From Psychroflexus planctonicus (lineage in GTDB: Bacteria; Bacteroidota; Bacteroidia; Flavobacteriales; Flavobacteriaceae), in assembly GCF_014640195.1 (NCBI RefSeq), contig NZ_BMGM01000003.1, positions 186,001-250,000 of the forward strand: a stretch of DNA of 64,000 nucleotides, read 5' to 3'. A model generated the notes under the pieces. That model saw nothing but the letters and a program-made list of their open reading frames with translations, did not search any database and had not been told where the DNA came from. Numbering within the stretch: position 1 is the first letter of the stretch; each line of letters begins with the position of its first letter. Both the position numbers and the translations under genes were made by a program. Of the stretch, positions 1 through 64,000 are shown piece by piece.

Positions 1-663
1 AGCAATTTGCATCCCCATTTTTCCGCTAGAATGATTTCCGATAAATCTTACCGGATCAATAGGCTCATAAGTTGGACCTGCCGTAATTAAAAAAGTTTTG
101 TTATGTAGTGGCGATTGTTCCTGAAAATGATTTTCTATAAAATCAATAATTTCTTCAGGTTCAGCCATTCTGCCTTTACCAGACAAACCACTAGCTAACT
201 CTCCACTTCCTACTGGAATAACTTTATTTCCATAAGAAGTTAATGTAGTTAAATTATCCTGTGTGCTTTGGTGTTTATACATGTCCAAATCCATTGCTGG
301 CACTACAAAAACAGGGCACTTAGCTGACAGATAAGTGGTAAGTAAAAAGTTATTAGAATGTCCAGCGACCATTTTAGAAATGGTATTGGCTGTTGCAGGA
401 GCTATGATCATTAAATCTGCCCACTCGCCTAATTTAACATGATTATACCAAGTTTTTTCTTCGTTATAAAAAGAAGAAATAACCGGATTTTTAGAAAGTG
501 TTGAAAGACTTAGTGGAGTTACAAACTCTTCTGCATCTGGGGTAAGTATCACTCTTACTTTTGCAGCAGACTTAATACATAAGCGAACTAAAAAAGTGGA
601 TTTGTAAGCGGCAATTCCGCCGCTTACACCCAATAAGATATTTTTACCTTTTAAAAAAGACAT
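1..663 (-). CDS. coaBC: Phosphopantothenoylcysteine decarboxylase / phosphopantothenate-cysteine ligase (CoaBC), C-terminus beyond window
   Basis: Bifunctional coenzyme A biosynthesis enzyme: couples 4'-phosphopantothenate to cysteine, then decarboxylates to 4'-phosphopantetheine, in the cytoplasm. My translation of the minus strand gives 221 codons from ATG at 663 to the window edge without a stop. It begins MSFLKGKNILLGVSGGIAAY, the FMN-binding start of the CoaC flavoprotein domain. The CoaC motif region PAMDLDMY and the start of the CoaB part (FLITAGPTYEPIDPVRFIGN) are visible. The gene is cut by position 1, so most of the ligase domain is missing from view. Its ATG overlaps the rpoZ stop by one base (TAATG), so the two are translationally coupled. 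Product call is firm. Confidence 0.95.
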   Translation of the reverse strand, partial: MSFLKGKNILLGVSGGIAAYKSTFLVRLCIKSAAKVRVILTPDAEEFVTPLSLSTLSKNPVISSFYNEEKTWYNHVKLGEWADLMIIAPATANTISKMVAGHSNNFLLTTYLSAKCPVFVVPAMDLDMYKHQSTQDNLTTLTSYGNKVIPVGSGELASGLSGKGRMAEPEEIIDFIENHFQEQSPLHNKTFLITAGPTYEPIDPVRFIGNHSSGKMGMQIA

Positions 664-998
664 TAAGCATCTAGCTCTTCGTCCGTTTTTCTGAAGTAAA
701 TTTTTTCATTTAACCATTCGTCCATGGCTAAAGAATGTGGCTTTGGCAAACGCTCGTAAAACTTAGAAACTTCAATTTGTTCTTTGTTTTCAAAAACTTC
801 ATCTAAGCTATCATTATGTGTAGCAAATTCTTCTAATTTTTCAATTAGTTCTTTCTTCATCTCCGTATTGATCTGAGTAGATCTTTTTGATACTATCGAA
901 ATAGCTTCGTAGATATTATTGGTTTGCGCATCAACGTGATTTTTATTAATCGTGGTTGTTGAAGTAGGCGCGTTTGATTCTTTAAGGTTTGTATTCAT
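663..998 (-). CDS. rpoZ: DNA-directed RNA polymerase omega subunit, Bacteroidota type
   Basis: Small RNA polymerase assembly subunit of 111 residues. The stretch around residues 25-60 (NNIYEAISIVSKRSTQINTE) is the conserved omega core, followed by an acidic helical tail that is typical of flavobacterial RpoZ and longer than in E. coli. It lies 8 bp after the bamD stop and overlaps the coaBC start by one base. The bamD-rpoZ-coaBC order is the usual flavobacterial arrangement and supports the call. Confidence 0.9.
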   Translation of the reverse strand: MNTNLKESNAPTSTTTINKNHVDAQTNNIYEAISIVSKRSTQINTEMKKELIEKLEEFATHNDSLDEVFENKEQIEVSKFYERLPKPHSLAMDEWLNEKIYFRKTDEELDA

Positions 999-1006
999 GA
1001 TTTTCT

Positions 1007-1831
1007 TTATAATTCTAGTTCATCTAAATCTTCGTATAATAATGCCATTTCTGCTTTTAAAGCATTGGCTTTTTCAATAAATTCTCCTTCTGGGTAGCGT
1101 TCTATATAATCTTTGTAGTAAGAGTCAGCTTTTTGTAGACGTTCTCTCATTAAGGTTTTAAAACTTTTTTCAGCATAAATAAATTGGCTTTCGAATTTAT
1201 AGTAATAAGCTGCTTCATTGTATTTAGAACCAGGATTGGCTTCAATAAAGTTGTTTAACGCATGGGCAGCAGATTGCCAATATTCCATGTGGTGATATTT
1301 TTTAGCAATCTCGTAACTTTTCTTCTCTAATTTATCTGTTAATTCTGCTAAATGTGAGTTGGCTTGATCAAAATATTCTCCTTCTGGATAAGCATTTAAA
1401 TAAATCTGAAGCTTTTCAATTGCTGTATAAGTTTCTTTTTGGTCAAGACTGTATCTGGGTGATGCTTGATAATAGCTATCTGCAGATTTGTATGCAGCTT
1501 CTTCTTTTTTATTTGAATCAGGAAAGGATTTAATAAAACGCTCAAACTTGTAACCTGAGACTATATAATCTCCTATTGCGTAATTTCCGTTAGCAATATA
1601 AAAAGAAACAATTTCATTTTGTGGCTTGCCACGCATTCCTGGCTGAATTTGCTCGAACAATCGTAGCGCCTTTAACATTTTACCGCGTTTGCCGTTTTCT
1701 AGGGATGTTTCGTAAAATTCTTTAGCTAAATTAAACTTATCTTCTGTGCTGTTTCCTTTAAGTACTTCATTGTATTCTCCACATGAAATTAAAGTCAAAG
1801 ACAAGATTAATATAAAACAAAGGTTTTTCAT
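1007..1831 (-). CDS. bamD: Outer membrane assembly lipoprotein BamD
   Basis: Periplasm-facing lipoprotein of the BAM complex that inserts beta-barrel proteins into the outer membrane. From ATG at 1831 the protein (274 residues) starts with a lipoprotein signal, MKNLCFILILSLTLISC, with the lipidated Cys at residue 17. An in-frame upstream start at 1867 would add 12 residues before the signal sequence and is unlikely. The rest is all-helical with TPR-like repeats (phrases such as YIERYPEGEFIEKANALKAE and LNAYPEGEYFDQANSHLAEL recur), as in BamD/ComL. First gene of the bamD-rpoZ-coaBC operon, with a TAACTTTG box just upstream. Confidence 0.92.
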   Translation of the reverse strand: MKNLCFILILSLTLISCGEYNEVLKGNSTEDKFNLAKEFYETSLENGKRGKMLKALRLFEQIQPGMRGKPQNEIVSFYIANGNYAIGDYIVSGYKFERFIKSFPDSNKKEEAAYKSADSYYQASPRYSLDQKETYTAIEKLQIYLNAYPEGEYFDQANSHLAELTDKLEKKSYEIAKKYHHMEYWQSAAHALNNFIEANPGSKYNEAAYYYKFESQFIYAEKSFKTLMRERLQKADSYYKDYIERYPEGEFIEKANALKAEMALLYEDLDELEL

Positions 1832-1848
1832 TCTCAAATTTTGATTTG

Positions 1849-1856
1849 CAAAGTTA
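1849..1856 (-). promoter_or_regulatory. -7 promoter box of bamD operon (TAACTTTG)
   Basis: On the minus strand TAACTTTG matches the Bacteroidota -7 consensus TAnnTTTG exactly and ends 17 bp before the bamD ATG. No convincing -33 TTG was found at the usual distance, so this is a motif-based call only. Confidence 0.45.
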
Positions 1857-1941
1857 CTGATTCTCACTTGAATTGTAAAATTTAGTTTTCAACTTCTCTT
1901 TCGCCCTAATTTTAACGATAAAACAAGTGCTAAATTGCATT

Positions 1942-2820
1942 TTATTTTAACCGATTTACTAAGTCTAGCAAACGATTGTTCAAGCTTTCATCAACAGGCA
2001 GTAAAGGTAAACGCAATTCATTTTTGCACAAGTCTTTGTGTGCAAAAACAGCTTTTATACCTGCTGGATTTCCTTGTTCGAAAATTATATTGATAGCAGG
2101 TGCAATTTTATAATGCAATTGGTATGCTTCGTCTACTTTTCGCTCTAAACCTAAATTTACCATTTGGCTAAATTCTTTAGGAAAACCTTCTGCAATTACT
2201 GAAATAACTCCTGCTCCGCCGGCTAAAACCATCGGTAAAGTAATCATATCGTCTCCCGATATCACTAAAAAGTCGTCAGGTGTGGCGGCAATTAAATCCA
2301 TGGCTTGAACCAAATCGCCTTTCGCTTCTTTTATACCGATAATATTATCAAAATCCTTAGCCAATTTGGCTACGGTTTCTACTTCCATATTAGAAGCTGT
2401 TCTGCCGGGTACATTGTATAAAATAATAGGAATTTTACTGGCTTTTGCTACTTCTGCAAAATGAGCGTAAATTCCAGCTTGCGTGGGTTTGTTGTAATAA
2501 GGCGAAACGGATAAAATGGCATCAAAACCGGTAAAATCTGTTGCTTCAATTTCATCTACTAAAGCTTTAGTATTGTTGGAACCCATGCCTAAAACCAACG
2601 GAAGTCTACCTTTGTTTTGCCAAACTATGGTTTGCTTGACCAAGCTTTTTTCTTCTTGCGTTAAAGTAGCGCTTTCCGCAGTTGTTCCTAAGACTACAAT
2701 ATAATCAATACCGTTTTCAATTTGGTACTCCACAAGGTTTTCTAAGGCTTCTAAATCTAGACTTTTATCTTCTTTAAATGGTGTAATCAGTGCCACACCT
2801 GTTCCTTTAAATTGTTCCAT
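1942..2820 (-). CDS. dapA: 4-hydroxy-tetrahydrodipicolinate synthase
   Basis: Condenses pyruvate with aspartate semialdehyde, the first committed step of the diaminopimelate/lysine pathway, in the cytoplasm. The 292-residue length is normal. Class I aldolase residues are visible: Schiff-base Lys164 in [10 protein letters not shown], Tyr135 in LYNVPGR, and the Thr46-Thr47 pair in VLGTTAES. It starts immediately after the stop of the DUF6913 gene (no gap), so the two form an operon. Confidence 0.96.
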
Positions 2821-3321
2821 TTATGCTGATTTTTTTATAATTTCTAGATATTTTTTGGCTTCTTCAAAAAACAAATCTAAATCTGTTTTATTCAATTTGA
2901 AAAGCAAGTCGGTTAGTTTGGGGTTTACGTCTTCAAAACCGACTCTTAAATTGGCTTTAGTTTTAGCTGAAAGATAATTCAAATACAAATGTTCTTTGTT
3001 AAAAAACTGAAACACATATTCATAATCTTGATGGATTACATCTTTTAATTTTTCAGTTGAAATATTTCCGTTGAATGAAAAATCTTTAGTTCCAAAAAAA
3101 GCATCTGCGTTTTCTTTAAATTTCTTTTTTTGCTGCGAAAAACATAGCTTTTCAACAGTATATTTATTTTCAAAAGTTGTTTGAAAACTAGTATGAATAT
3201 CAGCTGCATCAAATTCGTCTGCATTTACTAAAAACAAAACTTTCGCGTTATTTTTTCCCTTTGGCAAAGGAACTTGCAGGCCCCTTTTCAATTTGAATTT
3301 AATTAAGAATTTTTTTAGCAA
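2821..3321 (-). CDS. DUF6913-type protein of unknown function upstream of dapA
   Basis: A 166-residue, Lys- and Phe-rich soluble protein without signal peptide. From memory it resembles the flavobacterial DUF6913 family often found next to dapA; no function is known to me. The start appears to be TTG at 3321: there is no in-frame ATG near the N-terminus, and a TAA stop lies four codons upstream, leaving only ATC, GCT and GTT between. A TAAATTTG box sits 24 bp upstream of that TTG. Its stop codon abuts the dapA ATG. Confidence 0.7.
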   Translation of the reverse strand: MLKKFLIKFKLKRGLQVPLPKGKNNAKVLFLVNADEFDAADIHTSFQTTFENKYTVEKLCFSQQKKKFKENADAFFGTKDFSFNGNISTEKLKDVIHQDYEYVFQFFNKEHLYLNYLSAKTKANLRVGFEDVNPKLTDLLFKLNKTDLDLFFEEAKKYLEIIKKSA

Positions 3322-3345
3322 AACAGCGATTTATAAAAACGAACG

Positions 3346-3353
3346 CAAATTTA
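3346..3353 (-). promoter_or_regulatory. -7 promoter box of DUF6913-dapA operon (TAAATTTG)
   Basis: A perfect TAnnTTTG match on the minus strand, about 24 bp before the inferred TTG start. It supports a short-leader transcript beginning near 3340. No clear -33 element was seen. Confidence 0.45.
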
Positions 3354-3403
3354 AGGTTTAGAAATTGGATTGCGTTGAATTTTGGTGGATTTAAAAAAAC
3401 AAT

Positions 3404-6400
3404 TTACCACTCAAATTTTTCAATTTTTAGGTCTTCAAACAGAAAATCTTCTCCTTTATCAAAACCTTTAGCTCCCTTATCTTCGTTCCTGTTCTTGCGT
3501 AGTGAAATGCTGTAACTTTCGGGTTCGCCCTTCATTCTTAGGTTTACGTAGTTGGTATTTTCAGATTCGTCTTTGTAAATAATTTCGTCTTCTTGCTCTG
3601 GGTCAATTTTTTCTTTACTGCTTCCAAAGAGTTTTTTTGCTGCCACTTTTGTCACCATTTTTAATGGAATACGCAAGTAGTAATCCATGTCCATTTCTAA
3701 ACTTTGTTTACCGGAAAGCTGCATATAACCTAATGAAGAATTGATGACCATATTTGGTATGACCAAACTTCCATCTCTTAATTCCAAGCGATTTTCTAAA
3801 CTTCCAAACAGAACTTTATTCAGGTTTTTATCGTCGAAAAAATCGGATAAAGCTTGCATAGGTTCAAAATTTTCTAGCATTCCGTTTTCAATAGAAACAT
3901 CTATTTGCAAATTGCTTTTGTTTACATAAGGCGTTAAATCGGTATGCAAAAAAACTTTTCCTTCGATTTCACCCGTCATAATGCCATGCAAATTTTCTGA
4001 AATTACCTGATCTTGCCCAAAATTATCGAATTTAAACAATAACTGGTCTAAATCTAATTTTTGCAATTTTAAGTTGGGATGCATGTAAATGCTATCTGGA
4101 TTTGAACCGTTGAAGTAGCCTGATAAAGCAACTTTTCCGCCAGCGGCTTCAAAACGCATATCTTCTACATAAATATAATGATTGGCTTGCATCCGCAATG
4201 TTGAACTAAAATTAGTCAAATTGTATTTGTGGTAATTTAAATGCCCGATGGAAGCGGTAATCTGCATATTTCTGAAAGGAACTTCAAAAATATTAAAGGC
4301 ATCATCATGGTCGATTTGTTGCGCTTCATTTGATTTGGGTTCTTTGTAATTGGTCAATTCATCAACATCAAGATAAGCGGCCTTAAAATTGATTTCGTCT
4401 CCTTGTTCCAGCAATTTTTCGTCTTTTCCTAAATAGTAATTTCCAGTAAGGCTAAAATGAGATTTACCAATTTTACCTTTCAATTCTTCAAAACGAAGTT
4501 GTTGGTTTTCAAAATGAAGTCGTCCTGAAAAATCTTTAAACTTTAAAGGATGTATGCGCATTCGTCCTTCTAGATTAGCCAACCGAAAATCGGAAGATTG
4601 CAACGAATCTTGAAAATGCAAAGCCAAGTTACCATCTGCATTTATTTCGCGTAAAACTTCATCGCGGTAATCTTCGGGGACATAGTTTTCTTCACCGTAA
4701 GAAAACACATCTTTTAAGCGAATTAAATTGGAATCTACATCAAATTTAAAAACCGCATCACCCTTCGGATTTTCAACTAAAAACAAATTATAGTTTTCGA
4801 GTTTACCCGTAAAATGAATGTCGGAATCGTCTACCATTCCTTTGAAATTGACTATTTCTAATTCATTTTCACGAATGTAAATTCGAGCAAAAAAATCATG
4901 CAATTCGTGTGGATAATTTTGAAACTTCCCAAATAACCCTTCTATATAAAACGTTCCAATTGGAAGACTTTCGGAAACCTGAAGGGTATTGGCAGCACCA
5001 TTAAATTTCAATTGTGCACGAAAGTTGAAAAGCTTTTCATCAAATACCTTTTCATTTGCTTTACCTGTGGTGGTAATTTCGGTAAAATCCATCAAATCGG
5101 AAGTGATTTGTAAGTTGGCTTCAACTGTTTTGTTAGACCGATGAATGATATCGAGAAGATGAGTAAGTTCACCTTTTAAAGCTAAATCGGACTCCCCTAT
5201 TTTGAACTTAAAAAACTCCACTTGGGTTAAATTTCCATCCATTTTGGCTTTGATGTTCAAATCTTTAATGGGCAAATGATAGGAATCGGTAGTGAAATTT
5301 AAATTATTGATTTCCAGTTCAGAATAGTAAGCTTGATTGAATTCTTCCAAAGCCAATTCTGGATTTTCGAGATCGATAATGTCGTTGAAATTCATTTTCA
5401 ATTGTACTTGTCCGGTTAAATTGCGCAAGTCGTTTAAATTGAAAAAACGCGTTAAGAAATTCAAATCGAAATCAGAATCCAATTGCAAATCGATTTCTGG
5501 ACTTACAAAGTTAGTGATGCGCAAATCTCCTTTAAAAATTCCAGCTTCAGGTGAAGCGCTAAAGTTTTGAATTTGCACTTCAGATGTACTCAAATTGCGA
5601 TCTTTTCCGTTGGTAAAGCTACCTACAAAGTTCAAGTCGCTAAGTTTTTTGTTTGCTTCTAAATTATCTAAGAAACCATTTTTACAACCAAATTTAGCTT
5701 CAACTAAAGGAGAAAATCCGTTGATTGATTTTCCGTTGATTTTAGCTTCGAAAAACACATCTCCTTGATTTTCAAACACACTAAGCGCTTCTTCCACTTC
5801 GGGCGGCGCTAAGGCTATAAACAAGTCGAAGTTTTCTTTTAGCCCTTTAAATTCCAATTGTACATCTGCATCATTGGCTATATCAATACTGCCGTTCATT
5901 CTAAAAACTCCGTTTTCTAAAACCAATTCAGATTCTTCAAATGTAATTTTTGGTTCGCTTACATTGTAGGAAAAATCAGTATGCAATTCCATGTATTTGT
6001 TTTTCACAAAACTGGTGTCTTTTGCATTGATTAAGTTGAAAATAAGCTCGGTATCTAAGTGTATATTCAATTGATTTTCAGCTGATTTGAGTTTTCCTTT
6101 TGCCGTTTCAATTTGTGCAGAAAGTTTCAACGAATCATTTGTATTCAATTTTGAAAAACGAATGTTTTTCAGTTGAATTTTTTCTAAAGAATAGTTTGTT
6201 GCTTCATTGGAATCTTCCGCTTCTTCAACTAAACTTTCAAAAGCTTTTACAACATTATAACTTTCATCAAGATGCTGAACAATAGCCATTTCACCATTTT
6301 CAAGCTGAATGCTTTTTATTTTGAAATCACCTTGAATAATGTTCAAAACATCAAAACCAACGTACACATCTTCAATCGAAATAAAAGGCTTTGTTTGATT

Positions 6401-6634
6401 TTTGTCTTCGTATATTTTGAAGGTTTGAAGGTCTACCGAAATATAAGGAAAGTTCTTGAAAGGCGAAATTTGAGTCGCTTCAACTTCAATTCTGCCTTGT
6501 ATGTTTTCGCTGTAGTCTTGTATTAAATTTTGTGTGATGGCATCTTTTTTCACCACTAAAAATACACTGGCCAAACCAAAAATGAAGATGGGCACTAAAA
6601 CCAACCCTATGAATATTTTTTTCCACTTTTTCAT
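3404..6634 (-). CDS. AsmA-family (AsmA/YicH-like) envelope protein
   Basis: Large 1076-residue protein with one N-terminal membrane anchor (residues about 7-28, IFIGLVLVPIFIFGLASVFLVV) and a long periplasmic part of repeating beta-strand segments, as in AsmA/TamB-like bridge proteins. The C-terminal region (SNLQIDVSIENGMLENFEPMQALSDFF, then LEMDMDYYLRIPLKMV) is the AsmA-like C-terminal signature of Bacteroidota members. The family is associated with phospholipid movement between membranes; a specific substrate cannot be read here. It stands alone, between dapA and the antiporter gene, on the same strand. Confidence 0.8.
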   Translation of the reverse strand: MKKWKKIFIGLVLVPIFIFGLASVFLVVKKDAITQNLIQDYSENIQGRIEVEATQISPFKNFPYISVDLQTFKIYEDKNQTKPFISIEDVYVGFDVLNIIQGDFKIKSIQLENGEMAIVQHLDESYNVVKAFESLVEEAEDSNEATNYSLEKIQLKNIRFSKLNTNDSLKLSAQIETAKGKLKSAENQLNIHLDTELIFNLINAKDTSFVKNKYMELHTDFSYNVSEPKITFEESELVLENGVFRMNGSIDIANDADVQLEFKGLKENFDLFIALAPPEVEEALSVFENQGDVFFEAKINGKSINGFSPLVEAKFGCKNGFLDNLEANKKLSDLNFVGSFTNGKDRNLSTSEVQIQNFSASPEAGIFKGDLRITNFVSPEIDLQLDSDFDLNFLTRFFNLNDLRNLTGQVQLKMNFNDIIDLENPELALEEFNQAYYSELEINNLNFTTDSYHLPIKDLNIKAKMDGNLTQVEFFKFKIGESDLALKGELTHLLDIIHRSNKTVEANLQITSDLMDFTEITTTGKANEKVFDEKLFNFRAQLKFNGAANTLQVSESLPIGTFYIEGLFGKFQNYPHELHDFFARIYIRENELEIVNFKGMVDDSDIHFTGKLENYNLFLVENPKGDAVFKFDVDSNLIRLKDVFSYGEENYVPEDYRDEVLREINADGNLALHFQDSLQSSDFRLANLEGRMRIHPLKFKDFSGRLHFENQQLRFEELKGKIGKSHFSLTGNYYLGKDEKLLEQGDEINFKAAYLDVDELTNYKEPKSNEAQQIDHDDAFNIFEVPFRNMQITASIGHLNYHKYNLTNFSSTLRMQANHYIYVEDMRFEAAGGKVALSGYFNGSNPDSIYMHPNLKLQKLDLDQLLFKFDNFGQDQVISENLHGIMTGEIEGKVFLHTDLTPYVNKSNLQIDVSIENGMLENFEPMQALSDFFDDKNLNKVLFGSLENRLELRDGSLVIPNMVINSSLGYMQLSGKQSLEMDMDYYLRIPLKMVTKVAAKKLFGSSKEKIDPEQEDEIIYKDESENTNYVNLRMKGEPESYSISLRKNRNEDKGAKGFDKGEDFLFEDLKIEKFEW

Positions 6635-6677
6635 AATCCGTATGTGCTAAAACGAAAATACCATTTTAAGCTAAAAG

Positions 6678-8681
6678 TTAAATTTTTATTTCCTTATTCA
6701 AGGTGTTAATTCGGTTTGGAGAGCCAAATAGATAAATTAAATCATCCACCTTTATGGTGGTATCTGGACCGATATTAGTAATGTATTTTCTACCGCGTTT
6801 GATGGCGAGTAAGTTTACTTGATACTTATTCGCTAAACCGGTTTCACTCAATACTTTTCCAACAATATCGTTTCTGCCGTGTTGCACATGCAGGGTGGCC
6901 AACTCTTTGTTAGGAACATTAAATTGCTCGAAACTTCCTTTTTTGTTGATGGGTTTCACCGATGAAAACAATTCGTAGTCTGATGAACGAATGGAGTTGA
7001 CAATTTCTGAAATTTTAGACTCGGTTACTAGATATTGCTTCAACACACGCGAAAATATTTCGATGGACGTTTCAAATTCTTCTGGAATGACTTCATCGGC
7101 ACCTAATCTTAAATTTTCATCGATTTCCTTCACATAACGCGTTCGCACAATGATGTGTGTGGTTTGCGAATACTGTCGGACATTAAAAATGATTTGATGT
7201 GTTGCTTCCTTATCCGAAATAGCAATTACAATTACTCTTGCCTTGTGAGCATTCACATGGTTCAAAATTTCAGGTTGTGAAGCATCGCCAAAAACTACAT
7301 GTTTGTTTTCTGCTTTGGCTTCTCGCATCAATTTGGCATCAAACTCGATAATAACATGCGGAATGTTCATGCTTTCAGCAACTCGGGCGATGTTTTTGCC
7401 ATTAATACCGTAACCAATAATCACCAAATGGTCTTCTAGTTCATCAAAACCTTCATTGGGATTTTCGTTGATAAATTTCTTTCGGTTTTCCATCCGTTTC
7501 CTAACCTTTTTAGGAACAGGAAGCTGAATCAATTTATTGGTCATCGCTCCGGCTTTGGCCATGATAAACGGCGTAATTCCCATGGTAATGATGGAAACCG
7601 CTAAAAATAATTGATACACTTCTGTGGTAAGAATTTCATTTTGAATGCCTACTGTAGAAAGCAAAAGCGAAAATTCACCTACTTGAAATAAGTTGAAACC
7701 TGCGATGTGTGAATTTTTGATATCGTATTTAAGTAGAAGCGCAATCAGTACGACAATGATTTTTTTCAATAAAAAAACACCCAATACAAATCCTAAAATA
7801 ACAGGCACGTTATCGATGAAAAAATTCAAATCTAACAACGAACCCACGGAGATAAAAAAGAAGCTGATAAAGATTTCCCTAAACGGAAGCACATTGGCAG
7901 TAGCTTGATGCGAATATTCTGATTCTGAAATAATTAAACCCGCAAAAAAAGCACCGAGTGCAAGTGAAAGTCCAACGGAAGACGTTAGCCAAGCCACACC
8001 AAAACACAATACAATAACGGTTAAAATAAAAAGTTCTCTGTTTTTGGTTTTCACCACCAATTCCAAAACCCATGGAACAATGTAGCGTTGCAAGACAAAC
8101 ACAACCAATCCTACACCGATTAATTTCACCAATAAAATAAGTAAGGTGTTGGTTACATCATCTGTTTTTCCGGCTAAAATTGGGGTTAGCAACATCATCG
8201 GCACAACTATAATATCTTGAAAGATCAAAATACCAAGTGCCATTCTACCGTGCGTTGATTTAATTTCGTTTCGGTCGTTCAATATTTTCAGCACGATAGC
8301 CGTGGAGCTCAATGAAATTAAAAAACCTAAAAATACCGATTGATTGATGGGAAGCCCTAAACCCATAGCAACTAAAGCGGTTATTAAAATGGTAAAACCA
8401 ACTTGCAAACCACCACCGATAAAAACAGTTCGCCAAATGCTGATTAAACCTTTAAAAGAAAGTTCAATACCAATAATAAACAACAGAAAAATGATTCCAA
8501 TTTCTGAAAGCAGCTCCACTTCATGATGCGAACTCAACAAATTGAATGCACTTGGTCCTACGATAATTCCTGCGATAAGAAAGCCAAGAATAGAAGGAAC
8601 TTTCAATTTTTGGAAGAGCAGAATTATAGGCAAAGCAATGCCCATAACAATGACGATTTCTTTTAATAAAGGAATTTCCAT
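6678..8681 (-). CDS. Monovalent cation:proton antiporter-2 (CPA2/KefB-like) with RCK domains
   Basis: Inner-membrane K+/Na+:H+ antiporter of 667 residues. Residues 1 to about 390 form some 12-13 hydrophobic segments typical of the Na_H_Exchanger fold. A TrkA-N (RCK) nucleotide-binding domain begins near residue 417 with the GxGxxG loop in VIIGYGINGKNIA, and a TrkA-C domain (NDIVGKVLSETGLANKYQVNLLAIKRG) ends the protein. This architecture matches KefB/RosB-type transporters gated by nucleotide or redox ligands. The ion cannot be assigned from sequence. Confidence 0.9.
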   Translation of the reverse strand: MEIPLLKEIVIVMGIALPIILLFQKLKVPSILGFLIAGIIVGPSAFNLLSSHHEVELLSEIGIIFLLFIIGIELSFKGLISIWRTVFIGGGLQVGFTILITALVAMGLGLPINQSVFLGFLISLSSTAIVLKILNDRNEIKSTHGRMALGILIFQDIIVVPMMLLTPILAGKTDDVTNTLLILLVKLIGVGLVVFVLQRYIVPWVLELVVKTKNRELFILTVIVLCFGVAWLTSSVGLSLALGAFFAGLIISESEYSHQATANVLPFREIFISFFFISVGSLLDLNFFIDNVPVILGFVLGVFLLKKIIVVLIALLLKYDIKNSHIAGFNLFQVGEFSLLLSTVGIQNEILTTEVYQLFLAVSIITMGITPFIMAKAGAMTNKLIQLPVPKKVRKRMENRKKFINENPNEGFDELEDHLVIIGYGINGKNIARVAESMNIPHVIIEFDAKLMREAKAENKHVVFGDASQPEILNHVNAHKARVIVIAISDKEATHQIIFNVRQYSQTTHIIVRTRYVKEIDENLRLGADEVIPEEFETSIEIFSRVLKQYLVTESKISEIVNSIRSSDYELFSSVKPINKKGSFEQFNVPNKELATLHVQHGRNDIVGKVLSETGLANKYQVNLLAIKRGRKYITNIGPDTTIKVDDLIYLFGSPNRINTLNKEIKI

Positions 8682-8829
8682 AGGTTAAATTGAAAAGGTA
8701 AAATTAATGAATTAGTTGAAGCCTTAAAATTTAAATATCACTTCGTGACAATTAATTTACATTGTAGGATGCGCAAGAGTTTGAAGCTTGTTTTGAAAAA
8801 AATTAATGGTAAGAAAAGAAAGTTTCAGA

Positions 8830-9291
8830 TTATTTCCAAAATTGATTCTCCCAAAAACTACAGACTTTTTGTTCGGAATGCAGCTTTTCAAATTGAAGCA
8901 AATCCTTTTCAGCTACTTTTTCCTGCATCACATTGAACAATTCCCGTTCTTCGAAACGAATGTGTTGTTGCAACAAATCGTGTATTTTTTCAAAATCTGA
9001 AAAGTTTTTGGAAGGAAGTTCAAAAAGTGATTTCAAGGCTAAATGTTGATTTTTCGCTTTCAAAACCAAATCATGCTCATTGCCTAATAAGGGAAACAAA
9101 ATCTCTTCTTCTAATTTGAAATGGTCTACCAAGTAATTTTCCCAAAACCAATCGGAATAGGCTTTCATATCAAGCAAATCGGCTTTTTTAGCAATGCCTT
9201 TTTGAAGTCGCAAAGCGAAAACCAATCCATCATGATGTTCTCTGCTTAAATTTTGTAAAGCGGGATGCCTTTTGATGGGTTTTGTAGTCAT
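8830..9291 (-). CDS. Hemerythrin domain-containing protein
   Basis: A 153-residue soluble four-helix protein with metal ligands spaced as in HHE hemerythrin domains: HPALQNLSREHHDGL near the N-terminus, FWENYLVDHFKLEEEILFPLL in the middle, then HLALKSLF and LLQQHIRFEERELF. It probably binds a di-iron centre and senses or buffers O2, NO or iron. It lies between gapN (terminated upstream at 9324-9359) and the antiporter gene. The promoter must lie in the short gap at 9292-9323, where I see no convincing box. Confidence 0.85.
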   Translation of the reverse strand: MTTKPIKRHPALQNLSREHHDGLVFALRLQKGIAKKADLLDMKAYSDWFWENYLVDHFKLEEEILFPLLGNEHDLVLKAKNQHLALKSLFELPSKNFSDFEKIHDLLQQHIRFEERELFNVMQEKVAEKDLLQFEKLHSEQKVCSFWENQFWK

Positions 9292-9323
9292 GTTTTAAAC
9301 TTTGAAAGATTTCGCAAAAAAAC

Positions 9324-9359
9324 AATACTACTAAAATGATTTTTCATTTGAGTAGTATT
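9324..9359 (-). terminator. Rho-independent terminator of gapN
   Basis: Inverted repeat with 16-bp arms (one mismatch) and a 4-nt loop: AATACTACTAAAATGA pairs with TCATTTGAGTAGTATT. Read on the minus strand it is followed by a run of seven T. It lies 36 bp past the gapN stop and separates gapN from the hemerythrin gene. Confidence 0.85.
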
Positions 9360-9395
9360 GCTTCAAAAAAACGCTATTTTATTTGGTTCTGAATT

Positions 9396-10973
9396 TTACA
9401 ACAAATAATCTGTACTTACAAAATTCGATTTTTTGCTGTTTAATAATTCTTCTAAAATTTCATTATTCTTCGGGTTGTCTTTGGAAGCCACAAAAGTTCG
9501 AATAGAAAACGAACGCAAAGCATCATGCACACTCAATGTTCCCACAGCTGAATCTTTTCTACCAGTAAAAGGCAGCACATCAGGTCCACGTTGACAAGAA
9601 CTATTCAGATTAACACGGCAAACCAAATTGACCAATACATCGATGAGTGGCGACAATTCGTTGATGTTTTTTCCAAACAAACTAACCTGCTGACCATAAT
9701 CGGATTTGGCCATATCATCTAAAATTTCTTGAATATTCTTAAATGGTTTAATTGGAATAACCGGGCCAAATTGTTCTTCTTGGTAAACACGCATCGACTC
9801 ATCCACAGGATACAAAACCGCTGGATAAATGTAGTTAGGCGTTGTCGTTCCACCTTTTTCATTCAAAACCTTCGCTCCTTTTTGGGTTGCATCATCAATC
9901 AATTCTTGAATGTAAGCCGGTTTGTTGGGTTCTGGAAGCGGAGTTAATTTTACGCCTTCTTCCCAAGGTTGACCAAATTTTAGTTGATCTACTTTTTCTG
10001 CAAATCGTTTATTGAATTCTTCTTTAATTTCATCATGTACATACAGAATTTTCAAAGCTGTACAACGTTGCCCGTTGTAAGATAAAGTACCGTTGATGCA
10101 TTCGGCAATGGCTAAATCTAAATCGGCTCCCGGAAGAACGATGGCTGGATTTTTAGCTTCTAAGCCTAAGATGAGTCGAAGTCTGCTTTTATATGGATGT
10201 TGGTCTTGCAGGGCAATGGCCGAAGTGGAATTTCCGATGAGTGCCAGCACATCAATTTTTCCTGTTTTCATAATCGGTGCTGCTACTTCTCTTCCCCTAC
10301 CATAAATTACATTGATTACGCCAGCCTGAAAACTTTTTTGAAATGCTTCTAACAATGGAGATAACAATAAAACTCCATGTTTGGCAGGTTTAAAAACAGC
10401 GGTATTCCCCATCATTAAAGCTGGAATTAACAAGGCAAAAGTTTCGTTTAACGGATAATTGTAAGGTCCCAAACACAACACCACACCTAGCGGTCCGCGG
10501 CGAATGTGTGCGTTGATGCTATCGACTTTTACAAACTTGGCACTGTCTCTATCCAATTGTTTGTAATCCTCGATAGTATCGTGAATGTATTGCACGGTTC
10601 TATCGAATTCCTTTTCAGAATCGGGTAAGGTTTTCCCGATTTCCCACATCAGTAATTTCACTACTTCTGTTCGTTTGGTTTGCATGATTTCAACAAATTG
10701 TTGCATGCAAGCAACGCGGTCTTTTACCCGCATGGTTGGCCAATTTCCTTTTCCTTGGTCGTAAGCTTTCACAGCTGAATCCAACACATCTAAAGCTGTT
10801 TTTTCATCCATATGTGGAATGCTACCAAGCAAAGTAGGTTTGTATTCTTCAGTTGTGGAAATGGAAGAATGCACATCATCCATTTGTCCATTCCACTTTA
10901 CTAATTCCCCATTATCTAAGTAGGTTTTTTGATGAAGTAGTGAATCGATTGTTGCGTAATTTAAAGTAGCCAT
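9396..10973 (-). CDS. gapN: NADP-dependent glyceraldehyde-3-phosphate dehydrogenase (non-phosphorylating)
   Basis: Aldehyde dehydrogenase superfamily enzyme of 525 residues that would oxidise glyceraldehyde-3-phosphate straight to 3-phosphoglycerate, giving NADPH. Visible catalytic residues are Cys304 in NGQRCTALK, Glu272 in LGLEAKNPA and Asn172 in GPYNYPLN. The segment [20 protein letters not shown] near the C-terminus resembles the GapN-specific substrate-binding signature, which favours GapN over generic ALDH. Single gene with its own terminator. The exact substrate remains an inference from family resemblance. Confidence 0.85.
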
Positions 10974-11148
10974 AATGTTTTGTGATTTTATTTAAAAATT
11001 CATCACAATTTAGCCAAAGAAATTCACCAATACCCTGAATACAAGCAAAATAATTGTTAAACTTTAAGAAAGTTGGTAATATTTGGAGAATGTAAACTTA
11101 TTAATTTTCTTGATTAAGGCATTTGTTTTATAGTTTGACAAAATAATA

Positions 11149-11186
11149 ATCTCTGCGTTCATTGCGCCTTTGCGGTTATTGATTTG
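11149..11186. repeat. Dispersed intergenic repeat, copy A (CTCTGCG...GCCTTTGCGGTTA)
   Basis: Contains CTCTGCG and then GCGCCTTTGCGGTTA. Two related sequences occur at 24337-24370 and 49730-49767. From memory, similar CTCTGCGTCTTTGCGGTTA-like segments are frequent between genes in Bacteroidota genomes. Function unknown. Confidence 0.55.
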
Positions 11187-11442
11187 CAACTAAAATTTAC
11201 ATAGCCTTAAAGGCTTTGAAACTGATAAAGCTGAAATTCATAATCCTAGGTAAGGAAAAATTATAAAAAACTGATAATCAAAATGATAAAAGCAATAATT
11301 GAACACCTAATTTAGTTGTTTTTCAAAAAAAATTTTAGAATTGAAAAGTTAAACGAAATATTCATTTTATCTAAATTCAATAAAAATAAGATGTAGCACA
11401 TGAAATCAGCAAAAAAGTCAAGCTTCAATTTGGGTTTTGTAT

Positions 11443-11450
11443 TACCTTTG
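11443..11450 (+). promoter_or_regulatory. -7 promoter box of the metal-efflux operon (TACCTTTG)
   Basis: Exact TAnnTTTG match ending only 5 bp before the ATG at 11456. Transcription would start at or next to the start codon, so the mRNA is probably leaderless. No matching -33 element is obvious. Confidence 0.5.
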
Positions 11451-11455
11451 TAATC

Positions 11456-11854
11456 ATGAAACTAAGTTTTACCTATTTGTTAATCATTTTATTTTCCTTG
11501 CAATCCTTTGGGGTCAATGCAATGAATTTGGTGAACTTTTCAAACTTAATTTCGCATTACAATCACCATAAAGTCGAACACCAAGATAGTTTTTGGGAAT
11601 TCATAGACTTACATTACGGAAGCCAAAAACAAGCACATTCCGATGAACACGATGAACACCAAGAATTGCCTTTTCAAGAAGGTTTTTCAATAGCTGCTAA
11701 TGTGTATTACATCTCTACTGAGCAATTCAATTTTACTCCTATTCAAAGCATAATTTTCAAGCAAGAAAACTTCAACTACGAAGACCATTTTTCATTCTTA
11801 CACGCTACCGAAATTCTGCAACCACCCAAGCATTTGATCGATTACAAAAGTTAA
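11456..11854 (+). CDS. Small His-rich exported protein heading a metal-efflux operon
   Basis: 132 residues with a cleavable signal peptide (MKLSFTYLLIILFSLQSFGV). The mature part is rich in His and acidic residues, for example SHYNHHKVEHQ and AHSDEHDEHQELPFQ, which suggests periplasmic binding of divalent metal. I do not recognise a named family. It is 30 bp upstream of the CzcA-TolC gene on the same strand and is preceded directly by a -7 box, so it is the first gene of that operon. Metal binding or sensing is an inference from composition and context. Confidence 0.75.
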   Translation: MKLSFTYLLIILFSLQSFGVNAMNLVNFSNLISHYNHHKVEHQDSFWEFIDLHYGSQKQAHSDEHDEHQELPFQEGFSIAANVYYISTEQFNFTPIQSIIFKQENFNYEDHFSFLHATEILQPPKHLIDYKS

Positions 11855-11884
11855 GTCTTTTTTATCCATCAAATTCTTTTTTAA

Positions 11885-14800
11885 ATGCTTTCAAAAATCA
11901 TTGAATTTAGCTTAAAATCTAAATTCCTTATCGTCTTATTTATCGCATGTATTATCGGTTTTGGTATCTATAGCTTGAGCCAAATCAGCATAGGTGCGGT
12001 ACCCGATATTACCAACAACCAAGTACAAGTCATCACCACCTCGCGTAATCTTTCTACGGCCGATGTGGAGCAGTTTCTCACCTATCCCATCGAGCTAGAA
12101 ATGGCCAATTTGCCGGGAGTGAAAGAAATTCGTTCGACTTCAAAATTTGGACTTTCGGTAGTTACCATCGTTTTTGAAGATGATATGGGTACCTATCTTC
12201 CTCGGCAGCTAATTTCTGAAAAAATAAAATCGGCATCAGAAAATATTCCATCTGAATTTGGCACCCCAACTATGGGGCCGATTACTACTGGCTTAGGTGA
12301 AATTTATCAATATACTTTAGAAGTAGAAGATGAAATGAAAGACCAATACGATGCAACCGAATTACGTACCATTCAAGATTGGATTGTAAAACGCCAATTG
12401 GCTGGCATCAAAGGCGTGGTAGAAATCAACACATGGGGTGGTTATTTGAAAGAATATGAAGTGGCTTTTTCAACGGAAGAATTGCAGGCTAAAGACATTT
12501 CGGTTGCTGAAATTTTAGCAGCTTTAGAAAACAACAATTCGGTAGCCGGTGGAAGTTATATTGAAAAAAACGAACAAGCCTATTTTATTCGTGGTGAAGC
12601 CTTGCTGAAAAGCATAGAAGACATTGAAAACATTGTGGTGGAAAACCGCGATGGCCAACCCATCTTAATCCGCGACGTAGCCGAAGTGCGGTATGGGTAT
12701 GCCCGCCGTTTTGGTGCCATTACTGGAAATGGTGAAGGTGAAAAAGTATTAGGGCAAATCATGATGCTAAAGGATGCCAACTCCAACCAAGTCATCAATG
12801 AAGTAAAGCAACGCCTTGCTGAAATTGAAAACAGCCTACCCGAAGGCGTCTATATCAATGGATTTTTAGACCGAAGTGAACTCATTAGCCGAACCACTTA
12901 TACCATTTTAGAAAATTTACTGCTGGGTTTTTTAGTGGTTACTTTTATTGTGATACTGCTTATAGGCGATTACCGATCGGGATTGATCATTTCTTCTGTA
13001 ATTCCGCTAAGCTTCTTGGTTGCCATCAGCTTGATGTACATCTTTAACATCGATGCCAACTTGATGAGCATGGGAGCACTCGATTTTGGAATCATCATCG
13101 ATGGGGCAGTGATTATTGTGGAGTTTGTCGCTTTTAAAATGCTTCAAAACTCCAAGGAGTTTAAATCTCTACAAGGAAGTGAATTGCAAGAACTCAAAGA
13201 CAAAATCACCTTCACTGGAGCAACCAAAATGATGAACTCAGCTATTTTTGGGCAATTGATTATTTTGATTGTGTTTATTCCTATTTTGTCCCTTACTGGG
13301 GTTGAAGGCAAAATGTTTAAACCCATGGCATTGACCTTTAGTTTCGCACTCATCGGCGCGATTATTTTGTGTTTCACTTGGATTCCTGTAGCGAGTAGTT
13401 GGTTCTTAAAACCTGAAAAACTGAAAGAAAAAAACTTCTCTTCAAAAATTATAGACCAGGTAAATCGGGTTTACGAACCCAGCATAAAATGGGCTTTAAA
13501 AAACGTAAAAATAGTATTGGCAGCTGCCGTTGTTTTAATCGGAATTGGGGTGTTTACCTTTAATAAGATGGGAAGTGAGTTTGTGCCTACTTTAGACGAA
13601 GGCGATTTTGTGATTCAGCCCATCCTTAAAACAGGAAAATCCTTAGAAGGCACGATTGAACGCACCACAGAAATTGAAAAAATTCTGTTGGAAGAGTTTC
13701 CTGAAGTAATGCAAGTGGTATCGCGCATCGGAGCCGCCGAAATTCCTACCGACCCGATGTCTATGCAAGATTCGGATGTGATTATTCGCTTAAAACCTAA
13801 AAGCGAATGGACTTCAGCCGAAACCAAAGAAGGACTTGCCGAATTGATGAAAGAAAAACTCAGCATCATCCCCAATATGGAAATCGAGTTTACCCAACCC
13901 ATCGAAATGCGCTTCAATGAATTGATTACCGGAGTTCGTTCAGATGTGGCCATCAAGCTGTTTGGGGAAGATTTAGACATCCTAGCCAAAAAAGGCAATG
14001 AAATAAAAGAATTGGTGAAAAACATGGAAGGTGTAGGCGATATTTCGGTAGAAAAAATTGTAGGCTTACCCCAAATGTCTGTAAACTACAACCGAAGTAA
14101 AATCGCTCGATACGGCCTTCAAATAAAAGCCATCAACGATGTGATTTCAGCGGGATTTGCTGGAAAAAAAGCCGGAGTTGTCTTTGAAGGTGAAAAGCGT
14201 TTTGATTTGGTCATTCGCTTAAAAGAAAGCAGCCGACAAGACATCACCGATTTGCAAAACCTGATCATTAGCACTCCTAATCATGGACAAATTCCGCTCA
14301 ACGAAGTAGCTGAAATTGTGTATGATAAAGGTCCAGCCAAAATATCCAGAGACGAAACCAGAAGACGCATAGTAGTAGGCATCAACGTAAGAAACCGTGA
14401 TTTAAAATCGGTGGTGGACGATGCTAAACAATTAATTGATGAAAATATTAGCTTGCCCACAGGCTATAGCATTACCTACGGCGGTCAATTTGAAAATTTA
14501 GAAAGTGCCACCAAGCGATTGCAAATTGCCGTTCCTATTGCTTTGGTACTGATTTTCATCATGTTGTATTTTGCTTTAAAAACCCTAAAAGATGCATTAT
14601 TGATTTTTACCGCCATCCCATTTTCTGCCGTGGGCGGAATATTCTTGTTATGGCTGCGAGATATGCCTTTTAGTATCTCGGCAGGAGTAGGTTTCATCGC
14701 TTTGTTTGGTATTGCTGTACTCAACGGAATTATTTTAGTAGAATATTTTAAAGACCTCCAAAACAATGGAGAAGAATTGACTAATAAAAACATTATGAAA

Positions 14801-16219
14801 GCAACCAAAGAACGTTTACGAGCTGTGCTACTTACCGCCAGCTCCACCGCATTGGGCTTTTTACCCATGGCCATTTCTACTGGTGCAGGTGCTGAAGTCC
14901 AACGCCCGTTAGCTACCGTAGTCATTGGCGGATTACTCACTTCTACCCTACTTACACTCATTGTGTTGCCCGTTTTGTATGCCGCTTTTGAAGGGAGAAA
15001 CAAAAAACTAAAACTATCAAAATCTACCGTAAACCTATTACTGATCGGTATCTTTTGTGTGGGAAGTATAGCAACTAGCCAAGCACAAACCACAGAATTG
15101 GACAGTTTAAAAACAGTGATGCTGAATAACAACAAAGGTTTAAAAGCTTCAGAAAAAAGCATCACCAAAAGCAAAATGGCCGAAGGCGAAGCTTTTCAGT
15201 TTCAGAAGTTGCAGCTGTATCAAAATTACGATGAAGCCGAATGGGACCCGATTGCGAATCAACCATTGTACCAATGGGGTGGTATTCAAAATTTTGATTT
15301 CCCAACCGTGTATGGCAAGCGATTAAAGAGAAATAAATCTTTTACCGAATTAAGAAGCATTCAAAATGAGTTGGCCATACAGCAACAATTTCAAAATTTA
15401 GAATTAGCCTATCAAAATCAGTTGATGATCCATTCAAAAATGAAAATTTACCAAGAATTGGACAGCGTATATGCCGATTTTTACCGAATGGCATCTCGAA
15501 GGTTTGAAGAAGGCGAGTCTACTTATCTTGAAAAAATAACCGCACAAGCCAAGCAAACCCAAATTGAAAATCAGTTGCAATTGCTTCAAGCAGAAGAAGA
15601 AAACAATCGACTTCAATTGCAGAATTTATTGCAAACAGATGAAGAAATTCAGTTACAAGAGCAAGAAATTAGGCGTTTGCAGTTTCAGTTGAAAAATATA
15701 GAAAATCACCCCAATTTAGTTTTAAAACAAGCCGAAGTTCAGCTAGCCAACAATGAATTAAGCCTAGCCAAAAACGAACTGCTTCCAGGTATTTCGGCAA
15801 GTTATTTTATTCGAACTAATGCTTCAATTGATAAAAATTTCAACGGTTATCAAATTGGGCTGAATGTACCTTTGTTGTTTTTTGGAGATAGGGCTAAAAT
15901 AAAAGCTCAAAAAATGCAAACTGAAGTTGTGCAATTGGAAGAAGAGCAAACCAAAATCGATTTGCAAACGCAACAAAATAAATTGCTCAACCGAATTACT
16001 TCACAAACCGAAAGCCTCAACCGCTTTGAAGAAACCCAATTGCAAGTGGCCAAAGAAATTTTGAAAACCGCCAGAAGCAGCTTCAAAAATGGAGAAATCA
16101 ACTTTTTTCAATACGCCCAAAGCGTAGATAATGCTATGCAAATCAAGCTGGAATACCTCAACTTACTGGCAGCTTACAATCAACAAGTAATTCAATTTAA
16201 CTACTTACTTTTAAATTAG
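11885..16219 (+). CDS. czcA: CzcA-type heavy-metal RND permease fused to a TolC-like outer membrane domain
   Basis: 1444 residues. Residues 1 to about 1035 are a complete heavy-metal-efflux RND permease with 12 membrane segments. TM4 carries Asp400, Asp406 and Glu413 (LDFGIIIDGAVIIVE), the pattern of the Zn/Co/Cd (HME1) subgroup rather than Cu/Ag CusA. Near residues 1046-1066 a second signal-like hydrophobic stretch (NLLLIGIFCVGSIATSQAQ) precedes about 375 residues of TolC/CzcC-like coiled-coil and strand sequence. One polypeptide therefore supplies both inner-membrane pump and outer-membrane channel. Such fusions are known in Bacteroidota. The adaptor gene follows 4 bp later. Metal specificity is inferred from the TM4 motif only. 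Confidence 0.92.
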   Translation: MLSKIIEFSLKSKFLIVLFIACIIGFGIYSLSQISIGAVPDITNNQVQVITTSRNLSTADVEQFLTYPIELEMANLPGVKEIRSTSKFGLSVVTIVFEDDMGTYLPRQLISEKIKSASENIPSEFGTPTMGPITTGLGEIYQYTLEVEDEMKDQYDATELRTIQDWIVKRQLAGIKGVVEINTWGGYLKEYEVAFSTEELQAKDISVAEILAALENNNSVAGGSYIEKNEQAYFIRGEALLKSIEDIENIVVENRDGQPILIRDVAEVRYGYARRFGAITGNGEGEKVLGQIMMLKDANSNQVINEVKQRLAEIENSLPEGVYINGFLDRSELISRTTYTILENLLLGFLVVTFIVILLIGDYRSGLIISSVIPLSFLVAISLMYIFNIDANLMSMGALDFGIIIDGAVIIVEFVAFKMLQNSKEFKSLQGSELQELKDKITFTGATKMMNSAIFGQLIILIVFIPILSLTGVEGKMFKPMALTFSFALIGAIILCFTWIPVASSWFLKPEKLKEKNFSSKIIDQVNRVYEPSIKWALKNVKIVLAAAVVLIGIGVFTFNKMGSEFVPTLDEGDFVIQPILKTGKSLEGTIERTTEIEKILLEEFPEVMQVVSRIGAAEIPTDPMSMQDSDVIIRLKPKSEWTSAETKEGLAELMKEKLSIIPNMEIEFTQPIEMRFNELITGVRSDVAIKLFGEDLDILAKKGNEIKELVKNMEGVGDISVEKIVGLPQMSVNYNRSKIARYGLQIKAINDVISAGFAGKKAGVVFEGEKRFDLVIRLKESSRQDITDLQNLIISTPNHGQIPLNEVAEIVYDKGPAKISRDETRRRIVVGINVRNRDLKSVVDDAKQLIDENISLPTGYSITYGGQFENLESATKRLQIAVPIALVLIFIMLYFALKTLKDALLIFTAIPFSAVGGIFLLWLRDMPFSISAGVGFIALFGIAVLNGIILVEYFKDLQNNGEELTNKNIMKATKERLRAVLLTASSTALGFLPMAISTGAGAEVQRPLATVVIGGLLTSTLLTLIVLPVLYAAFEGRNKKLKLSKSTVNLLLIGIFCVGSIATSQAQTTELDSLKTVMLNNNKGLKASEKSITKSKMAEGEAFQFQKLQLYQNYDEAEWDPIANQPLYQWGGIQNFDFPTVYGKRLKRNKSFTELRSIQNELAIQQQFQNLELAYQNQLMIHSKMKIYQELDSVYADFYRMASRRFEEGESTYLEKITAQAKQTQIENQLQLLQAEEENNRLQLQNLLQTDEEIQLQEQEIRRLQFQLKNIENHPNLVLKQAEVQLANNELSLAKNELLPGISASYFIRTNASIDKNFNGYQIGLNVPLLFFGDRAKIKAQKMQTEVVQLEEEQTKIDLQTQQNKLLNRITSQTESLNRFEETQLQVAKEILKTARSSFKNGEINFFQYAQSVDNAMQIKLEYLNLLAAYNQQVIQFNYLLLN

Positions 16220-16223
16220 AGAA

Positions 16224-17384
16224 ATGAAAAATTCAATATTATATATCAGCCTTTTAGCCAGCCTTTTCATGCTTAGCTGTACTGATGAAAAAACAGCTGA
16301 AAATGAAGAAAATCAACAAGAAGAACACGCTCATGAAGATGAAATTGTACTTACTAAAGCACAGTTTGAAAACGGAAACTTTCGACTAGGAAAAGCAGTG
16401 CTTCAAACTTTTTCAGAATCATTTCGCGTAACGGGAATGATTGATGTGCCGCCCAATAATAGAGCTTTAGTAAGTTCATTTTTCAATGGATTTGTAAGCA
16501 AAACCACCTTACTGGTAGGAGATGAAGTACAAAAAGGCGACTTGTTGCTTCAACTGAAAAACCCTGAGTTTATTCAGCTTCAACAAAACTATGCCGAAAA
16601 CCATAGCGAATTGGAATACCTTCAATCTGAATTTCAGCGCAAGCAAAATTTATTGGCCGACCAGGTAATTTCAGAAAAAGTTTTCCAAAAAGCCAAAAGC
16701 GATTATATGCGAATGAAAGCCAAAGTGGAAGGTTTGCAAAAAACCTTGCAATTGATGAACGTAAATACCAAATCGGTATTGGCTGGAAATTACACCGATG
16801 AAATCAGTATTTATGCTCCCATCAGCGGAAAAATTGCGAAAGTAAATGTAGCGCAAGGTATGTATTTGGATAATTCTACGTTAATCATGGAAATTCTGGA
16901 CACCGACCATGTGCATCTGGAGTTAGATGTATTTGAAAAAGACGTATTGAAAATTAAGAAAGGAGACAGCTTAAACTTCAAAATACCTGAAATATCCAAT
17001 CAATCGTATCGAGCTTATGTACGATTAATCGGTGCTGAAATCAACGAAAAAAGAAGCGTTCGCATACACGCACATCCGGTAAACGAAGATGAAAATTTTG
17101 CCGTGGGTATGTTTGTAGAAGCCTATTTTAGTAATGACCCTAAACAAGAAATTTCCTTACCAACTACTGCATTTGTCGATCAAGACAATCAACTTCACGT
17201 GCTGCAACTTACCGAAGAAACTGCTGATGAATACCATTTTAAAATGATAGAAGTCGAAAATTTGCCTGAGCAAAATGGTTTCAAACCATTACAAAGCAAA
17301 AAGAGTTTTGCTAAAGAAAAACCCTTCCTTACCCAAGGTGGTTTTGACTTAGTAGAAGGTGAAGGCGGTGGACATGATCATTAA
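16224..17384 (+). CDS. czcB: RND efflux periplasmic adaptor lipoprotein (CzcB-like)
   Basis: Membrane-fusion protein linking the pump and channel parts of the upstream CzcA-TolC protein. 386 residues with lipobox LFMLSC (Cys19) and an acidic, His-containing N-terminus (EEHAHEDE). A barrel-sandwich/lipoyl half (VLVGDEVQKGDLLLQLKNPEF) is followed by a helical hairpin, then the second lipoyl half (IYAPISGKIAKVNVAQGMYL) and a beta-barrel. The tail GGGHDH could bind metal. It starts 4 bp after the CzcA stop, and the response regulator gene follows by 17 bp, so pump and sensor genes probably share a transcript. Confidence 0.9.
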   Translation: MKNSILYISLLASLFMLSCTDEKTAENEENQQEEHAHEDEIVLTKAQFENGNFRLGKAVLQTFSESFRVTGMIDVPPNNRALVSSFFNGFVSKTTLLVGDEVQKGDLLLQLKNPEFIQLQQNYAENHSELEYLQSEFQRKQNLLADQVISEKVFQKAKSDYMRMKAKVEGLQKTLQLMNVNTKSVLAGNYTDEISIYAPISGKIAKVNVAQGMYLDNSTLIMEILDTDHVHLELDVFEKDVLKIKKGDSLNFKIPEISNQSYRAYVRLIGAEINEKRSVRIHAHPVNEDENFAVGMFVEAYFSNDPKQEISLPTTAFVDQDNQLHVLQLTEETADEYHFKMIEVENLPEQNGFKPLQSKKSFAKEKPFLTQGGFDLVEGEGGGHDH

Positions 17385-17401
17385 TACATTATTTTTGAAA
17401 A

Positions 17402-18079
17402 ATGGATAAACAAGATTTTACCTTACTCATTGCAGAAGATGAAGAAGAAATTGCGGTCTTTCTTGTAAAAGGACTCTCGGAAGAAGGCTATCAAGTTCAT
17501 AGGGTTGCTAACGGAAAAGATGCGGTAAGTTTTGCCGAAAAAAACCATGTTGACCTTGCTCTTTTAGACTGGACTATGCCTATAATGAACGGACTAGAAG
17601 CATGCAAGTTACTGCGTGACAAGCAATTTACATTCCCCATTGTTTTTGTAACTGCCAAAGATACCGTAGAAGATACGGTAGAAGGTCTAAAATCTGGAGC
17701 AAACGATTACATCAAAAAACCTTTTCATTTTTCAGAATTGTTGGCACGAATTGAAAGTCAACTCAATATGCACTATAAAATTGGAGCGCTTCTTCAATTG
17801 GGTTTTATTGAAATAGACACAGCTAAACACTTGGTATATAGAAGCGAAAAACTCGTAAGCTTAACTGATAAGGAATACCACATGCTCGCCTATTTAATCA
17901 GAAATAAAGGACAGGTTTGTAGCCGAAAGAAAATTATTGAAGATGTTTGGGATATCCATTTTGAATATGACACCAGTGTTCTTGATGTGCATATGAATGC
18001 CTTGAGAAAAAAACTGAATTTACAACGAAATCAATTGATTAAAACCATACGTGGTTCAGGATTTATAGCAGAAGAATGA
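17402..18079 (+). CDS. OmpR-family response regulator
   Basis: 225 residues. The receiver domain has the acidic pair in AEDEEE, phospho-acceptor Asp56 (LALLDWTMPIMNG), Thr84 and Lys106 (YIKKPFHF). A winged-helix DNA-binding domain (LTDKEYHMLAYLIRNKGQVCSRKKI... TIRGSGFIAEE) follows. It overlaps the kinase gene by 4 bp and follows the CzcB gene by 17 bp, which points to metal-responsive control. Two 11-bp tandem repeats at 19451-19472 are a likely target. Confidence 0.93.
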   Translation: MDKQDFTLLIAEDEEEIAVFLVKGLSEEGYQVHRVANGKDAVSFAEKNHVDLALLDWTMPIMNGLEACKLLRDKQFTFPIVFVTAKDTVEDTVEGLKSGANDYIKKPFHFSELLARIESQLNMHYKIGALLQLGFIEIDTAKHLVYRSEKLVSLTDKEYHMLAYLIRNKGQVCSRKKIIEDVWDIHFEYDTSVLDVHMNALRKKLNLQRNQLIKTIRGSGFIAEE

Positions 18080-19455
18080 ATATTTCCATCAAAAATAGAA
18101 TTGCCCTCATTTCAGTTATTTCTGTAGCCATACTATCGCTTGTGGTGTTTATAGCTATCTATCAAAGTTTGAAGGTTTCTGCTTTTAGCGAAATTGATGA
18201 GAAGCTTGAATTTGAAGCTACAAAACATATCCATGAGCTTATTTTTAAAAAAGACACCGTTTATTTCGCTTACGCGGAAGAATTGTTAGAAAGAGAGCAT
18301 TTAGAAATTGAAGTATATCCTATTTACATAGAATTAGTTGACACAAAAAAACAACTTCTTGTAAAGTCTGAAAATTTAAAAAACAAATCGATTATTCTTG
18401 AATCCAATTCCACTTCAAGAGAAATTTTTAACACCTATGTATCTGAAGAACCCCTTCGGCAAATACAGATTCCATTAGAAAAAAATGGAAAAATTTATGG
18501 TAAAATAGCAATTGCTGTTTCATCAGAAGATACCTTATCCGTTTTAAAAAACTTAAAAAACAATCTGCTTGCCATTTATCCTATACTTCTACTCATTACC
18601 TTTTTTGCATCGAGGTATATTTCAAAAATCACAATTCAACCCCTCACAAAAATTACTGACACCGTAAGTGTCATTTCCAGTGAAAATCTAAATTTAAGAG
18701 TTCACGAAATAAAAGGCGACGATGAGCTAAGTGTGCTTACCAAAAGCATCAATGGATTTTTAGACCGAATACATGCCTCCATTGAAAAGGAAAAGCAATT
18801 TACAGCCAATGCATCGCATCAACTACGCACACCACTTACAGCGATAAAAGGAAACCTTGAAGTATCGCTACGCAGAAAGCGAAGTATAGAAGAATATGAA
18901 CAGCATATACAAGAAACCATAGATAGAATAGACCGTCTTAATCTTGCATTAGACAATCTGCTTATTTTAGCTCGAATTGATGAAGATGCCAAAAGCATAA
19001 AAAAAGAAGATGTAAATCTTGTAGAAATAATCAATTCCAAAATCAAATTGTTCAAAGCAACTATTGAACAAAAAGAATTGAAAATTATAGTACAACAAGA
19101 GCTTTATACTAAAATGGTAACAACCAATTTATACTTCTTAAGAATTATTCTTGAAAACCTACTTTCCAATGCCATTAAATATTCATTACCTAAAAAAACA
19201 ATACATATTTATCTGAAAGAGAATAAAGAAACTATTTCAATTTCCATTAGCAATACAGGTGGAAACCTATTAAAAGAAGATGTGAAGCATGTTTTCGACA
19301 CCTTTTACAGAAGCACCAACAATACAGAAAAAGGCTATGGTATCGGCCTTGCTTTGGTGCAAAAAGCCGCTAAAGTACTAGCCTATGAAATTCTTGTGGA
19401 GCTTGATAAAGCAACTACTTTTACCATTCAAATTCCTAAAAAACAGCTACCTTAA
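18076..19455 (+). CDS. Membrane sensor histidine kinase (CusS/CzcS-like)
   Basis: 459 residues: TM1 about 10-30, a periplasmic sensor of about 130 residues, TM2 about 165-182, a HAMP domain, then HisKA with phospho-His248 in ANASHQLRTPLTAIKGN. An HATPase_c domain follows with N box (ENLLSNAIKYS) and G box (GYGIGLALVQKAAKVL). It overlaps the response regulator by 4 bp. Position directly behind a CzcA/CzcB pump suggests it senses periplasmic metal ions. The sensor domain shows no obvious His/Met cluster, so the ligand is unknown. Confidence 0.92.
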   Translation: MNISIKNRIALISVISVAILSLVVFIAIYQSLKVSAFSEIDEKLEFEATKHIHELIFKKDTVYFAYAEELLEREHLEIEVYPIYIELVDTKKQLLVKSENLKNKSIILESNSTSREIFNTYVSEEPLRQIQIPLEKNGKIYGKIAIAVSSEDTLSVLKNLKNNLLAIYPILLLITFFASRYISKITIQPLTKITDTVSVISSENLNLRVHEIKGDDELSVLTKSINGFLDRIHASIEKEKQFTANASHQLRTPLTAIKGNLEVSLRRKRSIEEYEQHIQETIDRIDRLNLALDNLLILARIDEDAKSIKKEDVNLVEIINSKIKLFKATIEQKELKIIVQQELYTKMVTTNLYFLRIILENLLSNAIKYSLPKKTIHIYLKENKETISISISNTGGNLLKEDVKHVFDTFYRSTNNTEKGYGIGLALVQKAAKVLAYEILVELDKATTFTIQIPKKQLP

Positions 19456-19483
19456 GATTGGCTTAAGATTGGTTTAGTCTTGT
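19451..19483 (+). promoter_or_regulatory. Tandem 11-bp direct repeats, likely response-regulator binding site
   Basis: CTTAAGATTGG occurs twice back to back (19451-19461 and 19462-19472). A third, degenerate unit TTTAGTCTTGT follows (6 of 11 identical). The 11-bp period is that of OmpR/PhoB winged-helix dimers. The first repeat begins inside the end of the kinase gene. A TTATTTTG box (7/8 match to TAnnTTTG) lies at 19505-19512, before the ATG at 19529, so the repeats would sit near -66 to -45. Binding by the adjacent regulator is an inference. Confidence 0.6.
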
Positions 19484-19528
19484 ACTTCTCTCACCAATAT
19501 GGCGTTATTTTGTTAAATAAAATACGTC

Positions 19529-19957
19529 ATGAAAAAAATATTTTTCCTCTTATTCATTTGCATTAGTTTCACATCTATTGCGCAAAATTGGCAACTTGAT
19601 TTTGAACAAGCTAAACAACAAGCACAACAAGAAAAAAAGAACATACTTCTTGTTTTTTCAGGTTCAGACTGGTGTGCACCATGCATTAAGTTAGATCACG
19701 AAATTTGGCAATCGGATGTTTTTGAAGCGCATGCCAGAGAAAATTTGGTGATGGTAAAAGCCGATTTTCCAAAACGAAAAAACAACCAACTCCCAGAAGA
19801 ACAAAGCAAAAAAAATGCAGCCTTAGCCGAACGCTACAACCCCAACGGCTACTTCCCATTCGTCATCTTACTAAATGCAAAGGGAGAAATAATCAACCAG
19901 CTAGGGTATAAAAATTTAGCCCCTAAAGCCTACATCAACGCCATCTATGAAAACTAA
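19529..19957 (+). CDS. Exported thioredoxin-like protein, first gene of ApbE operon
   Basis: 142 residues with a signal peptide (MKKIFFLLFICISFTSIAQ) and a thioredoxin fold. Redox motif WCAPC has Cys49 and Cys52, and cis-Pro lies in GYFPFVILLN. It resembles the thioredoxin_7/DsbD-gamma type that reduces or oxidises thiols in the periplasm. Its 3' end overlaps the ApbE gene by 11 bp. A natural client is the downstream DUF4266 lipoprotein with two C-terminal cysteines, but that is an inference from context. Confidence 0.88.
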   Translation: MKKIFFLLFICISFTSIAQNWQLDFEQAKQQAQQEKKNILLVFSGSDWCAPCIKLDHEIWQSDVFEAHARENLVMVKADFPKRKNNQLPEEQSKKNAALAERYNPNGYFPFVILLNAKGEIINQLGYKNLAPKAYINAIYEN

Positions 19958-20930
19958 CCTATTATTTGCAATTGTCTTCCTGTGGGTTAATTTTTCCTAT
20001 AGCCAATCCATTTACAAACGAGATTTAGGTTTGATGGGAAGCAAATTTGACATCACCGTAGTAGCCAATTCAGAAGAAGAAGGCAATACGTTTATCGATA
20101 AGGCAGTTCAAGAAATACAGCGCATAGAAAATTTGATTTCTTCCTGGAAAGCCACTTCGCAAACCTCTGTCATCAACCAAAATGCAGGCATAAAACCCGT
20201 AAAAGTAGATGACGAGCTATTTCAACTTATCAAACGAAGCATAGCCATTTCCAAAATTACAGACGGTGCTTTCGATTTAAGTTATGCTGCCATAGATCGC
20301 ATTTGGAATTTTAATGGCCAAGAAACCCCAATGCCAAGTCCATCTGAAATAGCAGCCTCTGTAGAAAAAATCGGTTATCAATACATCGAATTAAACGAAA
20401 AAGAAAGCAGTGTTTTCCTTACCAAAAAAGGAATGAAAATAGGCTTTGGAGCCATTGGAAAAGGCTATGCTGCAGACAAAGCAAAGGATCTCTTGATAAA
20501 AGCGGGTGTTACAGCAGGCATTATCAATGCCTCTGGCGACATGAATACATGGGGAAAACAACCCAATGGAAATCCATGGAAAATTGCCATTACCAATCCG
20601 TTGGACAAAACAAAAAACTACGGTTTGTTTGAACTAGAAAATCAAACAGTAGTTACTTCTGGCAACTACGAAAAGTTTGTAATTATTGATGGGAAACGCT
20701 ACGCGCATATCATCGATCCTCGCACTGGTATGCCCACACAAGGAATTTTAAGCGTAAGTGTTTTTGCTACAAAAGCAGAACTGGCCGATGCATTGGCAAC
20801 TTCAATTTTTGTAATGGGCGTAGATGCAGGCTTAAATGTTATTAATCAGCTTCCTCAAGTAGAAGCCATCATTGTAAAAAGCGACGGCAGTTTAGCCACT
20901 TCAACTCACATAAATATTTCAACAAAATGA
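19947..20930 (+). CDS. apbE: FAD:protein FMN transferase (ApbE family)
   Basis: Exported enzyme that transfers FMN from FAD onto a Thr/Ser of extracytoplasmic proteins. 327 residues with signal peptide (MKTNLLFAIVFLWVNFSYSQ). ApbE hallmarks are visible: MGSKFDITV near the N-terminus, FGAIGKGYAADKA, NASGDMNTWG, and the metal/FAD-binding HIIDPRTGMPTQG. It overlaps the thioredoxin gene by 11 bp and the DUF4266 gene by 4 bp. No FMN-bind domain protein (its usual substrate) is encoded nearby, so the flavinylation target is unknown or the enzyme has another role here. Confidence 0.93.
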   Translation: MKTNLLFAIVFLWVNFSYSQSIYKRDLGLMGSKFDITVVANSEEEGNTFIDKAVQEIQRIENLISSWKATSQTSVINQNAGIKPVKVDDELFQLIKRSIAISKITDGAFDLSYAAIDRIWNFNGQETPMPSPSEIAASVEKIGYQYIELNEKESSVFLTKKGMKIGFGAIGKGYAADKAKDLLIKAGVTAGIINASGDMNTWGKQPNGNPWKIAITNPLDKTKNYGLFELENQTVVTSGNYEKFVIIDGKRYAHIIDPRTGMPTQGILSVSVFATKAELADALATSIFVMGVDAGLNVINQLPQVEAIIVKSDGSLATSTHINISTK

Positions 20931-21139
20931 TCAAGACCATTTCAAAACTCGCACTTATTAGCCTGCTATTTACTTCTTGTGTAGCCGTAAAAGAATATGA
21001 AAAAGTAAACCTGAACGATCCAGACATGAAACTCTCGGAGCGAGAATTGGATAAATACAAGTCCACCTTTCAATCCTATCGAGAAGCAGCAGCTGGCGCT
21101 AACGGAGGAAAAACTGGAGGTGGTTGTGGTTGCAACTAA
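20927..21139 (+). CDS. Small DUF4266 lipoprotein with GGGCGCN tail
   Basis: 70 residues. Lipobox LFTSC puts the lipidated Cys at residue 18, giving a mature protein of about 53 residues. It has a conserved-looking NDPDMKLSERELDKY segment, then a flexible SYREAAAGANGGKTGGGCGCN tail with Cys67 and Cys69. I recognise this as DUF4266, a family seen with ApbE and DUF3570 genes; no function is established to my knowledge. The CxC tail could bind metal, form a disulfide with the neighbouring thioredoxin, or carry a modification. It overlaps apbE by 4 bp and precedes DUF3570 by 37 bp. Confidence 0.85.
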   Translation: MIKTISKLALISLLFTSCVAVKEYEKVNLNDPDMKLSERELDKYKSTFQSYREAAAGANGGKTGGGCGCN

Positions 21140-21176
21140 AAAACAACCAGAATTGATACAAAACAACATATAGATT

Positions 21177-22466
21177 ATGAAAAATATACTTTTTTTAGGT
21201 GTTTGTTTCCTCTTGGCACAAAATACGTATTGCCAAAATGATAAAACCTCTGAATACAAAAAGCGAGTACTAGAAAGCACCGAAGTCAATTTGCTATCGA
21301 GCTATTATTCACAAGATGGTGAAAATGCTGCCGTTACAGGTGGACGAGGTACAGAAGAACTAACCGATTTTGCTCCATCCATCAACGTAGCCATTCCCCT
21401 CAATGAAGATGATGTACTGGCCATAGATGCTACTGTTTCAGCTTATACCTCTGCTTCATCTAGCAATATAGACCCTTTTGATGGAGACCAGCCTGCTGAT
21501 CCATTTGTGGCTTCTACTGGGGCTTCAAGACAAGATACTTGGTTTGGACTAACGGCTAACTATTCCCATTCATCCGACGACAGAAACACCATTATCAGCG
21601 GAAACCTTTCCTTTGCAAATGAATATGACTATACCTCTTTTGGATTTGGCGGAAGCCTAACCAAATTATTCAATCAAAAAAACACCGAACTTCAACTGAA
21701 AGCCAATGTTTTTTTTGATACCTGGAATCCACAATATCCTATTGAATTTAGAAATAGCTTTACTATAAGTGACTACGATTTTGAAGGTGAAAGCAACTTT
21801 GCTTCTGGTTATACTGAATTTTCCACTTTAAACAGAAATTCTTACAGTCTTGGAATAAATTTTTCTCAAATTCTCACAAAAAACATTCAAACTGCCTTTA
21901 TGGCTGATTTTGTAATGCAAGACGGATTGCTTTCTACCCCTCATCAACGAGTATATTTTGCAGACATTGCCGATACAGTTATCGAAAACTTTGTTATTGG
22001 AAATGATATTGAACGCTTACCAGATTCCCATTTAAAAATTGCCTTAGGTAACCGAACTAACTTTTATTTGAACGAAAATTTTATTTTAAGAACTTATTAT
22101 CGCTATTACACAGACGATTGGGGAATAGATTCACACACCTTTAAAATGGAAGTGCCTGTAAAAGTGGGCTTAAAATACGCCTTATACCCAATGTATAGAT
22201 ACTATACACAAACCCAAGCAGATGCATTTGGTGCGTATAACAGCTTGCTATCTACACAAGAATTTTACACATCAGATTACGATTTGGCAAGTTATGATGC
22301 CCATCAATATGGGGTAGGCTTTAAATATTACGACCCGCTAAGTAAATTCAACTTAGGTGGTTTTGGTTTAAAAAGCATCAATATAGAATATAATTACTAC
22401 AACCGAACTTCGCAAAACTTTACTGCTCATATTACTTCACTGAGCTTCAATTTTGTAGCAGACTAG
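21177..22466 (+). CDS. DUF3570 outer-membrane beta-barrel protein
   Basis: 429 residues with signal peptide (MKNILFLGVCFLLAQNTYCQ) and alternating strand pattern to the C-terminal aromatic-ended strand (ITSLSFNFVAD), typical of outer-membrane barrels. The N-terminal YYSQDGENAAVTGGRGTEEL and the ASSSNIDPFDG...ASTGASRQDTW segment are the DUF3570 signature. It belongs to the thioredoxin-ApbE-DUF4266 operon; its role is unknown. It may form the outer-membrane end of whatever redox or export process the operon performs. Confidence 0.85.
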   Translation: MKNILFLGVCFLLAQNTYCQNDKTSEYKKRVLESTEVNLLSSYYSQDGENAAVTGGRGTEELTDFAPSINVAIPLNEDDVLAIDATVSAYTSASSSNIDPFDGDQPADPFVASTGASRQDTWFGLTANYSHSSDDRNTIISGNLSFANEYDYTSFGFGGSLTKLFNQKNTELQLKANVFFDTWNPQYPIEFRNSFTISDYDFEGESNFASGYTEFSTLNRNSYSLGINFSQILTKNIQTAFMADFVMQDGLLSTPHQRVYFADIADTVIENFVIGNDIERLPDSHLKIALGNRTNFYLNENFILRTYYRYYTDDWGIDSHTFKMEVPVKVGLKYALYPMYRYYTQTQADAFGAYNSLLSTQEFYTSDYDLASYDAHQYGVGFKYYDPLSKFNLGGFGLKSINIEYNYYNRTSQNFTAHITSLSFNFVAD

Positions 22467-22494
22467 CTAAAAAACAATTTTCAATACCAAAACG

Positions 22495-23067
22495 ATGAAA
22501 CCTTCATATTCTACCCTATATCGAATCGTACACTGGAGCTTAGCAATAAGTTTTATGCTGTTGCTGATTACCATTTTATTAAGACTCACTTGGATGGAAA
22601 AAGAACACATGGCTGGCATCATCAACACCTACTTAACAACCAACGAAGTCAGTTTAACCCAAGACCAATTAATTGTTTTGGCGAAACAAATAAGACAACC
22701 CATGTGGCAATGGCATGTTTATTTAGGGTATGTACTCGTTGGGCTTTTTAGTATTCGCTTTGCCCTTCCTTTTTGGGGTGAAATGAAAATACAAAACCCA
22801 CTGAATAAAACACTTACCACAAAAGAAAAATTTCAACGTTGGGTGTATATCTTCTTCTACTTTTGTGTTTTGACTTCATTAGTAACTGGTTTATTAATAG
22901 AGTTCGGTTCCAAGACTATAAAGAAACCAATGGAAGAAATCCACGAGCTTTCAATATACTACTTGCTTTCATTTATAATTCTTCACCTAGCAGGGGTAGC
23001 TATTGCTGAATTCACAACTCAAAAAGGCATTATTTCAAAAATTATAAGTGGGGGAAATGAAAAATAA
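22495..23067 (+). CDS. Cytochrome b561-type membrane protein
   Basis: 190 residues with four membrane helices. Candidate haem ligands are His13 (YRIVHWSLAIS), His74 (WQWHVYLGYVL), His150 (EIHELSIYYLL) and His164 (IILHLAGV), the spacing of di-haem b561/hydrogenase-type b cytochromes that carry electrons from quinol across the inner membrane. It follows DUF3570 by 28 bp on the same strand. With thioredoxin and ApbE it suggests that the operon moves electrons to the periplasm or cell surface. Electron donor and acceptor are not readable. Confidence 0.82.
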   Translation: MKPSYSTLYRIVHWSLAISFMLLLITILLRLTWMEKEHMAGIINTYLTTNEVSLTQDQLIVLAKQIRQPMWQWHVYLGYVLVGLFSIRFALPFWGEMKIQNPLNKTLTTKEKFQRWVYIFFYFCVLTSLVTGLLIEFGSKTIKKPMEEIHELSIYYLLSFIILHLAGVAIAEFTTQKGIISKIISGGNEK

Positions 23068-23085
23068 AATCATTGACTGTGAGAT

Positions 23086-23547
23086 TTACCGCTTAAACAG
23101 CCGATGGTCAAATTGAAAAGATTCAATAGCTGTCACTTTTACTTTTGAATAGCTAGTATGGATAGGATTTAAAATGTAATTGAATTCTTGCTTTACAATG
23201 GCAGATGGCACTTTTAAAGCTAAAAATTCTTGGCTATCTAAAAATTCATCTCCAATGCGTTGAGTGCTCTCCGAATGCGGAATAGAATCCCAATTTGCAA
23301 GAAGTTGAGCACTATCTATAATTTGTAAAGTTGCATCATCGGGCATTTCAATTTCAATTAAGTAATAATCCTCAGGAATTAAGTCGAAATCTAGATGTAC
23401 TGCTACTTCAAGCTTAGCTAACGAAATATTTTCAGCAGTGTAAAGTGCATATTTATTTCTAGAATTCCACCGGCCACCGTTTAACATAGCGCCTGTGCCT
23501 GTCAAGTCTCTAGTGTATTTTTCTCTTGAAAGTCTATAGAGTTTCAT
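23086..23547 (-). CDS. RES-domain NAD+ phosphorylase toxin
   Basis: Toxin of a RES/Xre type II toxin-antitoxin pair; characterised relatives degrade NAD+. From ATG at 23547 it has 153 residues. It starts MKLYRLSREKYTRDLTGTGA and contains GGRWNSRN (the R-x3-Y-type RES motif region), YTAENISLAKLEVAVHLD and the end-region catalytic motif around FNYILNPIHTSYSKV. A longer in-frame reading from 23715 would overlap the antitoxin gene and lacks family similarity, so I reject it. The antitoxin gene lies 44 bp upstream. Confidence 0.88.
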   Translation of the reverse strand: MKLYRLSREKYTRDLTGTGAMLNGGRWNSRNKYALYTAENISLAKLEVAVHLDFDLIPEDYYLIEIEMPDDATLQIIDSAQLLANWDSIPHSESTQRIGDEFLDSQEFLALKVPSAIVKQEFNYILNPIHTSYSKVKVTAIESFQFDHRLFKR

Positions 23548-23591
23548 TAAGCCGAAATATTCATTAAAAAAACATTCATGTATAATCGCAG

Positions 23592-24167
23592 TTAAGCCAA
23601 AACACCATGTTCTATTCTTGATAGAGCGGTTTCGACGGCTTTGATGCCTTGATTGGTGTCGAGTAAAGACTTGGGTACAATACCACCCAAAGCAATGTTT
23701 GTACGGCTTAACCATTGTGTAAACTTTTCTGTGGAACCAAAAACATCTACCCCATAATCGAAAAGTAAGGTAACTTCAATAAGCTTTTCGGACTGTGTAC
23801 GAGATAAATGCTTTTTATCGGACTTTAAACGGACTAAAGAACGATTGGAAATATGCAATATTTCAGCCCATTCTTGAGAAGAAAAAGGCATTAAGCTTTG
23901 TGCATTTTCAAAGCTTTTATAAGGTAAACCATTTCGGGTAGCCATCACTAGAGTGAAGTAATTTTGGTCGTCGTTTAGGATTTTTGGAAATGAACTGGCA
24001 GTAGATGCTTCTAAGGTATAAGGTGGCTCGGCTACTTCTGAAACTTTAGGGTGAGTCTCATCTGTAGAAGAAGATACATTATATGAATGACTTACTTGAC
24101 TTGATAGCAACGCAGGTGCTAAGACTTTTGATGCGATACGGTTAGGTTGTAAATTATAGGTTTCCAT
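23592..24167 (-). CDS. Xre/MbcA/ParS-like antitoxin (DUF2384)
   Basis: 191 residues from ATG at 24167 (a GTG one codon upstream is also possible). The first ~75 residues are a Ser/Pro-rich linker. Then comes an HTH-like part (SSQEWAEILHISNRSLVRLKSD) and the DUF2384 toxin-neutralising domain (EVTLLFDYGVDVFGSTEKFTQWLSRTNIALGGIVPKSLLDT). It precedes the RES toxin gene on the same strand, the usual order, and probably represses its own promoter. Confidence 0.87.
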   Translation of the reverse strand: METYNLQPNRIASKVLAPALLSSQVSHSYNVSSSTDETHPKVSEVAEPPYTLEASTASSFPKILNDDQNYFTLVMATRNGLPYKSFENAQSLMPFSSQEWAEILHISNRSLVRLKSDKKHLSRTQSEKLIEVTLLFDYGVDVFGSTEKFTQWLSRTNIALGGIVPKSLLDTNQGIKAVETALSRIEHGVLA

Positions 24168-24487
24168 CACAAATTATTTTGTATAAATTTACGCATTTTG
24201 TCTTAAAAAAAATGCCATATGTCAAAATTTAACATTTTTACGTGCCATCTATTTATTGACTTAGGTGTTTAAATATTATCTATAATTTACAATTAATTAG
24301 TTTTTTAAGTTGTATTTACAATGAATCTAAAAATCACTGTTATCTTTGTGTCTCCGTGGTTAAAATATACATCAGCAAAATCAGCACGTTTGGATAATGA
24401 ACAAATCGGCATAACTATTAAGTAGGCGCTTAGTTATATCAATTTAAATTCTTAATTTGACAAGTTAAAGAATACTTCTACAATCAT
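24168..24487. other. Intergenic region upstream of the toxin-antitoxin operon
   Basis: 320 bp, very AT-rich. It should contain the antitoxin promoter (minus strand) and the end of the porin transcript. It holds a copy of the GCG-type dispersed repeat at 24337-24370. I see no clear terminator hairpin and no ORF. Confidence 0.5.
24337..24370. repeat. Dispersed intergenic repeat, copy B (CTTTGTGTCTCCGTGGTTAAA)
   Basis: Degenerate relative of the copies at 11149-11186 and 49730-49767, sharing the pattern CTTTG-GTCT-CG-GGTTAA. Assigned by eye only. Confidence 0.45.
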
Positions 24488-25837
24488 TTAAAAATGCAAC
24501 TTAGTTACAAAGCTAAGCTGTGCAAAATCACTTCGGTTGAAAACAAAGTCGATAGCATTTGAGTTGAAATTTTCTTTAATGATGAATAAGACATCGAATT
24601 CCAGTCCTTTTAGGAAGTTTGTTTGATACGTTAGCCTTGTATTCAGTTGCCAAAATTCATCAATGTTGTATTTATTAAACTGAAAATCGTTTTGTTTAGG
24701 CCCATACATTTGTATCATTTCCAAACCTATTTTTAAATTTGGGTTTTCTAAACGGTAATTTCCTGTAAACAAAATGGCATGTGTATCTCCCAAGCCTTCC
24801 ATTCGTGCTCTAGCTATAGAAGTATAAAACCAATCTCTGCCCAACTCTTTAGGAAAAAGAACTCTACCTGTGGCAAAAGAATAAGAATAAGCGGCTGAAA
24901 ATTTTAACTGAGAAGAATGGTCGTACGCCAATTTTGAACTGATGACCTGTGCATTTTCATCTGGTTGAATGTAACGGTTTTGATAAGCAATTTGACGGCT
25001 GTTTTGCAGTGGGAATTGATACGCATACTGCACACCTGAAGTCCATTTTTTAAATGTATAGTGTACCTCGGCAAAAGAAATTCCCAGCAATTGATCTACA
25101 TAAAACTGATACAAATCTAATTGGAAGGATTTTTTATTGAAAGTGTAATTTAAAAAACCAGCTCCATTGCTCTGAATAAAATCAGCATAATCTGCCACCT
25201 CTCCGTTGGGTTGAAACCCTTGCGAAAACAAGCCTATCGCTTCAGAAAAACCATACCAATTAGCAGTAGAACGCACCAAAACATGACTTAGCCAAGCATA
25301 TTGAATCTTGTGTTTTTCCGAAATTTGATAATCTAACCAATGACCACGATAAGCAAAAGGTCTCATCCTACCATCACTTTGATTAAAAAAAGGAGTATGA
25401 CTACTATAAAAGTTACCCACTTTGGCTTTTAGCTTTTCAGTTTCAAATTGAAGGTAAAATTCATCTAAAGTAAAAATAGAAAAGTCATTCTTATCTAATA
25501 CATTGTAAAGTTCGTATTCCCACTTGGCTGTTTTTTCCGTAATTTCATCCATCTTATTTAGATTAAAATTATCTAAACGTGTAATGTACCGACTACCAAC
25601 ATGAAAACTGAAGTTATTGAATTTTGGACTTACATATGCTAAAAACAAAGCGGTTGCATTGGTTTGATAGTCTTCTAAACCTGGTTGAAGATTCAGCGTA
25701 TTCATATAAAAATTACGCAATTCGCCAGAGAAAATGTGGCGTTCCAAAAAACTATTCCTGTTGGTTGCAGCTTCTTGGCTATAGCTGCAAATTACAAAAG
25801 CAAAACAAAAAAAATAAACGGAGTAATTTAGCTTCAT
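24488..25837 (-). CDS. OprD-like outer-membrane porin
   Basis: 449 residues with signal peptide (MKLNYSVYFFCFAFVICSYS) and a beta-barrel ending in the aromatic strand QLSFVTKLHF. Segments such as FYSSHTPFFNQSDGRMRPFAYRG and ITEKTAKWEYELYN give an OprD-like feel, so a substrate-specific channel is likely. The substrate is unknown. It has its own promoter with a GTAAC-N4-GTTAC palindrome 38 bp upstream, separating it from the iron-uptake operon that ends at 25937. Confidence 0.65.
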   Translation of the reverse strand: MKLNYSVYFFCFAFVICSYSQEAATNRNSFLERHIFSGELRNFYMNTLNLQPGLEDYQTNATALFLAYVSPKFNNFSFHVGSRYITRLDNFNLNKMDEITEKTAKWEYELYNVLDKNDFSIFTLDEFYLQFETEKLKAKVGNFYSSHTPFFNQSDGRMRPFAYRGHWLDYQISEKHKIQYAWLSHVLVRSTANWYGFSEAIGLFSQGFQPNGEVADYADFIQSNGAGFLNYTFNKKSFQLDLYQFYVDQLLGISFAEVHYTFKKWTSGVQYAYQFPLQNSRQIAYQNRYIQPDENAQVISSKLAYDHSSQLKFSAAYSYSFATGRVLFPKELGRDWFYTSIARARMEGLGDTHAILFTGNYRLENPNLKIGLEMIQMYGPKQNDFQFNKYNIDEFWQLNTRLTYQTNFLKGLEFDVLFIIKENFNSNAIDFVFNRSDFAQLSFVTKLHF

Positions 25838-25844
25838 AGTAATG

Positions 25845-25888
25845 CAAATATCCTTGCAAAATTGATGCTAAACAGTAACAAATGTTAC
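25845..25888 (-). promoter_or_regulatory. Crp/Fnr-type operator (GTAAC-AAAT-GTTAC) and -7 box of porin gene
   Basis: Perfect 14-bp palindrome at 25875-25888, extended by A/T on each side. On the minus strand a GATATTTG box (7/8 match to TAnnTTTG) lies at 25852-25845. Palindrome centre to box start is 29.5 bp, identical to the three sister sites in this window. The transcript would start only a few bases before the ATG at 25837. Confidence 0.65.
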
Positions 25889-25936
25889 TAGAAAAAAAGA
25901 AAAGCTATTCCTTCAAATCAAGCAATTTTTTCTGGA

Positions 25937-28366
25937 TCAAAACTTAATTTCTAAAGTTGCAAACCAATTTCTAGGTGCTGAAGGAATGATTCCGGGACCA
26001 GGATAGCCAGTAGCTCTGCGTGTAAAATATTTTTCGTTCAACAGGTTGTTGACTCCTGTTTCCAGTTTGAAGTTTTGGTAGCGATAAGAAAACGAAAAAT
26101 CCAAAACATCGTATTGTGGTAATTCACCAATTACACCACTCAGACTAGATTCAACTGAATTACTTGCATCGGTAAATTGACTCGACAAATAGGTGTATTG
26201 CATGCTAGCGGCAAAATCTAGGTAGGCAAATCTCAAGCCCGTTTTGAAGTTTAAGTCAGGTACAAATTCAACTTTATTTCCTTCAATACCTGATTGTTGA
26301 GATTGTGTATATTCAGAATTGATGAAGGATGTATTCACAAAGAAATTTAAGCCATATTCTGATCCTAAACTTAAAATTTTCTTCAAATTAAAATCCACAA
26401 GAGACTCAACGCCATAAATAAGCGCATCACCCACATTGCCGCGTTCGCTAATTACCCGATTATCATTTAAAACCTTTTGTACAAAACCAATCCTACGTTG
26501 ATAAGACAGTGCGAAAATGTTGGCATCATAGGAAATGAAATTTTTATAATTCCCCCTAAAACCTACATCGGTGGTAAAACCTTCTTCATCGGTAATATCA
26601 GGGTTGACTGCAAATGCGGGATTGCTGATGTTGATATCTGAAAAGGTTACCGATCGGTAATTTTCAGAAATATTGGCGTACATTTCTACTTGTTTGTTGA
26701 GCTTGTAGCTTAAACCCATGCCGAGAAGCACAAAAGAACGCTCAAAACTTCGTTGGTCTTCTATGGTTTGGTCGTCAATTACATTTCCAGCTGCATCGGT
26801 GTTTATTCTTCTAAAAAAACCATCGCTTTCCGTTTTAATGTATTCTAACCTGAATCCGGGAGTAACCGATAATTTATCTGAAATATAAAAAATATTTTCC
26901 CCGAATAAAGCCACATTGGTGTTGGGCAAATCGAATACCGACTGATTAGGATAAGCGGGAAATGCTTCATTTTGAAAACTAAAATCTGCTCCAAATCCAT
27001 CTGATCCTGCTCCTTGTTGCTCTTGGTTGTTGGAATTGTAAAATTTGGTTCCGATTAAGAAAGTGGCATCTTTATTTAGCAAAGTGTATTTATTGAGCAA
27101 TCGAGCTTCAAAACCAAAATTATTGAAATCACTGGCAATTAAATCCCGTTCTTGATTCGGATCGATTTGATTCACCCGATTGGTTCGAAAACCTAAGGCA
27201 TTTCTTTGTGCTTTTAACCCGAAAAAATTGAATGTAAAATTGGTTTGCTCAGAAAACTCATGAGAGAATTCTAAATTATATAGCAGCCAATTTACTTCAA
27301 ACCAATTGCGTTCTCGATTGCTTTGAAAAGGATCTTCGTCAAACATAGCATCGGTTAACCCACCGGCTTGTTGAGCTAGATAATTCAAATAAGTTACTTC
27401 GCCAGTAAGTTTCGTTTTTTCATTGAATTGGTAACCTACGTGAGAAAAAACATTAATCGATTCATATTCAGAATTGGGTCTAAAACCATCTCCCCTTTTG
27501 TAATTTGCATAAGCATAGTAGCTCCAATTGTCTTTTGTTCCGCTGAAGCTGGTGAAGTTGGTATACAAACCGAAACTACCACCTGTGTTTCTTGTAATTA
27601 CTTCAAGGTTTTTATTGGGATTGGGTTTCTTCATTACAAAATTTACCAACCCACCAAACTGCGTCCCGTATTGTAAAGAAGCTGCCCCACGCACAATTTG
27701 TATTTGTTGTAAACCTTCCGAAGCTGGCGTATAGTAACTTTCAGGATAACCTAAGACATCAGCACTGATATCGTAACCATTTTGACGTGTATTGAAATTG
27801 GATGTTCGGTTAGGATTCAAACCGCGGCCACCGATATTGAGTTGCAAACCCGCATCGTCATTTTGATAAATATTCAAACCTACAACTTGACTATAAATTT
27901 GTCGGGCATTATTGGTAGCCAAATTAGCCATGGATTGGTCAACTTGAACCACTTCCGTTTTTTTACCGGCATAAATGGCCGTTCCTTCGGTATCTTTTAA
28001 GCGGTTTAACTCGAACACTTTTTCATTCCGAGCTGTAATTTGAACTTCTGAAAGTTCTTGTGATAAAGTCTCGATGTTGATGACTAGGTTGGAATCGGTT
28101 TCAGCATTAATAACTCTTTCTACAATTTCGAATTCAAAACCGTAAAAAACCAAGGTCAATTGTTTTTTGGAAGTTTCAAATGTAAAATAACCGCTCGTAT
28201 CGGTTTCGGTGAGTAAACCTTTTACCTTATCGTAAATCATGACGGATTCCAACGGCTTTTGATTGGCTTTATCGTAAACATAACCTTCCACTTCATAAGT
28301 TTGAGACCAAGCTATCGCCGAAAAAAGATTCAAAATAATGAATATGCTAAAGTCCTTTAATTTCAT
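25937..28366 (-). CDS. TonB-dependent siderophore/iron receptor (FecA/CirA-like)
   Basis: Outer-membrane receptor of 809 residues from ATG at 28366 (a TTG two codons upstream is less likely). After the signal peptide a CarboxypepD_reg-like domain runs about 23-105 (EVEGYVYDKANQKPLESVMI). The plug follows (VDQSMANLATNNARQIYSQVVGLNIYQ, then QIVRGAASLQYGTQFGGLVNFVMKK) and a 22-strand barrel ends WFATLEIKF. It overlaps the HTTM gene by 20 bp and is last in the DUF4856-imelysin-HTTM operon, so iron (possibly Fe-citrate) is the likely cargo. Confidence 0.9.
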   Translation of the reverse strand: MKLKDFSIFIILNLFSAIAWSQTYEVEGYVYDKANQKPLESVMIYDKVKGLLTETDTSGYFTFETSKKQLTLVFYGFEFEIVERVINAETDSNLVINIETLSQELSEVQITARNEKVFELNRLKDTEGTAIYAGKKTEVVQVDQSMANLATNNARQIYSQVVGLNIYQNDDAGLQLNIGGRGLNPNRTSNFNTRQNGYDISADVLGYPESYYTPASEGLQQIQIVRGAASLQYGTQFGGLVNFVMKKPNPNKNLEVITRNTGGSFGLYTNFTSFSGTKDNWSYYAYANYKRGDGFRPNSEYESINVFSHVGYQFNEKTKLTGEVTYLNYLAQQAGGLTDAMFDEDPFQSNRERNWFEVNWLLYNLEFSHEFSEQTNFTFNFFGLKAQRNALGFRTNRVNQIDPNQERDLIASDFNNFGFEARLLNKYTLLNKDATFLIGTKFYNSNNQEQQGAGSDGFGADFSFQNEAFPAYPNQSVFDLPNTNVALFGENIFYISDKLSVTPGFRLEYIKTESDGFFRRINTDAAGNVIDDQTIEDQRSFERSFVLLGMGLSYKLNKQVEMYANISENYRSVTFSDINISNPAFAVNPDITDEEGFTTDVGFRGNYKNFISYDANIFALSYQRRIGFVQKVLNDNRVISERGNVGDALIYGVESLVDFNLKKILSLGSEYGLNFFVNTSFINSEYTQSQQSGIEGNKVEFVPDLNFKTGLRFAYLDFAASMQYTYLSSQFTDASNSVESSLSGVIGELPQYDVLDFSFSYRYQNFKLETGVNNLLNEKYFTRRATGYPGPGIIPSAPRNWFATLEIKF

Positions 28367-29711
28367 CTTCAAAAGGTAAAATCCAACTTTTTGGTTGGAA
28401 TGATTCGTATTGTTTTAGTAAATCTACGTTTGGGTCAATATAAGCTTGGCTTCTTCTTCCATTGAGTGCTACGAAACTTTCTACATAAATTTCGATAGGT
28501 TGATGACCTTGTGATTTGAAATGTTCACCAAGAAAATGAGCGTATTCTAAAATAAAATCGGGTTGAGTACTCATTTGTTTTTCTTGAAATGAAGAAAGAA
28601 AATCGGTGTTATCAACATAAAAGAAGGTGTTTTGTTCTGGGTTAACCACTTTAAAATTCGCATAGCCTTTTTTCTCCATGAGCATGACCCGCCATGAAAA
28701 TCGATAGCCTTCTTCTCTCCAAAATAATTCGCTTGGATAAAGTACGTACCGAAAAGGCAAAAGCAATTGAATGGCGAAAAAAATACCGAAACCATAAATT
28801 ACAATTTTTTCGTAGTTAAATCGAAATGGTTTAGGAGCCATAGTTTTGGGTTGTATTTTGAAGGATTTTAAAATCACCCTTAAAATGTTGATGATTTTGT
28901 GATGCAATTTAGCATCAAAGAAGATTAAACTCCCTACAATCATTACATAAGGGAAAATGCCGATGGGAAAAAGTACTCTGGTAAATAGGTGAAAAAACAC
29001 AACTAAAATGAAGGCGAAAATTCGAGTTGGTTTGTACAAAAGCAAAAAAGGAATCAATAAATCGTACAGCATTCCAGACCAACTCATGGCAAAATGAAAC
29101 CAGTTTTGATGCATTACATTTTCACCGATAAAGGGCAAATCGTACTTGGACGGAAGCCAAATTTTTAAAGGCATGGCTTTGCACAACCAATCGCTGTTTA
29201 TTTTGGCTAAACCTGCGTAAAAATAAACGATACCCAACATCAATTTAATGCTATCTATGGTCCAATTTGGAATGTGTAAATATTGTTTTTTTTGAAGGAG
29301 ATTATCTACTGAATAATATGCATTGGCTGGCAAAAACAACATTAAAAAACTAACTATACTGATGAAGTAATAATGATTGAGATAGGTAGTTTTATCCATG
29401 AGTTCGATGTAGGTGAAACTCAAAAAGAAAACCAAAATAGCCAAACGATACTTCAAGCCTAGGGCAACCAATAAAGCTGAAATCCCACAAATAATAAAAA
29501 TCAGGTAAGTCCAATCTCCAATGGGTTTTACCCATTCAAAACCATAATATGAAAAATGAAATTTTGGGTCTAAATATAGCTTTTCAATCCAACCGTAACT
29601 CCAAAACCGAATGATGCTTAAAAACATCATTAAGCCAAAACCGACCCTGAAGACTGCCAGCGGAGCAGCAGATGTTTGTTTTTTAAAATAGGTTTTAATT
29701 TGGTTTAACAT
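28347..29711 (-). CDS. HTTM (gamma-carboxylase-like) membrane protein
   Basis: 454 residues with about eight membrane helices in the N-terminal two thirds and a soluble C-terminal part. The horizontally transferred transmembrane (HTTM) domain is recognisable from AVFRVGFGLMMFLSIIRFW, LMLGIVYFYAGLAKINSDWL and the FNYEKIVIYGFGIFFAIQLLLPFR segment. It is related to vitamin K-dependent gamma-carboxylase; bacterial members are of unknown reaction. It is set between imelysin and the TonB receptor, as in other flavobacterial iron loci. Confidence 0.85.
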   Translation of the reverse strand: MLNQIKTYFKKQTSAAPLAVFRVGFGLMMFLSIIRFWSYGWIEKLYLDPKFHFSYYGFEWVKPIGDWTYLIFIICGISALLVALGLKYRLAILVFFLSFTYIELMDKTTYLNHYYFISIVSFLMLFLPANAYYSVDNLLQKKQYLHIPNWTIDSIKLMLGIVYFYAGLAKINSDWLCKAMPLKIWLPSKYDLPFIGENVMHQNWFHFAMSWSGMLYDLLIPFLLLYKPTRIFAFILVVFFHLFTRVLFPIGIFPYVMIVGSLIFFDAKLHHKIINILRVILKSFKIQPKTMAPKPFRFNYEKIVIYGFGIFFAIQLLLPFRYVLYPSELFWREEGYRFSWRVMLMEKKGYANFKVVNPEQNTFFYVDNTDFLSSFQEKQMSTQPDFILEYAHFLGEHFKSQGHQPIEIYVESFVALNGRRSQAYIDPNVDLLKQYESFQPKSWILPFEDEIKGL

Positions 29712-29788
29712 AACAGTAGAAAGGGATTTCCAAAGCTTGAAAATCCCTTGTATTTAATTAATTATTTATTTACCAACAATATTGAAAA

Positions 29789-30907
29789 CTAGTCGCCATC
29801 AGCATCAACAAAATCTACACTGATGTCTAAAGCTTGTAACATGTCCACTTTCATTAAAACCACAGCCAACTGAATGACATCGAAAGTTTCCGTCATAGCT
29901 ACATTATTGGTTTGCACTTGTTGCGCAAAACTGTTATCAAGTGTTTCAATTTTTGCGTATGCTTCAGTATATTGGTTATTGATTGAAAAACTCAATTTTT
30001 CACCATCATCAGTTGTTTCTAAGTAATCGAGATAATCATCTAAGCTTTGGCCATCATTTCCACTTTGGTAAGCTATTCCGTTAAAGAAGTTTTGAATAGC
30101 CGTCATACCTTCTAAAGCCAAAGCCTTAGAAAAGTCGTCTTTGTAATAAGCTTCAACACGGTCTGGTAAAGGGTTTGTAGAAAAATTTCCAGCCGGAATA
30201 CCAAACTTATTTGCTCTAAATCCTTTTTCGTAATAGTAGATAAAATCATTCACCAATAAATTGATTGAACCTGTTGCTGAGTTATTGGTACTGCTTACAA
30301 AAGAATCTCTGTAGCCGTTTTTCCAATCATCTAAGATGTTTTGAGTTAAGCTTTTCATCTGGTCAGACAAATCCGACAAATAAGCTTTATTGTTTTCAGC
30401 TTGAGCAGAAGCTGTGTAAAATTCTATGATTTCATTATCGGTATCACCTACGCCGTGCAACATGTAATCTAAGGCTGGAAAACCAACTGCATCGTTGTTA
30501 TTAACACTTGCCAAATCATAATTTTGATTTTGAATATTGTTCTGAATGTCACTTACATTGGTAGGATACACATTCATTTGAAACAAATAATTCATGTTTT
30601 CTGCCATGCCTATATTAAACATTTCCGCATGTTGCCAAACCAAATACGCTTCTTGCCACGCAGTTCTTAAGTTATCAAGATTAACTGCATTGGGTTCCGC
30701 GATAAAATTATCTTTTTGAGACACCAATTCATCAAGCTTGGTATTTAAATCTTCATAAACGGGAATGATAATATTGTCTGCCCAATTGGTAAGCATTGCA
30801 GAACGATTAAAACCATCATTCGGGTTGTTATTCGTCCCTTCATCATCTGAACTACAAGCCCATAGCAAAACGAGTGCAAACAGGGCTAAAAAGGTTCTCT
30901 TCATCAT
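29789..30907 (-). CDS. Imelysin-family iron-regulated lipoprotein
   Basis: 372 residues with lipobox LLWACS (Cys near 17) and an all-helical imelysin fold. Two tandem halves are marked by TAWQEAYLVWQHAEMFNIG and FPALDYMLHGVGD, with a second long helical part ending in MKVDMLQALDISVDFVDADGD. Family members (IrpA, EfeO-like) bind or handle iron in the periplasm. It sits between DUF4856 and HTTM genes with short gaps. Confidence 0.9.
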   Translation of the reverse strand: MMKRTFLALFALVLLWACSSDDEGTNNNPNDGFNRSAMLTNWADNIIIPVYEDLNTKLDELVSQKDNFIAEPNAVNLDNLRTAWQEAYLVWQHAEMFNIGMAENMNYLFQMNVYPTNVSDIQNNIQNQNYDLASVNNNDAVGFPALDYMLHGVGDTDNEIIEFYTASAQAENNKAYLSDLSDQMKSLTQNILDDWKNGYRDSFVSSTNNSATGSINLLVNDFIYYYEKGFRANKFGIPAGNFSTNPLPDRVEAYYKDDFSKALALEGMTAIQNFFNGIAYQSGNDGQSLDDYLDYLETTDDGEKLSFSINNQYTEAYAKIETLDNSFAQQVQTNNVAMTETFDVIQLAVVLMKVDMLQALDISVDFVDADGD

Positions 30908-30981
30908 AAATTATAAATTTTTGCAAATATAAATGTAAGCTGTTGTTTGCTTATTTGATTTAATCTTAAACTAATTCTAAA

Positions 30982-32193
30982 TTAGTTTGCTGCTTGAGCA
31001 AGACTAAAGTCGAAACGGTCTGCAATTTGATTAGCTAAATCGTCTAAAGTTTGTTCAGAAACATCCCAAAAACCGTTGCCTTCCATAAGCGTATTTAACA
31101 TAGTTTCCACTTCTGTTTTTGTGAAGTAAGGATTGCTTGAATTTGGCTGTCTCGTAAATTGAAGGCTGTAAATAAATCCAACTCCTTCAGATAAATCGTG
31201 AAATGCAGCGGCTTTATTATTAACCAATCCACTTTTAGCTTGTTGAAGATAATACACCGCACGAATAGCGATTACTTCTGAAATTTTTTCCTTAATGATT
31301 TCAGCTTGTTCATCTCTCAAGTCATATTCTTTAGCAACAATGGCTGCACGACCTAATTTGAAGGCATCGTAAATTTCATTTGCAATACCAGCAAAATCAT
31401 CATCGTTTTCGGCACGAGCCAAATATTTGTTTAAAAAAGAATCTTGTCCAAGTTCTGGATTGGTGGCATTGTCTGTACCGTACAAATAACCAAATGCTTC
31501 GTCCCATTTGTGTTCCATGGTTGTGTAGCTCTTGCCTTCTTCGGTGATGTTATTGTCATTATTTTCAACATTATCGGCCTCATCTAAAACAGCTGTACTT
31601 AAATAATTGTTGAGCATTTGGTCTGCCATTACTCCACCAATTAAGGATTTAATAACCGCTTGGTCATACTCCAAACCTTTCGCGTTTACATACCGCACTG
31701 AACCTCCACCAGCTTCTTGTATTTGACCTGCCTGACCAGCTTCTGCAAAGCTTTCCCAATTTGGAAAAACTTCTGTGGCTTGCTTAGAAATCCATTCTTC
31801 TATTTGACTTCTAATTTCGTTTGCAGCTGTTGTGTTTGCAGAAAAGTAATCACGTGAAGCAGCAGTTTTGCTTCTTAAATTTTTTGATGAAGCATTCAAC
31901 ATAGGATCCGAAAAATCATTGTTTCCTTCTTCATGTGCATACATGGCTAGTAATTCTGATGCTGTCTTTTCCGTATTCATAAGACCACTCTCCAACTCAG
32001 CTCCCATTAATAAGCGTTCGGTTTGGCCAGAGTAACTTACCGAAGAATTTCCATTGCGCTCAAATGCATAGGTTGATGGCATTTCTACATCAGGATTTGT
32101 AACCCCATTCAAATCATCGTCACTACTACACGATGTAAAAAGAATTGCGGAAAAACTTAGAAATAAACTAAAGTATAAATTTGATTTTTTCAT
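30982..32193 (-). CDS. DUF4856 lipoprotein of iron-uptake operon
   Basis: 403 residues with lipobox LFTSCSS (Cys near 22). The body matches DUF4856 as I remember it (PSTYAFERNGNSSVSYSGQTERLLM... KHWDEAFGYLYG-like segment at HKWDEAFGYLYGTD... GVGFIYSLQFTRQPN). Helical, surface- or periplasm-facing, frequently paired with imelysin. First gene of the four-gene operon that ends with the TonB receptor, and preceded by a full Bacteroidota promoter and a Fur-like palindrome. Confidence 0.85.
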   Translation of the reverse strand: MKKSNLYFSLFLSFSAILFTSCSSDDDLNGVTNPDVEMPSTYAFERNGNSSVSYSGQTERLLMGAELESGLMNTEKTASELLAMYAHEEGNNDFSDPMLNASSKNLRSKTAASRDYFSANTTAANEIRSQIEEWISKQATEVFPNWESFAEAGQAGQIQEAGGGSVRYVNAKGLEYDQAVIKSLIGGVMADQMLNNYLSTAVLDEADNVENNDNNITEEGKSYTTMEHKWDEAFGYLYGTDNATNPELGQDSFLNKYLARAENDDDFAGIANEIYDAFKLGRAAIVAKEYDLRDEQAEIIKEKISEVIAIRAVYYLQQAKSGLVNNKAAAFHDLSEGVGFIYSLQFTRQPNSSNPYFTKTEVETMLNTLMEGNGFWDVSEQTLDDLANQIADRFDFSLAQAAN

Positions 32194-32243
32194 TTAAAAA
32201 ATTAATTTGATTGTTTTTATTTAGACTTGTTATAAATACAATG

Positions 32244-32299
32244 CAAATATATAATTCAAAATAAAGCCCGCAAAGCTTATTTAAACTAAATTTAAATAA
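32244..32299 (-). promoter_or_regulatory. Promoter (TTTG-N19-TATATTTG) with Fur-like palindrome for iron operon
   Basis: On the minus strand a TATATTTG -7 box (32251-32244) is preceded after 19 bp by TTTG (32274-32271), a canonical Bacteroidota sigma-A promoter. A 23-bp inverted repeat with perfect 9-bp arms TTATTTAAA/TTTAAATAA lies directly upstream at 32277-32299. It resembles AT-rich Fur-type operators, which fits the iron genes downstream, but the repressor identity is an inference. Confidence 0.6.
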
Positions 32300-32341
32300 T
32301 TTTGGAGTTAAAACAAAATGCTTAAACTAAGTCATTATAAA

Positions 32342-33379
32342 TCAATAGCTATCTTGGTCTAGTTTTACTTTACCCCAGAAAGTTTTGTACACAAAGTAGC
32401 TGTAAAGTAACACCAAAGGACCACCAATAGCCACAAAACCCATCATGATTTTTAAGGTTTTAATCGATGCAGCTGCATTATAAATGGTGATGCTATTTTC
32501 AATACTAGGATTAGAAAGCAATAGTCTTGGGTACAATTCAAAAGCGACTACTACCAGTAATAATGAGATGGTAATACTAGTAAAAATAAATGCCCAGCCA
32601 TATTGTTTTTTGCTAGCTAACCTAGGCACATTCGCAATGCTTAAAAAAACCAGTAATGGAACAACAAATAAAATTTTATTTTCTTCAAAGACCACTAACA
32701 AATGGTCTAAATACAGAAAACCATACACCGTAGTAATTAGGTAAGCAATAATAAAAAAAGCCATTCCCTTGTTTAGGAATCCTTGTATACGGTTAAATAG
32801 TTTACCTTCCGTTTTGAGTAATAGGTAAATTGCACCATGCATCATAAACAAAGCTAAACTTGTAAGACCAACCAAAATAGAAAAAGGATTAAGAAATTCA
32901 AAAAAACCACGTCCAACATATTCGTAGTTTTCATCTAATGGCATTCCATTGAGAATATTGCCCAATACTACACCTAATAAAAAAGCAAGCATAATACTAG
33001 AGATTGAATAACTCCAGTCCCACATTCTTCTCCACCAAAGCATTTCTTCCATATTTCTGAATTTTATGGAAATTCCTCGAAAAATGATAAAAAGCAAAAA
33101 CAAAATAAATGGTGTGTACATCGCTGAAAACAAAGTACCATAAAATACGGGGAAACCTGCGAACAATGTTCCACCACCAATTACTAACCAAACTTCGTTA
33201 CCATGCCAAGTGGGGTCAATTGCCTTAAGTGCAGTTTCTCTACTTTTATTTTGTCTAAAAAACATGTGCCATGCTCCTGCTCCAAAATCAAACCCATCTA
33301 AAATGGCATATCCTGAGAAAAGAGCTCCAACCACTAAAAACCACCATGTTGGATAATCAATACCTAATAAGGTTTCCAT
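32342..33379 (-). CDS. cydB: Cytochrome bd ubiquinol oxidase subunit II
   Basis: 345 residues, eight to nine membrane helices, with the CydB start (YPTWWFLVVGALFSGYAILDGFDFGAG) and WHGNEVWLVIGGGTLFAGFP motif. Partner of CydA in the high-affinity quinol oxidase used at low oxygen. It follows cydA after 6 bp. No CydX-like small ORF was found downstream. Confidence 0.96.
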   Translation of the reverse strand: METLLGIDYPTWWFLVVGALFSGYAILDGFDFGAGAWHMFFRQNKSRETALKAIDPTWHGNEVWLVIGGGTLFAGFPVFYGTLFSAMYTPFILFLLFIIFRGISIKFRNMEEMLWWRRMWDWSYSISSIMLAFLLGVVLGNILNGMPLDENYEYVGRGFFEFLNPFSILVGLTSLALFMMHGAIYLLLKTEGKLFNRIQGFLNKGMAFFIIAYLITTVYGFLYLDHLLVVFEENKILFVVPLLVFLSIANVPRLASKKQYGWAFIFTSITISLLLVVVAFELYPRLLLSNPSIENSITIYNAAASIKTLKIMMGFVAIGGPLVLLYSYFVYKTFWGKVKLDQDSY

Positions 33380-33385
33380 ATTATT

Positions 33386-34762
33386 TTATTTTGAAATTAC
33401 TTCCGCTATTTCTTTATTTAAACTTCCTTCATCGAAGTCGATATCGCTATCGGGACCGCTTTTTATTTTCTTATTCATTAGATACACAAAGAGTAAGAAC
33501 AAAATAAGGTATACCACAAAAAATAAAATCAGTGAGAATAAAACTTGGTTGGCTTGAACACTTTTTGATAAAGCATCAGACGTTCTAAGCAAACCATACA
33601 CTACCCAAGGCTGTCTTCCCATTTCGGCAGCAAACCACCCAAACTGATTGGCCAATTGTGGTAATATAGCTGTGAAAACAAACGTCCAAAGCAACCATTT
33701 TTTTTCGAATAACTTACCGCGTTTCCATTGCCATAAAGCAAATAAACTCAAAGCGATTAAAAACATACCGATAGCCACCATAAGATGATAAAATTGAAAA
33801 ACCGCATTTACTTGTGAAGGACGATCTTCTTCAGGAAAAGCATTGAGACCAGTAACGGGCGTTTCAAAATCTTGGTCAAGCATAAACGATAGACCACCGG
33901 GAACTTTCAATCCGGTGACTTCTTGCTTTTCTTTATCTACCCAACCAAGTAAATATAAATCGGCTGGAGCTGACTTTTCAAAATGACCTTCCATTGCTGC
34001 TAGTTTAGCGGGTTGATTTTCAGAAACCCCTTCAGCAGAGCTGTGTCCTGTAAACAATTGTGCAAGAGAAGAAATTGCTGCCACAACCAAGGTGATTTTA
34101 AAGGCTTTTTTCGATAAAACCACATAGCGCCCTTTCAATATATAGTAGGCATGCACACTTAATATTAAAAAAGTTCCTGCTAAAAATGCACCTAACCAAA
34201 CATGCGTTAATCTATCTACAGAAGACGGATTAAAAACCATAGCCCAAAAATCAACAATCTCAGCTCTAGCTTGCATACCTTCACCTACAATGTGATATCC
34301 TGCCGGAGTTTGTTGCCAAGAATTGGCTACTACAATCCAAACGGCTGAAAACATAGATCCCAAAAAAACCGCCCAAGTAGCGACCAAATGCACCCAAGGT
34401 TTTACTCGATTCCAACCAAATAGCAAGACGCCCAGTGCACTGCTTTCTAAAGCAAAAGCAAAAATGCCTTCGGCTGCCAATGCACTTCCAAAAATATCGC
34501 CAACATAACGCGAATACGTCGCCCAATTGGTACCGAATTCAAACTCCATTACAATTCCTGTAACTACTCCTATTCCAAAAGTAATGGCAAATATTTTAGT
34601 CCAGAATTTGGCTAAAACTTCGTATTCTTTTTTCTTGGTTCGCAAGTACATGCTTTCAAAAACCACCATAATTAAACCTATACCAATACTTAATGGAGGA
34701 TAGATGTAATGAAAAGCAACGGTGAAAGCAAACTGGATACGAGAGAGAATTTCTACATCCAT
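33386..34762 (-). CDS. cydA: Cytochrome bd ubiquinol oxidase subunit I
   Basis: 458 residues. Haem ligand His18 lies in TVAFHYIYPPLSIGIG, and the quinol-site GRQPW motif in AEMGRQPWVVYGLLRTSDA. The Q-loop is of the short kind. Reduces O2 with menaquinol in the inner membrane. Expression is probably driven by an oxygen- or NO-responsive Crp/Fnr-type activator: a GTAAC-N4-GTTAC palindrome lies 42 bp upstream of the ATG. Confidence 0.96.
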   Translation of the reverse strand: MDVEILSRIQFAFTVAFHYIYPPLSIGIGLIMVVFESMYLRTKKKEYEVLAKFWTKIFAITFGIGVVTGIVMEFEFGTNWATYSRYVGDIFGSALAAEGIFAFALESSALGVLLFGWNRVKPWVHLVATWAVFLGSMFSAVWIVVANSWQQTPAGYHIVGEGMQARAEIVDFWAMVFNPSSVDRLTHVWLGAFLAGTFLILSVHAYYILKGRYVVLSKKAFKITLVVAAISSLAQLFTGHSSAEGVSENQPAKLAAMEGHFEKSAPADLYLLGWVDKEKQEVTGLKVPGGLSFMLDQDFETPVTGLNAFPEEDRPSQVNAVFQFYHLMVAIGMFLIALSLFALWQWKRGKLFEKKWLLWTFVFTAILPQLANQFGWFAAEMGRQPWVVYGLLRTSDALSKSVQANQVLFSLILFFVVYLILFLLFVYLMNKKIKSGPDSDIDFDEGSLNKEIAEVISK

Positions 34763-34774
34763 GATTTTTATTTG

Positions 34775-34818
34775 TAAAAATAATATTGAATGCAGACATC
34801 AGAAGTAACCTGTGTTAC
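34775..34818 (-). promoter_or_regulatory. Crp/Fnr-type operator (GTAAC-CTGT-GTTAC) and -7 box of cydAB
   Basis: Perfect 5-4-5 palindrome at 34805-34818 (plus-strand reading). On the minus strand TATTTTTA (7/8 match to TAnnTTTG) occupies 34782-34775. Centre-to-box distance is 29.5 bp as at the three sister sites, equal to a class II activator position near -41.5. Confidence 0.7.
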
Positions 34819-34866
34819 ATAATTTAAAATTTTACGTTTGTTTAATGTTAAATAACAATAAAAACA

Positions 34867-34903
34867 AAATCCCTAATGAAGCTAGAAACTTTATTAGGGA
34901 TTT
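34867..34903 (-). terminator. Rho-independent terminator of the osmC-like gene
   Basis: Perfect 11-bp arms AAATCCCTAAT/ATTAGGGATTT with a 15-nt loop, followed on the minus strand by a T-rich run. Located 22 bp past the stop of the OsmC-family gene. Confidence 0.75.
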
Positions 34904-34925
34904 AAGGGTTTAAGAGATGTCTAAC

Positions 34926-35399
34926 TTAAACCGCTTCTTGTTGAAGCACTATTATTTGTGGAAACATGTTTACTTCAGATTTAACTGAATTGGAAATTAA
35001 ACAGGCTTTTTTTGCCTTTTCTAAAACTTTAAGGGTTTTGTCATAGTGAGCTTCATCCTTGATGACTACTTCTGGATACAATTGAATCTCACGCATGGCA
35101 AACTTGCCTTCTACTTTGTCTAAAATGCCTTTCGATTTGCATTTAAAGCTTTCAAAATCCAGTTTAGAATATTCGGCTATGGCCAAAAAAGTTGTCATTA
35201 AGCAACTGCTCACCGCCGATGTAAACAAATGTTCTGGAGACCAAGTATGTGGTATTCCATCTGGAAATTGAGTTGGAGTAGCGACTTCAATTTCATTGGG
35301 TAAATCAGCTTCAAAATTATGTAATTCTGGTGAATACATTTTTCCTTTGCGCGTATTGATCCATTCTACTTCTACGTTATATTCGTGGTTATTTTCCAT
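34926..35399 (-). CDS. OsmC/YhfA-family peroxide-reducing protein
   Basis: 157 residues, soluble. The two redox cysteines of the family lie in TSAVSSCLMTTFLAIAE and KKACLISNSVKSEV. Members reduce organic hydroperoxides as dimers. Single gene with its own terminator and a TACTTTTG box upstream. Shorter N-terminal variation is possible but ATG at 35399 gives the normal family length. Confidence 0.88.
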   Translation of the reverse strand: MENNHEYNVEVEWINTRKGKMYSPELHNFEADLPNEIEVATPTQFPDGIPHTWSPEHLFTSAVSSCLMTTFLAIAEYSKLDFESFKCKSKGILDKVEGKFAMREIQLYPEVVIKDEAHYDKTLKVLEKAKKACLISNSVKSEVNMFPQIIVLQQEAV

Positions 35400-35433
35400 C
35401 GGTATAAATTTATTTTCTACTAAAATGAAGCTG

Positions 35434-35477
35434 CAAAAGTATGTTCAAAGGACATTGTAAACTATGATGTTACTCAT
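35434..35477 (-). promoter_or_regulatory. Promoter of osmC-like gene with ATGA-N6-TCAT palindrome
   Basis: TACTTTTG (exact TAnnTTTG) lies at 35441-35434 on the minus strand. An inverted repeat ATGA-TGTTAC-TCAT at 35464-35477 is centred 29.5 bp from it, the same geometry as the GTAAC sites but a different half-site. Possibly a related operator; could be chance because the arms are only 4 bp. Confidence 0.35.
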
Positions 35478-35645
35478 GTTTTTGGAAGAAAAGCTAATAC
35501 GTTTTTTGGGTTCAATAGACATTCAACTAAGTAGTTCATCTTTCATCTTCTTCATTTTCAAATGCTTTAAGAAAAAATAGGTTGCAAGCTATTTTCAATA
35601 AGAAAAATTAATCATCTTTGTTTTAACAAATCAAAACTGAAAAGC

Positions 35646-36962
35646 ATGAGACATCTTTCTGTAGTTTTTTCTTTCTTCATTTTTGTGAATTTTTCATTTT
35701 CACAAACAAACATTTTAATCAATGATGTTGAAATTTTTAATGGCAAAGACCAAAAAACCATCAAGGCCAATGTATTAATAGTAGACCAGCTTATCCATCG
35801 CATTTCAAAAGAAAAGGTAGAAACAGACAATTACGAAAACATCACAATTATAGACGGAAAGGGCAAGTTTCTTATGCCAGGACTTATCGATGCGCATTAC
35901 CATGCCATGTTTGCTAGTTTACCACAAGTTGTGTTACTCACTTCTGATATTGGTTATGTAAATTTAGTAGCTGGGAAAAATGCAGAAAATTTGCTAATGA
36001 ATGGCTACACAAGTATTCGCGACTTAGGCGGTCCTGTTTTTGGTTTGAAAAAAGCGATTGATCAAGGAGTTTCAATTGGTCCAAGAATATGGCCATCGGG
36101 TGCTTTTATTTCACAAACGGGTGGACACGGTGATTTTCGCTTACCTAATGAAATACCATCAGACCCAAATCGGGGTTTGTCTTATGCAGAGCGGATAAAT
36201 GCCGCTGCCATTGCGGATAGCCCAGATGCAGTTCGTTTAAGAACAAGAGAACAACTCATGCAAGGAGCAAGCCAAGTAAAGTTGATGGCAGGTGGCGGAG
36301 TATCATCAGTATACGACCCGTTGGATGTAACGCAATACACTGAAAATGAAATTAAAGCCGCAGTAGAAGCAGCCGAAAATTGGGGAACCTATGTTACTGT
36401 TCATGCTTACACTCCCAGAGCAATTCAACAAGCTATTCAAGCAGGTGTAAAATGCATAGACCATGGTCAACTTGTAGACGAAGCCACCGTAAAAATGATG
36501 GTCAAAAAAAATGTTTTTTGGAGTCTGCAGCCTTTTATAGATGAAGGGAATACCGGTAATTTATCCCCAGAAAGCCGTGCAAAACAATTAGAAATGTACG
36601 CTGGTACTGACAATGCATTTGCAATGGCGAAAAAATACAAAATGAAAATTGCTTACGGTTCGGATGTGTTATTCAATAAAAACAAGGCATCAAAGCCCAA
36701 TGCACAGTTGCTCAAAATGAAACGGTGGTTCGACAATTATGAAATTTTGAAAATGGCTACGGCAGATAACGCCGACTTACTTGCTTTATCTGGTAAACGA
36801 AGTCCTTATAAAGCTAAAGTGGGAATTATTGAAGAAGGTGCTTTTGCAGACCTTCTTATCATAGATGGAAATCCTATTGAAAACTTAGAGTTGTTTACAG
36901 ATACAAAATCGAATTTGTTACTAATCATGAAAAACGGTCAGATTTATAAGAATAAGTTGTAA
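35646..36962 (+). CDS. Exported metal-dependent amidohydrolase (imidazolonepropionase/Xaa-Pro dipeptidase-like)
   Basis: 438 residues with signal peptide (MRHLSVVFSFFIFVNFSFSQ). Amidohydrolase metal ligands are visible: His84 and His86 in IDAHYHAMF, the Lys in QVKLMAGGG, VHAYTPRAIQQAI, CIDHGQLVDE and Asp in YGSDVLF. It ends with the usual C-terminal strand (GAFADLLIIDGNPIENLEL). Likely a periplasmic peptidase or hydrolase; substrate not assignable. It is transcribed alone, divergent from the OsmC gene, and followed by a perfect hairpin. Confidence 0.85.
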   Translation: MRHLSVVFSFFIFVNFSFSQTNILINDVEIFNGKDQKTIKANVLIVDQLIHRISKEKVETDNYENITIIDGKGKFLMPGLIDAHYHAMFASLPQVVLLTSDIGYVNLVAGKNAENLLMNGYTSIRDLGGPVFGLKKAIDQGVSIGPRIWPSGAFISQTGGHGDFRLPNEIPSDPNRGLSYAERINAAAIADSPDAVRLRTREQLMQGASQVKLMAGGGVSSVYDPLDVTQYTENEIKAAVEAAENWGTYVTVHAYTPRAIQQAIQAGVKCIDHGQLVDEATVKMMVKKNVFWSLQPFIDEGNTGNLSPESRAKQLEMYAGTDNAFAMAKKYKMKIAYGSDVLFNKNKASKPNAQLLKMKRWFDNYEILKMATADNADLLALSGKRSPYKAKVGIIEEGAFADLLIIDGNPIENLELFTDTKSNLLLIMKNGQIYKNKL

Positions 36963-36971
36963 AACTGAGCA

Positions 36972-37007
36972 TTTTGCTAAAGTTGACAAATATCAACTTT
37001 AGCAAAA
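36972..37007. terminator. Perfect 15-bp hairpin after the amidohydrolase gene
   Basis: Arms TTTTGCTAAAGTTGA and TCAACTTTAGCAAAA with a 6-nt loop, 9 bp past the stop codon. It is placed like a terminator but lacks a T-run on the plus strand, so it may instead be an mRNA-stabilising stem or an operator. Confidence 0.5.
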
Positions 37008-37020
37008 ATAAACACTATTT

Positions 37021-37064
37021 GTAACTTAAATTACAAAAGAAAAAAACTCTTACATCTATTTTTG
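37021..37064 (+). promoter_or_regulatory. Crp/Fnr-type operator (GTAAC-TTAA-ATTAC) and -7 box of copper-uptake operon
   Basis: Palindrome with one mismatch at 37021-37034, flanked by TTT/AAA. TATTTTTG (exact TAnnTTTG) lies at 37057-37064. Centre-to-box distance is 29.5 bp. The predicted transcription start coincides with the GTG at 37069. Confidence 0.65.
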
Positions 37065-37068
37065 CATT

Positions 37069-37446
37069 GTGAAAAATGCCAAAATATATACTACTTGTAT
37101 CTTTACACTAATCGTGTTTCTAGCTACGTTTAAGCAATCTTTCTTTTTTGGCTATTACATTGCATTTACTGAAAATTTTATTGAAAATTTTTGTGAGAAC
37201 AAAGACAAACCAGAACTGCAATGCGATGGAAAATGCTTTTTGAGTGATTTAATTGAAAAGAAAAATACAGAAACACCAGAAATACCAAGTTATGTTGAAG
37301 GTAACCTAATCTTTTTCTTTTCAGAAAATAATACCCATCTATTTGAAGTAGATTATTATAAAACACAATTACTACCCTATTACAACCTTTACCAATACTT
37401 ATTTACTTCTGATTTGGTGAAGCCACCCAATGCAAAGTTGATTTAA
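37069..37446 (+). CDS. Small Cys-containing exported protein of copper-uptake operon
   Basis: 125 residues from a GTG start, apparently leaderless because the -7 box ends 4 bp before it. One N-terminal hydrophobic segment (IYTTCIFTLIVFLATF) acts as signal or anchor. The key segment is FCENKDKPELQCDGKCFL, three cysteines in a pattern I associate with small proteins beside copper TonB receptors in flavobacteria. No formal family name is known to me. It precedes the OprC-like receptor by 83 bp. Copper handling is inferred from cysteines and context. Confidence 0.7.
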   Translation: MKNAKIYTTCIFTLIVFLATFKQSFFFGYYIAFTENFIENFCENKDKPELQCDGKCFLSDLIEKKNTETPEIPSYVEGNLIFFFSENNTHLFEVDYYKTQLLPYYNLYQYLFTSDLVKPPNAKLI

Positions 37447-37529
37447 TTTCCGTTATGCCAAACTAATGTTTAGGCAGAATCATTTTAAAAATTATTCGAA
37501 TTCGTTCGATCAACTAAATTGCATACACA

Positions 37530-39839
37530 ATGAAAATATATCATTTTATATTTATGGTGTTAGCAGCATTTCAGCTAAACGCCCAAGAAATTCAATATCA
37601 AATAATTGACCAATCTACAGGTCAACCTATCGCAGAAGCTTATATTACTTTTTTAAACGAAGACAAAAGTAGTTTTTCCGACAAAAATGGCTTTTTTGTA
37701 GTTGACTTTTCAAAACATGTCAAGCAGGATATTTCAATTACCTACTTAGGCTATAGAACCAAGTTTATTCAGCTTTTAAAAAATGAAAGTTCAAAGCTAA
37801 TTCGATTAGAAAAAGATCAAAATGAATTGGCAGAAGTTTTAATTACTGGAAAAGTGTTTCAAGATCCTGTAATGAGTATCACTACACCAGATTTAACCGA
37901 ACAAGTTACACAACCTAAAAATGTGGGTGATTTATTTAGAGACATTAATGGTTTTGGGCTAATTAAACGTGGAAATTACGCTATAGACCCATCATTTCGT
38001 GCTGCACAGTACGAGCAACTCAATATTCAATACGATGGCGGAACTAAAGTAATGCACGCATGCCCCAACCGTATGGACCCTATAACCACACATGTAATTC
38101 CTGAAGATATTTCAAAAATTGAAGTAGTTCGTGGCCCCTACACCATGCGTTACGGAGCAACTTTTGGAGGTTTAATAAACATGGTTTCTAAAAAACCAGA
38201 AATCGGAAATTACGGATTTTCAGGAAGCGCATCTACTGGTTATGAAACCAATGGAAACTCTTCTGTAAACATGCTTAGATTACAATATGCTGAAGAGAAA
38301 TTTGATGTAGTTGGCATGTACGGTTACCGAGATTTTGGTAATTATGAAGATGGAGCGGGAAGAGAAATTCCTTCTTCGTTTAGAAGCATCGATTACAGCT
38401 TCAGAATGGGATATAATTTTTCTAATGTAGAACGACTGCAGCTTCATTGGAGACAATCTTTTGGTAGAGATGTTTTACATGCTTCTTTGCCAATGGATTC
38501 AGATTATGATGATTCGTCTATGTTATCATTAGATTATTCTAAAAAAAGACATGGAAAAACACTTCAGAAAATTCAAGCCAAAGTTTACTATTCTTATGTA
38601 GACCACTTAATGAGCAATACTAGAAGAAGCAACTTTGCTATATCGGAAGCATCTTCGCCTGTTGAAGCTACCACAGCAGGTGGTCGAGTTGAGTTAGAAT
38701 GGAAATTAGCCGATTTTTGGACGCTTTTTACGGGAACTGATGCATTATTAATTAGTAGAGATGGAGTTAGGAATCGTTTGGTAAAACAAAACATGATGGG
38801 CATGCCACTCAACCCACCAATGGCTTTTACCGATAAAATATGGCAAGATGCTTACTTAAACGATTATGGTGTTTTTGCAGAATCACGTTACAAAATAAAT
38901 GCTTCTACTTTATTAAATGCTGGACTACGTTACGATTTAGTACATTCTGAAATTCAAGACCCTGAAGCAGATTTTCTAGCCTACTATCCAAATTTAGATA
39001 GCCGAACTGAGCATAACTTTAGTGCTACATTATCTTTAAAAAAACTGCTAAATGCCAACAATCAATTAGAATTTGCATTTGGTCGTGGCGTGCGTTCAGC
39101 GAATATGATTGAGCGAGCTATTAATCATTTTCAAGTAGGACAAGACCCATTTGAATATATAGGAAATCCAAATTTAGATGCCGAAGTAAACAACCAATTT
39201 GAAGTAGCTTATCAAGGTAAAAAACAATTTAATACTAACCTGAACACTATCAATTGGGGTGCTTCTGTGTATTTCTCTTATTTTGAAAATTATATTGTTG
39301 CCATAATCGATCCTACAAAAGATCGAAAATTTATGCCTAATCAAGAACCTGCAAACCCAAAAGTATTCAGAAATTTAGACAATGCTTACAAAACTGGATT
39401 TGAAGCTAACTTGGGAATTCAATTTTTTGAAAATTTTCAATTCAATGTAGAAACAGCCTATGTTTATGCTAGAAATGAAGATTTAAGCGAATCTTTACCA
39501 CTCACTCCTCCTCTACGAACCAAATTCAATTTACAGTTTAACAAAAATAAGTTCTGGAGTGCAATCGATTTACGCGTAATTAGCGAACAAGATAAATTAG
39601 CAACTTCGTTTGGAGAAAACCAAGCAACTCCTGGATACGAATTAATGGATATTAGGTTGGGTTATGAAGTTTTACCGAACCTTAATTTAGGAGCTGCTGT
39701 ATTGAATTTATTTGATACGCAGTATTTTGATCATTTAAACTTTGCATTCCGTAATCAAGCTGAAGCTGGTTTAAGTGGAATGGAACGTTTAACTGACCCA
39801 GGACGAAACTTTACTGTATTTTTAAAATATGATTTTTAG
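37530..39839 (+). CDS. TonB-dependent copper receptor (OprC-like)
   Basis: Outer-membrane receptor of 769 residues with signal peptide and a CarboxypepD_reg-like domain (about 20-95). The plug contains Cys178 and Met182 (HACPNRMDP, a CxxxM motif). The barrel carries His359 and Met361 (VDHLMSN, an HxM motif) and HASLPMD. The CxxxM-HxM set is what binds copper in Pseudomonas OprC, so copper import is a well-founded inference. The barrel ends in FTVFLKYDF. A strong bidirectional terminator follows. It is probably co-transcribed with the small Cys protein upstream. Confidence 0.88.
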   Translation: MKIYHFIFMVLAAFQLNAQEIQYQIIDQSTGQPIAEAYITFLNEDKSSFSDKNGFFVVDFSKHVKQDISITYLGYRTKFIQLLKNESSKLIRLEKDQNELAEVLITGKVFQDPVMSITTPDLTEQVTQPKNVGDLFRDINGFGLIKRGNYAIDPSFRAAQYEQLNIQYDGGTKVMHACPNRMDPITTHVIPEDISKIEVVRGPYTMRYGATFGGLINMVSKKPEIGNYGFSGSASTGYETNGNSSVNMLRLQYAEEKFDVVGMYGYRDFGNYEDGAGREIPSSFRSIDYSFRMGYNFSNVERLQLHWRQSFGRDVLHASLPMDSDYDDSSMLSLDYSKKRHGKTLQKIQAKVYYSYVDHLMSNTRRSNFAISEASSPVEATTAGGRVELEWKLADFWTLFTGTDALLISRDGVRNRLVKQNMMGMPLNPPMAFTDKIWQDAYLNDYGVFAESRYKINASTLLNAGLRYDLVHSEIQDPEADFLAYYPNLDSRTEHNFSATLSLKKLLNANNQLEFAFGRGVRSANMIERAINHFQVGQDPFEYIGNPNLDAEVNNQFEVAYQGKKQFNTNLNTINWGASVYFSYFENYIVAIIDPTKDRKFMPNQEPANPKVFRNLDNAYKTGFEANLGIQFFENFQFNVETAYVYARNEDLSESLPLTPPLRTKFNLQFNKNKFWSAIDLRVISEQDKLATSFGENQATPGYELMDIRLGYEVLPNLNLGAAVLNLFDTQYFDHLNFAFRNQAEAGLSGMERLTDPGRNFTVFLKYDF

Positions 39840-39857
39840 TAAATAGTGCTGATAATG

Positions 39858-39895
39858 AATAACATCCTAAAAAAATAATTTTTTAGGATGTTATT
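39858..39895. terminator. Bidirectional terminator between copper receptor and histidine kinase genes
   Basis: Perfect 17-bp arms AATAACATCCTAAAAAA/TTTTTTAGGATGTTATT with a 4-nt loop, followed by a T-run on the plus strand. It serves converging genes ending at 39839 (+) and 39915 (-). Confidence 0.88.
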
Positions 39896-39914
39896 TTTTT
39901 TAGCATAGTGGCAT

Positions 39915-42032
39915 TTAGCTTTTTGAAATGCTTATTACAATTTGAGTCCCTAAAGGTAAATTGTTTTGGTCTTTTTTATCAATAACTTCAAAACTTAAGG
40001 TATTTGCATGCGTTTTATTATACAACTCAATACGTTCTTTTATGATTTGCATTCCCATACTTTTATGCGATTTGCTACGTTTAATTTTCATGCTCTCTTG
40101 TCTTCCAACCCCATTATCATCAATGTAAATTTTTGTTTGCTTTGGTTGAAAATCGACTTCAATATTTAGAAATTTTTCTTGATTTTCACTTAACAACAAG
40201 CCATGCCAAATGGCATTTTCTAAGAATGGTTGCAACAAAAGTGGCGGAATGAAAACCTTTTCTACTCCTGTTGAATCTTCACCTATTATTTTAAAAGTAA
40301 AATCTTTTTCAAAACGATTGCCTTCTAACATTAAATAGTTTCTGGTAAGTTGTAATTCATCTTTTAACGAAATTACTTGCTCTTTTGAAGTCTCTAATAC
40401 CATTCTTGTATACTTACTAAAAATCTTTAGGTATTTTATAGCTTTATAGTTTTGTTCACTCTGTATAAGATAAGTAATCGCGTTTAGGCTATTGAACAAA
40501 AAATGTGGATTAAGCCTTAGGCGAGAAACTAAGATTTCAGCTTGAGCTAAATTTCGCTCATAAATGGCATTCAATTTGTCTTTTTCTTCTTCAGCTAATT
40601 TAGCATTTATTCGTTTTCTAGTTTGGAAATTTCGATATTGTAAAATAAAAACCACAAGAATCAATACAAGGCCAATACCAAGTGAAATAGTTACAATTTC
40701 TCTTCGTTTAATTTTTTCTTCTTGCTTATCTAATAAGGCATTTTGTAATTCTTTATCTATTTCTAATAAAGCGATTTGGTTTTCTTTTTTATCTAAATCG
40801 TATTCACTTTTTATGGCTTCAATTTTAATTTTTTGTTCATTTAATTGAATACTATATTCATAGGATTTTGCAATTTTTAAATAAGATAAAGCTTCATTAT
40901 AATAGTTTTTGTTTTCATAAATTTTTGAAAGCGCTAAACTATTAGAGCTAATGAGTCCAAATTGATTCAATTCTTCTGCCAAATTAAGCGACTGTTTATA
41001 GTATGTCTCAGCTAAATTGCCTTTTTTCTGTTTTTTATATGCATCAGCAATCATATTAAGCAATTCGGATTGCTTGTGCTTGCTTCCAATTTTTTTAAAT
41101 TTGGCTAAAGATTCTTCAAAGTAAAAAACTGCTTTATTTAAATCTGTACCTTCATTCAAGTAACTTATTCCTAAAAATTCTTGAGTAATTGCCAAGCCAT
41201 ATAAATCATCCCTTTCTTCGTTGATTTCAATTAGTCTATCTAAATAACTTCTTGCTGTGATGTAGTCTTCTTTATTGATATAAAAATCGCTGATAGAAAG
41301 ATAATTCATCGCCATTCCCAAAGTATTATCGCGCTTTTTTTCGGCTTCCAAAGCACGTTGAAAGTATGCTAATGCTTCATCTTCTCTATCTTCAATTTGA
41401 GCCAATGTATTTCCAATTCCATTGCTGGAAATCGCGATGTTTCGCAAATTTTCTTCTTCTTCGGCAATCTTCAAAGCTTCTAAGTAAAAGGAAAGAGCGG
41501 TATCATAATTTTGATTATATCGTGCTGCAACTCCTGCATTGTTTGCAAAAATCATTTTATGTATAGGTTGCACATCTTTTTCTCTTACCAATTGAAATGC
41601 TTTTGCATGCAAATCGATAGCTTCATTATATTGTTCATGAAAACGATGCAATAAACCTGAGTTATCTAAAGCACGCGCGTACAACAATGTATCTTTTAGT
41701 TGAAGCGCCAAATCGATGGCGTTTTGCGCATGTTCATATTCTTCTGCTTGATCATGTTTATTTCGGTGGAGCGCTCTAGTGTATTTAATTTCATCTAAAA
41801 CCCGAAGTGAATCGTTGGTTTGTTGACTTAATGATTTCCGGATGCCATCTAACTTATCACCTTCCTGAGCCAAAAGACCACCAGATTGAAAAGCACAAAG
41901 GATAATAAACAATGATTTTATAAATAGACTTTTCTTTTTACTCAAAAAGGAATGCTTAGCGTCTAAAATTGAAAGATAAAAAATGAAAAAGAATTTTGAA
42001 AACATGGAAAAAGTTTTTGAAAAATACTTCAA
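39915..42032 (-). CDS. TPR-repeat sensor histidine kinase, LytS/HisKA_3-like (PF06580 type)
   Basis: 705 residues. After an N-terminal export signal (the true start may be the Met at residue 10) come about six TPR repeats (roughly 70-400), a coiled coil, one membrane helix (IVTISLGIGLVLILVVFIL), then the His_kinase domain with phospho-His in LRLNPHFLFNSLNAITYLI. The ATPase part follows (PPLLLQPFLENAIWHGLL, IDDNGVGRQESM). The partner of such kinases is a LytTR response regulator, but none is encoded next to it here. It is flanked by a terminator on its 3' side. Confidence 0.87.
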   Translation of the reverse strand: MKYFSKTFSMFSKFFFIFYLSILDAKHSFLSKKKSLFIKSLFIILCAFQSGGLLAQEGDKLDGIRKSLSQQTNDSLRVLDEIKYTRALHRNKHDQAEEYEHAQNAIDLALQLKDTLLYARALDNSGLLHRFHEQYNEAIDLHAKAFQLVREKDVQPIHKMIFANNAGVAARYNQNYDTALSFYLEALKIAEEEENLRNIAISSNGIGNTLAQIEDREDEALAYFQRALEAEKKRDNTLGMAMNYLSISDFYINKEDYITARSYLDRLIEINEERDDLYGLAITQEFLGISYLNEGTDLNKAVFYFEESLAKFKKIGSKHKQSELLNMIADAYKKQKKGNLAETYYKQSLNLAEELNQFGLISSNSLALSKIYENKNYYNEALSYLKIAKSYEYSIQLNEQKIKIEAIKSEYDLDKKENQIALLEIDKELQNALLDKQEEKIKRREIVTISLGIGLVLILVVFILQYRNFQTRKRINAKLAEEEKDKLNAIYERNLAQAEILVSRLRLNPHFLFNSLNAITYLIQSEQNYKAIKYLKIFSKYTRMVLETSKEQVISLKDELQLTRNYLMLEGNRFEKDFTFKIIGEDSTGVEKVFIPPLLLQPFLENAIWHGLLLSENQEKFLNIEVDFQPKQTKIYIDDNGVGRQESMKIKRSKSHKSMGMQIIKERIELYNKTHANTLSFEVIDKKDQNNLPLGTQIVISISKS

Positions 42033-42164
42033 TAAAATTTACATCGGTAAATTATAAAAGTAACAATTAAAATTTGAAAAAAGTTTACAAGAATATTGAA
42101 TTATTACATAATTTGAAGAATAAGAACACTATTTACGACCAATTTACTGATGTTTAATACAAAC

Positions 42165-42198
42165 AAAAATCCGCTTCATTTGCATGAAGCGGATTTTT
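42165..42198 (-). terminator. Rho-independent terminator of the lipoprotein genes
   Basis: Perfect 15-bp arms AAAAATCCGCTTCAT/ATGAAGCGGATTTTT with a 4-nt loop; T-rich on both sides. Located 19 bp past the stop at 42217. Confidence 0.85.
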
Positions 42199-42216
42199 AA
42201 ATTGAACTAAAAATTA

Positions 42217-43188
42217 TTAGTCTATTAAATCTACGTACTGCTTAACCGCATTTTTAATTTGATTGGCTAAGGCATTGTTCCCATCGGTATCTTCAGGACT
42301 AATTTCAATAATTCCATTTCCGTTTCCATCTGAAGCATTATTCATATCAACAGAATTGATAACACTCACTAAATCGAATTGAAAAGTAACTTGGTTATTG
42401 TTGTTTTCTGTAATTACTAAATTTTGTCCAGCATCTTCATAGTCAACTTCAAAATCTTCACTGAAGGTGTGATAAAATTCAAATGGCATTCCGTTTAAAG
42501 TCCCAGTCATTAACATTGATTTTTGGTATAACGGACTGTTAACATCAATTCCTCGTTCCATTTCAAACTCTACTTCTTCATATTCCGCAACAGGTATTTC
42601 TACTTCAACAATGGTGGTCGATTCGTTAGATAAATCAATTTCAAAAGGACCAAAAATTTTGTAGTCTTCATCATCATCGCTATCGTCGTCATAATCATCA
42701 TCATCTTCGCATCCGTCATCATCAAAATCGGTTGCGTAGAGACTAAAATCTTCTCTAAAATACAATTCTGTCCCGCTTTGCAATTCTACTTCATAACGGT
42801 AAGGATCGTCTAGGTCGTCTTCTAATTCTGCTTTACAAAAGGTATCGTTTGGATGGTTTTCGTTTACATAATCTTGAATTTCTTGGGGAAGTTCATCAAA
42901 ACTTAGGTGTTCGTCATCAACACTAGGAGATGAAATTCCTTGCCCAAAACCATCAGCAAATTCAAATTCAATTCGTGATATATTGAGCATGAATGATGCT
43001 ATTTCTAAATTTTCATTTATGTCCTTTGGTCTTCCTGACGATTGACTTGTTGCCCGAGAAGCTTCAATTGTAAGACTGGCTGCTTCGTAGTTTGACAAGT
43101 TTGGCGATGAACCCCCATCATCGTCTGATGAACAAGAGAAAAATACTAAGCTTAAACTGAAAAATAGGATTTTTGAAATCGTTTTCAT
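42217..43188 (-). CDS. PepSY-like lipoprotein with Asp-rich segment
   Basis: 323 residues with lipobox VFFSC (Cys19). Residues about 98-152 match the PepSY-like (DUF2874) pattern: ELPQEIQDYVNENHPNDTFCKAELE followed by YEVELQSGTELYFRED. Residues 154-176 are almost wholly Asp/Glu (DDDGCEDDDDYDDDSDDDED), suggestive of Ca2+ or other cation binding. The C-terminal half is beta-rich and not recognised. It has its own promoter with the GGTAGGGTA-N15-GTTTTACC element shared with the ECF sigma gene, so it is a likely component of that surface-signalling system. Confidence 0.75.
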   Translation of the reverse strand: MKTISKILFFSLSLVFFSCSSDDDGGSSPNLSNYEAASLTIEASRATSQSSGRPKDINENLEIASFMLNISRIEFEFADGFGQGISSPSVDDEHLSFDELPQEIQDYVNENHPNDTFCKAELEDDLDDPYRYEVELQSGTELYFREDFSLYATDFDDDGCEDDDDYDDDSDDDEDYKIFGPFEIDLSNESTTIVEVEIPVAEYEEVEFEMERGIDVNSPLYQKSMLMTGTLNGMPFEFYHTFSEDFEVDYEDAGQNLVITENNNNQVTFQFDLVSVINSVDMNNASDGNGNGIIEISPEDTDGNNALANQIKNAVKQYVDLID

Positions 43189-43210
43189 TGTGTATGTTTT
43201 AAATTATATA

Positions 43211-43242
43211 GGTAAAACAGGTTAAAAGTAATCTACCCTACC
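43211..43242 (-). promoter_or_regulatory. Predicted ECF promoter of PepSY lipoprotein gene (GGTAGGGTA-N15-GTTTTACC)
   Basis: On the minus strand the -35-like GGTAGGGTA is at 43242-43234 and the -10-like GTTTTACC at 43218-43211, separated by exactly 15 bp. The same element precedes the sigma gene. The -10 part ends 22 bp before the ATG. Confidence 0.7.
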
Positions 43243-43248
43243 TTTGTT

Positions 43249-44271
43249 TTAATTTTTTTCAAAAATAAAAATATCGTTACCATCTTCTAAAATAAATTGA
43301 TCGTTACCAAATTCAACAACTAACCAATCGTCATCAAGTTCTCCAAAAACCGAATCGGTAAAGTCTAAATTCAATTCCAAATCTCCATCATCTGCGTTTA
43401 TTTCCCATTCACCTGTGAAATTCATTTCAGTTTCTAAATTAAAAATGGAAATTACTCCACCTTCTAAAAAGGTAAATTCAAAATTTTCAAATTCCTGGGT
43501 TTCATCTTCACCATCATCCGTAAAGCTAGTAATGATAAAACTTTCATTCAAAATAAATTCTTCAAACTGAATATTGATTGGGCTGGGCTCAAACAAAATA
43601 GGACTAAAACAAGAAGCGTCTAAATTAGCAAAAGTAGTTTCTAATTGAGTGAGATTAGAAATACTTACTATGCTGTTTTCTACATTAACTTCAATAGGAT
43701 AGGAAAATTCAAAAAATCCATTTTGGTTTTGAAGCTGCTTCAAGTAATTATAAAATTGGGCTTTGTTTGAAAAACTTCTACTTTCTGCAACTTCATTTGA
43801 TAGGGTAAACGAATTGATTTGAAGTGGAAAAACAAATTCAATACAATTTATTTCAGATGAATTTTCTTCCAAAGAACTGATGTTTTCTAAATTTTCTGGT
43901 GTGGAAACTTCAAGGTTTTCATAATTAACTAAAGATACTTCCAATGGAAATTGAAACTGAATGCTGTAATTGGCGCCCAAGTTTTGCAATTCATTGATCA
44001 CCAATTGGTAGTCTTCTTCAGAAGTTAATTCAATAAATTCTCCACTGTTGATGCTTAATTGGTAGGGAAATTCAATTTTGGTGCTGCTGCTTCGGTCTAT
44101 AAAATCATCCAATGCAGTTGGGTTTTGCGTTGCTCTACTGATTAATTCTGCTAAACTTCCATTTGCTTCTATGCTGTTTTCCGAATCAAAATTTACCGAA
44201 AAATCATCACTTTGGCAAGAAGCTAAATGAAGTAGAATGAAGCAAAAAAATAACCAATAATGTTTTTTCAT
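43249..44271 (-). CDS. Lipoprotein with four internal repeats and lipocalin-like C-terminus
   Basis: 340 residues with lipobox HLASC (Cys19). Four repeats of about 32-37 residues start near 66, 104, 144 and 187. Each opens with a F-P-hydrophobic strand (IEFPYQLSINS, IQFQFPLEVSL, IEFVFPLQINS, FEFSYPIEVNV) and ends in a helix-like part. Residues about 228-340 are a beta-rich acidic domain with GEWEINADDGDLELNLDF, reminiscent of lipocalin-like proteins. Function unknown. Divergent from the ECF sigma gene, sharing a palindromic promoter with it. Confidence 0.72.
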   Translation of the reverse strand: MKKHYWLFFCFILLHLASCQSDDFSVNFDSENSIEANGSLAELISRATQNPTALDDFIDRSSSTKIEFPYQLSINSGEFIELTSEEDYQLVINELQNLGANYSIQFQFPLEVSLVNYENLEVSTPENLENISSLEENSSEINCIEFVFPLQINSFTLSNEVAESRSFSNKAQFYNYLKQLQNQNGFFEFSYPIEVNVENSIVSISNLTQLETTFANLDASCFSPILFEPSPINIQFEEFILNESFIITSFTDDGEDETQEFENFEFTFLEGGVISIFNLETEMNFTGEWEINADDGDLELNLDFTDSVFGELDDDWLVVEFGNDQFILEDGNDIFIFEKN

Positions 44272-44297
44272 TTTGTAAAATTAGATAATCTTGTAAT

Positions 44298-44360
44298 AAT
44301 TAAACAATCTAAATTTAATTTACCCTAAGGTAGGGTAAAATAATCTTCAGATGTTATACC
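44298..44360. promoter_or_regulatory. Divergent ECF promoters built on a TAGGGTA palindrome
   Basis: The inverted repeat TTTACCCTA / TAGGGTAAA (44319-44327 and 44331-44339) provides a -35-like element in each direction. Plus strand: GGTAGGGTA (44329-44337), 15 bp, GTTATACC (44353-44360), then the sigma ATG at 44377. Minus strand: TAGGGTA (44327-44321), 15 bp, GTTTAATT (44305-44298), then the lipoprotein ATG at 44271. The same spacer of 15 recurs at 43211-43242. Autoregulation by the encoded sigma factor is inferred. Confidence 0.72.
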
Positions 44361-44376
44361 AATAAGCAATTGCATA

Positions 44377-44895
44377 ATGATTAAAAAAATACCATCTCAA
44401 GTTTGTGAAAAAAAGGTATATCAAAATTTGTATTCGGAGCATGCACAAGTCTTGTTCAAACATTTTTACTACAAATTTGGAAATGTAGAATGGGCAGAAG
44501 ATGTCGTGCAAGAGTCGTTTATAAAACTTTGGAAAAAGTGTAAAGATGTTCCTCTACCAAAGGTAAAATCCTTTTTGTATACCGTCGCTAATAATTGGCT
44601 GATTAACAAACACCACCATGAAAAGGTAAAATTAAAATACAAAAATGATTACCAAGGAAGAACGGAAGATGAGCAAACTCCTTTGTATGTATTGGAAGAA
44701 GAAGAATTTAAAACGCGTTTGCTTTCCGCTATAAACAAGTTAAGCCCAAAGCAACGAAGTGTTTTTTTACTACATCGCATAGATGATAAAAGCTATAGAG
44801 AAATAGCAGAAATTGAACAGATTAGCATTAAAGCAGTAGAAAAAAGAATGAGCAATGCGCTAAAAAGTTTGCGTAATGTTATTGAAAACATTTAG
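44377..44895 (+). CDS. FecI-like ECF RNA polymerase sigma factor
   Basis: 172 residues. Region 2 is seen in FYYKFGNVEWAEDVVQESFIKLWKKC and region 4 in LSPKQRSVFLLHRIDDKSYREIAEIEQISIKAVEKRMSNALKSL. Released by the downstream FecR-type anti-sigma when the TonB receptor is loaded, it would direct transcription of this locus. Stop codon is 2 bp from the fecR-like start. Confidence 0.93.
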   Translation: MIKKIPSQVCEKKVYQNLYSEHAQVLFKHFYYKFGNVEWAEDVVQESFIKLWKKCKDVPLPKVKSFLYTVANNWLINKHHHEKVKLKYKNDYQGRTEDEQTPLYVLEEEEFKTRLLSAINKLSPKQRSVFLLHRIDDKSYREIAEIEQISIKAVEKRMSNALKSLRNVIENI

Positions 44896-44897
44896 TT

Positions 44898-45785
44898 ATG
44901 GAAGAAAATTACAAATTAGCAAAATGGTTAGATAACCAAATTCCTGACCGTGAAATGCAAGATTTGGAAGGCTTTGACACCTACCAAAAAATCAAAAAAA
45001 TTAGTCAGGATTTAGCTGCTCCTAATCTAAACGAAGAAAAAACCTTTCAACAAATTGAATTCAGGAATATACAGCAAAAATCAAATTTCAAGGTTTTTTA
45101 CAAATTTGCAGCAGCACTAGCCTTACTTGTTGGTGTGGCATCGTTTTCTCTTTTCTTTGCTGCCAAAGAAGTGGTAACCCTAAGCCAAACACAAAAAATT
45201 GAATTACCTGACCAATCCAAAATTCAGCTTGCAGCAAATTCGCAATTGCAATACAACGCTTTAACATGGTGGTTCAACAGAGATGTAAGTTTGAATGGAA
45301 AAGCCTATTTTGAAGTAGAAAAAGGCAGTACATTTAATGTTGAAACTCCACTTGGTTTAGTACAGGTTTTAGGAACTAAATTTGAAGTAGATGCAACAGA
45401 AAATCAATTCAGTGTTCGCTGTTTTGAAGGAAAAGTAAAAGTAATTACCAATCAACATCAGGAAATTCTTGAAGCAAATGAATCTGTTTTCATCTCAAAC
45501 AAAAATGAATTAAAAAAAGAGTTTATACCATACAATCAGCCTTTTTGGACAGATGCACATGTTCAATTAAATGCAGCTGAATTGAAAAAAGTGGTAAAAT
45601 TATTAGAAAAGCATTTTAATATAGAAATCGATATTTCAACAATTTCAAAAGAAAAACAATTCAGTGGAAAACTAAGCACTCAGGATTTAAAAGAAAACTT
45701 TGAAATCATTTCATCAACTTATCAATTTAAAATCGAGCAAGTCAACAAGAATAAATATATTTTTGTTGAAGATGAAGAAAACTAA
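44898..45785 (+). CDS. FecR-like anti-sigma regulator
   Basis: 295 residues. A short cytoplasmic N-terminus (~70) is followed by one membrane helix (KFAAALALLVGVASFSLFFAA). A periplasmic FecR domain follows (IELPDQSKIQLAANSQLQYN... GKAYFEVEKGSTFNVETPLGLVQVLGTKFEV). A DUF4974 domain ends the protein (AAELKKVVKLLEKHFNIEIDI). It passes the receptor signal to the sigma factor. Its 3' end overlaps the receptor gene by 14 bp. Confidence 0.93.
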   Translation: MEENYKLAKWLDNQIPDREMQDLEGFDTYQKIKKISQDLAAPNLNEEKTFQQIEFRNIQQKSNFKVFYKFAAALALLVGVASFSLFFAAKEVVTLSQTQKIELPDQSKIQLAANSQLQYNALTWWFNRDVSLNGKAYFEVEKGSTFNVETPLGLVQVLGTKFEVDATENQFSVRCFEGKVKVITNQHQEILEANESVFISNKNELKKEFIPYNQPFWTDAHVQLNAAELKKVVKLLEKHFNIEIDISTISKEKQFSGKLSTQDLKENFEIISSTYQFKIEQVNKNKYIFVEDEEN

Positions 45786-48285
45786 AAACATACTTTTCCT
45801 TTTTTGTTTTATTGCGCTTAGCCAATTTGCGAGTAGTCAAAAGCTTATTGAAGGCAAGGCAATTTTTAAGCAACTCGAAAATCGGTTTCAGGTAAATTTT
45901 AATTATTTACCAGAAGATGCACAATCCTTTGAAGTACCTGAAAGTTTATTGAAAAGTAGCTCATCTTTAGAAGAAATTATCTATTTTATTGAATTACATA
46001 CCTACTCCAACATCACTGAATACAAAGATGGGTATTACAATATAACTTCTTATACCTATGATTTTTGCTTTCAATTCATCAATTTGATAAATGAAAAGGA
46101 AGTTTCTGATTTAGCATTGATCATCAACCAAAACGTGGAAGCAAAAACCAACACCGTTGGAAAAGTGTTTGTCAATAATTTAAAACAAATTGATCACATT
46201 CAATTGAGGTCTTCTGCTTACGAATTGGAAAATACACCTACACAGTTTTCAAAAAGTAAGCGCTGTCAAACGGTGTATGTTATTCAAAATGAAACGCTAG
46301 ATGAAATATTCATTGTGGATTATTTAGCCAAAGGAATTCGTTTGCAAAACGACCAAGGCATTGAAATTAACCCAAAGGAATTCGGAAGCCTACCAGGATT
46401 GATTAATCCTGATGTTTTCCATAGTTTACAATATGTTCCAGGTGTTTTAAGTCCCACGGAGAGCATTTCAGAAATCAACACCCGAGGTGGAACGCACGAC
46501 CAAAATTTAATTTTATGGAATGGAGCAAGAATGTACCAAACAGGTCATTTTTTTGGGATGATTTCTGCCTTGAATCCATTTTCGTTGCATGAAGTTTCGG
46601 TCTATAAAAACGGGAGTTCTGCACGCTATGGCGAAGGAGTTTCTTCAGTGATGAACATCAACACATTTTCAAGTTTTGAAGAAAACCATCAAACAACAAT
46701 GCATGCTAATTTACTCAGTGGAAGCTTTTCTACCCAGCAAAAAATAAATAACCGATTTCAAATTCAAGCATCTGCTCGCTATTCGTTTACCGATTTTTTG
46801 AATTCAATTACCTATCAAAATTTTTCTGATCGTGTTTTTCAGAATACAGCCGTTACCGAAAATGCTTCAAATGAAGTTTTTATACAAGAACAAGGTTTCT
46901 TTTTTAGAGATGTATCATTTGAAATGCAATGCCAACCCGATGAAAAAAATCATTTCAAACTTGGTTTCATGGCATTCGAAAATCAATTGAATTTTGATGA
47001 AACTTCAACCGACGAAATGCGAACTGCATCTAACCTTTTAGAGCAAAAAAATGCATTGGCAGTTGCTTCTTGGAAACACCAGTGGAATGAAAAACAGGAG
47101 AGCAAAATCAATACAACTGCTTCTTATTACAATTTATTTGCAAAAGATGCTTCCCCTACATCTTCTCAAATTTTAAATCAAGAAAATGAAGTTTTAGATT
47201 TAGGGCTTCAACTGCAACACAAAATTCAATTGAATGAAAATGGAAACCTGCTATTGGGTTATAATTTTCAAGAGATAGGCGTAAGCAATTCCAATATTGT
47301 AAATCAACCTAATATTGAAATTGTAGACCAGAAAATTTTACATATTCATTCGGCATTTGCTGAAACCAAATTTTATTTCTTGAATAGTTTTGAAGCTACT
47401 TTAGGATTGAGAACAAATTACTACTCAAGGATAAATGAAGCTGTTTTTGAACCCAGGCTAAATTTGAATTACCGTTTCAATAATGGTCATAAATTATTTA
47501 TTTTGGGGCAAATAAAGCACCAAAGTTTAAGTCAAGTTATCGACCAACAAGAAGATTTTTTTGGAATTGAAAAAAGAAGATGGACGCTTAATAACAATAA
47601 TGATTTTCAATTGGCAAAAAGCCATCAAATTGAAGTGGGTTGGAATTTCAATCAGCAAAATTGGTTGCTACAAACCAACTTGTACTACAAAACAGTTATG
47701 GGTTTAAATTCCAGTAGCCAAGGGTTTCAAAACCAATTGGAAAACGTAAATATCATAGGAGATTACACTGCTTTTGGCTGGGAAGCTTTAGTACAGAAAA
47801 AGTGGAGAAATTGGCGCGTGTGGAGCAACTTTGCCTTAACCCAAAACAATTATGAATTTTCAGCATTTACACCTTCCGTATTTCCGAATAATTTTGAGTT
47901 AAGTCTAAGCAATGCAAGCGGAATTACTTTTGAAAATAATGGCTATTCTCTTTCCTTAGGTAGTAGGTTTCATACAGGCAAACCCACTACAGGAATAAAT
48001 GAAAATAGCCCAATTTTAGATCCAGATATCAATCCATCCATAAATTTCTTGTCACCAAATACAGATAATTTACCGGTTTATTTTCAAGTTAACGCAAGTG
48101 CTTCAAAGCAAATTGAATTCCAAAAAAGTCAACTCCAGTTTGGTTTGAGCTTGATGAATGTATTCAACTTAAACACTGAACTAAACCAATTTTATCAACT
48201 CAATGAAGATGCAACTCAAGTAGAAAATCGTATACTTCAAAACTTAGCTTTTACACCAAACGCGTTTGTAAGTTTTATTTTTTAG
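45772..48285 (+). CDS. FecA-like TonB-dependent transducer with STN domain
   Basis: Outer-membrane receptor of 837 residues from ATG at 45772, chosen because it starts a signal peptide (MKKTKNILFLFCFIALSQFA). An upstream in-frame start would lie deeper within fecR. An N-terminal STN signalling domain (about 25-85) follows, then a carboxypeptidase-regulatory-like region, plug (FHSLQYVPGVLSP... INTRGGTHDQNLILWNGARMY... SARYGEGVSSVMNIN) and barrel ending AFVSFIF. With sigma and FecR it forms a complete surface-signalling set. The substrate is unknown. Confidence 0.88.
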   Translation: MKKTKNILFLFCFIALSQFASSQKLIEGKAIFKQLENRFQVNFNYLPEDAQSFEVPESLLKSSSSLEEIIYFIELHTYSNITEYKDGYYNITSYTYDFCFQFINLINEKEVSDLALIINQNVEAKTNTVGKVFVNNLKQIDHIQLRSSAYELENTPTQFSKSKRCQTVYVIQNETLDEIFIVDYLAKGIRLQNDQGIEINPKEFGSLPGLINPDVFHSLQYVPGVLSPTESISEINTRGGTHDQNLILWNGARMYQTGHFFGMISALNPFSLHEVSVYKNGSSARYGEGVSSVMNINTFSSFEENHQTTMHANLLSGSFSTQQKINNRFQIQASARYSFTDFLNSITYQNFSDRVFQNTAVTENASNEVFIQEQGFFFRDVSFEMQCQPDEKNHFKLGFMAFENQLNFDETSTDEMRTASNLLEQKNALAVASWKHQWNEKQESKINTTASYYNLFAKDASPTSSQILNQENEVLDLGLQLQHKIQLNENGNLLLGYNFQEIGVSNSNIVNQPNIEIVDQKILHIHSAFAETKFYFLNSFEATLGLRTNYYSRINEAVFEPRLNLNYRFNNGHKLFILGQIKHQSLSQVIDQQEDFFGIEKRRWTLNNNNDFQLAKSHQIEVGWNFNQQNWLLQTNLYYKTVMGLNSSSQGFQNQLENVNIIGDYTAFGWEALVQKKWRNWRVWSNFALTQNNYEFSAFTPSVFPNNFELSLSNASGITFENNGYSLSLGSRFHTGKPTTGINENSPILDPDINPSINFLSPNTDNLPVYFQVNASASKQIEFQKSQLQFGLSLMNVFNLNTELNQFYQLNEDATQVENRILQNLAFTPNAFVSFIF

Positions 48286-48355
48286 AAAGCTTTCTATCAC
48301 TTTTCATAAACTAAACCTGACCAAAATCAATTTTATGTAAGACAATTTCGCTAAC

Positions 48356-48399
48356 GTAACTTAGGTTACTAATAGAACAACTCTATCGCTTTAATTTTG
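48356..48399 (+). promoter_or_regulatory. Crp/Fnr-type operator (GTAAC-TTAG-GTTAC) and -7 box of first RND operon
   Basis: Perfect palindrome at 48356-48369. TAATTTTG (exact TAnnTTTG) lies at 48392-48399. Centre-to-box distance is 29.5 bp, as at 25845-25888, 34775-34818 and 37021-37064. The ATG follows at 48419. Confidence 0.72.
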
Positions 48400-48418
48400 C
48401 ACTATAAATTAATGTGAT

Positions 48419-49726
48419 ATGAAACAAAAATTGAATTTTACTTTGGTATTTGTTTTTTTTCTGAGCATTGGCTTTGCACAACAAGAGCAACGCATCAGTT
48501 TAGAAGAATTCAAAAACAAAATAGAACAAAACAATAGAAGTTTATTGGTAAACGAACAAGCCTATTTACAAATGAAGGCAGAATACCGGGAAACCAATAC
48601 GGCATTTTTACCGCAATTAAGTGCTTCACACACGGCTTATCGCACTGACAATCCGGTAATGGCATTTGGAACTTTGTTGAATCAAGGTGTTTTTTCAGAA
48701 AATGATTTTGCAGTTGATAACCTGAATAATCCCTCAGCCGTTTCCAACTTTGTAACCACTTTTCAAGTAGAACAACCCTTAATCAATTTAGATAAATTGG
48801 TAATGCGTTCGGCTTTAAAAGATCGAGCGGATGCACAATTACAACAAAACGCCTTTAAAAAAGACGCCTTGTTTTTACAAGCTGATCGCTTGTATATGCA
48901 ACTACAATTAGCCTATAAGAGCATTCTGGTTGTAGAAAAATCTAAACTTACTGCTGAAGCCAATTTAAAAAGTATTGAAGATTTTTATGCGGAAGGCTTA
49001 TTGGTAAAATCGGATGTATTAAGTGCAAAAGTTCGTGTAAATGAAGTAGAAAATGCGCTGACTAAAGCCAAAAATGAACTGCAATCTATTTCAGATTATA
49101 TGTATTACATGATGAATGATGAAGGAAGCTTGTTAGCTCCTGAAAACGAGCTGCAAGTTAACCTAAAGCTAAATGATGTTACTGAAAACTTAGATGCGCG
49201 AAAGGATATTTTGGCTATGGATTTAAGTGTGGAAGCTTACCAAAAAATGAAGCAGTCTGCAGGGATGATGTATTTACCTACACTCAATGCCTTTGGAAAC
49301 ATACAGTATTTTGATGAAAAACTTTTTGGCACAGGCGCAGATAACTTTTTTGTTGGGGCATCATTAAATTGGAATTTATTTGAAGGCGGAAGCCGAATTG
49401 CCAAAAACCAAAAAATGAAAGCTCAATTTCAACAAGCAAAATTAGAAGCAGAAGACTACAAAGCTTCAGCCGAAGTTGAACTGCAAAAAGCAAAACGTAA
49501 ACTTGAAGAAGCTGAAAACTTAATGAATAGAAATCAACTTTCATTAGAGCAAGCACAAGAAGCATTTCAAATTAGAAAAAACAGATTTGATGAAGGCCTA
49601 GAAAGAGCAACCGATTTACTCAACGCAGAAGTACAATTGGCCAATCAAGAGTTACTTTATAATCAATCTATTTTTCAATTTAACTTAGCTCAATTGCAAG
49701 TTCAATTTTTAGGGAATGCTAACTAA
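48419..49726 (+). CDS. TolC-family outer-membrane efflux channel
   Basis: 435 residues with signal peptide (MKQKLNFTLVFVFFLSIGFAQ) and two OEP repeats of long coiled-coil helices (for example KSKLTAEANLKSIEDFYAEGLLVKSDVL and ENLMNRNQLSLEQAQEAFQIRKNRFDEGLERATDLLNAEVQL). Channel of the tripartite pump with the adaptor at 49848 and permease at 51130. Preceded by a Crp/Fnr-like operator. Confidence 0.92.
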   Translation: MKQKLNFTLVFVFFLSIGFAQQEQRISLEEFKNKIEQNNRSLLVNEQAYLQMKAEYRETNTAFLPQLSASHTAYRTDNPVMAFGTLLNQGVFSENDFAVDNLNNPSAVSNFVTTFQVEQPLINLDKLVMRSALKDRADAQLQQNAFKKDALFLQADRLYMQLQLAYKSILVVEKSKLTAEANLKSIEDFYAEGLLVKSDVLSAKVRVNEVENALTKAKNELQSISDYMYYMMNDEGSLLAPENELQVNLKLNDVTENLDARKDILAMDLSVEAYQKMKQSAGMMYLPTLNAFGNIQYFDEKLFGTGADNFFVGASLNWNLFEGGSRIAKNQKMKAQFQQAKLEAEDYKASAEVELQKAKRKLEEAENLMNRNQLSLEQAQEAFQIRKNRFDEGLERATDLLNAEVQLANQELLYNQSIFQFNLAQLQVQFLGNAN

Positions 49727-49729
49727 AGT

Positions 49730-49767
49730 AGCTCTGCGCCCTTGGCGTCTTAGCGGTTAAGAAATTA
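49730..49767. repeat. Dispersed intergenic repeat, copy C (CTCTGCGCCCTTGGCGTCTTAGCGGTTA)
   Basis: Starts 3 bp after the TolC stop and lies between genes of one operon. Shares CTCTGCG and GCGGTTA blocks with copy A at 11149-11186. Its presence inside an operon implies it is tolerated in mRNA. Confidence 0.5.
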
Positions 49768-49847
49768 AGCAGAAAGCAATAACACTTAAAAAATTAATAA
49801 AAATAATTTGCCTTATAATTAATACTATGTACTTAATACCATTTAAA

Positions 49848-50918
49848 ATGAATAAAATAACCTACACTTTCGGAATACTAATCTTCGCTTTTGGCCTACT
49901 AATAAGCTGTGAAAGCAAAGAAGAGCAAACAACAAATGAAGCTCCAAGTGTTGATGTCAAGCTTGTAAAACCTACTACGGAGGTAGCTAAAACCTTAAGT
50001 TTTAAAGGAAAAATTAATGCAGCAAAATCTACTAGCATTCGTACACGTGGATCTAGTTTTGTTGAAGAAGTGTATGTGAAAACAGGCGACCAAGTACAGC
50101 AAGGAGATTTACTTATTCGCCTAAATAATGCCGATTTGCAAGCTAAAAAAGCACAAGTTGAAGCACAAATTCAACAAGTTAATGCACAATTAAACAACAC
50201 ACAACGCGACGTAGAACGGTATCAAAACTTATACGAAAAGCAAAGTATTTCTGAAAAAGAACTGGAAAATATAGAGCTCCAGTTGGCATCGGTAAAAGCG
50301 CAGAAACAAACGGCACTTCAACAGTTACAAGAAGTAAATTCAGAGATGAAATATTACCAAATTAAAGCGCCTTTTAGCGGAGTAATTACTGCAAAAAATG
50401 TTCAAAAAGGCGATTTGGCCAATCCGCAACAAGCTATGCTTCAATTGGAAGGAAAAGCGGGTTTTGAAATAGAAGTTTCAGTTTCAGAACGCAATATTGC
50501 TAACTTTCAACAAGGTGACTCAGCGGTAGTTCATTTAAATGATTCAAATAGAAAATTAGCTGCTGTAATAACTGAAGTAAGCGCATCTTCTGCTTCAACT
50601 GGAGGACAATACAAGGTAAAAGCAAGCATTACTTCAGTAGAAAATGAAGCTTTATTCGCTGGAATGAATGCAAGCTTGTCTTTACAAACAGACCAACTTC
50701 ACAAAGGGATTTTTGTTCCGAAAAACAGTATCATTAGAAGAGGAGAATTAAAAGGATTGTATGTGGTTAGTCAGCAAAACACAGCTTTGTTACGCTGGGT
50801 AAGAGTAGGAAGCATTATCGATGAAAACATAGAGATTTTAAGCGGATTATCTCCCGACGAACAAGTAATTAGCTCAGGAAAATCTAAGTTGTATAATGGA
50901 ATCAAAATTGCTTTTTAA
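49848..50918 (+). CDS. RND efflux periplasmic adaptor lipoprotein
   Basis: 356 residues from ATG at 49848, which begins a lipoprotein signal (MNKITYTFGILIFAFGLLISC). An ATG seven codons upstream would put extra residues ahead of it. Lipoyl halves (VKTGDQVQQGDLLIRLNNADL and KAPFSGVITAKNVQKGDLA) flank a coiled-coil hairpin, then a beta-barrel (AAVITEVSASSASTGGQYKVKA). Second gene of the efflux operon. Confidence 0.9.
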   Translation: MNKITYTFGILIFAFGLLISCESKEEQTTNEAPSVDVKLVKPTTEVAKTLSFKGKINAAKSTSIRTRGSSFVEEVYVKTGDQVQQGDLLIRLNNADLQAKKAQVEAQIQQVNAQLNNTQRDVERYQNLYEKQSISEKELENIELQLASVKAQKQTALQQLQEVNSEMKYYQIKAPFSGVITAKNVQKGDLANPQQAMLQLEGKAGFEIEVSVSERNIANFQQGDSAVVHLNDSNRKLAAVITEVSASSASTGGQYKVKASITSVENEALFAGMNASLSLQTDQLHKGIFVPKNSIIRRGELKGLYVVSQQNTALLRWVRVGSIIDENIEILSGLSPDEQVISSGKSKLYNGIKIAF

Positions 50919-50922
50919 AAAA

Positions 50923-51000
50923 GCCAATAAGCTTCTTCCCTTCAGGGAAGACGGGAGATGGGTGTAAAGTTTGAAACGATTACTCTCTTTGCCTATTGGC
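50923..51000. repeat. Intercistronic palindromic element between adaptor and permease genes
   Basis: Outer arms GCCAATAAGC (50923-50932) and GCCTATTGGC (50991-51000) pair with one mismatch. They enclose a perfect CTTCCC-TTCA-GGGAAG hairpin (50935-50950) and a GGGAGATGGGTG run. It begins 5 bp after the adaptor stop and resembles the mobile intergenic palindromes common in flavobacteria. Confidence 0.55.
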
Positions 51001-51129
51001 ATTTCAATCAAGGGGAAAAATCGAAAACCATTTTAGAAGTAAAAGAATAAAAAAAACTAATAAAATTTCCACTAATTCAAAAGGCTAAATTAAAGTTTCT
51101 CTTTGAGATTAGGGACTAAATAAAACAAA

Positions 51130-54100
51130 ATGAAAAACGGTATAGCAGGAAAATTAGCCAATGCGTTTTTAACTTCAAAAATCACAGTTTTATTAATGGT
51201 GGTTTTTATGGGAGTTGGAATTTATGCTACTTTATTAATTCCCAGAGAAGAAGAACCACAAATTGATGTGCCCATGGCCGATATTTTTGTGGGTTACCCA
51301 GGAGCCAGTCCAAAAGAAGTTGAAAATAGAGTAATTGTACCTTTAGAGCGAATCATTTCAAATATTCAAGGTGTAGAATATGTGTATTCTACTTCTATGA
51401 AAGAACAAGGGATGGTGATTGTTCAATTTTATGTTGGCGAAGATATTGAGCGCTCGTATGTAAAGCTTCATAACGAAATTATGAAGTATATGGATATGAT
51501 GCCCAAAGGAGTTACGCAACCGCTCATCAAAACACGTTCTATAGATGATGTACCCGTAATGGGAATCACACTTTTTAGTGAAAATTACGACGATTACCAA
51601 TTGCATCAAATGGCAAATGAATTAATTGTTGAAATTGAAAAGGTAGAAAATGTTTCCACCACTAAAAACATAGGTGGGAGAAATAAAGAACTTCAAATTG
51701 AATTGAACCACCAAGAAATGGCCAACTACGGTTTAGATATTTTGAAGGTAACCGAAATGATTCAAGCTAATCATATTCAGTCTTCGAGTGGAAACATTCA
51801 AAAAAGTGATGAGGAAATAAAAATCTCAACCGGTAATTACATTTCTAGACCAGAAGATTTAAGGCAATTGATTGTTGGTACTTATCAACAACAACCTGTT
51901 TATTTGCATCAGATTTCTTCCATCTCAGAAGGACCAGAAACAGCCAAAAATTATGTGAGTTTTGGTTATGGTGCTGCATCCGAATTAAAAAAGGAAATGC
52001 CATCTTCTTATTCAGCGGTTACCATTTCAGTTGCTAAGCGAAAAGGAGCAGATGCCATGCAAGTTGCAGAAGCAGTTGTAAAGCAAAAAGAACGCTGGGA
52101 AAAATACATTATTCCAGAAGATGTACAAATGGAAGTTACGCGAAATTATGGAGAAACCGCATCCGATAAGGTATCCGATTTATTGTTCAACTTACTTAGT
52201 GCAATTATTGCAGTTACGCTTGTTGTAATGCTTTCCATGGGTTGGCGTGGTGGTTTGGTGGTATTTATTTCGGTACCCATCACTTTTGCATTAACCATGT
52301 TGAGTTATTATTTATTCGATTATACTTTAAACCGAATTACCCTTTTCGCTTTGATTTTCATTACTGGTATTGTGGTAGACGATTCTATTATTATTACTGA
52401 AAATATGCACCGGCATTTTAAGATGAAAAAAATGAGTCTTCGAAAAGCAGCCATTTACGCGATTAATGAAGTGGGGAATCCAACCATTTTAGCTGCTTTT
52501 ATTGTAATTGCTTCTGTGCTTCCTATGGCATTTGTGAGTGGTTTAATGGGACCTTATATGAGTCCGATGCCTATTGGTGCTTCCATTACTATGATTTTAT
52601 CTTTGTTTATTGCTTTAACCATTGTTCCTTATTTAGCTTATTATTTCTTAAAAGCAGATGGAAAACAACCCGTTGAAGGTGAAGATGAAGATGATGATTT
52701 TGAAGAAATTGAAAATGACTCGGCTGGTGAAGAAGACAAGGATTTGCAACAAACAAAAATCTATAAGTTGTACAATAAAATTCAACGCCCAATGCTAGAA
52801 AGTAGAACCAAGCGCTGGGGGTTTATTGGTGGAATTACTTTATTGTTACTGGCATCAATTGTACTATTTTTAAATCAGTCGGTGTTAGTAAAAATGCTTC
52901 CGTTTGATAATAAGAATGAATTTCAAATTGTTATCGATTTACCCGAAGGAACAACATTAGAACGTACCAATGCAGTAACGCAAGAAATTGCTGAATATGT
53001 AAAAAACAGACCTGAAGTAGTCGATTACCAAAGCTATGTAGGCACAGCTTCTCCCATAACGTTTAATGGGTTAGTTAGACATTACGATTTACGTAATGAA
53101 CCACGCATGGCCGATATACAGGTAAACATTACCCATAAAAACGACCGCAGCGAGCAGAGTCATGATATTGCAAAATCCTTTAGAGCAGATGTTCAGAGAA
53201 TAGGCGATCAATATGGTGCAAATATTAAAATTGTAGAAGTTCCGCCAGGACCGCCAGTTTTGTCTACCATTGTTGCTGAAGTTTATGGTCCAGACTATAA
53301 CGAGCAAATTAACATTGCCAGAAACATCAAGCAAATTTTAAGCGAAACTCAGGATGTAGTAGATATTGATTGGCGAGTTGAAGCCGACCAAAAAGAAATG
53401 CATTTTGAAATTGATCGTGAGCGTGCTAGTTTAGAAGGAATTGTTCCTGCACAGTTAGTCAATGCTATGCAACTCAGTCTTGGTGAACATGCGATAGCAC
53501 AAGCCTACAGAGAAAATTCTAACCAAAATGTAGGAATTGTATACAAAACCAAAAATGAAGACAAAGCCGACTTAGACCAGTTATTGAAATTGAAAGTAAT
53601 TTCAGCAAAAGGAAATCCAGTTGAAATTGGCGACTTGGTAAAAGTTGTAGAACAGCCCATAGAGAAAAGCATTTTTAGAAAAAACAAACGAAGAGTAGTA
53701 TATGTAACTGCTGAAATGGCTGGAGAATTAGAAAGTCCGGTTTACGCCATTCTCGGCATGGAAGAATATTTAAAAGACATGCACCTACCCGAGGGATATT
53801 CTATTGAAGAATTGTACACTGAAATCCCTGTAGATACCGACGATTACAAAGTAAAGTGGGACGGCGAATGGCAAATTACCTTAGAAGTATTTCGCGATTT
53901 AGGCATCGCATTTATTGGTGTAATATTCATTATATACATGTTAATTGTAGGTTGGTTTCAAAGCTTCCGTTCACCAATTGTTATGATGATCGCCATACCA
54001 CTTTCGCTTGTGGGAATTATTTTAGCACACTGGATTTTTGATGCCTTTTTTACGGCTACATCCTTTATTGGTATGATTGCTTTAGCGGGAATCATGGTTC

Positions 54101-54375
54101 GAAACTCCGTTTTATTAATCGATTTTATTGAAATTAGATTAAATGACGGCATTCCATTCAAACAAGCCATTATTGAAGCTGGGGCAGTTCGAACCACTCC
54201 GATTTTGCTCACCGCTGGAACCGTAGTTATTGGTGCAGTAGCCATTTTATTCGATCCGATTTTTCAAGGATTAGCACTATCGCTTATGGGCGGAACCATA
54301 GTTTCTACCTTCTTAACTTTATTGGTAGTTCCATTGGTGTATTATGTGGTAATGAAGAAGAAATATGCTTCATAG
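51130..54375 (+). CDS. RND-family efflux permease (first system)
   Basis: 1081 residues, 12 membrane helices and two large periplasmic loops. TM4 carries the proton-relay pair Asp417-Asp418 (GIVVDDSIIITE). Where AcrB has its TM10 Lys940 this protein shows Arg991-Asn992 (IMVRNSVLLIDF). An acidic cytoplasmic insertion (EGEDEDDDFEEIENDSAGEED) joins the two halves after TM6. Substrate unknown; TM4 lacks the metal-type motif of CzcA, so drugs or organic compounds are more likely. Its last 78 codons are duplicated at 61261-61497. It has no visible terminator directly downstream. Confidence 0.92.
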   Translation: MKNGIAGKLANAFLTSKITVLLMVVFMGVGIYATLLIPREEEPQIDVPMADIFVGYPGASPKEVENRVIVPLERIISNIQGVEYVYSTSMKEQGMVIVQFYVGEDIERSYVKLHNEIMKYMDMMPKGVTQPLIKTRSIDDVPVMGITLFSENYDDYQLHQMANELIVEIEKVENVSTTKNIGGRNKELQIELNHQEMANYGLDILKVTEMIQANHIQSSSGNIQKSDEEIKISTGNYISRPEDLRQLIVGTYQQQPVYLHQISSISEGPETAKNYVSFGYGAASELKKEMPSSYSAVTISVAKRKGADAMQVAEAVVKQKERWEKYIIPEDVQMEVTRNYGETASDKVSDLLFNLLSAIIAVTLVVMLSMGWRGGLVVFISVPITFALTMLSYYLFDYTLNRITLFALIFITGIVVDDSIIITENMHRHFKMKKMSLRKAAIYAINEVGNPTILAAFIVIASVLPMAFVSGLMGPYMSPMPIGASITMILSLFIALTIVPYLAYYFLKADGKQPVEGEDEDDDFEEIENDSAGEEDKDLQQTKIYKLYNKIQRPMLESRTKRWGFIGGITLLLLASIVLFLNQSVLVKMLPFDNKNEFQIVIDLPEGTTLERTNAVTQEIAEYVKNRPEVVDYQSYVGTASPITFNGLVRHYDLRNEPRMADIQVNITHKNDRSEQSHDIAKSFRADVQRIGDQYGANIKIVEVPPGPPVLSTIVAEVYGPDYNEQINIARNIKQILSETQDVVDIDWRVEADQKEMHFEIDRERASLEGIVPAQLVNAMQLSLGEHAIAQAYRENSNQNVGIVYKTKNEDKADLDQLLKLKVISAKGNPVEIGDLVKVVEQPIEKSIFRKNKRRVVYVTAEMAGELESPVYAILGMEEYLKDMHLPEGYSIEELYTEIPVDTDDYKVKWDGEWQITLEVFRDLGIAFIGVIFIIYMLIVGWFQSFRSPIVMMIAIPLSLVGIILAHWIFDAFFTATSFIGMIALAGIMVRNSVLLIDFIEIRLNDGIPFKQAIIEAGAVRTTPILLTAGTVVIGAVAILFDPIFQGLALSLMGGTIVSTFLTLLVVPLVYYVVMKKKYAS
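54136..54369 (+). repeat. Direct repeat, left copy (3' end of first RND permease)
   Basis: 234 bp that recur at 61261-61494 with 13 mismatches by my count, 12 of them silent. The two copies bracket a 6.9-kb block containing the second RND operon. Confidence 0.9.
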
Positions 54376-54821
54376 GAATACATTTTATTTACTGTACAAA
54401 ACCTACTGGGATATCTTTTTTTAATAAAACCAATTTTATGAGATATATAGCTATACAGCCAAAATAATATTGATAATGATAAATTTATGCTTGTTAATAT
54501 ATTGTTTAAAATTAAGCCTTTAAACCAATCGTGTTTAATAATTCCATTCAAAAATAAATACAAATAATTGACTTTTAATAAAAGGATAAATCATACAATT
54601 CATTAATTCATAATTAAAAGTTAAAATTAAAAAACTAAATAGTTGATGTTTAAACGTAAAATTTGAATTTGTTCAAAATTAAAAAGCTTGCAAAAGACTT
54701 TATTATCTGAGAAAGATGATTTATTTTATAAATCAAAATATGTAATAATTGTTTACAACAGGTTAGATGTCAATAATGTAGATTTATGATTTTTTTGTAA
54801 TATTGAAAAAAATATGTTAAA
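54376..54821. other. Gene-free AT-rich region after the first RND operon
   Basis: 446 bp of very AT-rich sequence. No terminator hairpin, repeat or ORF of note was seen. A weak TAGATTTA box at 54779-54786 might serve the downstream lipoprotein gene. It forms the left edge of the putative inserted block. Confidence 0.5.
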
Positions 54822-55487
54822 ATGAAAAATCACATTAAAATAATATCAGTGCTCATGCTTTTGGTTATTTCTGCGTGCTCTAATACTAAGGTAATCGCAT
54901 CATGGAAATCAGAAAATGCGAATCAGATTAAAAACAATAAAAACGTACTTGTAATTGCACGTACAGGAGATAAACAAGCTCGGATAGCTTTTGAATCTGA
55001 AATTGCTGAAAAATTAAATAAAGAAGGAATAAATGCAACGAGTAGTTTTTCAATTTTGCCAACCAATTTAAAAATAGGTAAGGAATTAACTGAAGAACAA
55101 AAAATGGCTTTTAAAGAGTTTCTAAAAATCGAAGGTTTCGATGGTGTTGTACTAAATGTCATTAAGGATTTAGAAGAAACTACAAAAACCTATAGCGACG
55201 GAGGCTATTACGCCGGTGCAACTGTACCTTTTTATCCTTCATATTACAATGGTTTTTATACTTATTATTTTAATCCTTATTCATATACTTCATTTGGAAC
55301 TTATGTTGAACCGACCACTACAACTTATTCTTACAAAACTTATGTTTTAGAAACCGTGGTTTACAACTTGAATCAGAAAGAAAATGATCAATTGATTGCA
55401 GTTGTTACTTCAAAAATTGAAAATCCACAAGACATTGATAATGATGCAAAGGTGTTTGCTAAAAAAATCTTTAATTCTTTAAAATAA
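54822..55487 (+). CDS. Lipoprotein of unknown function with Tyr-rich segment
   Basis: 221 residues with lipobox LVISACS (Cys near 19). The N-terminal half (VIASWKSENANQIKNNKNVLVIARTGDKQARIAFESEIAEKLNKEG) has an alternating strand/helix pattern somewhat like DUF4136 lipoproteins. Residues about 125-175 are unusually rich in Tyr, Phe and Ser. It precedes the second RND operon by 55 bp, on the same strand, and lies within the putative insertion. Confidence 0.7.
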   Translation: MKNHIKIISVLMLLVISACSNTKVIASWKSENANQIKNNKNVLVIARTGDKQARIAFESEIAEKLNKEGINATSSFSILPTNLKIGKELTEEQKMAFKEFLKIEGFDGVVLNVIKDLEETTKTYSDGGYYAGATVPFYPSYYNGFYTYYFNPYSYTSFGTYVEPTTTTYSYKTYVLETVVYNLNQKENDQLIAVVTSKIENPQDIDNDAKVFAKKIFNSLK

Positions 55488-55542
55488 AATTTATTGTTCT
55501 TGATTTATCTAAAAGGAGTTTATTAAATATTCAATTTTTGAT

Positions 55543-56670
55543 ATGAAAAAATTTTTATTGAGTTTTCTAGTCATAGGTTTATTCGCTTGTAAAGATAAAC
55601 CTAAGGCTGTTAGTGTTACAAACCCAAAAGTCCAAGTCGTTAGTTTAAGAGAACATAACATTAGCCTCGAAAAGGATTTTGTAGGACAAGTATATGGGTA
55701 TAATGATATCCCTATCAGAGCTCGTGTAGCTGGATTTCTAGAACAAATTGCTTTTCAAGAAGGAAGCTATGTTAAAAAAGGCGACTTATTATATGTAGTA
55801 GATCCCGATCAACTTTTAGAGTCTGTAAATGCTGCAAAAAGTGATTTAGCGCGAAGCAAAGTCAACAAAGAACGTGCTATAAGCGATTTAAACAGAATCG
55901 AACCCTTAGCTAAAATAAACGCTGTGAGTCAAAAAGACTTAGATGCAGCAGTTGCTGCCAAAAAAAGTTCTGAATCTGTTGTAGAAGCTGCTGAAGCCAA
56001 ATTACGACTAGCACAAATAAGATTGAACTATGCAAGTATTAAATCGCCTGTAGATGGTGTTATAGGAAAATCGTTGGCTGGTGAAGGAGAGTTTGTTGGT
56101 AGAGCGCCAAACCCTGTAATTTTAAATACGGTATCTACCATAGATTCTTTACGGGTTGAATTTTTTGTGACTGAAAATGATTATATATCGTGGAGTAAAC
56201 GTGATAAATCAGAAGATGATAAAACCATTGATATACCTTTGAAGTTAATACTATCTGATGGCAGTTTATTTGAGTATAAAGGGAAAATAAATTTCATCAA
56301 TAGGGAGGTCGATGCTATTACAGGTGCTATTTTAGTTCAATCTATCTTTCCTAATCCAGATCGCTTGGTGAGACCTGGTCAGTTTGCGCGTGTTAGAGCT
56401 TCTGTGAAATCCATACCAAATGCTTTGCTTGTGCCTCAACGCTGTGTAAGTGAAATCCAAGGTAATTATTTTGTGATGCGTGTTAAAGATAATGGTGAAG
56501 CTGAACAAGTTGGAATAAAACTTGGCCAAGCCTACAAGGATTATTTTGTCGTTGATGAAGGTTTAACGCCAAATGACAGGGTAGTTTATGAAGGCTTACA
56601 ACGTGCCAAAAGCGGAAGTGTTGTAGATGCAGAGGTCATAGAATTCAAATCGCAATACAAAGCGGATTAA
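55543..56670 (+). CDS. RND efflux periplasmic adaptor lipoprotein (AcrA-like, second system)
   Basis: 375 residues with lipobox LFACK (Cys16). Lipoyl, hairpin and barrel domains follow in AcrA order (FQEGSYVKKGDLLYVVDPDQL, then NYASIKSPVDGVIGKSLAGEGEFVG, FPNPDRLVRPGQFARVRASV). The C-terminal GLQRAKSGSVVDAEVI is typical of AcrA/MexA. The permease gene starts 2 bp after its stop. Confidence 0.93.
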   Translation: MKKFLLSFLVIGLFACKDKPKAVSVTNPKVQVVSLREHNISLEKDFVGQVYGYNDIPIRARVAGFLEQIAFQEGSYVKKGDLLYVVDPDQLLESVNAAKSDLARSKVNKERAISDLNRIEPLAKINAVSQKDLDAAVAAKKSSESVVEAAEAKLRLAQIRLNYASIKSPVDGVIGKSLAGEGEFVGRAPNPVILNTVSTIDSLRVEFFVTENDYISWSKRDKSEDDKTIDIPLKLILSDGSLFEYKGKINFINREVDAITGAILVQSIFPNPDRLVRPGQFARVRASVKSIPNALLVPQRCVSEIQGNYFVMRVKDNGEAEQVGIKLGQAYKDYFVVDEGLTPNDRVVYEGLQRAKSGSVVDAEVIEFKSQYKAD

Positions 56671-56672
56671 TT

Positions 56673-59600
56673 ATGGAAGAGAATCAAAAAGATATATTTT
56701 TTGTACGACGCCCTATTGTTGCTATTGTCATCGCTATATTTATGCTTATAATCGGTGGAGTTTCTGTTTTAGGAATAGCCGTTGAACAATACCCTAATAT
56801 TACGCCTCCAATAGTCCGAGTAAGTACGTTCTTCACCGGAGCAAACTCCACAACGGTTGAAAATTCTGTTGCCGCCCCACTTGAACAACAAATCAACGGG
56901 GTAGAAAATATGCTCTACATGAAATCTACCAACGCCAATGATGGTAGCATGAGCCTTGAAATAACTTTCGATCTGGGTACAGACCCGGACATGAACACGG
57001 TATTTACTCAAAACAGTGTAGCCACGGCCACGCCTAAACTCCCTGAAGCCGTAAAGCGAATTGGAGTAACCACAAAAAAATCGATGAGTAGTATCTTGAT
57101 GTTACTATCAGTAACTTCTCCCAATGGAACCTACGATAAAGACTTTTTGGGTAATTATTCCATCATCAACATCCAAGATGAATTGGCCCGTATTAAAGGT
57201 GTAGGTAGAGTTCAGGTTTTAGGCTCAAGTAATTACTCAATGCGTATATGGGTAAAACCGGACAGGTTAGCGAAATTGGGTGTATCTATACCTGAAATCA
57301 TGAATGCCATTCGTCAACAAAATGTTGTCTCACCAGGTGGGCAAATTGGATCTGAGCCGGCACCGCCAGGAACAGAATTCACATATACGGTGAGATTGCC
57401 TGAACAACTTGTAGATGAAAGCGAATTTGAAGATATTGTAATTCGTACCTTACCTGATGGAAGCCAATTACGATTAAAGGATATTGCTGAAATTAATTTA
57501 GGCACAGAAAACTATAACGCCTTATCACGAACTAACGGAAAGGATGCAGCGGCCATAGCTATTTTTCAATCCCCGGGAACAAACGCTGTGGAATTAGCAG
57601 AAAAAGTGACTTCAACCATGGATAACATGGCTGAAAATTTTCCAGAAGATATTGCTTACAAAGTGTCTTTAGACTCTACTGAACCTATTATGGCCGGTAT
57701 CCATGAAATTATCGAAACCCTTATTATTGCTTTAGTTTTAGTTATTTTTGTCGTATTCCTGTTTATACAAGATTGGCGTGCCACATTAATTCCTACTTTA
57801 GCTATTCCGGTATCATTGGTCGCTACATTTATGTTTTTCCCAATGCTCGATTTTACGGTCAATTCTTTATCTCTCTTAGGCCTTGTACTTGCTATAGGTA
57901 TTGTGGTAGATGATGCTATTGTTGTGGTAGAAGCCGTACAAGTTAATATTGAAAAAGGCATGAACCCAAAAGCTGCTACAACTGCAGCCATGAAAGAAGT
58001 TACAGGCCCAATTATAGCAACCACATTAGTCATGATAGCTGTGTTTGTGCCCGTTGCCGCTATGGCTGGTATTACGGGAAGTCTGTATCAGCAATTTGCG
58101 ATTACCATTGCTGTATCTGTAGTGTTTTCATCGATTAATGCTTTGACTTTAAGTCCAGCTCTATGCGCCTTATTAATGAAAAAACCTACCGAGTCTAAAG
58201 GCGCTTTAGCTCGTTTTTTCAAGAAGTTCAATACCATGTTTGATCGTGGTACCCAGAAATACGGAAAAGCAACTGCTGCAATATCAGGCAAAATGAAACG
58301 CGGTGTAGTCTATCTTATTATTAGTGTTATTGCTGCGGGTATTTTTGGCGCTATGGTACCTGGCGGATTTTTACCCGAAGAAGACCAAGGCTACTTTTTT
58401 GTTAATGTTCAATTACCTAACGCTGCATCTCTTCAAAGAACAGATGTTGTGGTTAAAGACATTGAAGAATTACTCATGCAGGAAGAAGATATAGAGTATG
58501 TGACTGCGGTTACAGGATATAGCTTATTATCCGGCGCCATGATACCAAACAACGCCTTTGTTTTTGTGAAATTAGCCAATTGGGATGAGCGTGAGCGAAC
58601 AGCAAATGAAGCCATTTCACAAACTAATACCTTATTGCGTAATAATATTATTGAAGCTCAAGCCGTGGCATTTGGGCCACCAGCAATTCCTGGTCTTGGG
58701 AATGGTTCAGGGTTTAGTATTATGATTCAGGATAAAGGCGGTCAAACCCCGGCATATTTAGCTGAACAAACTTATAAATTTATTGCAGAAGCCCAAAAAC
58801 GTCCTGAAGTGGCATCTGCATTTACAACTTTTCAAGCCAGTGTACCACAAAGACGTATGATTCTTAATAAAGACAAGATATTAAAATCTGACGTGGCTTT
58901 AGGTGATGTTTACAACACCTTTGCGGCTTTTCTTGGGGGGGCTTATGTCAACGATTTTACAAAATATGGCCGTTTATACAAAGCTTATGTTCAAGCTGAA
59001 CCCGAATATCGACAAAGTGAAAAAGGACTTGATTTGTTTTTTGTTCAAAATAAAGATGGGGTCTCCGTGCCACTTTCTACGTTTGTTGATGTGGTGCCGG
59101 ATTCAGGACCGGATTATACAACCAGATTCAATTTATATCGTGCAGCAGAAGTTACCGGACAACCGGCTTCTGGCTATAGTTCTGCAGAAACCCTCAATGC
59201 TTTAGAAGAAGTGGCGACCGAAGTTTTACCATCCGATATGACCTACAGCTGGAATGCAATGAGCTATCAAGAAAAGAAATCTTCCGGTCAACTTTCGATA
59301 GTGTTTGCATTCTCCTTGTTTTTTGTATTCTTGATTTTGGCTGCACAATATGAAAGTTGGAGCATGCCACTGGCTATTTTACTAGGAACACCATTTGCGT
59401 TGATGGGTGCTTTTGGATTTTTATACATAGCCAGATTATTTAGCGAGAGTTACCTCACCAATATCTTTGCTCAAATTTCTTTGGTGATGTTAATTGCCAT
59501 GGCTGCGAAAAACGCTATTCTTATTGTTGAATTTGCCAAGATTAAATTTGATGAAGGCTTCAGCCTATTTGATGCGGCTGTAGAAGCAGCAGTATTAAGA

Positions 59601-59840
59601 TTCAGACCAATATTAATGACAACTTTTGCTTTTATATTAGGTGTTTTACCACTTTTACTTGCAAGTGGAGCTGGAGCCGAAGCAAGAAAAGTTATGGGTG
59701 TAGCTCTGCTTGGTGGCATGGGCGTTGCTACTGCTATTGGTGTATTGATGTATCCTATGCTGTTTGTGTTGATTGGAAAATTGGCAGGCTACGAAAAAAA
59801 CCGAAGCCTTGAACCTAAAAACGATAGCCATGAAAAATAG
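56673..59840 (+). CDS. AcrB/MexB-type multidrug RND permease (HAE1)
   Basis: 1055 residues, the standard AcrB length. It starts FFVRRPIVAIVIAIFMLIIGG. Proton-relay residues are conserved: Asp413-Asp414 in TM4 (IVVDDAIVVVE) and Lys946 in TM10 (MAAKNAILIVEF). The periplasmic porter part includes FGPPAIPGLGNGSGFSI, typical of HAE1 pumps. Broad organic substrates are expected. Its end overlaps the outer-membrane factor gene by 11 bp. Confidence 0.95.
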   Translation: MEENQKDIFFVRRPIVAIVIAIFMLIIGGVSVLGIAVEQYPNITPPIVRVSTFFTGANSTTVENSVAAPLEQQINGVENMLYMKSTNANDGSMSLEITFDLGTDPDMNTVFTQNSVATATPKLPEAVKRIGVTTKKSMSSILMLLSVTSPNGTYDKDFLGNYSIINIQDELARIKGVGRVQVLGSSNYSMRIWVKPDRLAKLGVSIPEIMNAIRQQNVVSPGGQIGSEPAPPGTEFTYTVRLPEQLVDESEFEDIVIRTLPDGSQLRLKDIAEINLGTENYNALSRTNGKDAAAIAIFQSPGTNAVELAEKVTSTMDNMAENFPEDIAYKVSLDSTEPIMAGIHEIIETLIIALVLVIFVVFLFIQDWRATLIPTLAIPVSLVATFMFFPMLDFTVNSLSLLGLVLAIGIVVDDAIVVVEAVQVNIEKGMNPKAATTAAMKEVTGPIIATTLVMIAVFVPVAAMAGITGSLYQQFAITIAVSVVFSSINALTLSPALCALLMKKPTESKGALARFFKKFNTMFDRGTQKYGKATAAISGKMKRGVVYLIISVIAAGIFGAMVPGGFLPEEDQGYFFVNVQLPNAASLQRTDVVVKDIEELLMQEEDIEYVTAVTGYSLLSGAMIPNNAFVFVKLANWDERERTANEAISQTNTLLRNNIIEAQAVAFGPPAIPGLGNGSGFSIMIQDKGGQTPAYLAEQTYKFIAEAQKRPEVASAFTTFQASVPQRRMILNKDKILKSDVALGDVYNTFAAFLGGAYVNDFTKYGRLYKAYVQAEPEYRQSEKGLDLFFVQNKDGVSVPLSTFVDVVPDSGPDYTTRFNLYRAAEVTGQPASGYSSAETLNALEEVATEVLPSDMTYSWNAMSYQEKKSSGQLSIVFAFSLFFVFLILAAQYESWSMPLAILLGTPFALMGAFGFLYIARLFSESYLTNIFAQISLVMLIAMAAKNAILIVEFAKIKFDEGFSLFDAAVEAAVLRFRPILMTTFAFILGVLPLLLASGAGAEARKVMGVALLGGMGVATAIGVLMYPMLFVLIGKLAGYEKNRSLEPKNDSHEK

Positions 59841-61242
59841 ATTGATATTAGTCGTTTTAATATTATCGGTTTTAATAGGCTGTAAAGCTGGAAAAAACTA
59901 TAAAGGTGCCGAAGTTGATGTGCCAGATCGTTTTTATTTCGAAGAAGAAGCTGAAGTGCCAAACGAACTTACTGTTAACCCTATGGATTTATCAAAAGAC
60001 AGTATTTCTGATTTGGATTTCTTTAGTCTTTTCCAAGATCCTGTTCTGGACAGTTTAATACAGAAATCAATTGAATATAACCAGGATTTAAATATAGCTG
60101 CTGAAACTGTTGTTCAGGCACAAGATGGTATCATTGTTCAACGTTCTGCCATGCTTCCCAGTTTTGGGGTCGAAGGTCGGGCTACAAGGGGTAATTTTCA
60201 AGGGGTTCAGCTTCCAAGCACGCAAAATACATTTTCTGCTGTAGCATTTGCCAATTGGGAAATTGATTTTTGGGGAAAGTTTCGGCGTCTTAATGAAGCG
60301 GCCAGAGCAAGACTGATGCAAAGTGAAGAAGCCTATCGAGCAACAAAACTCAGCTTAGTAACTTCAGTAGCTACTAATTACTTTCTGCTTTTAGATTATA
60401 AAAAACGATTAGAAATTTCAGAAAGAAACTTAGCGCTTAGGGATAGTGTGCTCAACATCATCGAACAACGATTTGAAAAAGGCATTGTTGCTGAAATTGA
60501 TGTGAATCAAGCCCAAATCAAACGTGCTGTGGCAGCCGAGTCTGTTCCAGTATGGAAAAGATTCATCGCTCAAACCGAACATCGATTGAGTTTATTGGCC
60601 GGCGCAAACCCAGGCAGAATAGTTACCGAAAGCAAACTTTTAGAAATAGATACCACATTCACAATTCCAGCTGGTCTGCCAAGTGATTTATTGTTAAGGC
60701 GTCCAGATGTGATGGCAGCCGAACAAAACCTAATTGCTCAAAACGCCTTTGCAGGTTCAGCTAAAGCGAATCTATTTCCAAATATCAGCTTAACCGGATT
60801 GGTTGGTGGAGTTTCCAATGAATTGTCAATGCTTACAGACGGACCTTTAGCTTGGAATGTCGGAGGTTCTATTTTAGGCCCTTTATTCAATTTTGGTCAG
60901 CTTAGGCGTCAGTTAAGTATTGAAGAGAGTAAAACCAGACAAGCTTTATTAGCTTACGAAAGAACCGTTTTAGACGCCTTTCGTTCCGTTGAAGATGCTC
61001 TTGTAGAAATCTCAACCCTTAAAGAACAACTGAAAGCCAGACAGGATCGATTAGATGCGTCACTCAAAGCACAGTATTTATCCGGTGAACGCTATGACAA
61101 AGGTGCGACAAGTTATCTTGAATTTTTAGAATCTCAGCGTCAGGCTTTTGAGTCAGAACTTAATTATGTGGAGACCAGACAACAATTGCTCAATGCGTAC
61201 GTGAATTTTTATTTAGCACTTGGTGGTGGATGGGATTTATAG
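59830..61242 (+). CDS. NodT/OprM-family outer-membrane efflux lipoprotein
   Basis: 470 residues from ATG at 59830, which gives a lipoprotein signal (MKNRLILVVLILSVLIGC, Cys18). A start 19 codons upstream would extend into the permease gene and spoil the signal. Two OEP domains are visible (SNLWEID-type ANWEIDFWGKFRRLNEAARARLMQ and LPSDLLLRRPDVMAAEQNL). It ends the adaptor-permease-channel operon 18 bp before the duplicated permease fragment. Confidence 0.94.
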   Translation: MKNRLILVVLILSVLIGCKAGKNYKGAEVDVPDRFYFEEEAEVPNELTVNPMDLSKDSISDLDFFSLFQDPVLDSLIQKSIEYNQDLNIAAETVVQAQDGIIVQRSAMLPSFGVEGRATRGNFQGVQLPSTQNTFSAVAFANWEIDFWGKFRRLNEAARARLMQSEEAYRATKLSLVTSVATNYFLLLDYKKRLEISERNLALRDSVLNIIEQRFEKGIVAEIDVNQAQIKRAVAAESVPVWKRFIAQTEHRLSLLAGANPGRIVTESKLLEIDTTFTIPAGLPSDLLLRRPDVMAAEQNLIAQNAFAGSAKANLFPNISLTGLVGGVSNELSMLTDGPLAWNVGGSILGPLFNFGQLRRQLSIEESKTRQALLAYERTVLDAFRSVEDALVEISTLKEQLKARQDRLDASLKAQYLSGERYDKGATSYLEFLESQRQAFESELNYVETRQQLLNAYVNFYLALGGGWDL

Positions 61243-61260
61243 ATTAATACAACCGAATTA

Positions 61261-61497
61261 AGACTAAATGACGGTATTCCATTCAAACAAACCATTATTG
61301 AAGCTGGAGCAGTTCGGACCACTCCGATTTTGCTCACTGCAGGAACCGTAGTTATTGGTGCGGTGGCGATTTTATTTGATCCGATTTTTCAAGGATTAGC
61401 ACTATCGCTTATGGGCGGAACCATTGTTTCTACCTTCTTAACTTTATTGGTAGTTCCATTGGTGTATTATGTGGTAATGAAAAAGAAATATGCTTAA
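61261..61497 (+). pseudogene. 3' fragment of an RND permease gene (right copy of the direct repeat)
   Basis: 78 codons plus TAA, in the same reading frame as codons 1003-1080 of the permease at 51130-54375, with 13 differences in 234 bp, only one of them changing an amino acid (Ala to Thr). It ends KKKYA then stop, one Ser shorter than the intact copy. No start codon or upstream part of the gene exists here: the preceding 18 bp follow the stop of the second efflux operon. A terminator lies 66 bp downstream. Confidence 0.93.
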
Positions 61498-61562
61498 ACG
61501 AGCTATTAAAAAAGTATAGATTTAATTCTTCAGAATTTTAAAGCTAATATTTTTCTATTTAG

Positions 61563-61586
61563 AGCCTGAAACTTTTGTTTTAGGCT
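61563..61586 (+). terminator. Rho-independent terminator after the permease fragment
   Basis: 10-bp arms AGCCTGAAAC/GTTTTAGGCT (one G-T wobble), 4-nt loop, then TTATTTCTTT. Placed 66 bp after the fragment's stop. It would end any transcript of the second RND operon and may be the original terminator of the first. Confidence 0.75.
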
Positions 61587-61747
61587 TTATTTCTTTAACT
61601 GCTTATTCATAAAAACCTATGTTGGTATAAGTATTTACAGATGAAAATTTTTAATTTTCTAAATAAAATAAAACTCTCATCTCCTGACTACGGCAGGCAG
61701 GTTCAGCACAAATATCAGCATTTTTTCAAGTGTTTTAACTTTACCGA

Positions 61748-62611
61748 TTACAAGTACTGTCTCTTTTCTATAAGTTCTAGATTTGTTTTAGTGCCGTCGA
61801 TATTTGTGTAATTCAGTTTTACAAATCCAAATTTTTCGTTGAAAAACGCTGTTAATTCTGTTTGTCCGATTCTACTTTTTGCAGTCGATTTAATTACATA
61901 ACACGCAAATTCTCCTAGTTTAGTTTCCAATTTTATTTTATCAATAATTTCATATTTGCATTTGTTCTCGATAGAACCTTCCCACATTTTCCAACGCGCA
62001 TCAGCCCAAGAATCTCCGATTTGTAAACTCCAATCCCATTCATTCCCAATTTCATATGGAGCTTTTATATATGGAAATGGGTTTAATTCAAGTATTTTGA
62101 AATAATTACTTCGAGGTGGATGAATCCATACATTTGCTTCATTTTCTATAACCCCAGACATTGAATTTGTTATTTCATCATCAAAACTATATTTTACACA
62201 GGTTTGATTATAATCAGGTATATGATTGGACATTGGGTTTCCATCTGCAACAGATATTTTCACTGTTTTAATAGTTGAAGTATCAATAGAATCAGAATCT
62301 ACAAAGTGCCAAATTCGACTATCGTTAGGTGCTTTTTTAAAGTACTGAATTTTATTTTCCTTTGTTATATGTTGATATTCATAAACAAACTCAGCTCCTA
62401 CTTTATACACAATATTATTATGATTGTATTTATTTATATCTACCACAGTAGAATCAAATGACTCAACTGTAATACTTTCATTTTCACTAATTAAATCGTA
62501 TGATGGATAGTCAACTTTTTTCGTTTCTACCTTTTCTTCAGTTTGTTTTATATCATTACAACTCAAAAATAAAATTATAAAGCCTATAAAAACATATAAT
62601 CTGGATTTCAT
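61748..62611 (-). CDS. Lipoprotein of unknown function
   Basis: 287 residues with lipobox LFLSCN (Cys18) and a beta-rich body with many aromatic residues (YIKAPYEIGNEWDWSLQIGDSWADARWKMWEG). Family not recognised. It lies 76 bp downstream of the haloperoxidase-like gene on the same strand and may be co-transcribed. The 250-bp gap on its 3' side holds a CGGCAGGCAGG-type segment near 61690-61702 and no other signal. Confidence 0.75.
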   Translation of the reverse strand: MKSRLYVFIGFIILFLSCNDIKQTEEKVETKKVDYPSYDLISENESITVESFDSTVVDINKYNHNNIVYKVGAEFVYEYQHITKENKIQYFKKAPNDSRIWHFVDSDSIDTSTIKTVKISVADGNPMSNHIPDYNQTCVKYSFDDEITNSMSGVIENEANVWIHPPRSNYFKILELNPFPYIKAPYEIGNEWDWSLQIGDSWADARWKMWEGSIENKCKYEIIDKIKLETKLGEFACYVIKSTAKSRIGQTELTAFFNEKFGFVKLNYTNIDGTKTNLELIEKRQYL

Positions 62612-62687
62612 TTATTTAATTTAAAGTTAGTTTTTCAATTTAAAATGGTAGGCAACTTATAAAGATGAAAGAAAGTTACAAATCTAT

Positions 62688-64000
62688 TTATGGTTTAGCA
62701 TTTGTATTTAAGAAGTCAATTTTTTCGTTAACCAATTTGCCTATATTAGATCCTTGAGTAATTCCTTCAAATACAGCTGAATCGTAATGTATTCCTCCGT
62801 ATACTCTACTTCTTGCGGCTTCATTTGCTGCATCCTTAAAAGAATTGAATTTTCTGGAAGGCAAGCCATAAGGAATTTCTGTAGTATCTAAAAAACCAAA
62901 GTTTTCTCCAAACATATCTGTTAGGACTTCTGCTGCTGAGTTGGAAACAACAGAATGACCGCTTGTATATTCTGGAAATGGTGGTGTTTGTAAAATAGGC
63001 AGCCATTCAGAATCTATATATTTGGTAATGAGTGTTTCTGGCCTTACTAAATTACTGCGGTATTTTTCATCCCAACAACTTATAAAAGCATCTGCAATAG
63101 CAATTGAAGTTTTAGTTTGCGCATAAACCGATTTTTTAAAATCGGCTTCTGTTTCATTACATGCAATTTTACAAATACCTACCCAATGTGCACCAGGTGA
63201 TATTTTTTTATCAGCAAACATAAAATGCCCTTTATTCACTGAAACAAAGGGATTACAATCCCAAAATCTAGCGATAGCTATTTCTTCACTTTCATCTCCT
63301 GCTCCTCTAATTGTATTATTGATATTATAAACCGAAATTAACTCTTTATAAAATTTAGAACCCGGTTCTAGTGAAAACTCAGGAGGTGGCACAGGCTTAA
63401 ATTGTGAAGCTGAATCTAAAACAAAAGGTCTAAGTTTATTCCAATGTGGTTCAATTCCTTTCATATAAGCCGGTGGTGTAGGTTGCCAAACAGATGGATC
63501 TTCAGAAAATATATTATAGTCTGGCATATTTCGCGTTTCAACATAACCGTCCATTTGCATCCAATTGATAATTTGCTCAGCCACTTGAATACCATGTTTT
63601 TTGGATACTTCAAATTCAACAGGATTGATTTTCTTCCATTCTAGATATAAACTGTCTCGATAGTTGGTGATTATTTCTTTAGAAAAAACTAACTCACTAG
63701 AAACATTGATATACGCAATTAATGATGCTAAATTTAAATTTAACTGGGCTTGAACTGGAATTGCCTCGTAATTTTGTAAGCCGTTTAGTTGATTTGTAAG
63801 CGGAAAATATTTTTCACTTTTATCACTAAAGGTCTGGTAAGCTGCAATATTTGGATAAACGTAAATTCTACTAGCTACAGGAGGAGAAAAAATATCATGC
63901 ACCATAACTTCAGTAAGTTTATCTATTGCATGATGATAATGCTCTCTCTCTATTTTAATAGACTGTTTGTTTTCTTGACAAGCTAGTAAGCTTAAAAAAA
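62688..64000 (-). CDS. Vanadium-dependent haloperoxidase / PAP2-family lipoprotein, N-terminus beyond window
   Basis: The frame stays open to the window edge. Upstream of the internal Met at 63905 it reads FLSLLACQENKQSIKIEREH, a lipobox (LLAC), so the true start lies past 64000 and the Met at 63905 is not the start. The C-terminal half has the vanadate/phosphate-binding residues of the family: RPETLI, PFPEYTSGHSVVSNSAAEVL and SRVYGGIHYDSAVFEG. Members are either haloperoxidases or acid phosphatases; which one cannot be decided here. Confidence 0.85.
   Translation of the reverse strand, partial: FLSLLACQENKQSIKIEREHYHHAIDKLTEVMVHDIFSPPVASRIYVYPNIAAYQTFSDKSEKYFPLTNQLNGLQNYEAIPVQAQLNLNLASLIAYINVSSELVFSKEIITNYRDSLYLEWKKINPVEFEVSKKHGIQVAEQIINWMQMDGYVETRNMPDYNIFSEDPSVWQPTPPAYMKGIEPHWNKLRPFVLDSASQFKPVPPPEFSLEPGSKFYKELISVYNINNTIRGAGDESEEIAIARFWDCNPFVSVNKGHFMFADKKISPGAHWVGICKIACNETEADFKKSVYAQTKTSIAIADAFISCWDEKYRSNLVRPETLITKYIDSEWLPILQTPPFPEYTSGHSVVSNSAAEVLTDMFGENFGFLDTTEIPYGLPSRKFNSFKDAANEAARSRVYGGIHYDSAVFEGITQGSNIGKLVNEKIDFLNTNAKP

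Follow-up and report, generated by a model that had tools for sequence, protein, structure and literature searches.

The closest precedent for the locus described here is the HasI-HasS-HasR haem-signalling system of Serratia. In the part of the source drawn on here, HasI is not autoregulated and drives transcription of hasS, the gene for a FecR-like regulator (PMC9249621). The same logic is seen in most relatives of our locus, where a promoter stands between the sigma gene and fecR, though no link of the locus to iron or haem was found. Unlike in HasI-HasS-HasR, the sigma factor studied here also appears to drive a divergent gene for a repeat lipoprotein, and in the lineage that we analysed the candidate promoter precedes the sigma gene itself. 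The locus also resembles FecI-FecR-FecA of E. coli in having an ECF sigma factor, a FecR regulator and a receptor with a plug domain. In that system, according to the same excerpted source, there is no autoregulation of fecIR, and fecA is driven by FecI (PMC9249621), whereas here the sigma, fecR and receptor genes form one operon with the element before the sigma gene.

ECF promoters have likewise been predicted in the same family in Flavobacterium psychrophilum SM6, where the sections cited describe a CGT box in the −10 and place the promoters before T9SS genes and an ECF/anti-sigma pair (PMC9723704). No TAGGGT −35 is mentioned in the text of those sections. The Dma/Das dual-membrane anti-sigma pairs of Bacteroides are another case of ECF envelope signalling in the Bacteroidota; as presented in the portion cited, they belong to the ECF21 family and have an anti-sigma factor spanning both membranes (PMC13088901), whereas our locus has a separate FecR and receptor. 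A literature search, judged from titles and the beginnings of abstracts, found no report of the element described below. Surface signalling of the FecI/HasI kind is known; what appears to be new is a variant of it with a TAGGGTA-N15-GTTWWA element and a promoter that shifts to the sigma gene. We propose, with a probability of roughly 88%, that three copies of this element are promoters recognised by the ECF sigma factor whose gene lies between them, which would serve a small envelope regulon in a FecI/HasI-like circuit.

Results

Three elements around one ECF sigma gene

The window, meaning the whole stretch of DNA analysed, is 64 kb from Psychroflexus planctonicus. It contains three matches to TAGGGTA-N15-GTTWWA where 0.03 would be expected, and none of 100 shuffles reached three. 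Element S (TAGGGTA-N15-GTTATA; 44331..44358, forward strand) has its end 18 nt from the sigma ATG and is predicted to be the ECF promoter from which sigma, fecR and receptor are transcribed as one operon. Element D (TAGGGTA-N15-GTTTAA; 44300..44327, reverse strand) is predicted as the promoter of the divergent gene for a repeat lipoprotein, with 28 nt between its end and the ATG, and the third element (TAGGGTA-N15-GTTTTA; 43213..43240, reverse strand), 24 nt from the ATG of a gene for a PepSY-like lipoprotein, is the predicted promoter of that gene. The earlier note, which had described three bipartite elements with an N15 spacer before these genes, was correct in all their positions.

A search of the whole genome (3,113,709 bases) for the same pattern gave three exact matches, the same three as in the window. 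The reversed-pattern control also gave three, so that the genome-wide exact count is at chance level and by itself proves nothing; what chance does not explain is that the three matches cluster in 1.15 kb at a single ECF sigma gene. When TAGGGTW and up to one mismatch were allowed, there were 39 matches in the genome versus 111 for the reversed control. Weak matches are therefore inseparable from noise and a wider regulon is unreadable from the organism's own genome; a larger regulon in P. planctonicus was rejected on these counts.

Promoters of the ECF type typically have a −35 box with an AAC core. The elements have the two boxes, the fixed spacer and the GT core of the −10 that are typical of such promoters (the GTT was required by the search, the RNYT flank was not). 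Their −35 is TAGGGT, with TAGGA or CAGGA in paralogues, and does not contain the AAC core. The suggestion that elements S and D are built on one palindrome did not hold, as they are two −35 boxes placed back to back, 3 bp apart. In 12 loci of the genus the gap between the boxes is 4, 5, 9 (nine loci) or 45 bp; because it varies, the palindrome is not conserved and is incidental, and a palindromic operator is ruled out. Similarly, GGTAGGGTA as the −35 was rejected, since its leading GG, included in the earlier description, is not conserved in the 12 genus loci and is incidental.

The gene between the elements encodes, as had been claimed, an ECF sigma factor (44377..44895, forward strand; 172 aa) with Sigma70_r2 (PF04542, 37.7 bits, cut-off 24) and Sigma70_r4_2 (PF08281, 63.2 bits, cut-off 25.7) domains and the region-4 helix SIKAVEKRMS. 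Its score of 83.6 against TIGR02937, versus a cut-off of 42.9, places it among the ECF sigma factors. The best family match is TIGR02985 (Sig70_bacteroi1), but at 117.7 bits this is under the curated cut-off of 126.4 and the protein is therefore termed TIGR02985-like only. The adjoining gene, as in systems of the FecI-FecR-FecA type, encodes a FecR-like sigma regulator (44898..45785, forward strand; 295 aa) with FecR and FecR_C domains (PF04773, 68.3 bits; PF16344, 36.5 bits; both above cut-off). It starts 2 nt past the sigma stop codon, which leaves no space for the promoter that most relatives have there. Next comes an outer-membrane receptor with a TonB plug domain (45772..48285, forward strand; 837 aa from the second possible start). 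No STN signalling domain was detected in the window receptor at E-values up to 0.5, the N-terminal domain being matched in relatives only: across ten receptor N-termini at this threshold STN was matched in four (best 2.2e-7) and FecR_C in seven (best 3e-11), and the window protein matched nothing.

The repeat lipoprotein (43249..44271, reverse strand; 340 aa) has no Pfam match. AlphaFold2, given 37 sequences, models it with a mean pLDDT of 90.4 as four repeats of the form strand-strand-strand-helix with a C-terminal barrel, for which a Bacteroides lipocalin-like protein is the best, though weak, match in the PDB (E 2e-3). A lectin-like Laminin_G_3 domain is matched by 5 of the 37 repeat lipoproteins. 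The PepSY-like lipoprotein (42217..43188, reverse strand; 323 aa) scores 26 bits against PepSY_like, below the cut-off of 28.3, and a relative (L290) is sub-threshold for both DUF4382 (21.5, cut-off 25) and PepSY_like (20, cut-off 28.3). Confidence in the model of the window's own protein is moderate (mean pLDDT 73.7). Its closest PDB entries, DUF2874-type and comparable proteins of the periplasm with BT0923 among them, match weakly, the top three at E 1.2e-3 to 1.5e-2. Also nearby are genes for a TPR protein with a LytS-like His_kinase domain (39915-42032, reverse strand) and for a TonB-dependent receptor (37530-39839, forward strand). The window has no exact element beyond the three.

Conservation of the element among relatives

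Relatives were collected by scanning contigs with an alignment of 16 sigma sequences. Of 577 confirmed loci the best 80 were used, almost all of which carry the label Flavobacteriaceae or Flavobacteriales. Around the sigma genes of these 80 there are 94 exact elements with a spacer of 15 and none with a spacer of 13, 14, 16 or 17, which agrees with the invariant 15-bp spacer claimed earlier. Elements with one mismatch number 60 at spacer 15 and 2, 2, 33 and 23 at 13, 14, 16 and 17, where the counts at 16 and 17 may include elements with a spacer of 15 that were matched in a shifted register. Of the reversed pattern the same best 80 loci contain no exact copy; with one mismatch it occurs 5, 3, 1, 2 and 3 times at spacers of 13, 14, 15, 16 and 17. 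With one mismatch allowed, at least one copy is present in 80 of the best 80, so the element is conserved at orthologous sigma loci, a point on which the earlier note had staked its proposal.

At the same tolerance, the slot before fecR is filled in 71 of the best 80 of 577 loci, and the slot before the divergent, mostly lipoprotein, gene is also filled in 71. Divergent and fecR slots are filled together in 62 loci, fecR alone in eight, divergent alone in four, divergent and sigma in four, and sigma alone in one; a single locus (L174) has all three, with a sigma-slot copy at −228 that looks spurious. The frequency with which the fecR slot is filled suggests that fecR and the receptor are the core targets. 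The copies before fecR mostly end 18-23 nt from the start codon in the best 80 of 577, and in 66 distinct fecR elements the positions just 5' of GTT, which the search did not use, are R in 97%, Y in 95% and T in 94%. In L197 fecR is preceded by three copies in tandem; two of these are identical to each other and have one mismatch.

An ORF of at least 60 aa follows 66 of the 74 divergent copies, the other eight being dropped for want of one. By iterated profile search, and with the window included, 58 of 67 divergent target entries (two genes are counted twice) belong to one lipoprotein family. In L178 (G204, also L122) and L202 the divergent copy precedes a gene that by eye is for a secreted thioredoxin-like protein, in place of the repeat lipoprotein; the gene that follows it in L122 resembles, again by eye, an ApbE flavin transferase.

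Copies before sigma and before fecR

A copy within 150 nt before the sigma gene was found in 5 of the best 80 of 577 relatives, and such copies are seen in the genus of the window and in two other loci. We covered the genus with 27 genomes, 20 of which have a sigma match at E 1e-40. Allowing one mismatch, nine of these 20 loci have copies before both sigma and fecR, while eight, including the window, have a sigma copy without such a fecR copy, so that the sigma gene is preceded by its own element in 17 of 20. As for the rest, L255 and L256 are of a sister paralogue class and L252 has neither copy; the absence of any copy at up to one mismatch in L252 counts against the promoter reading. The fecR copy persists with a damaged −10 in L250 and L251 and with a 14-bp spacer in L253. 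In the window it is absent, having been lost in the window's lineage.

Autoregulation had been put forward from element S. In the window and its genus there is indeed an element before the sigma gene and, judged by this arrangement, the window sigma factor appears to switch on its own gene, a feedback that we infer. As a general rule, however, autoregulation is ruled out, as the copy of most relatives lies between sigma and fecR (a sigma copy in 5 versus a fecR copy in 71 of the best 80 of 577). A tree was made from sigma and FecR by a quick method (94 rows, from which L241, three duplicates and the FecR-less loci L155 and L207 are excluded), with 25 of its 91 inner branches open. On this tree the sigma copy needs at least three changes, which fits gains in the genus, in L162 and in L206. 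The copy before sigma is, on this comparison, a derived state. The simplest history of the genus would be a promoter before fecR alone, then before both genes, and then before sigma alone. Since the fecR copy is missing in the window's lineage, sigma, fecR and receptor form one operon there that the sigma factor itself should drive, and the loss is in this respect an alteration of the predicted circuit.

The housekeeping promoter consensus is TAnnTTTG in the sections cited of PMC9723704. Among the 75 of the best 80 of 577 loci that have no sigma copy, 55 have this motif within 130 nt 5' of the sigma gene, often about 30 nt from the start, versus 6.1 expected from single-base shuffling. It was found in none of the five loci with a sigma copy in that set (0.6 expected) and not in the window. 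Inside the genus the housekeeping swap is not clean, since 6 of 12 loci with a sigma copy still match TAnnTTTG upstream; in L243, L248 and L121 the match lies inside the sigma element.

The PepSY-like gene and other candidate targets

All 13 PepSY-like homologues found in the genus by protein similarity, window included, are preceded by the element, nine by an exact copy and four by a copy with one mismatch. The copy is kept both in the gene orientation of the window and where the gene is inverted, the start lying 2.7-4.0 kb 5' of sigma. Further homologues (G253, G263, G265; L241) came via the element itself and are biased as evidence. Taken with the 58 of 67 divergent targets, the 13 homologues favour the earlier claim that the sigma factor would control two lipoproteins outside its operon. 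In the genus genome G265 (L293, L326) a PepSY-like gene has the element although no sigma match reaches E 1e-40. The ten ECF loci of this genome are at most 30% identical to the sigma factor, and no fecR, receptor or repeat lipoprotein match was found at them or in 18 kb around the PepSY gene. The element of G265 may be a relic or may have another reader.

In L244 an element also precedes a gene for a DUF4382 lipoprotein (E 9e-29), and in L253 a one-mismatch copy precedes a gene that by eye resembles it. Across the genus TAGGGTW-N14-TGTTWWA occurs 51 times in the 20 genomes with the sigma factor (reversed control 10) and 5 times in the 7 without it (control 3). In one set of loci (L284, L285, L286, L287, L289) elements that two species share lie close to a 176-aa lipoprotein gene, and elements that three species share lie 112-115 nt before a 173-aa gene; these are possible further targets. 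The extra-locus matches read in genomes of other genera (G204, G212, G026, G072) precede assorted genes, with two inside ORFs, and form no clear regulon.

The −35 box among paralogues

The genome of P. planctonicus has 12 TIGR02985-like ECF loci at E 1e-8, and an element with up to one mismatch was found within 1.5 kb of one of the 12. A sister system in the same genome (C2:144598-145110) has the sigma helix SKKAVEKRIY and two elements that begin TAGGAAT and TAGGACA, with spacer and −10 as in the window elements. In the best 30 paralogue loci a second class has TAGGA as its −35 and a third has CAGGA, with spacer and −10 kept, and adjacent paralogues in one genome may differ in the −35 box (G105 C58, for example). 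Helix and −35 were tallied over 126 loci, 19 of them skipped as uncalled, using a search that left the differing −35 position free. Where the residue after EKRx (EYRx in class C) is H, S or Q, all 128 elements have GGG (127 TAGGG and 1 AAGGG); where it is Y, there are 54 elements, 50 with GGA and 4 with GGGA. Few clades, and so few independent changes, lie behind this association, which makes it strong as a pattern and weak as a set of independent events. The idea that the residue following Ser in the helix alone sets the −35 was ruled out, as L146 combines Thr at this site with TAGGGT; the residue after EKRx fits the −35 type better. That the −35 changes in step with the recognition helix argues that sigma region 4 reads the −35 box.

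Could the element be read by a different ECF sigma factor of the cell, or by several? The 12 ECF loci provide candidates, and cross-talk is possible given that −10 and spacer are common to paralogue classes A, B and C; but the other 11 loci of the genome have no element at up to one mismatch within 1.5 kb, and the paralogues carry their own versions of the −35, which makes this reading improbable. Less probable still is that the element is not a promoter and serves instead as the operator of some other transcription factor, one that has evolved together with the locus. The G265 genome, with its element before the PepSY gene and no close sigma factor, fits such an operator, whereas the fixed orientation, the nearly fixed distance to the fecR start codon in the best 80 of 577 loci, and the ECF-like layout of two boxes and a constant spacer do not, and it is the −35 half alone that changes with the recognition helix among paralogues while the −10 stays. 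The covariation of the −35 makes both another sigma factor and another transcription factor a poor fit. Chance, or shared ancestry of a functionless intergenic stretch, is hardly credible, for although the exact genome matches equal the reversed-pattern control, two separate slots are conserved across genera while the spacer letters vary, and both the spacer counts (94 exact at 15 and none at four others in the best 80 of 577) and the retention of the element before the inverted PepSY gene contradict it. We thus prefer the reading of the elements as promoters of the sigma factor encoded between them; that TAGGGTA-N15-GTTWWA is probably the recognition sequence of this FecI-like protein, as proposed earlier, is backed by its conservation, the fixed spacer, its presence at one of 12 ECF loci and the −35 covariation.

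Occurrence outside the family

Among 295 sampled genomes of the class, 36 have a sigma match at E 1e-30, 28 of them outside the family. Twelve of the out-of-family loci were read: L368 has an exact fecR copy; inspection by eye shows a near copy in L369, where it immediately follows the sigma stop codon, a partial copy in L370 and, in L367, the TAGGA form that its helix predicts. No element was found in L363, L371-L374 and L376 despite a very similar helix motif, nor in L375 and L377. The six loci with a similar helix and no element count against the promoter reading, and the out-of-family negatives lowered our confidence in it slightly. As most of the out-of-family loci read have no element, it is a family-level feature with a few cases beyond.

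Discussion

From features read in the sequences themselves, namely the positions of the elements, their conservation, the spacer, the covariation and the slot changes, we infer how the sigma factor may bind and transcribe, how the signal may be relayed and fed back, and what part the lipoproteins may play. TAGGGT would be the −35 box, read by sigma region 4, and RNYTGTTWTA an extended −10 for region 2, while the TAGGGTW and GTTWWA blocks stand a constant 15 bp apart. FecR would hold the sigma factor at the inner membrane, and an outer-membrane receptor with an N-terminal signalling domain would relay an external signal. The freed sigma factor would then transcribe a small regulon of the repeat lipoprotein, the PepSY-like lipoprotein and fecR-receptor. 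In the ancestral circuit of the family the sigma gene was presumably on a housekeeping promoter with fecR-receptor under the sigma factor; in the window's genus a copy would have arisen before the sigma gene, and in the window's own lineage the fecR copy would have gone.

We lean towards a wider proposal that joins two parts. The paralogous surface-signalling sigma factors of the Flavobacteriaceae would keep −10 and spacer constant and be insulated by the −35 alone (TAGGGT, TAGGA or CAGGA), which tracks H/S/Q or Y after EKRx; and in one of them the promoter would have passed more than once from fecR to sigma, in the genus via an intermediate with two copies. If this is true, a circuit in which the inhibitor and receptor are induced becomes, through the handover of the promoter, one that amplifies itself.

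To our knowledge, few promoters have been assigned to ECF sigma factors of the Bacteroidota. The locus yields a candidate recognition sequence, a minimal regulon and a set of paralogues for testing −35 specificity, and it predicts targets of the orthologous sigma factors across the family. Loci found in nature represent every step in the shift of a promoter from regulator to sigma gene, and with them the effect of feedback wiring on signalling could be tested directly. The paralogues could also supply orthogonal promoter-sigma pairs for Bacteroidota genetics.
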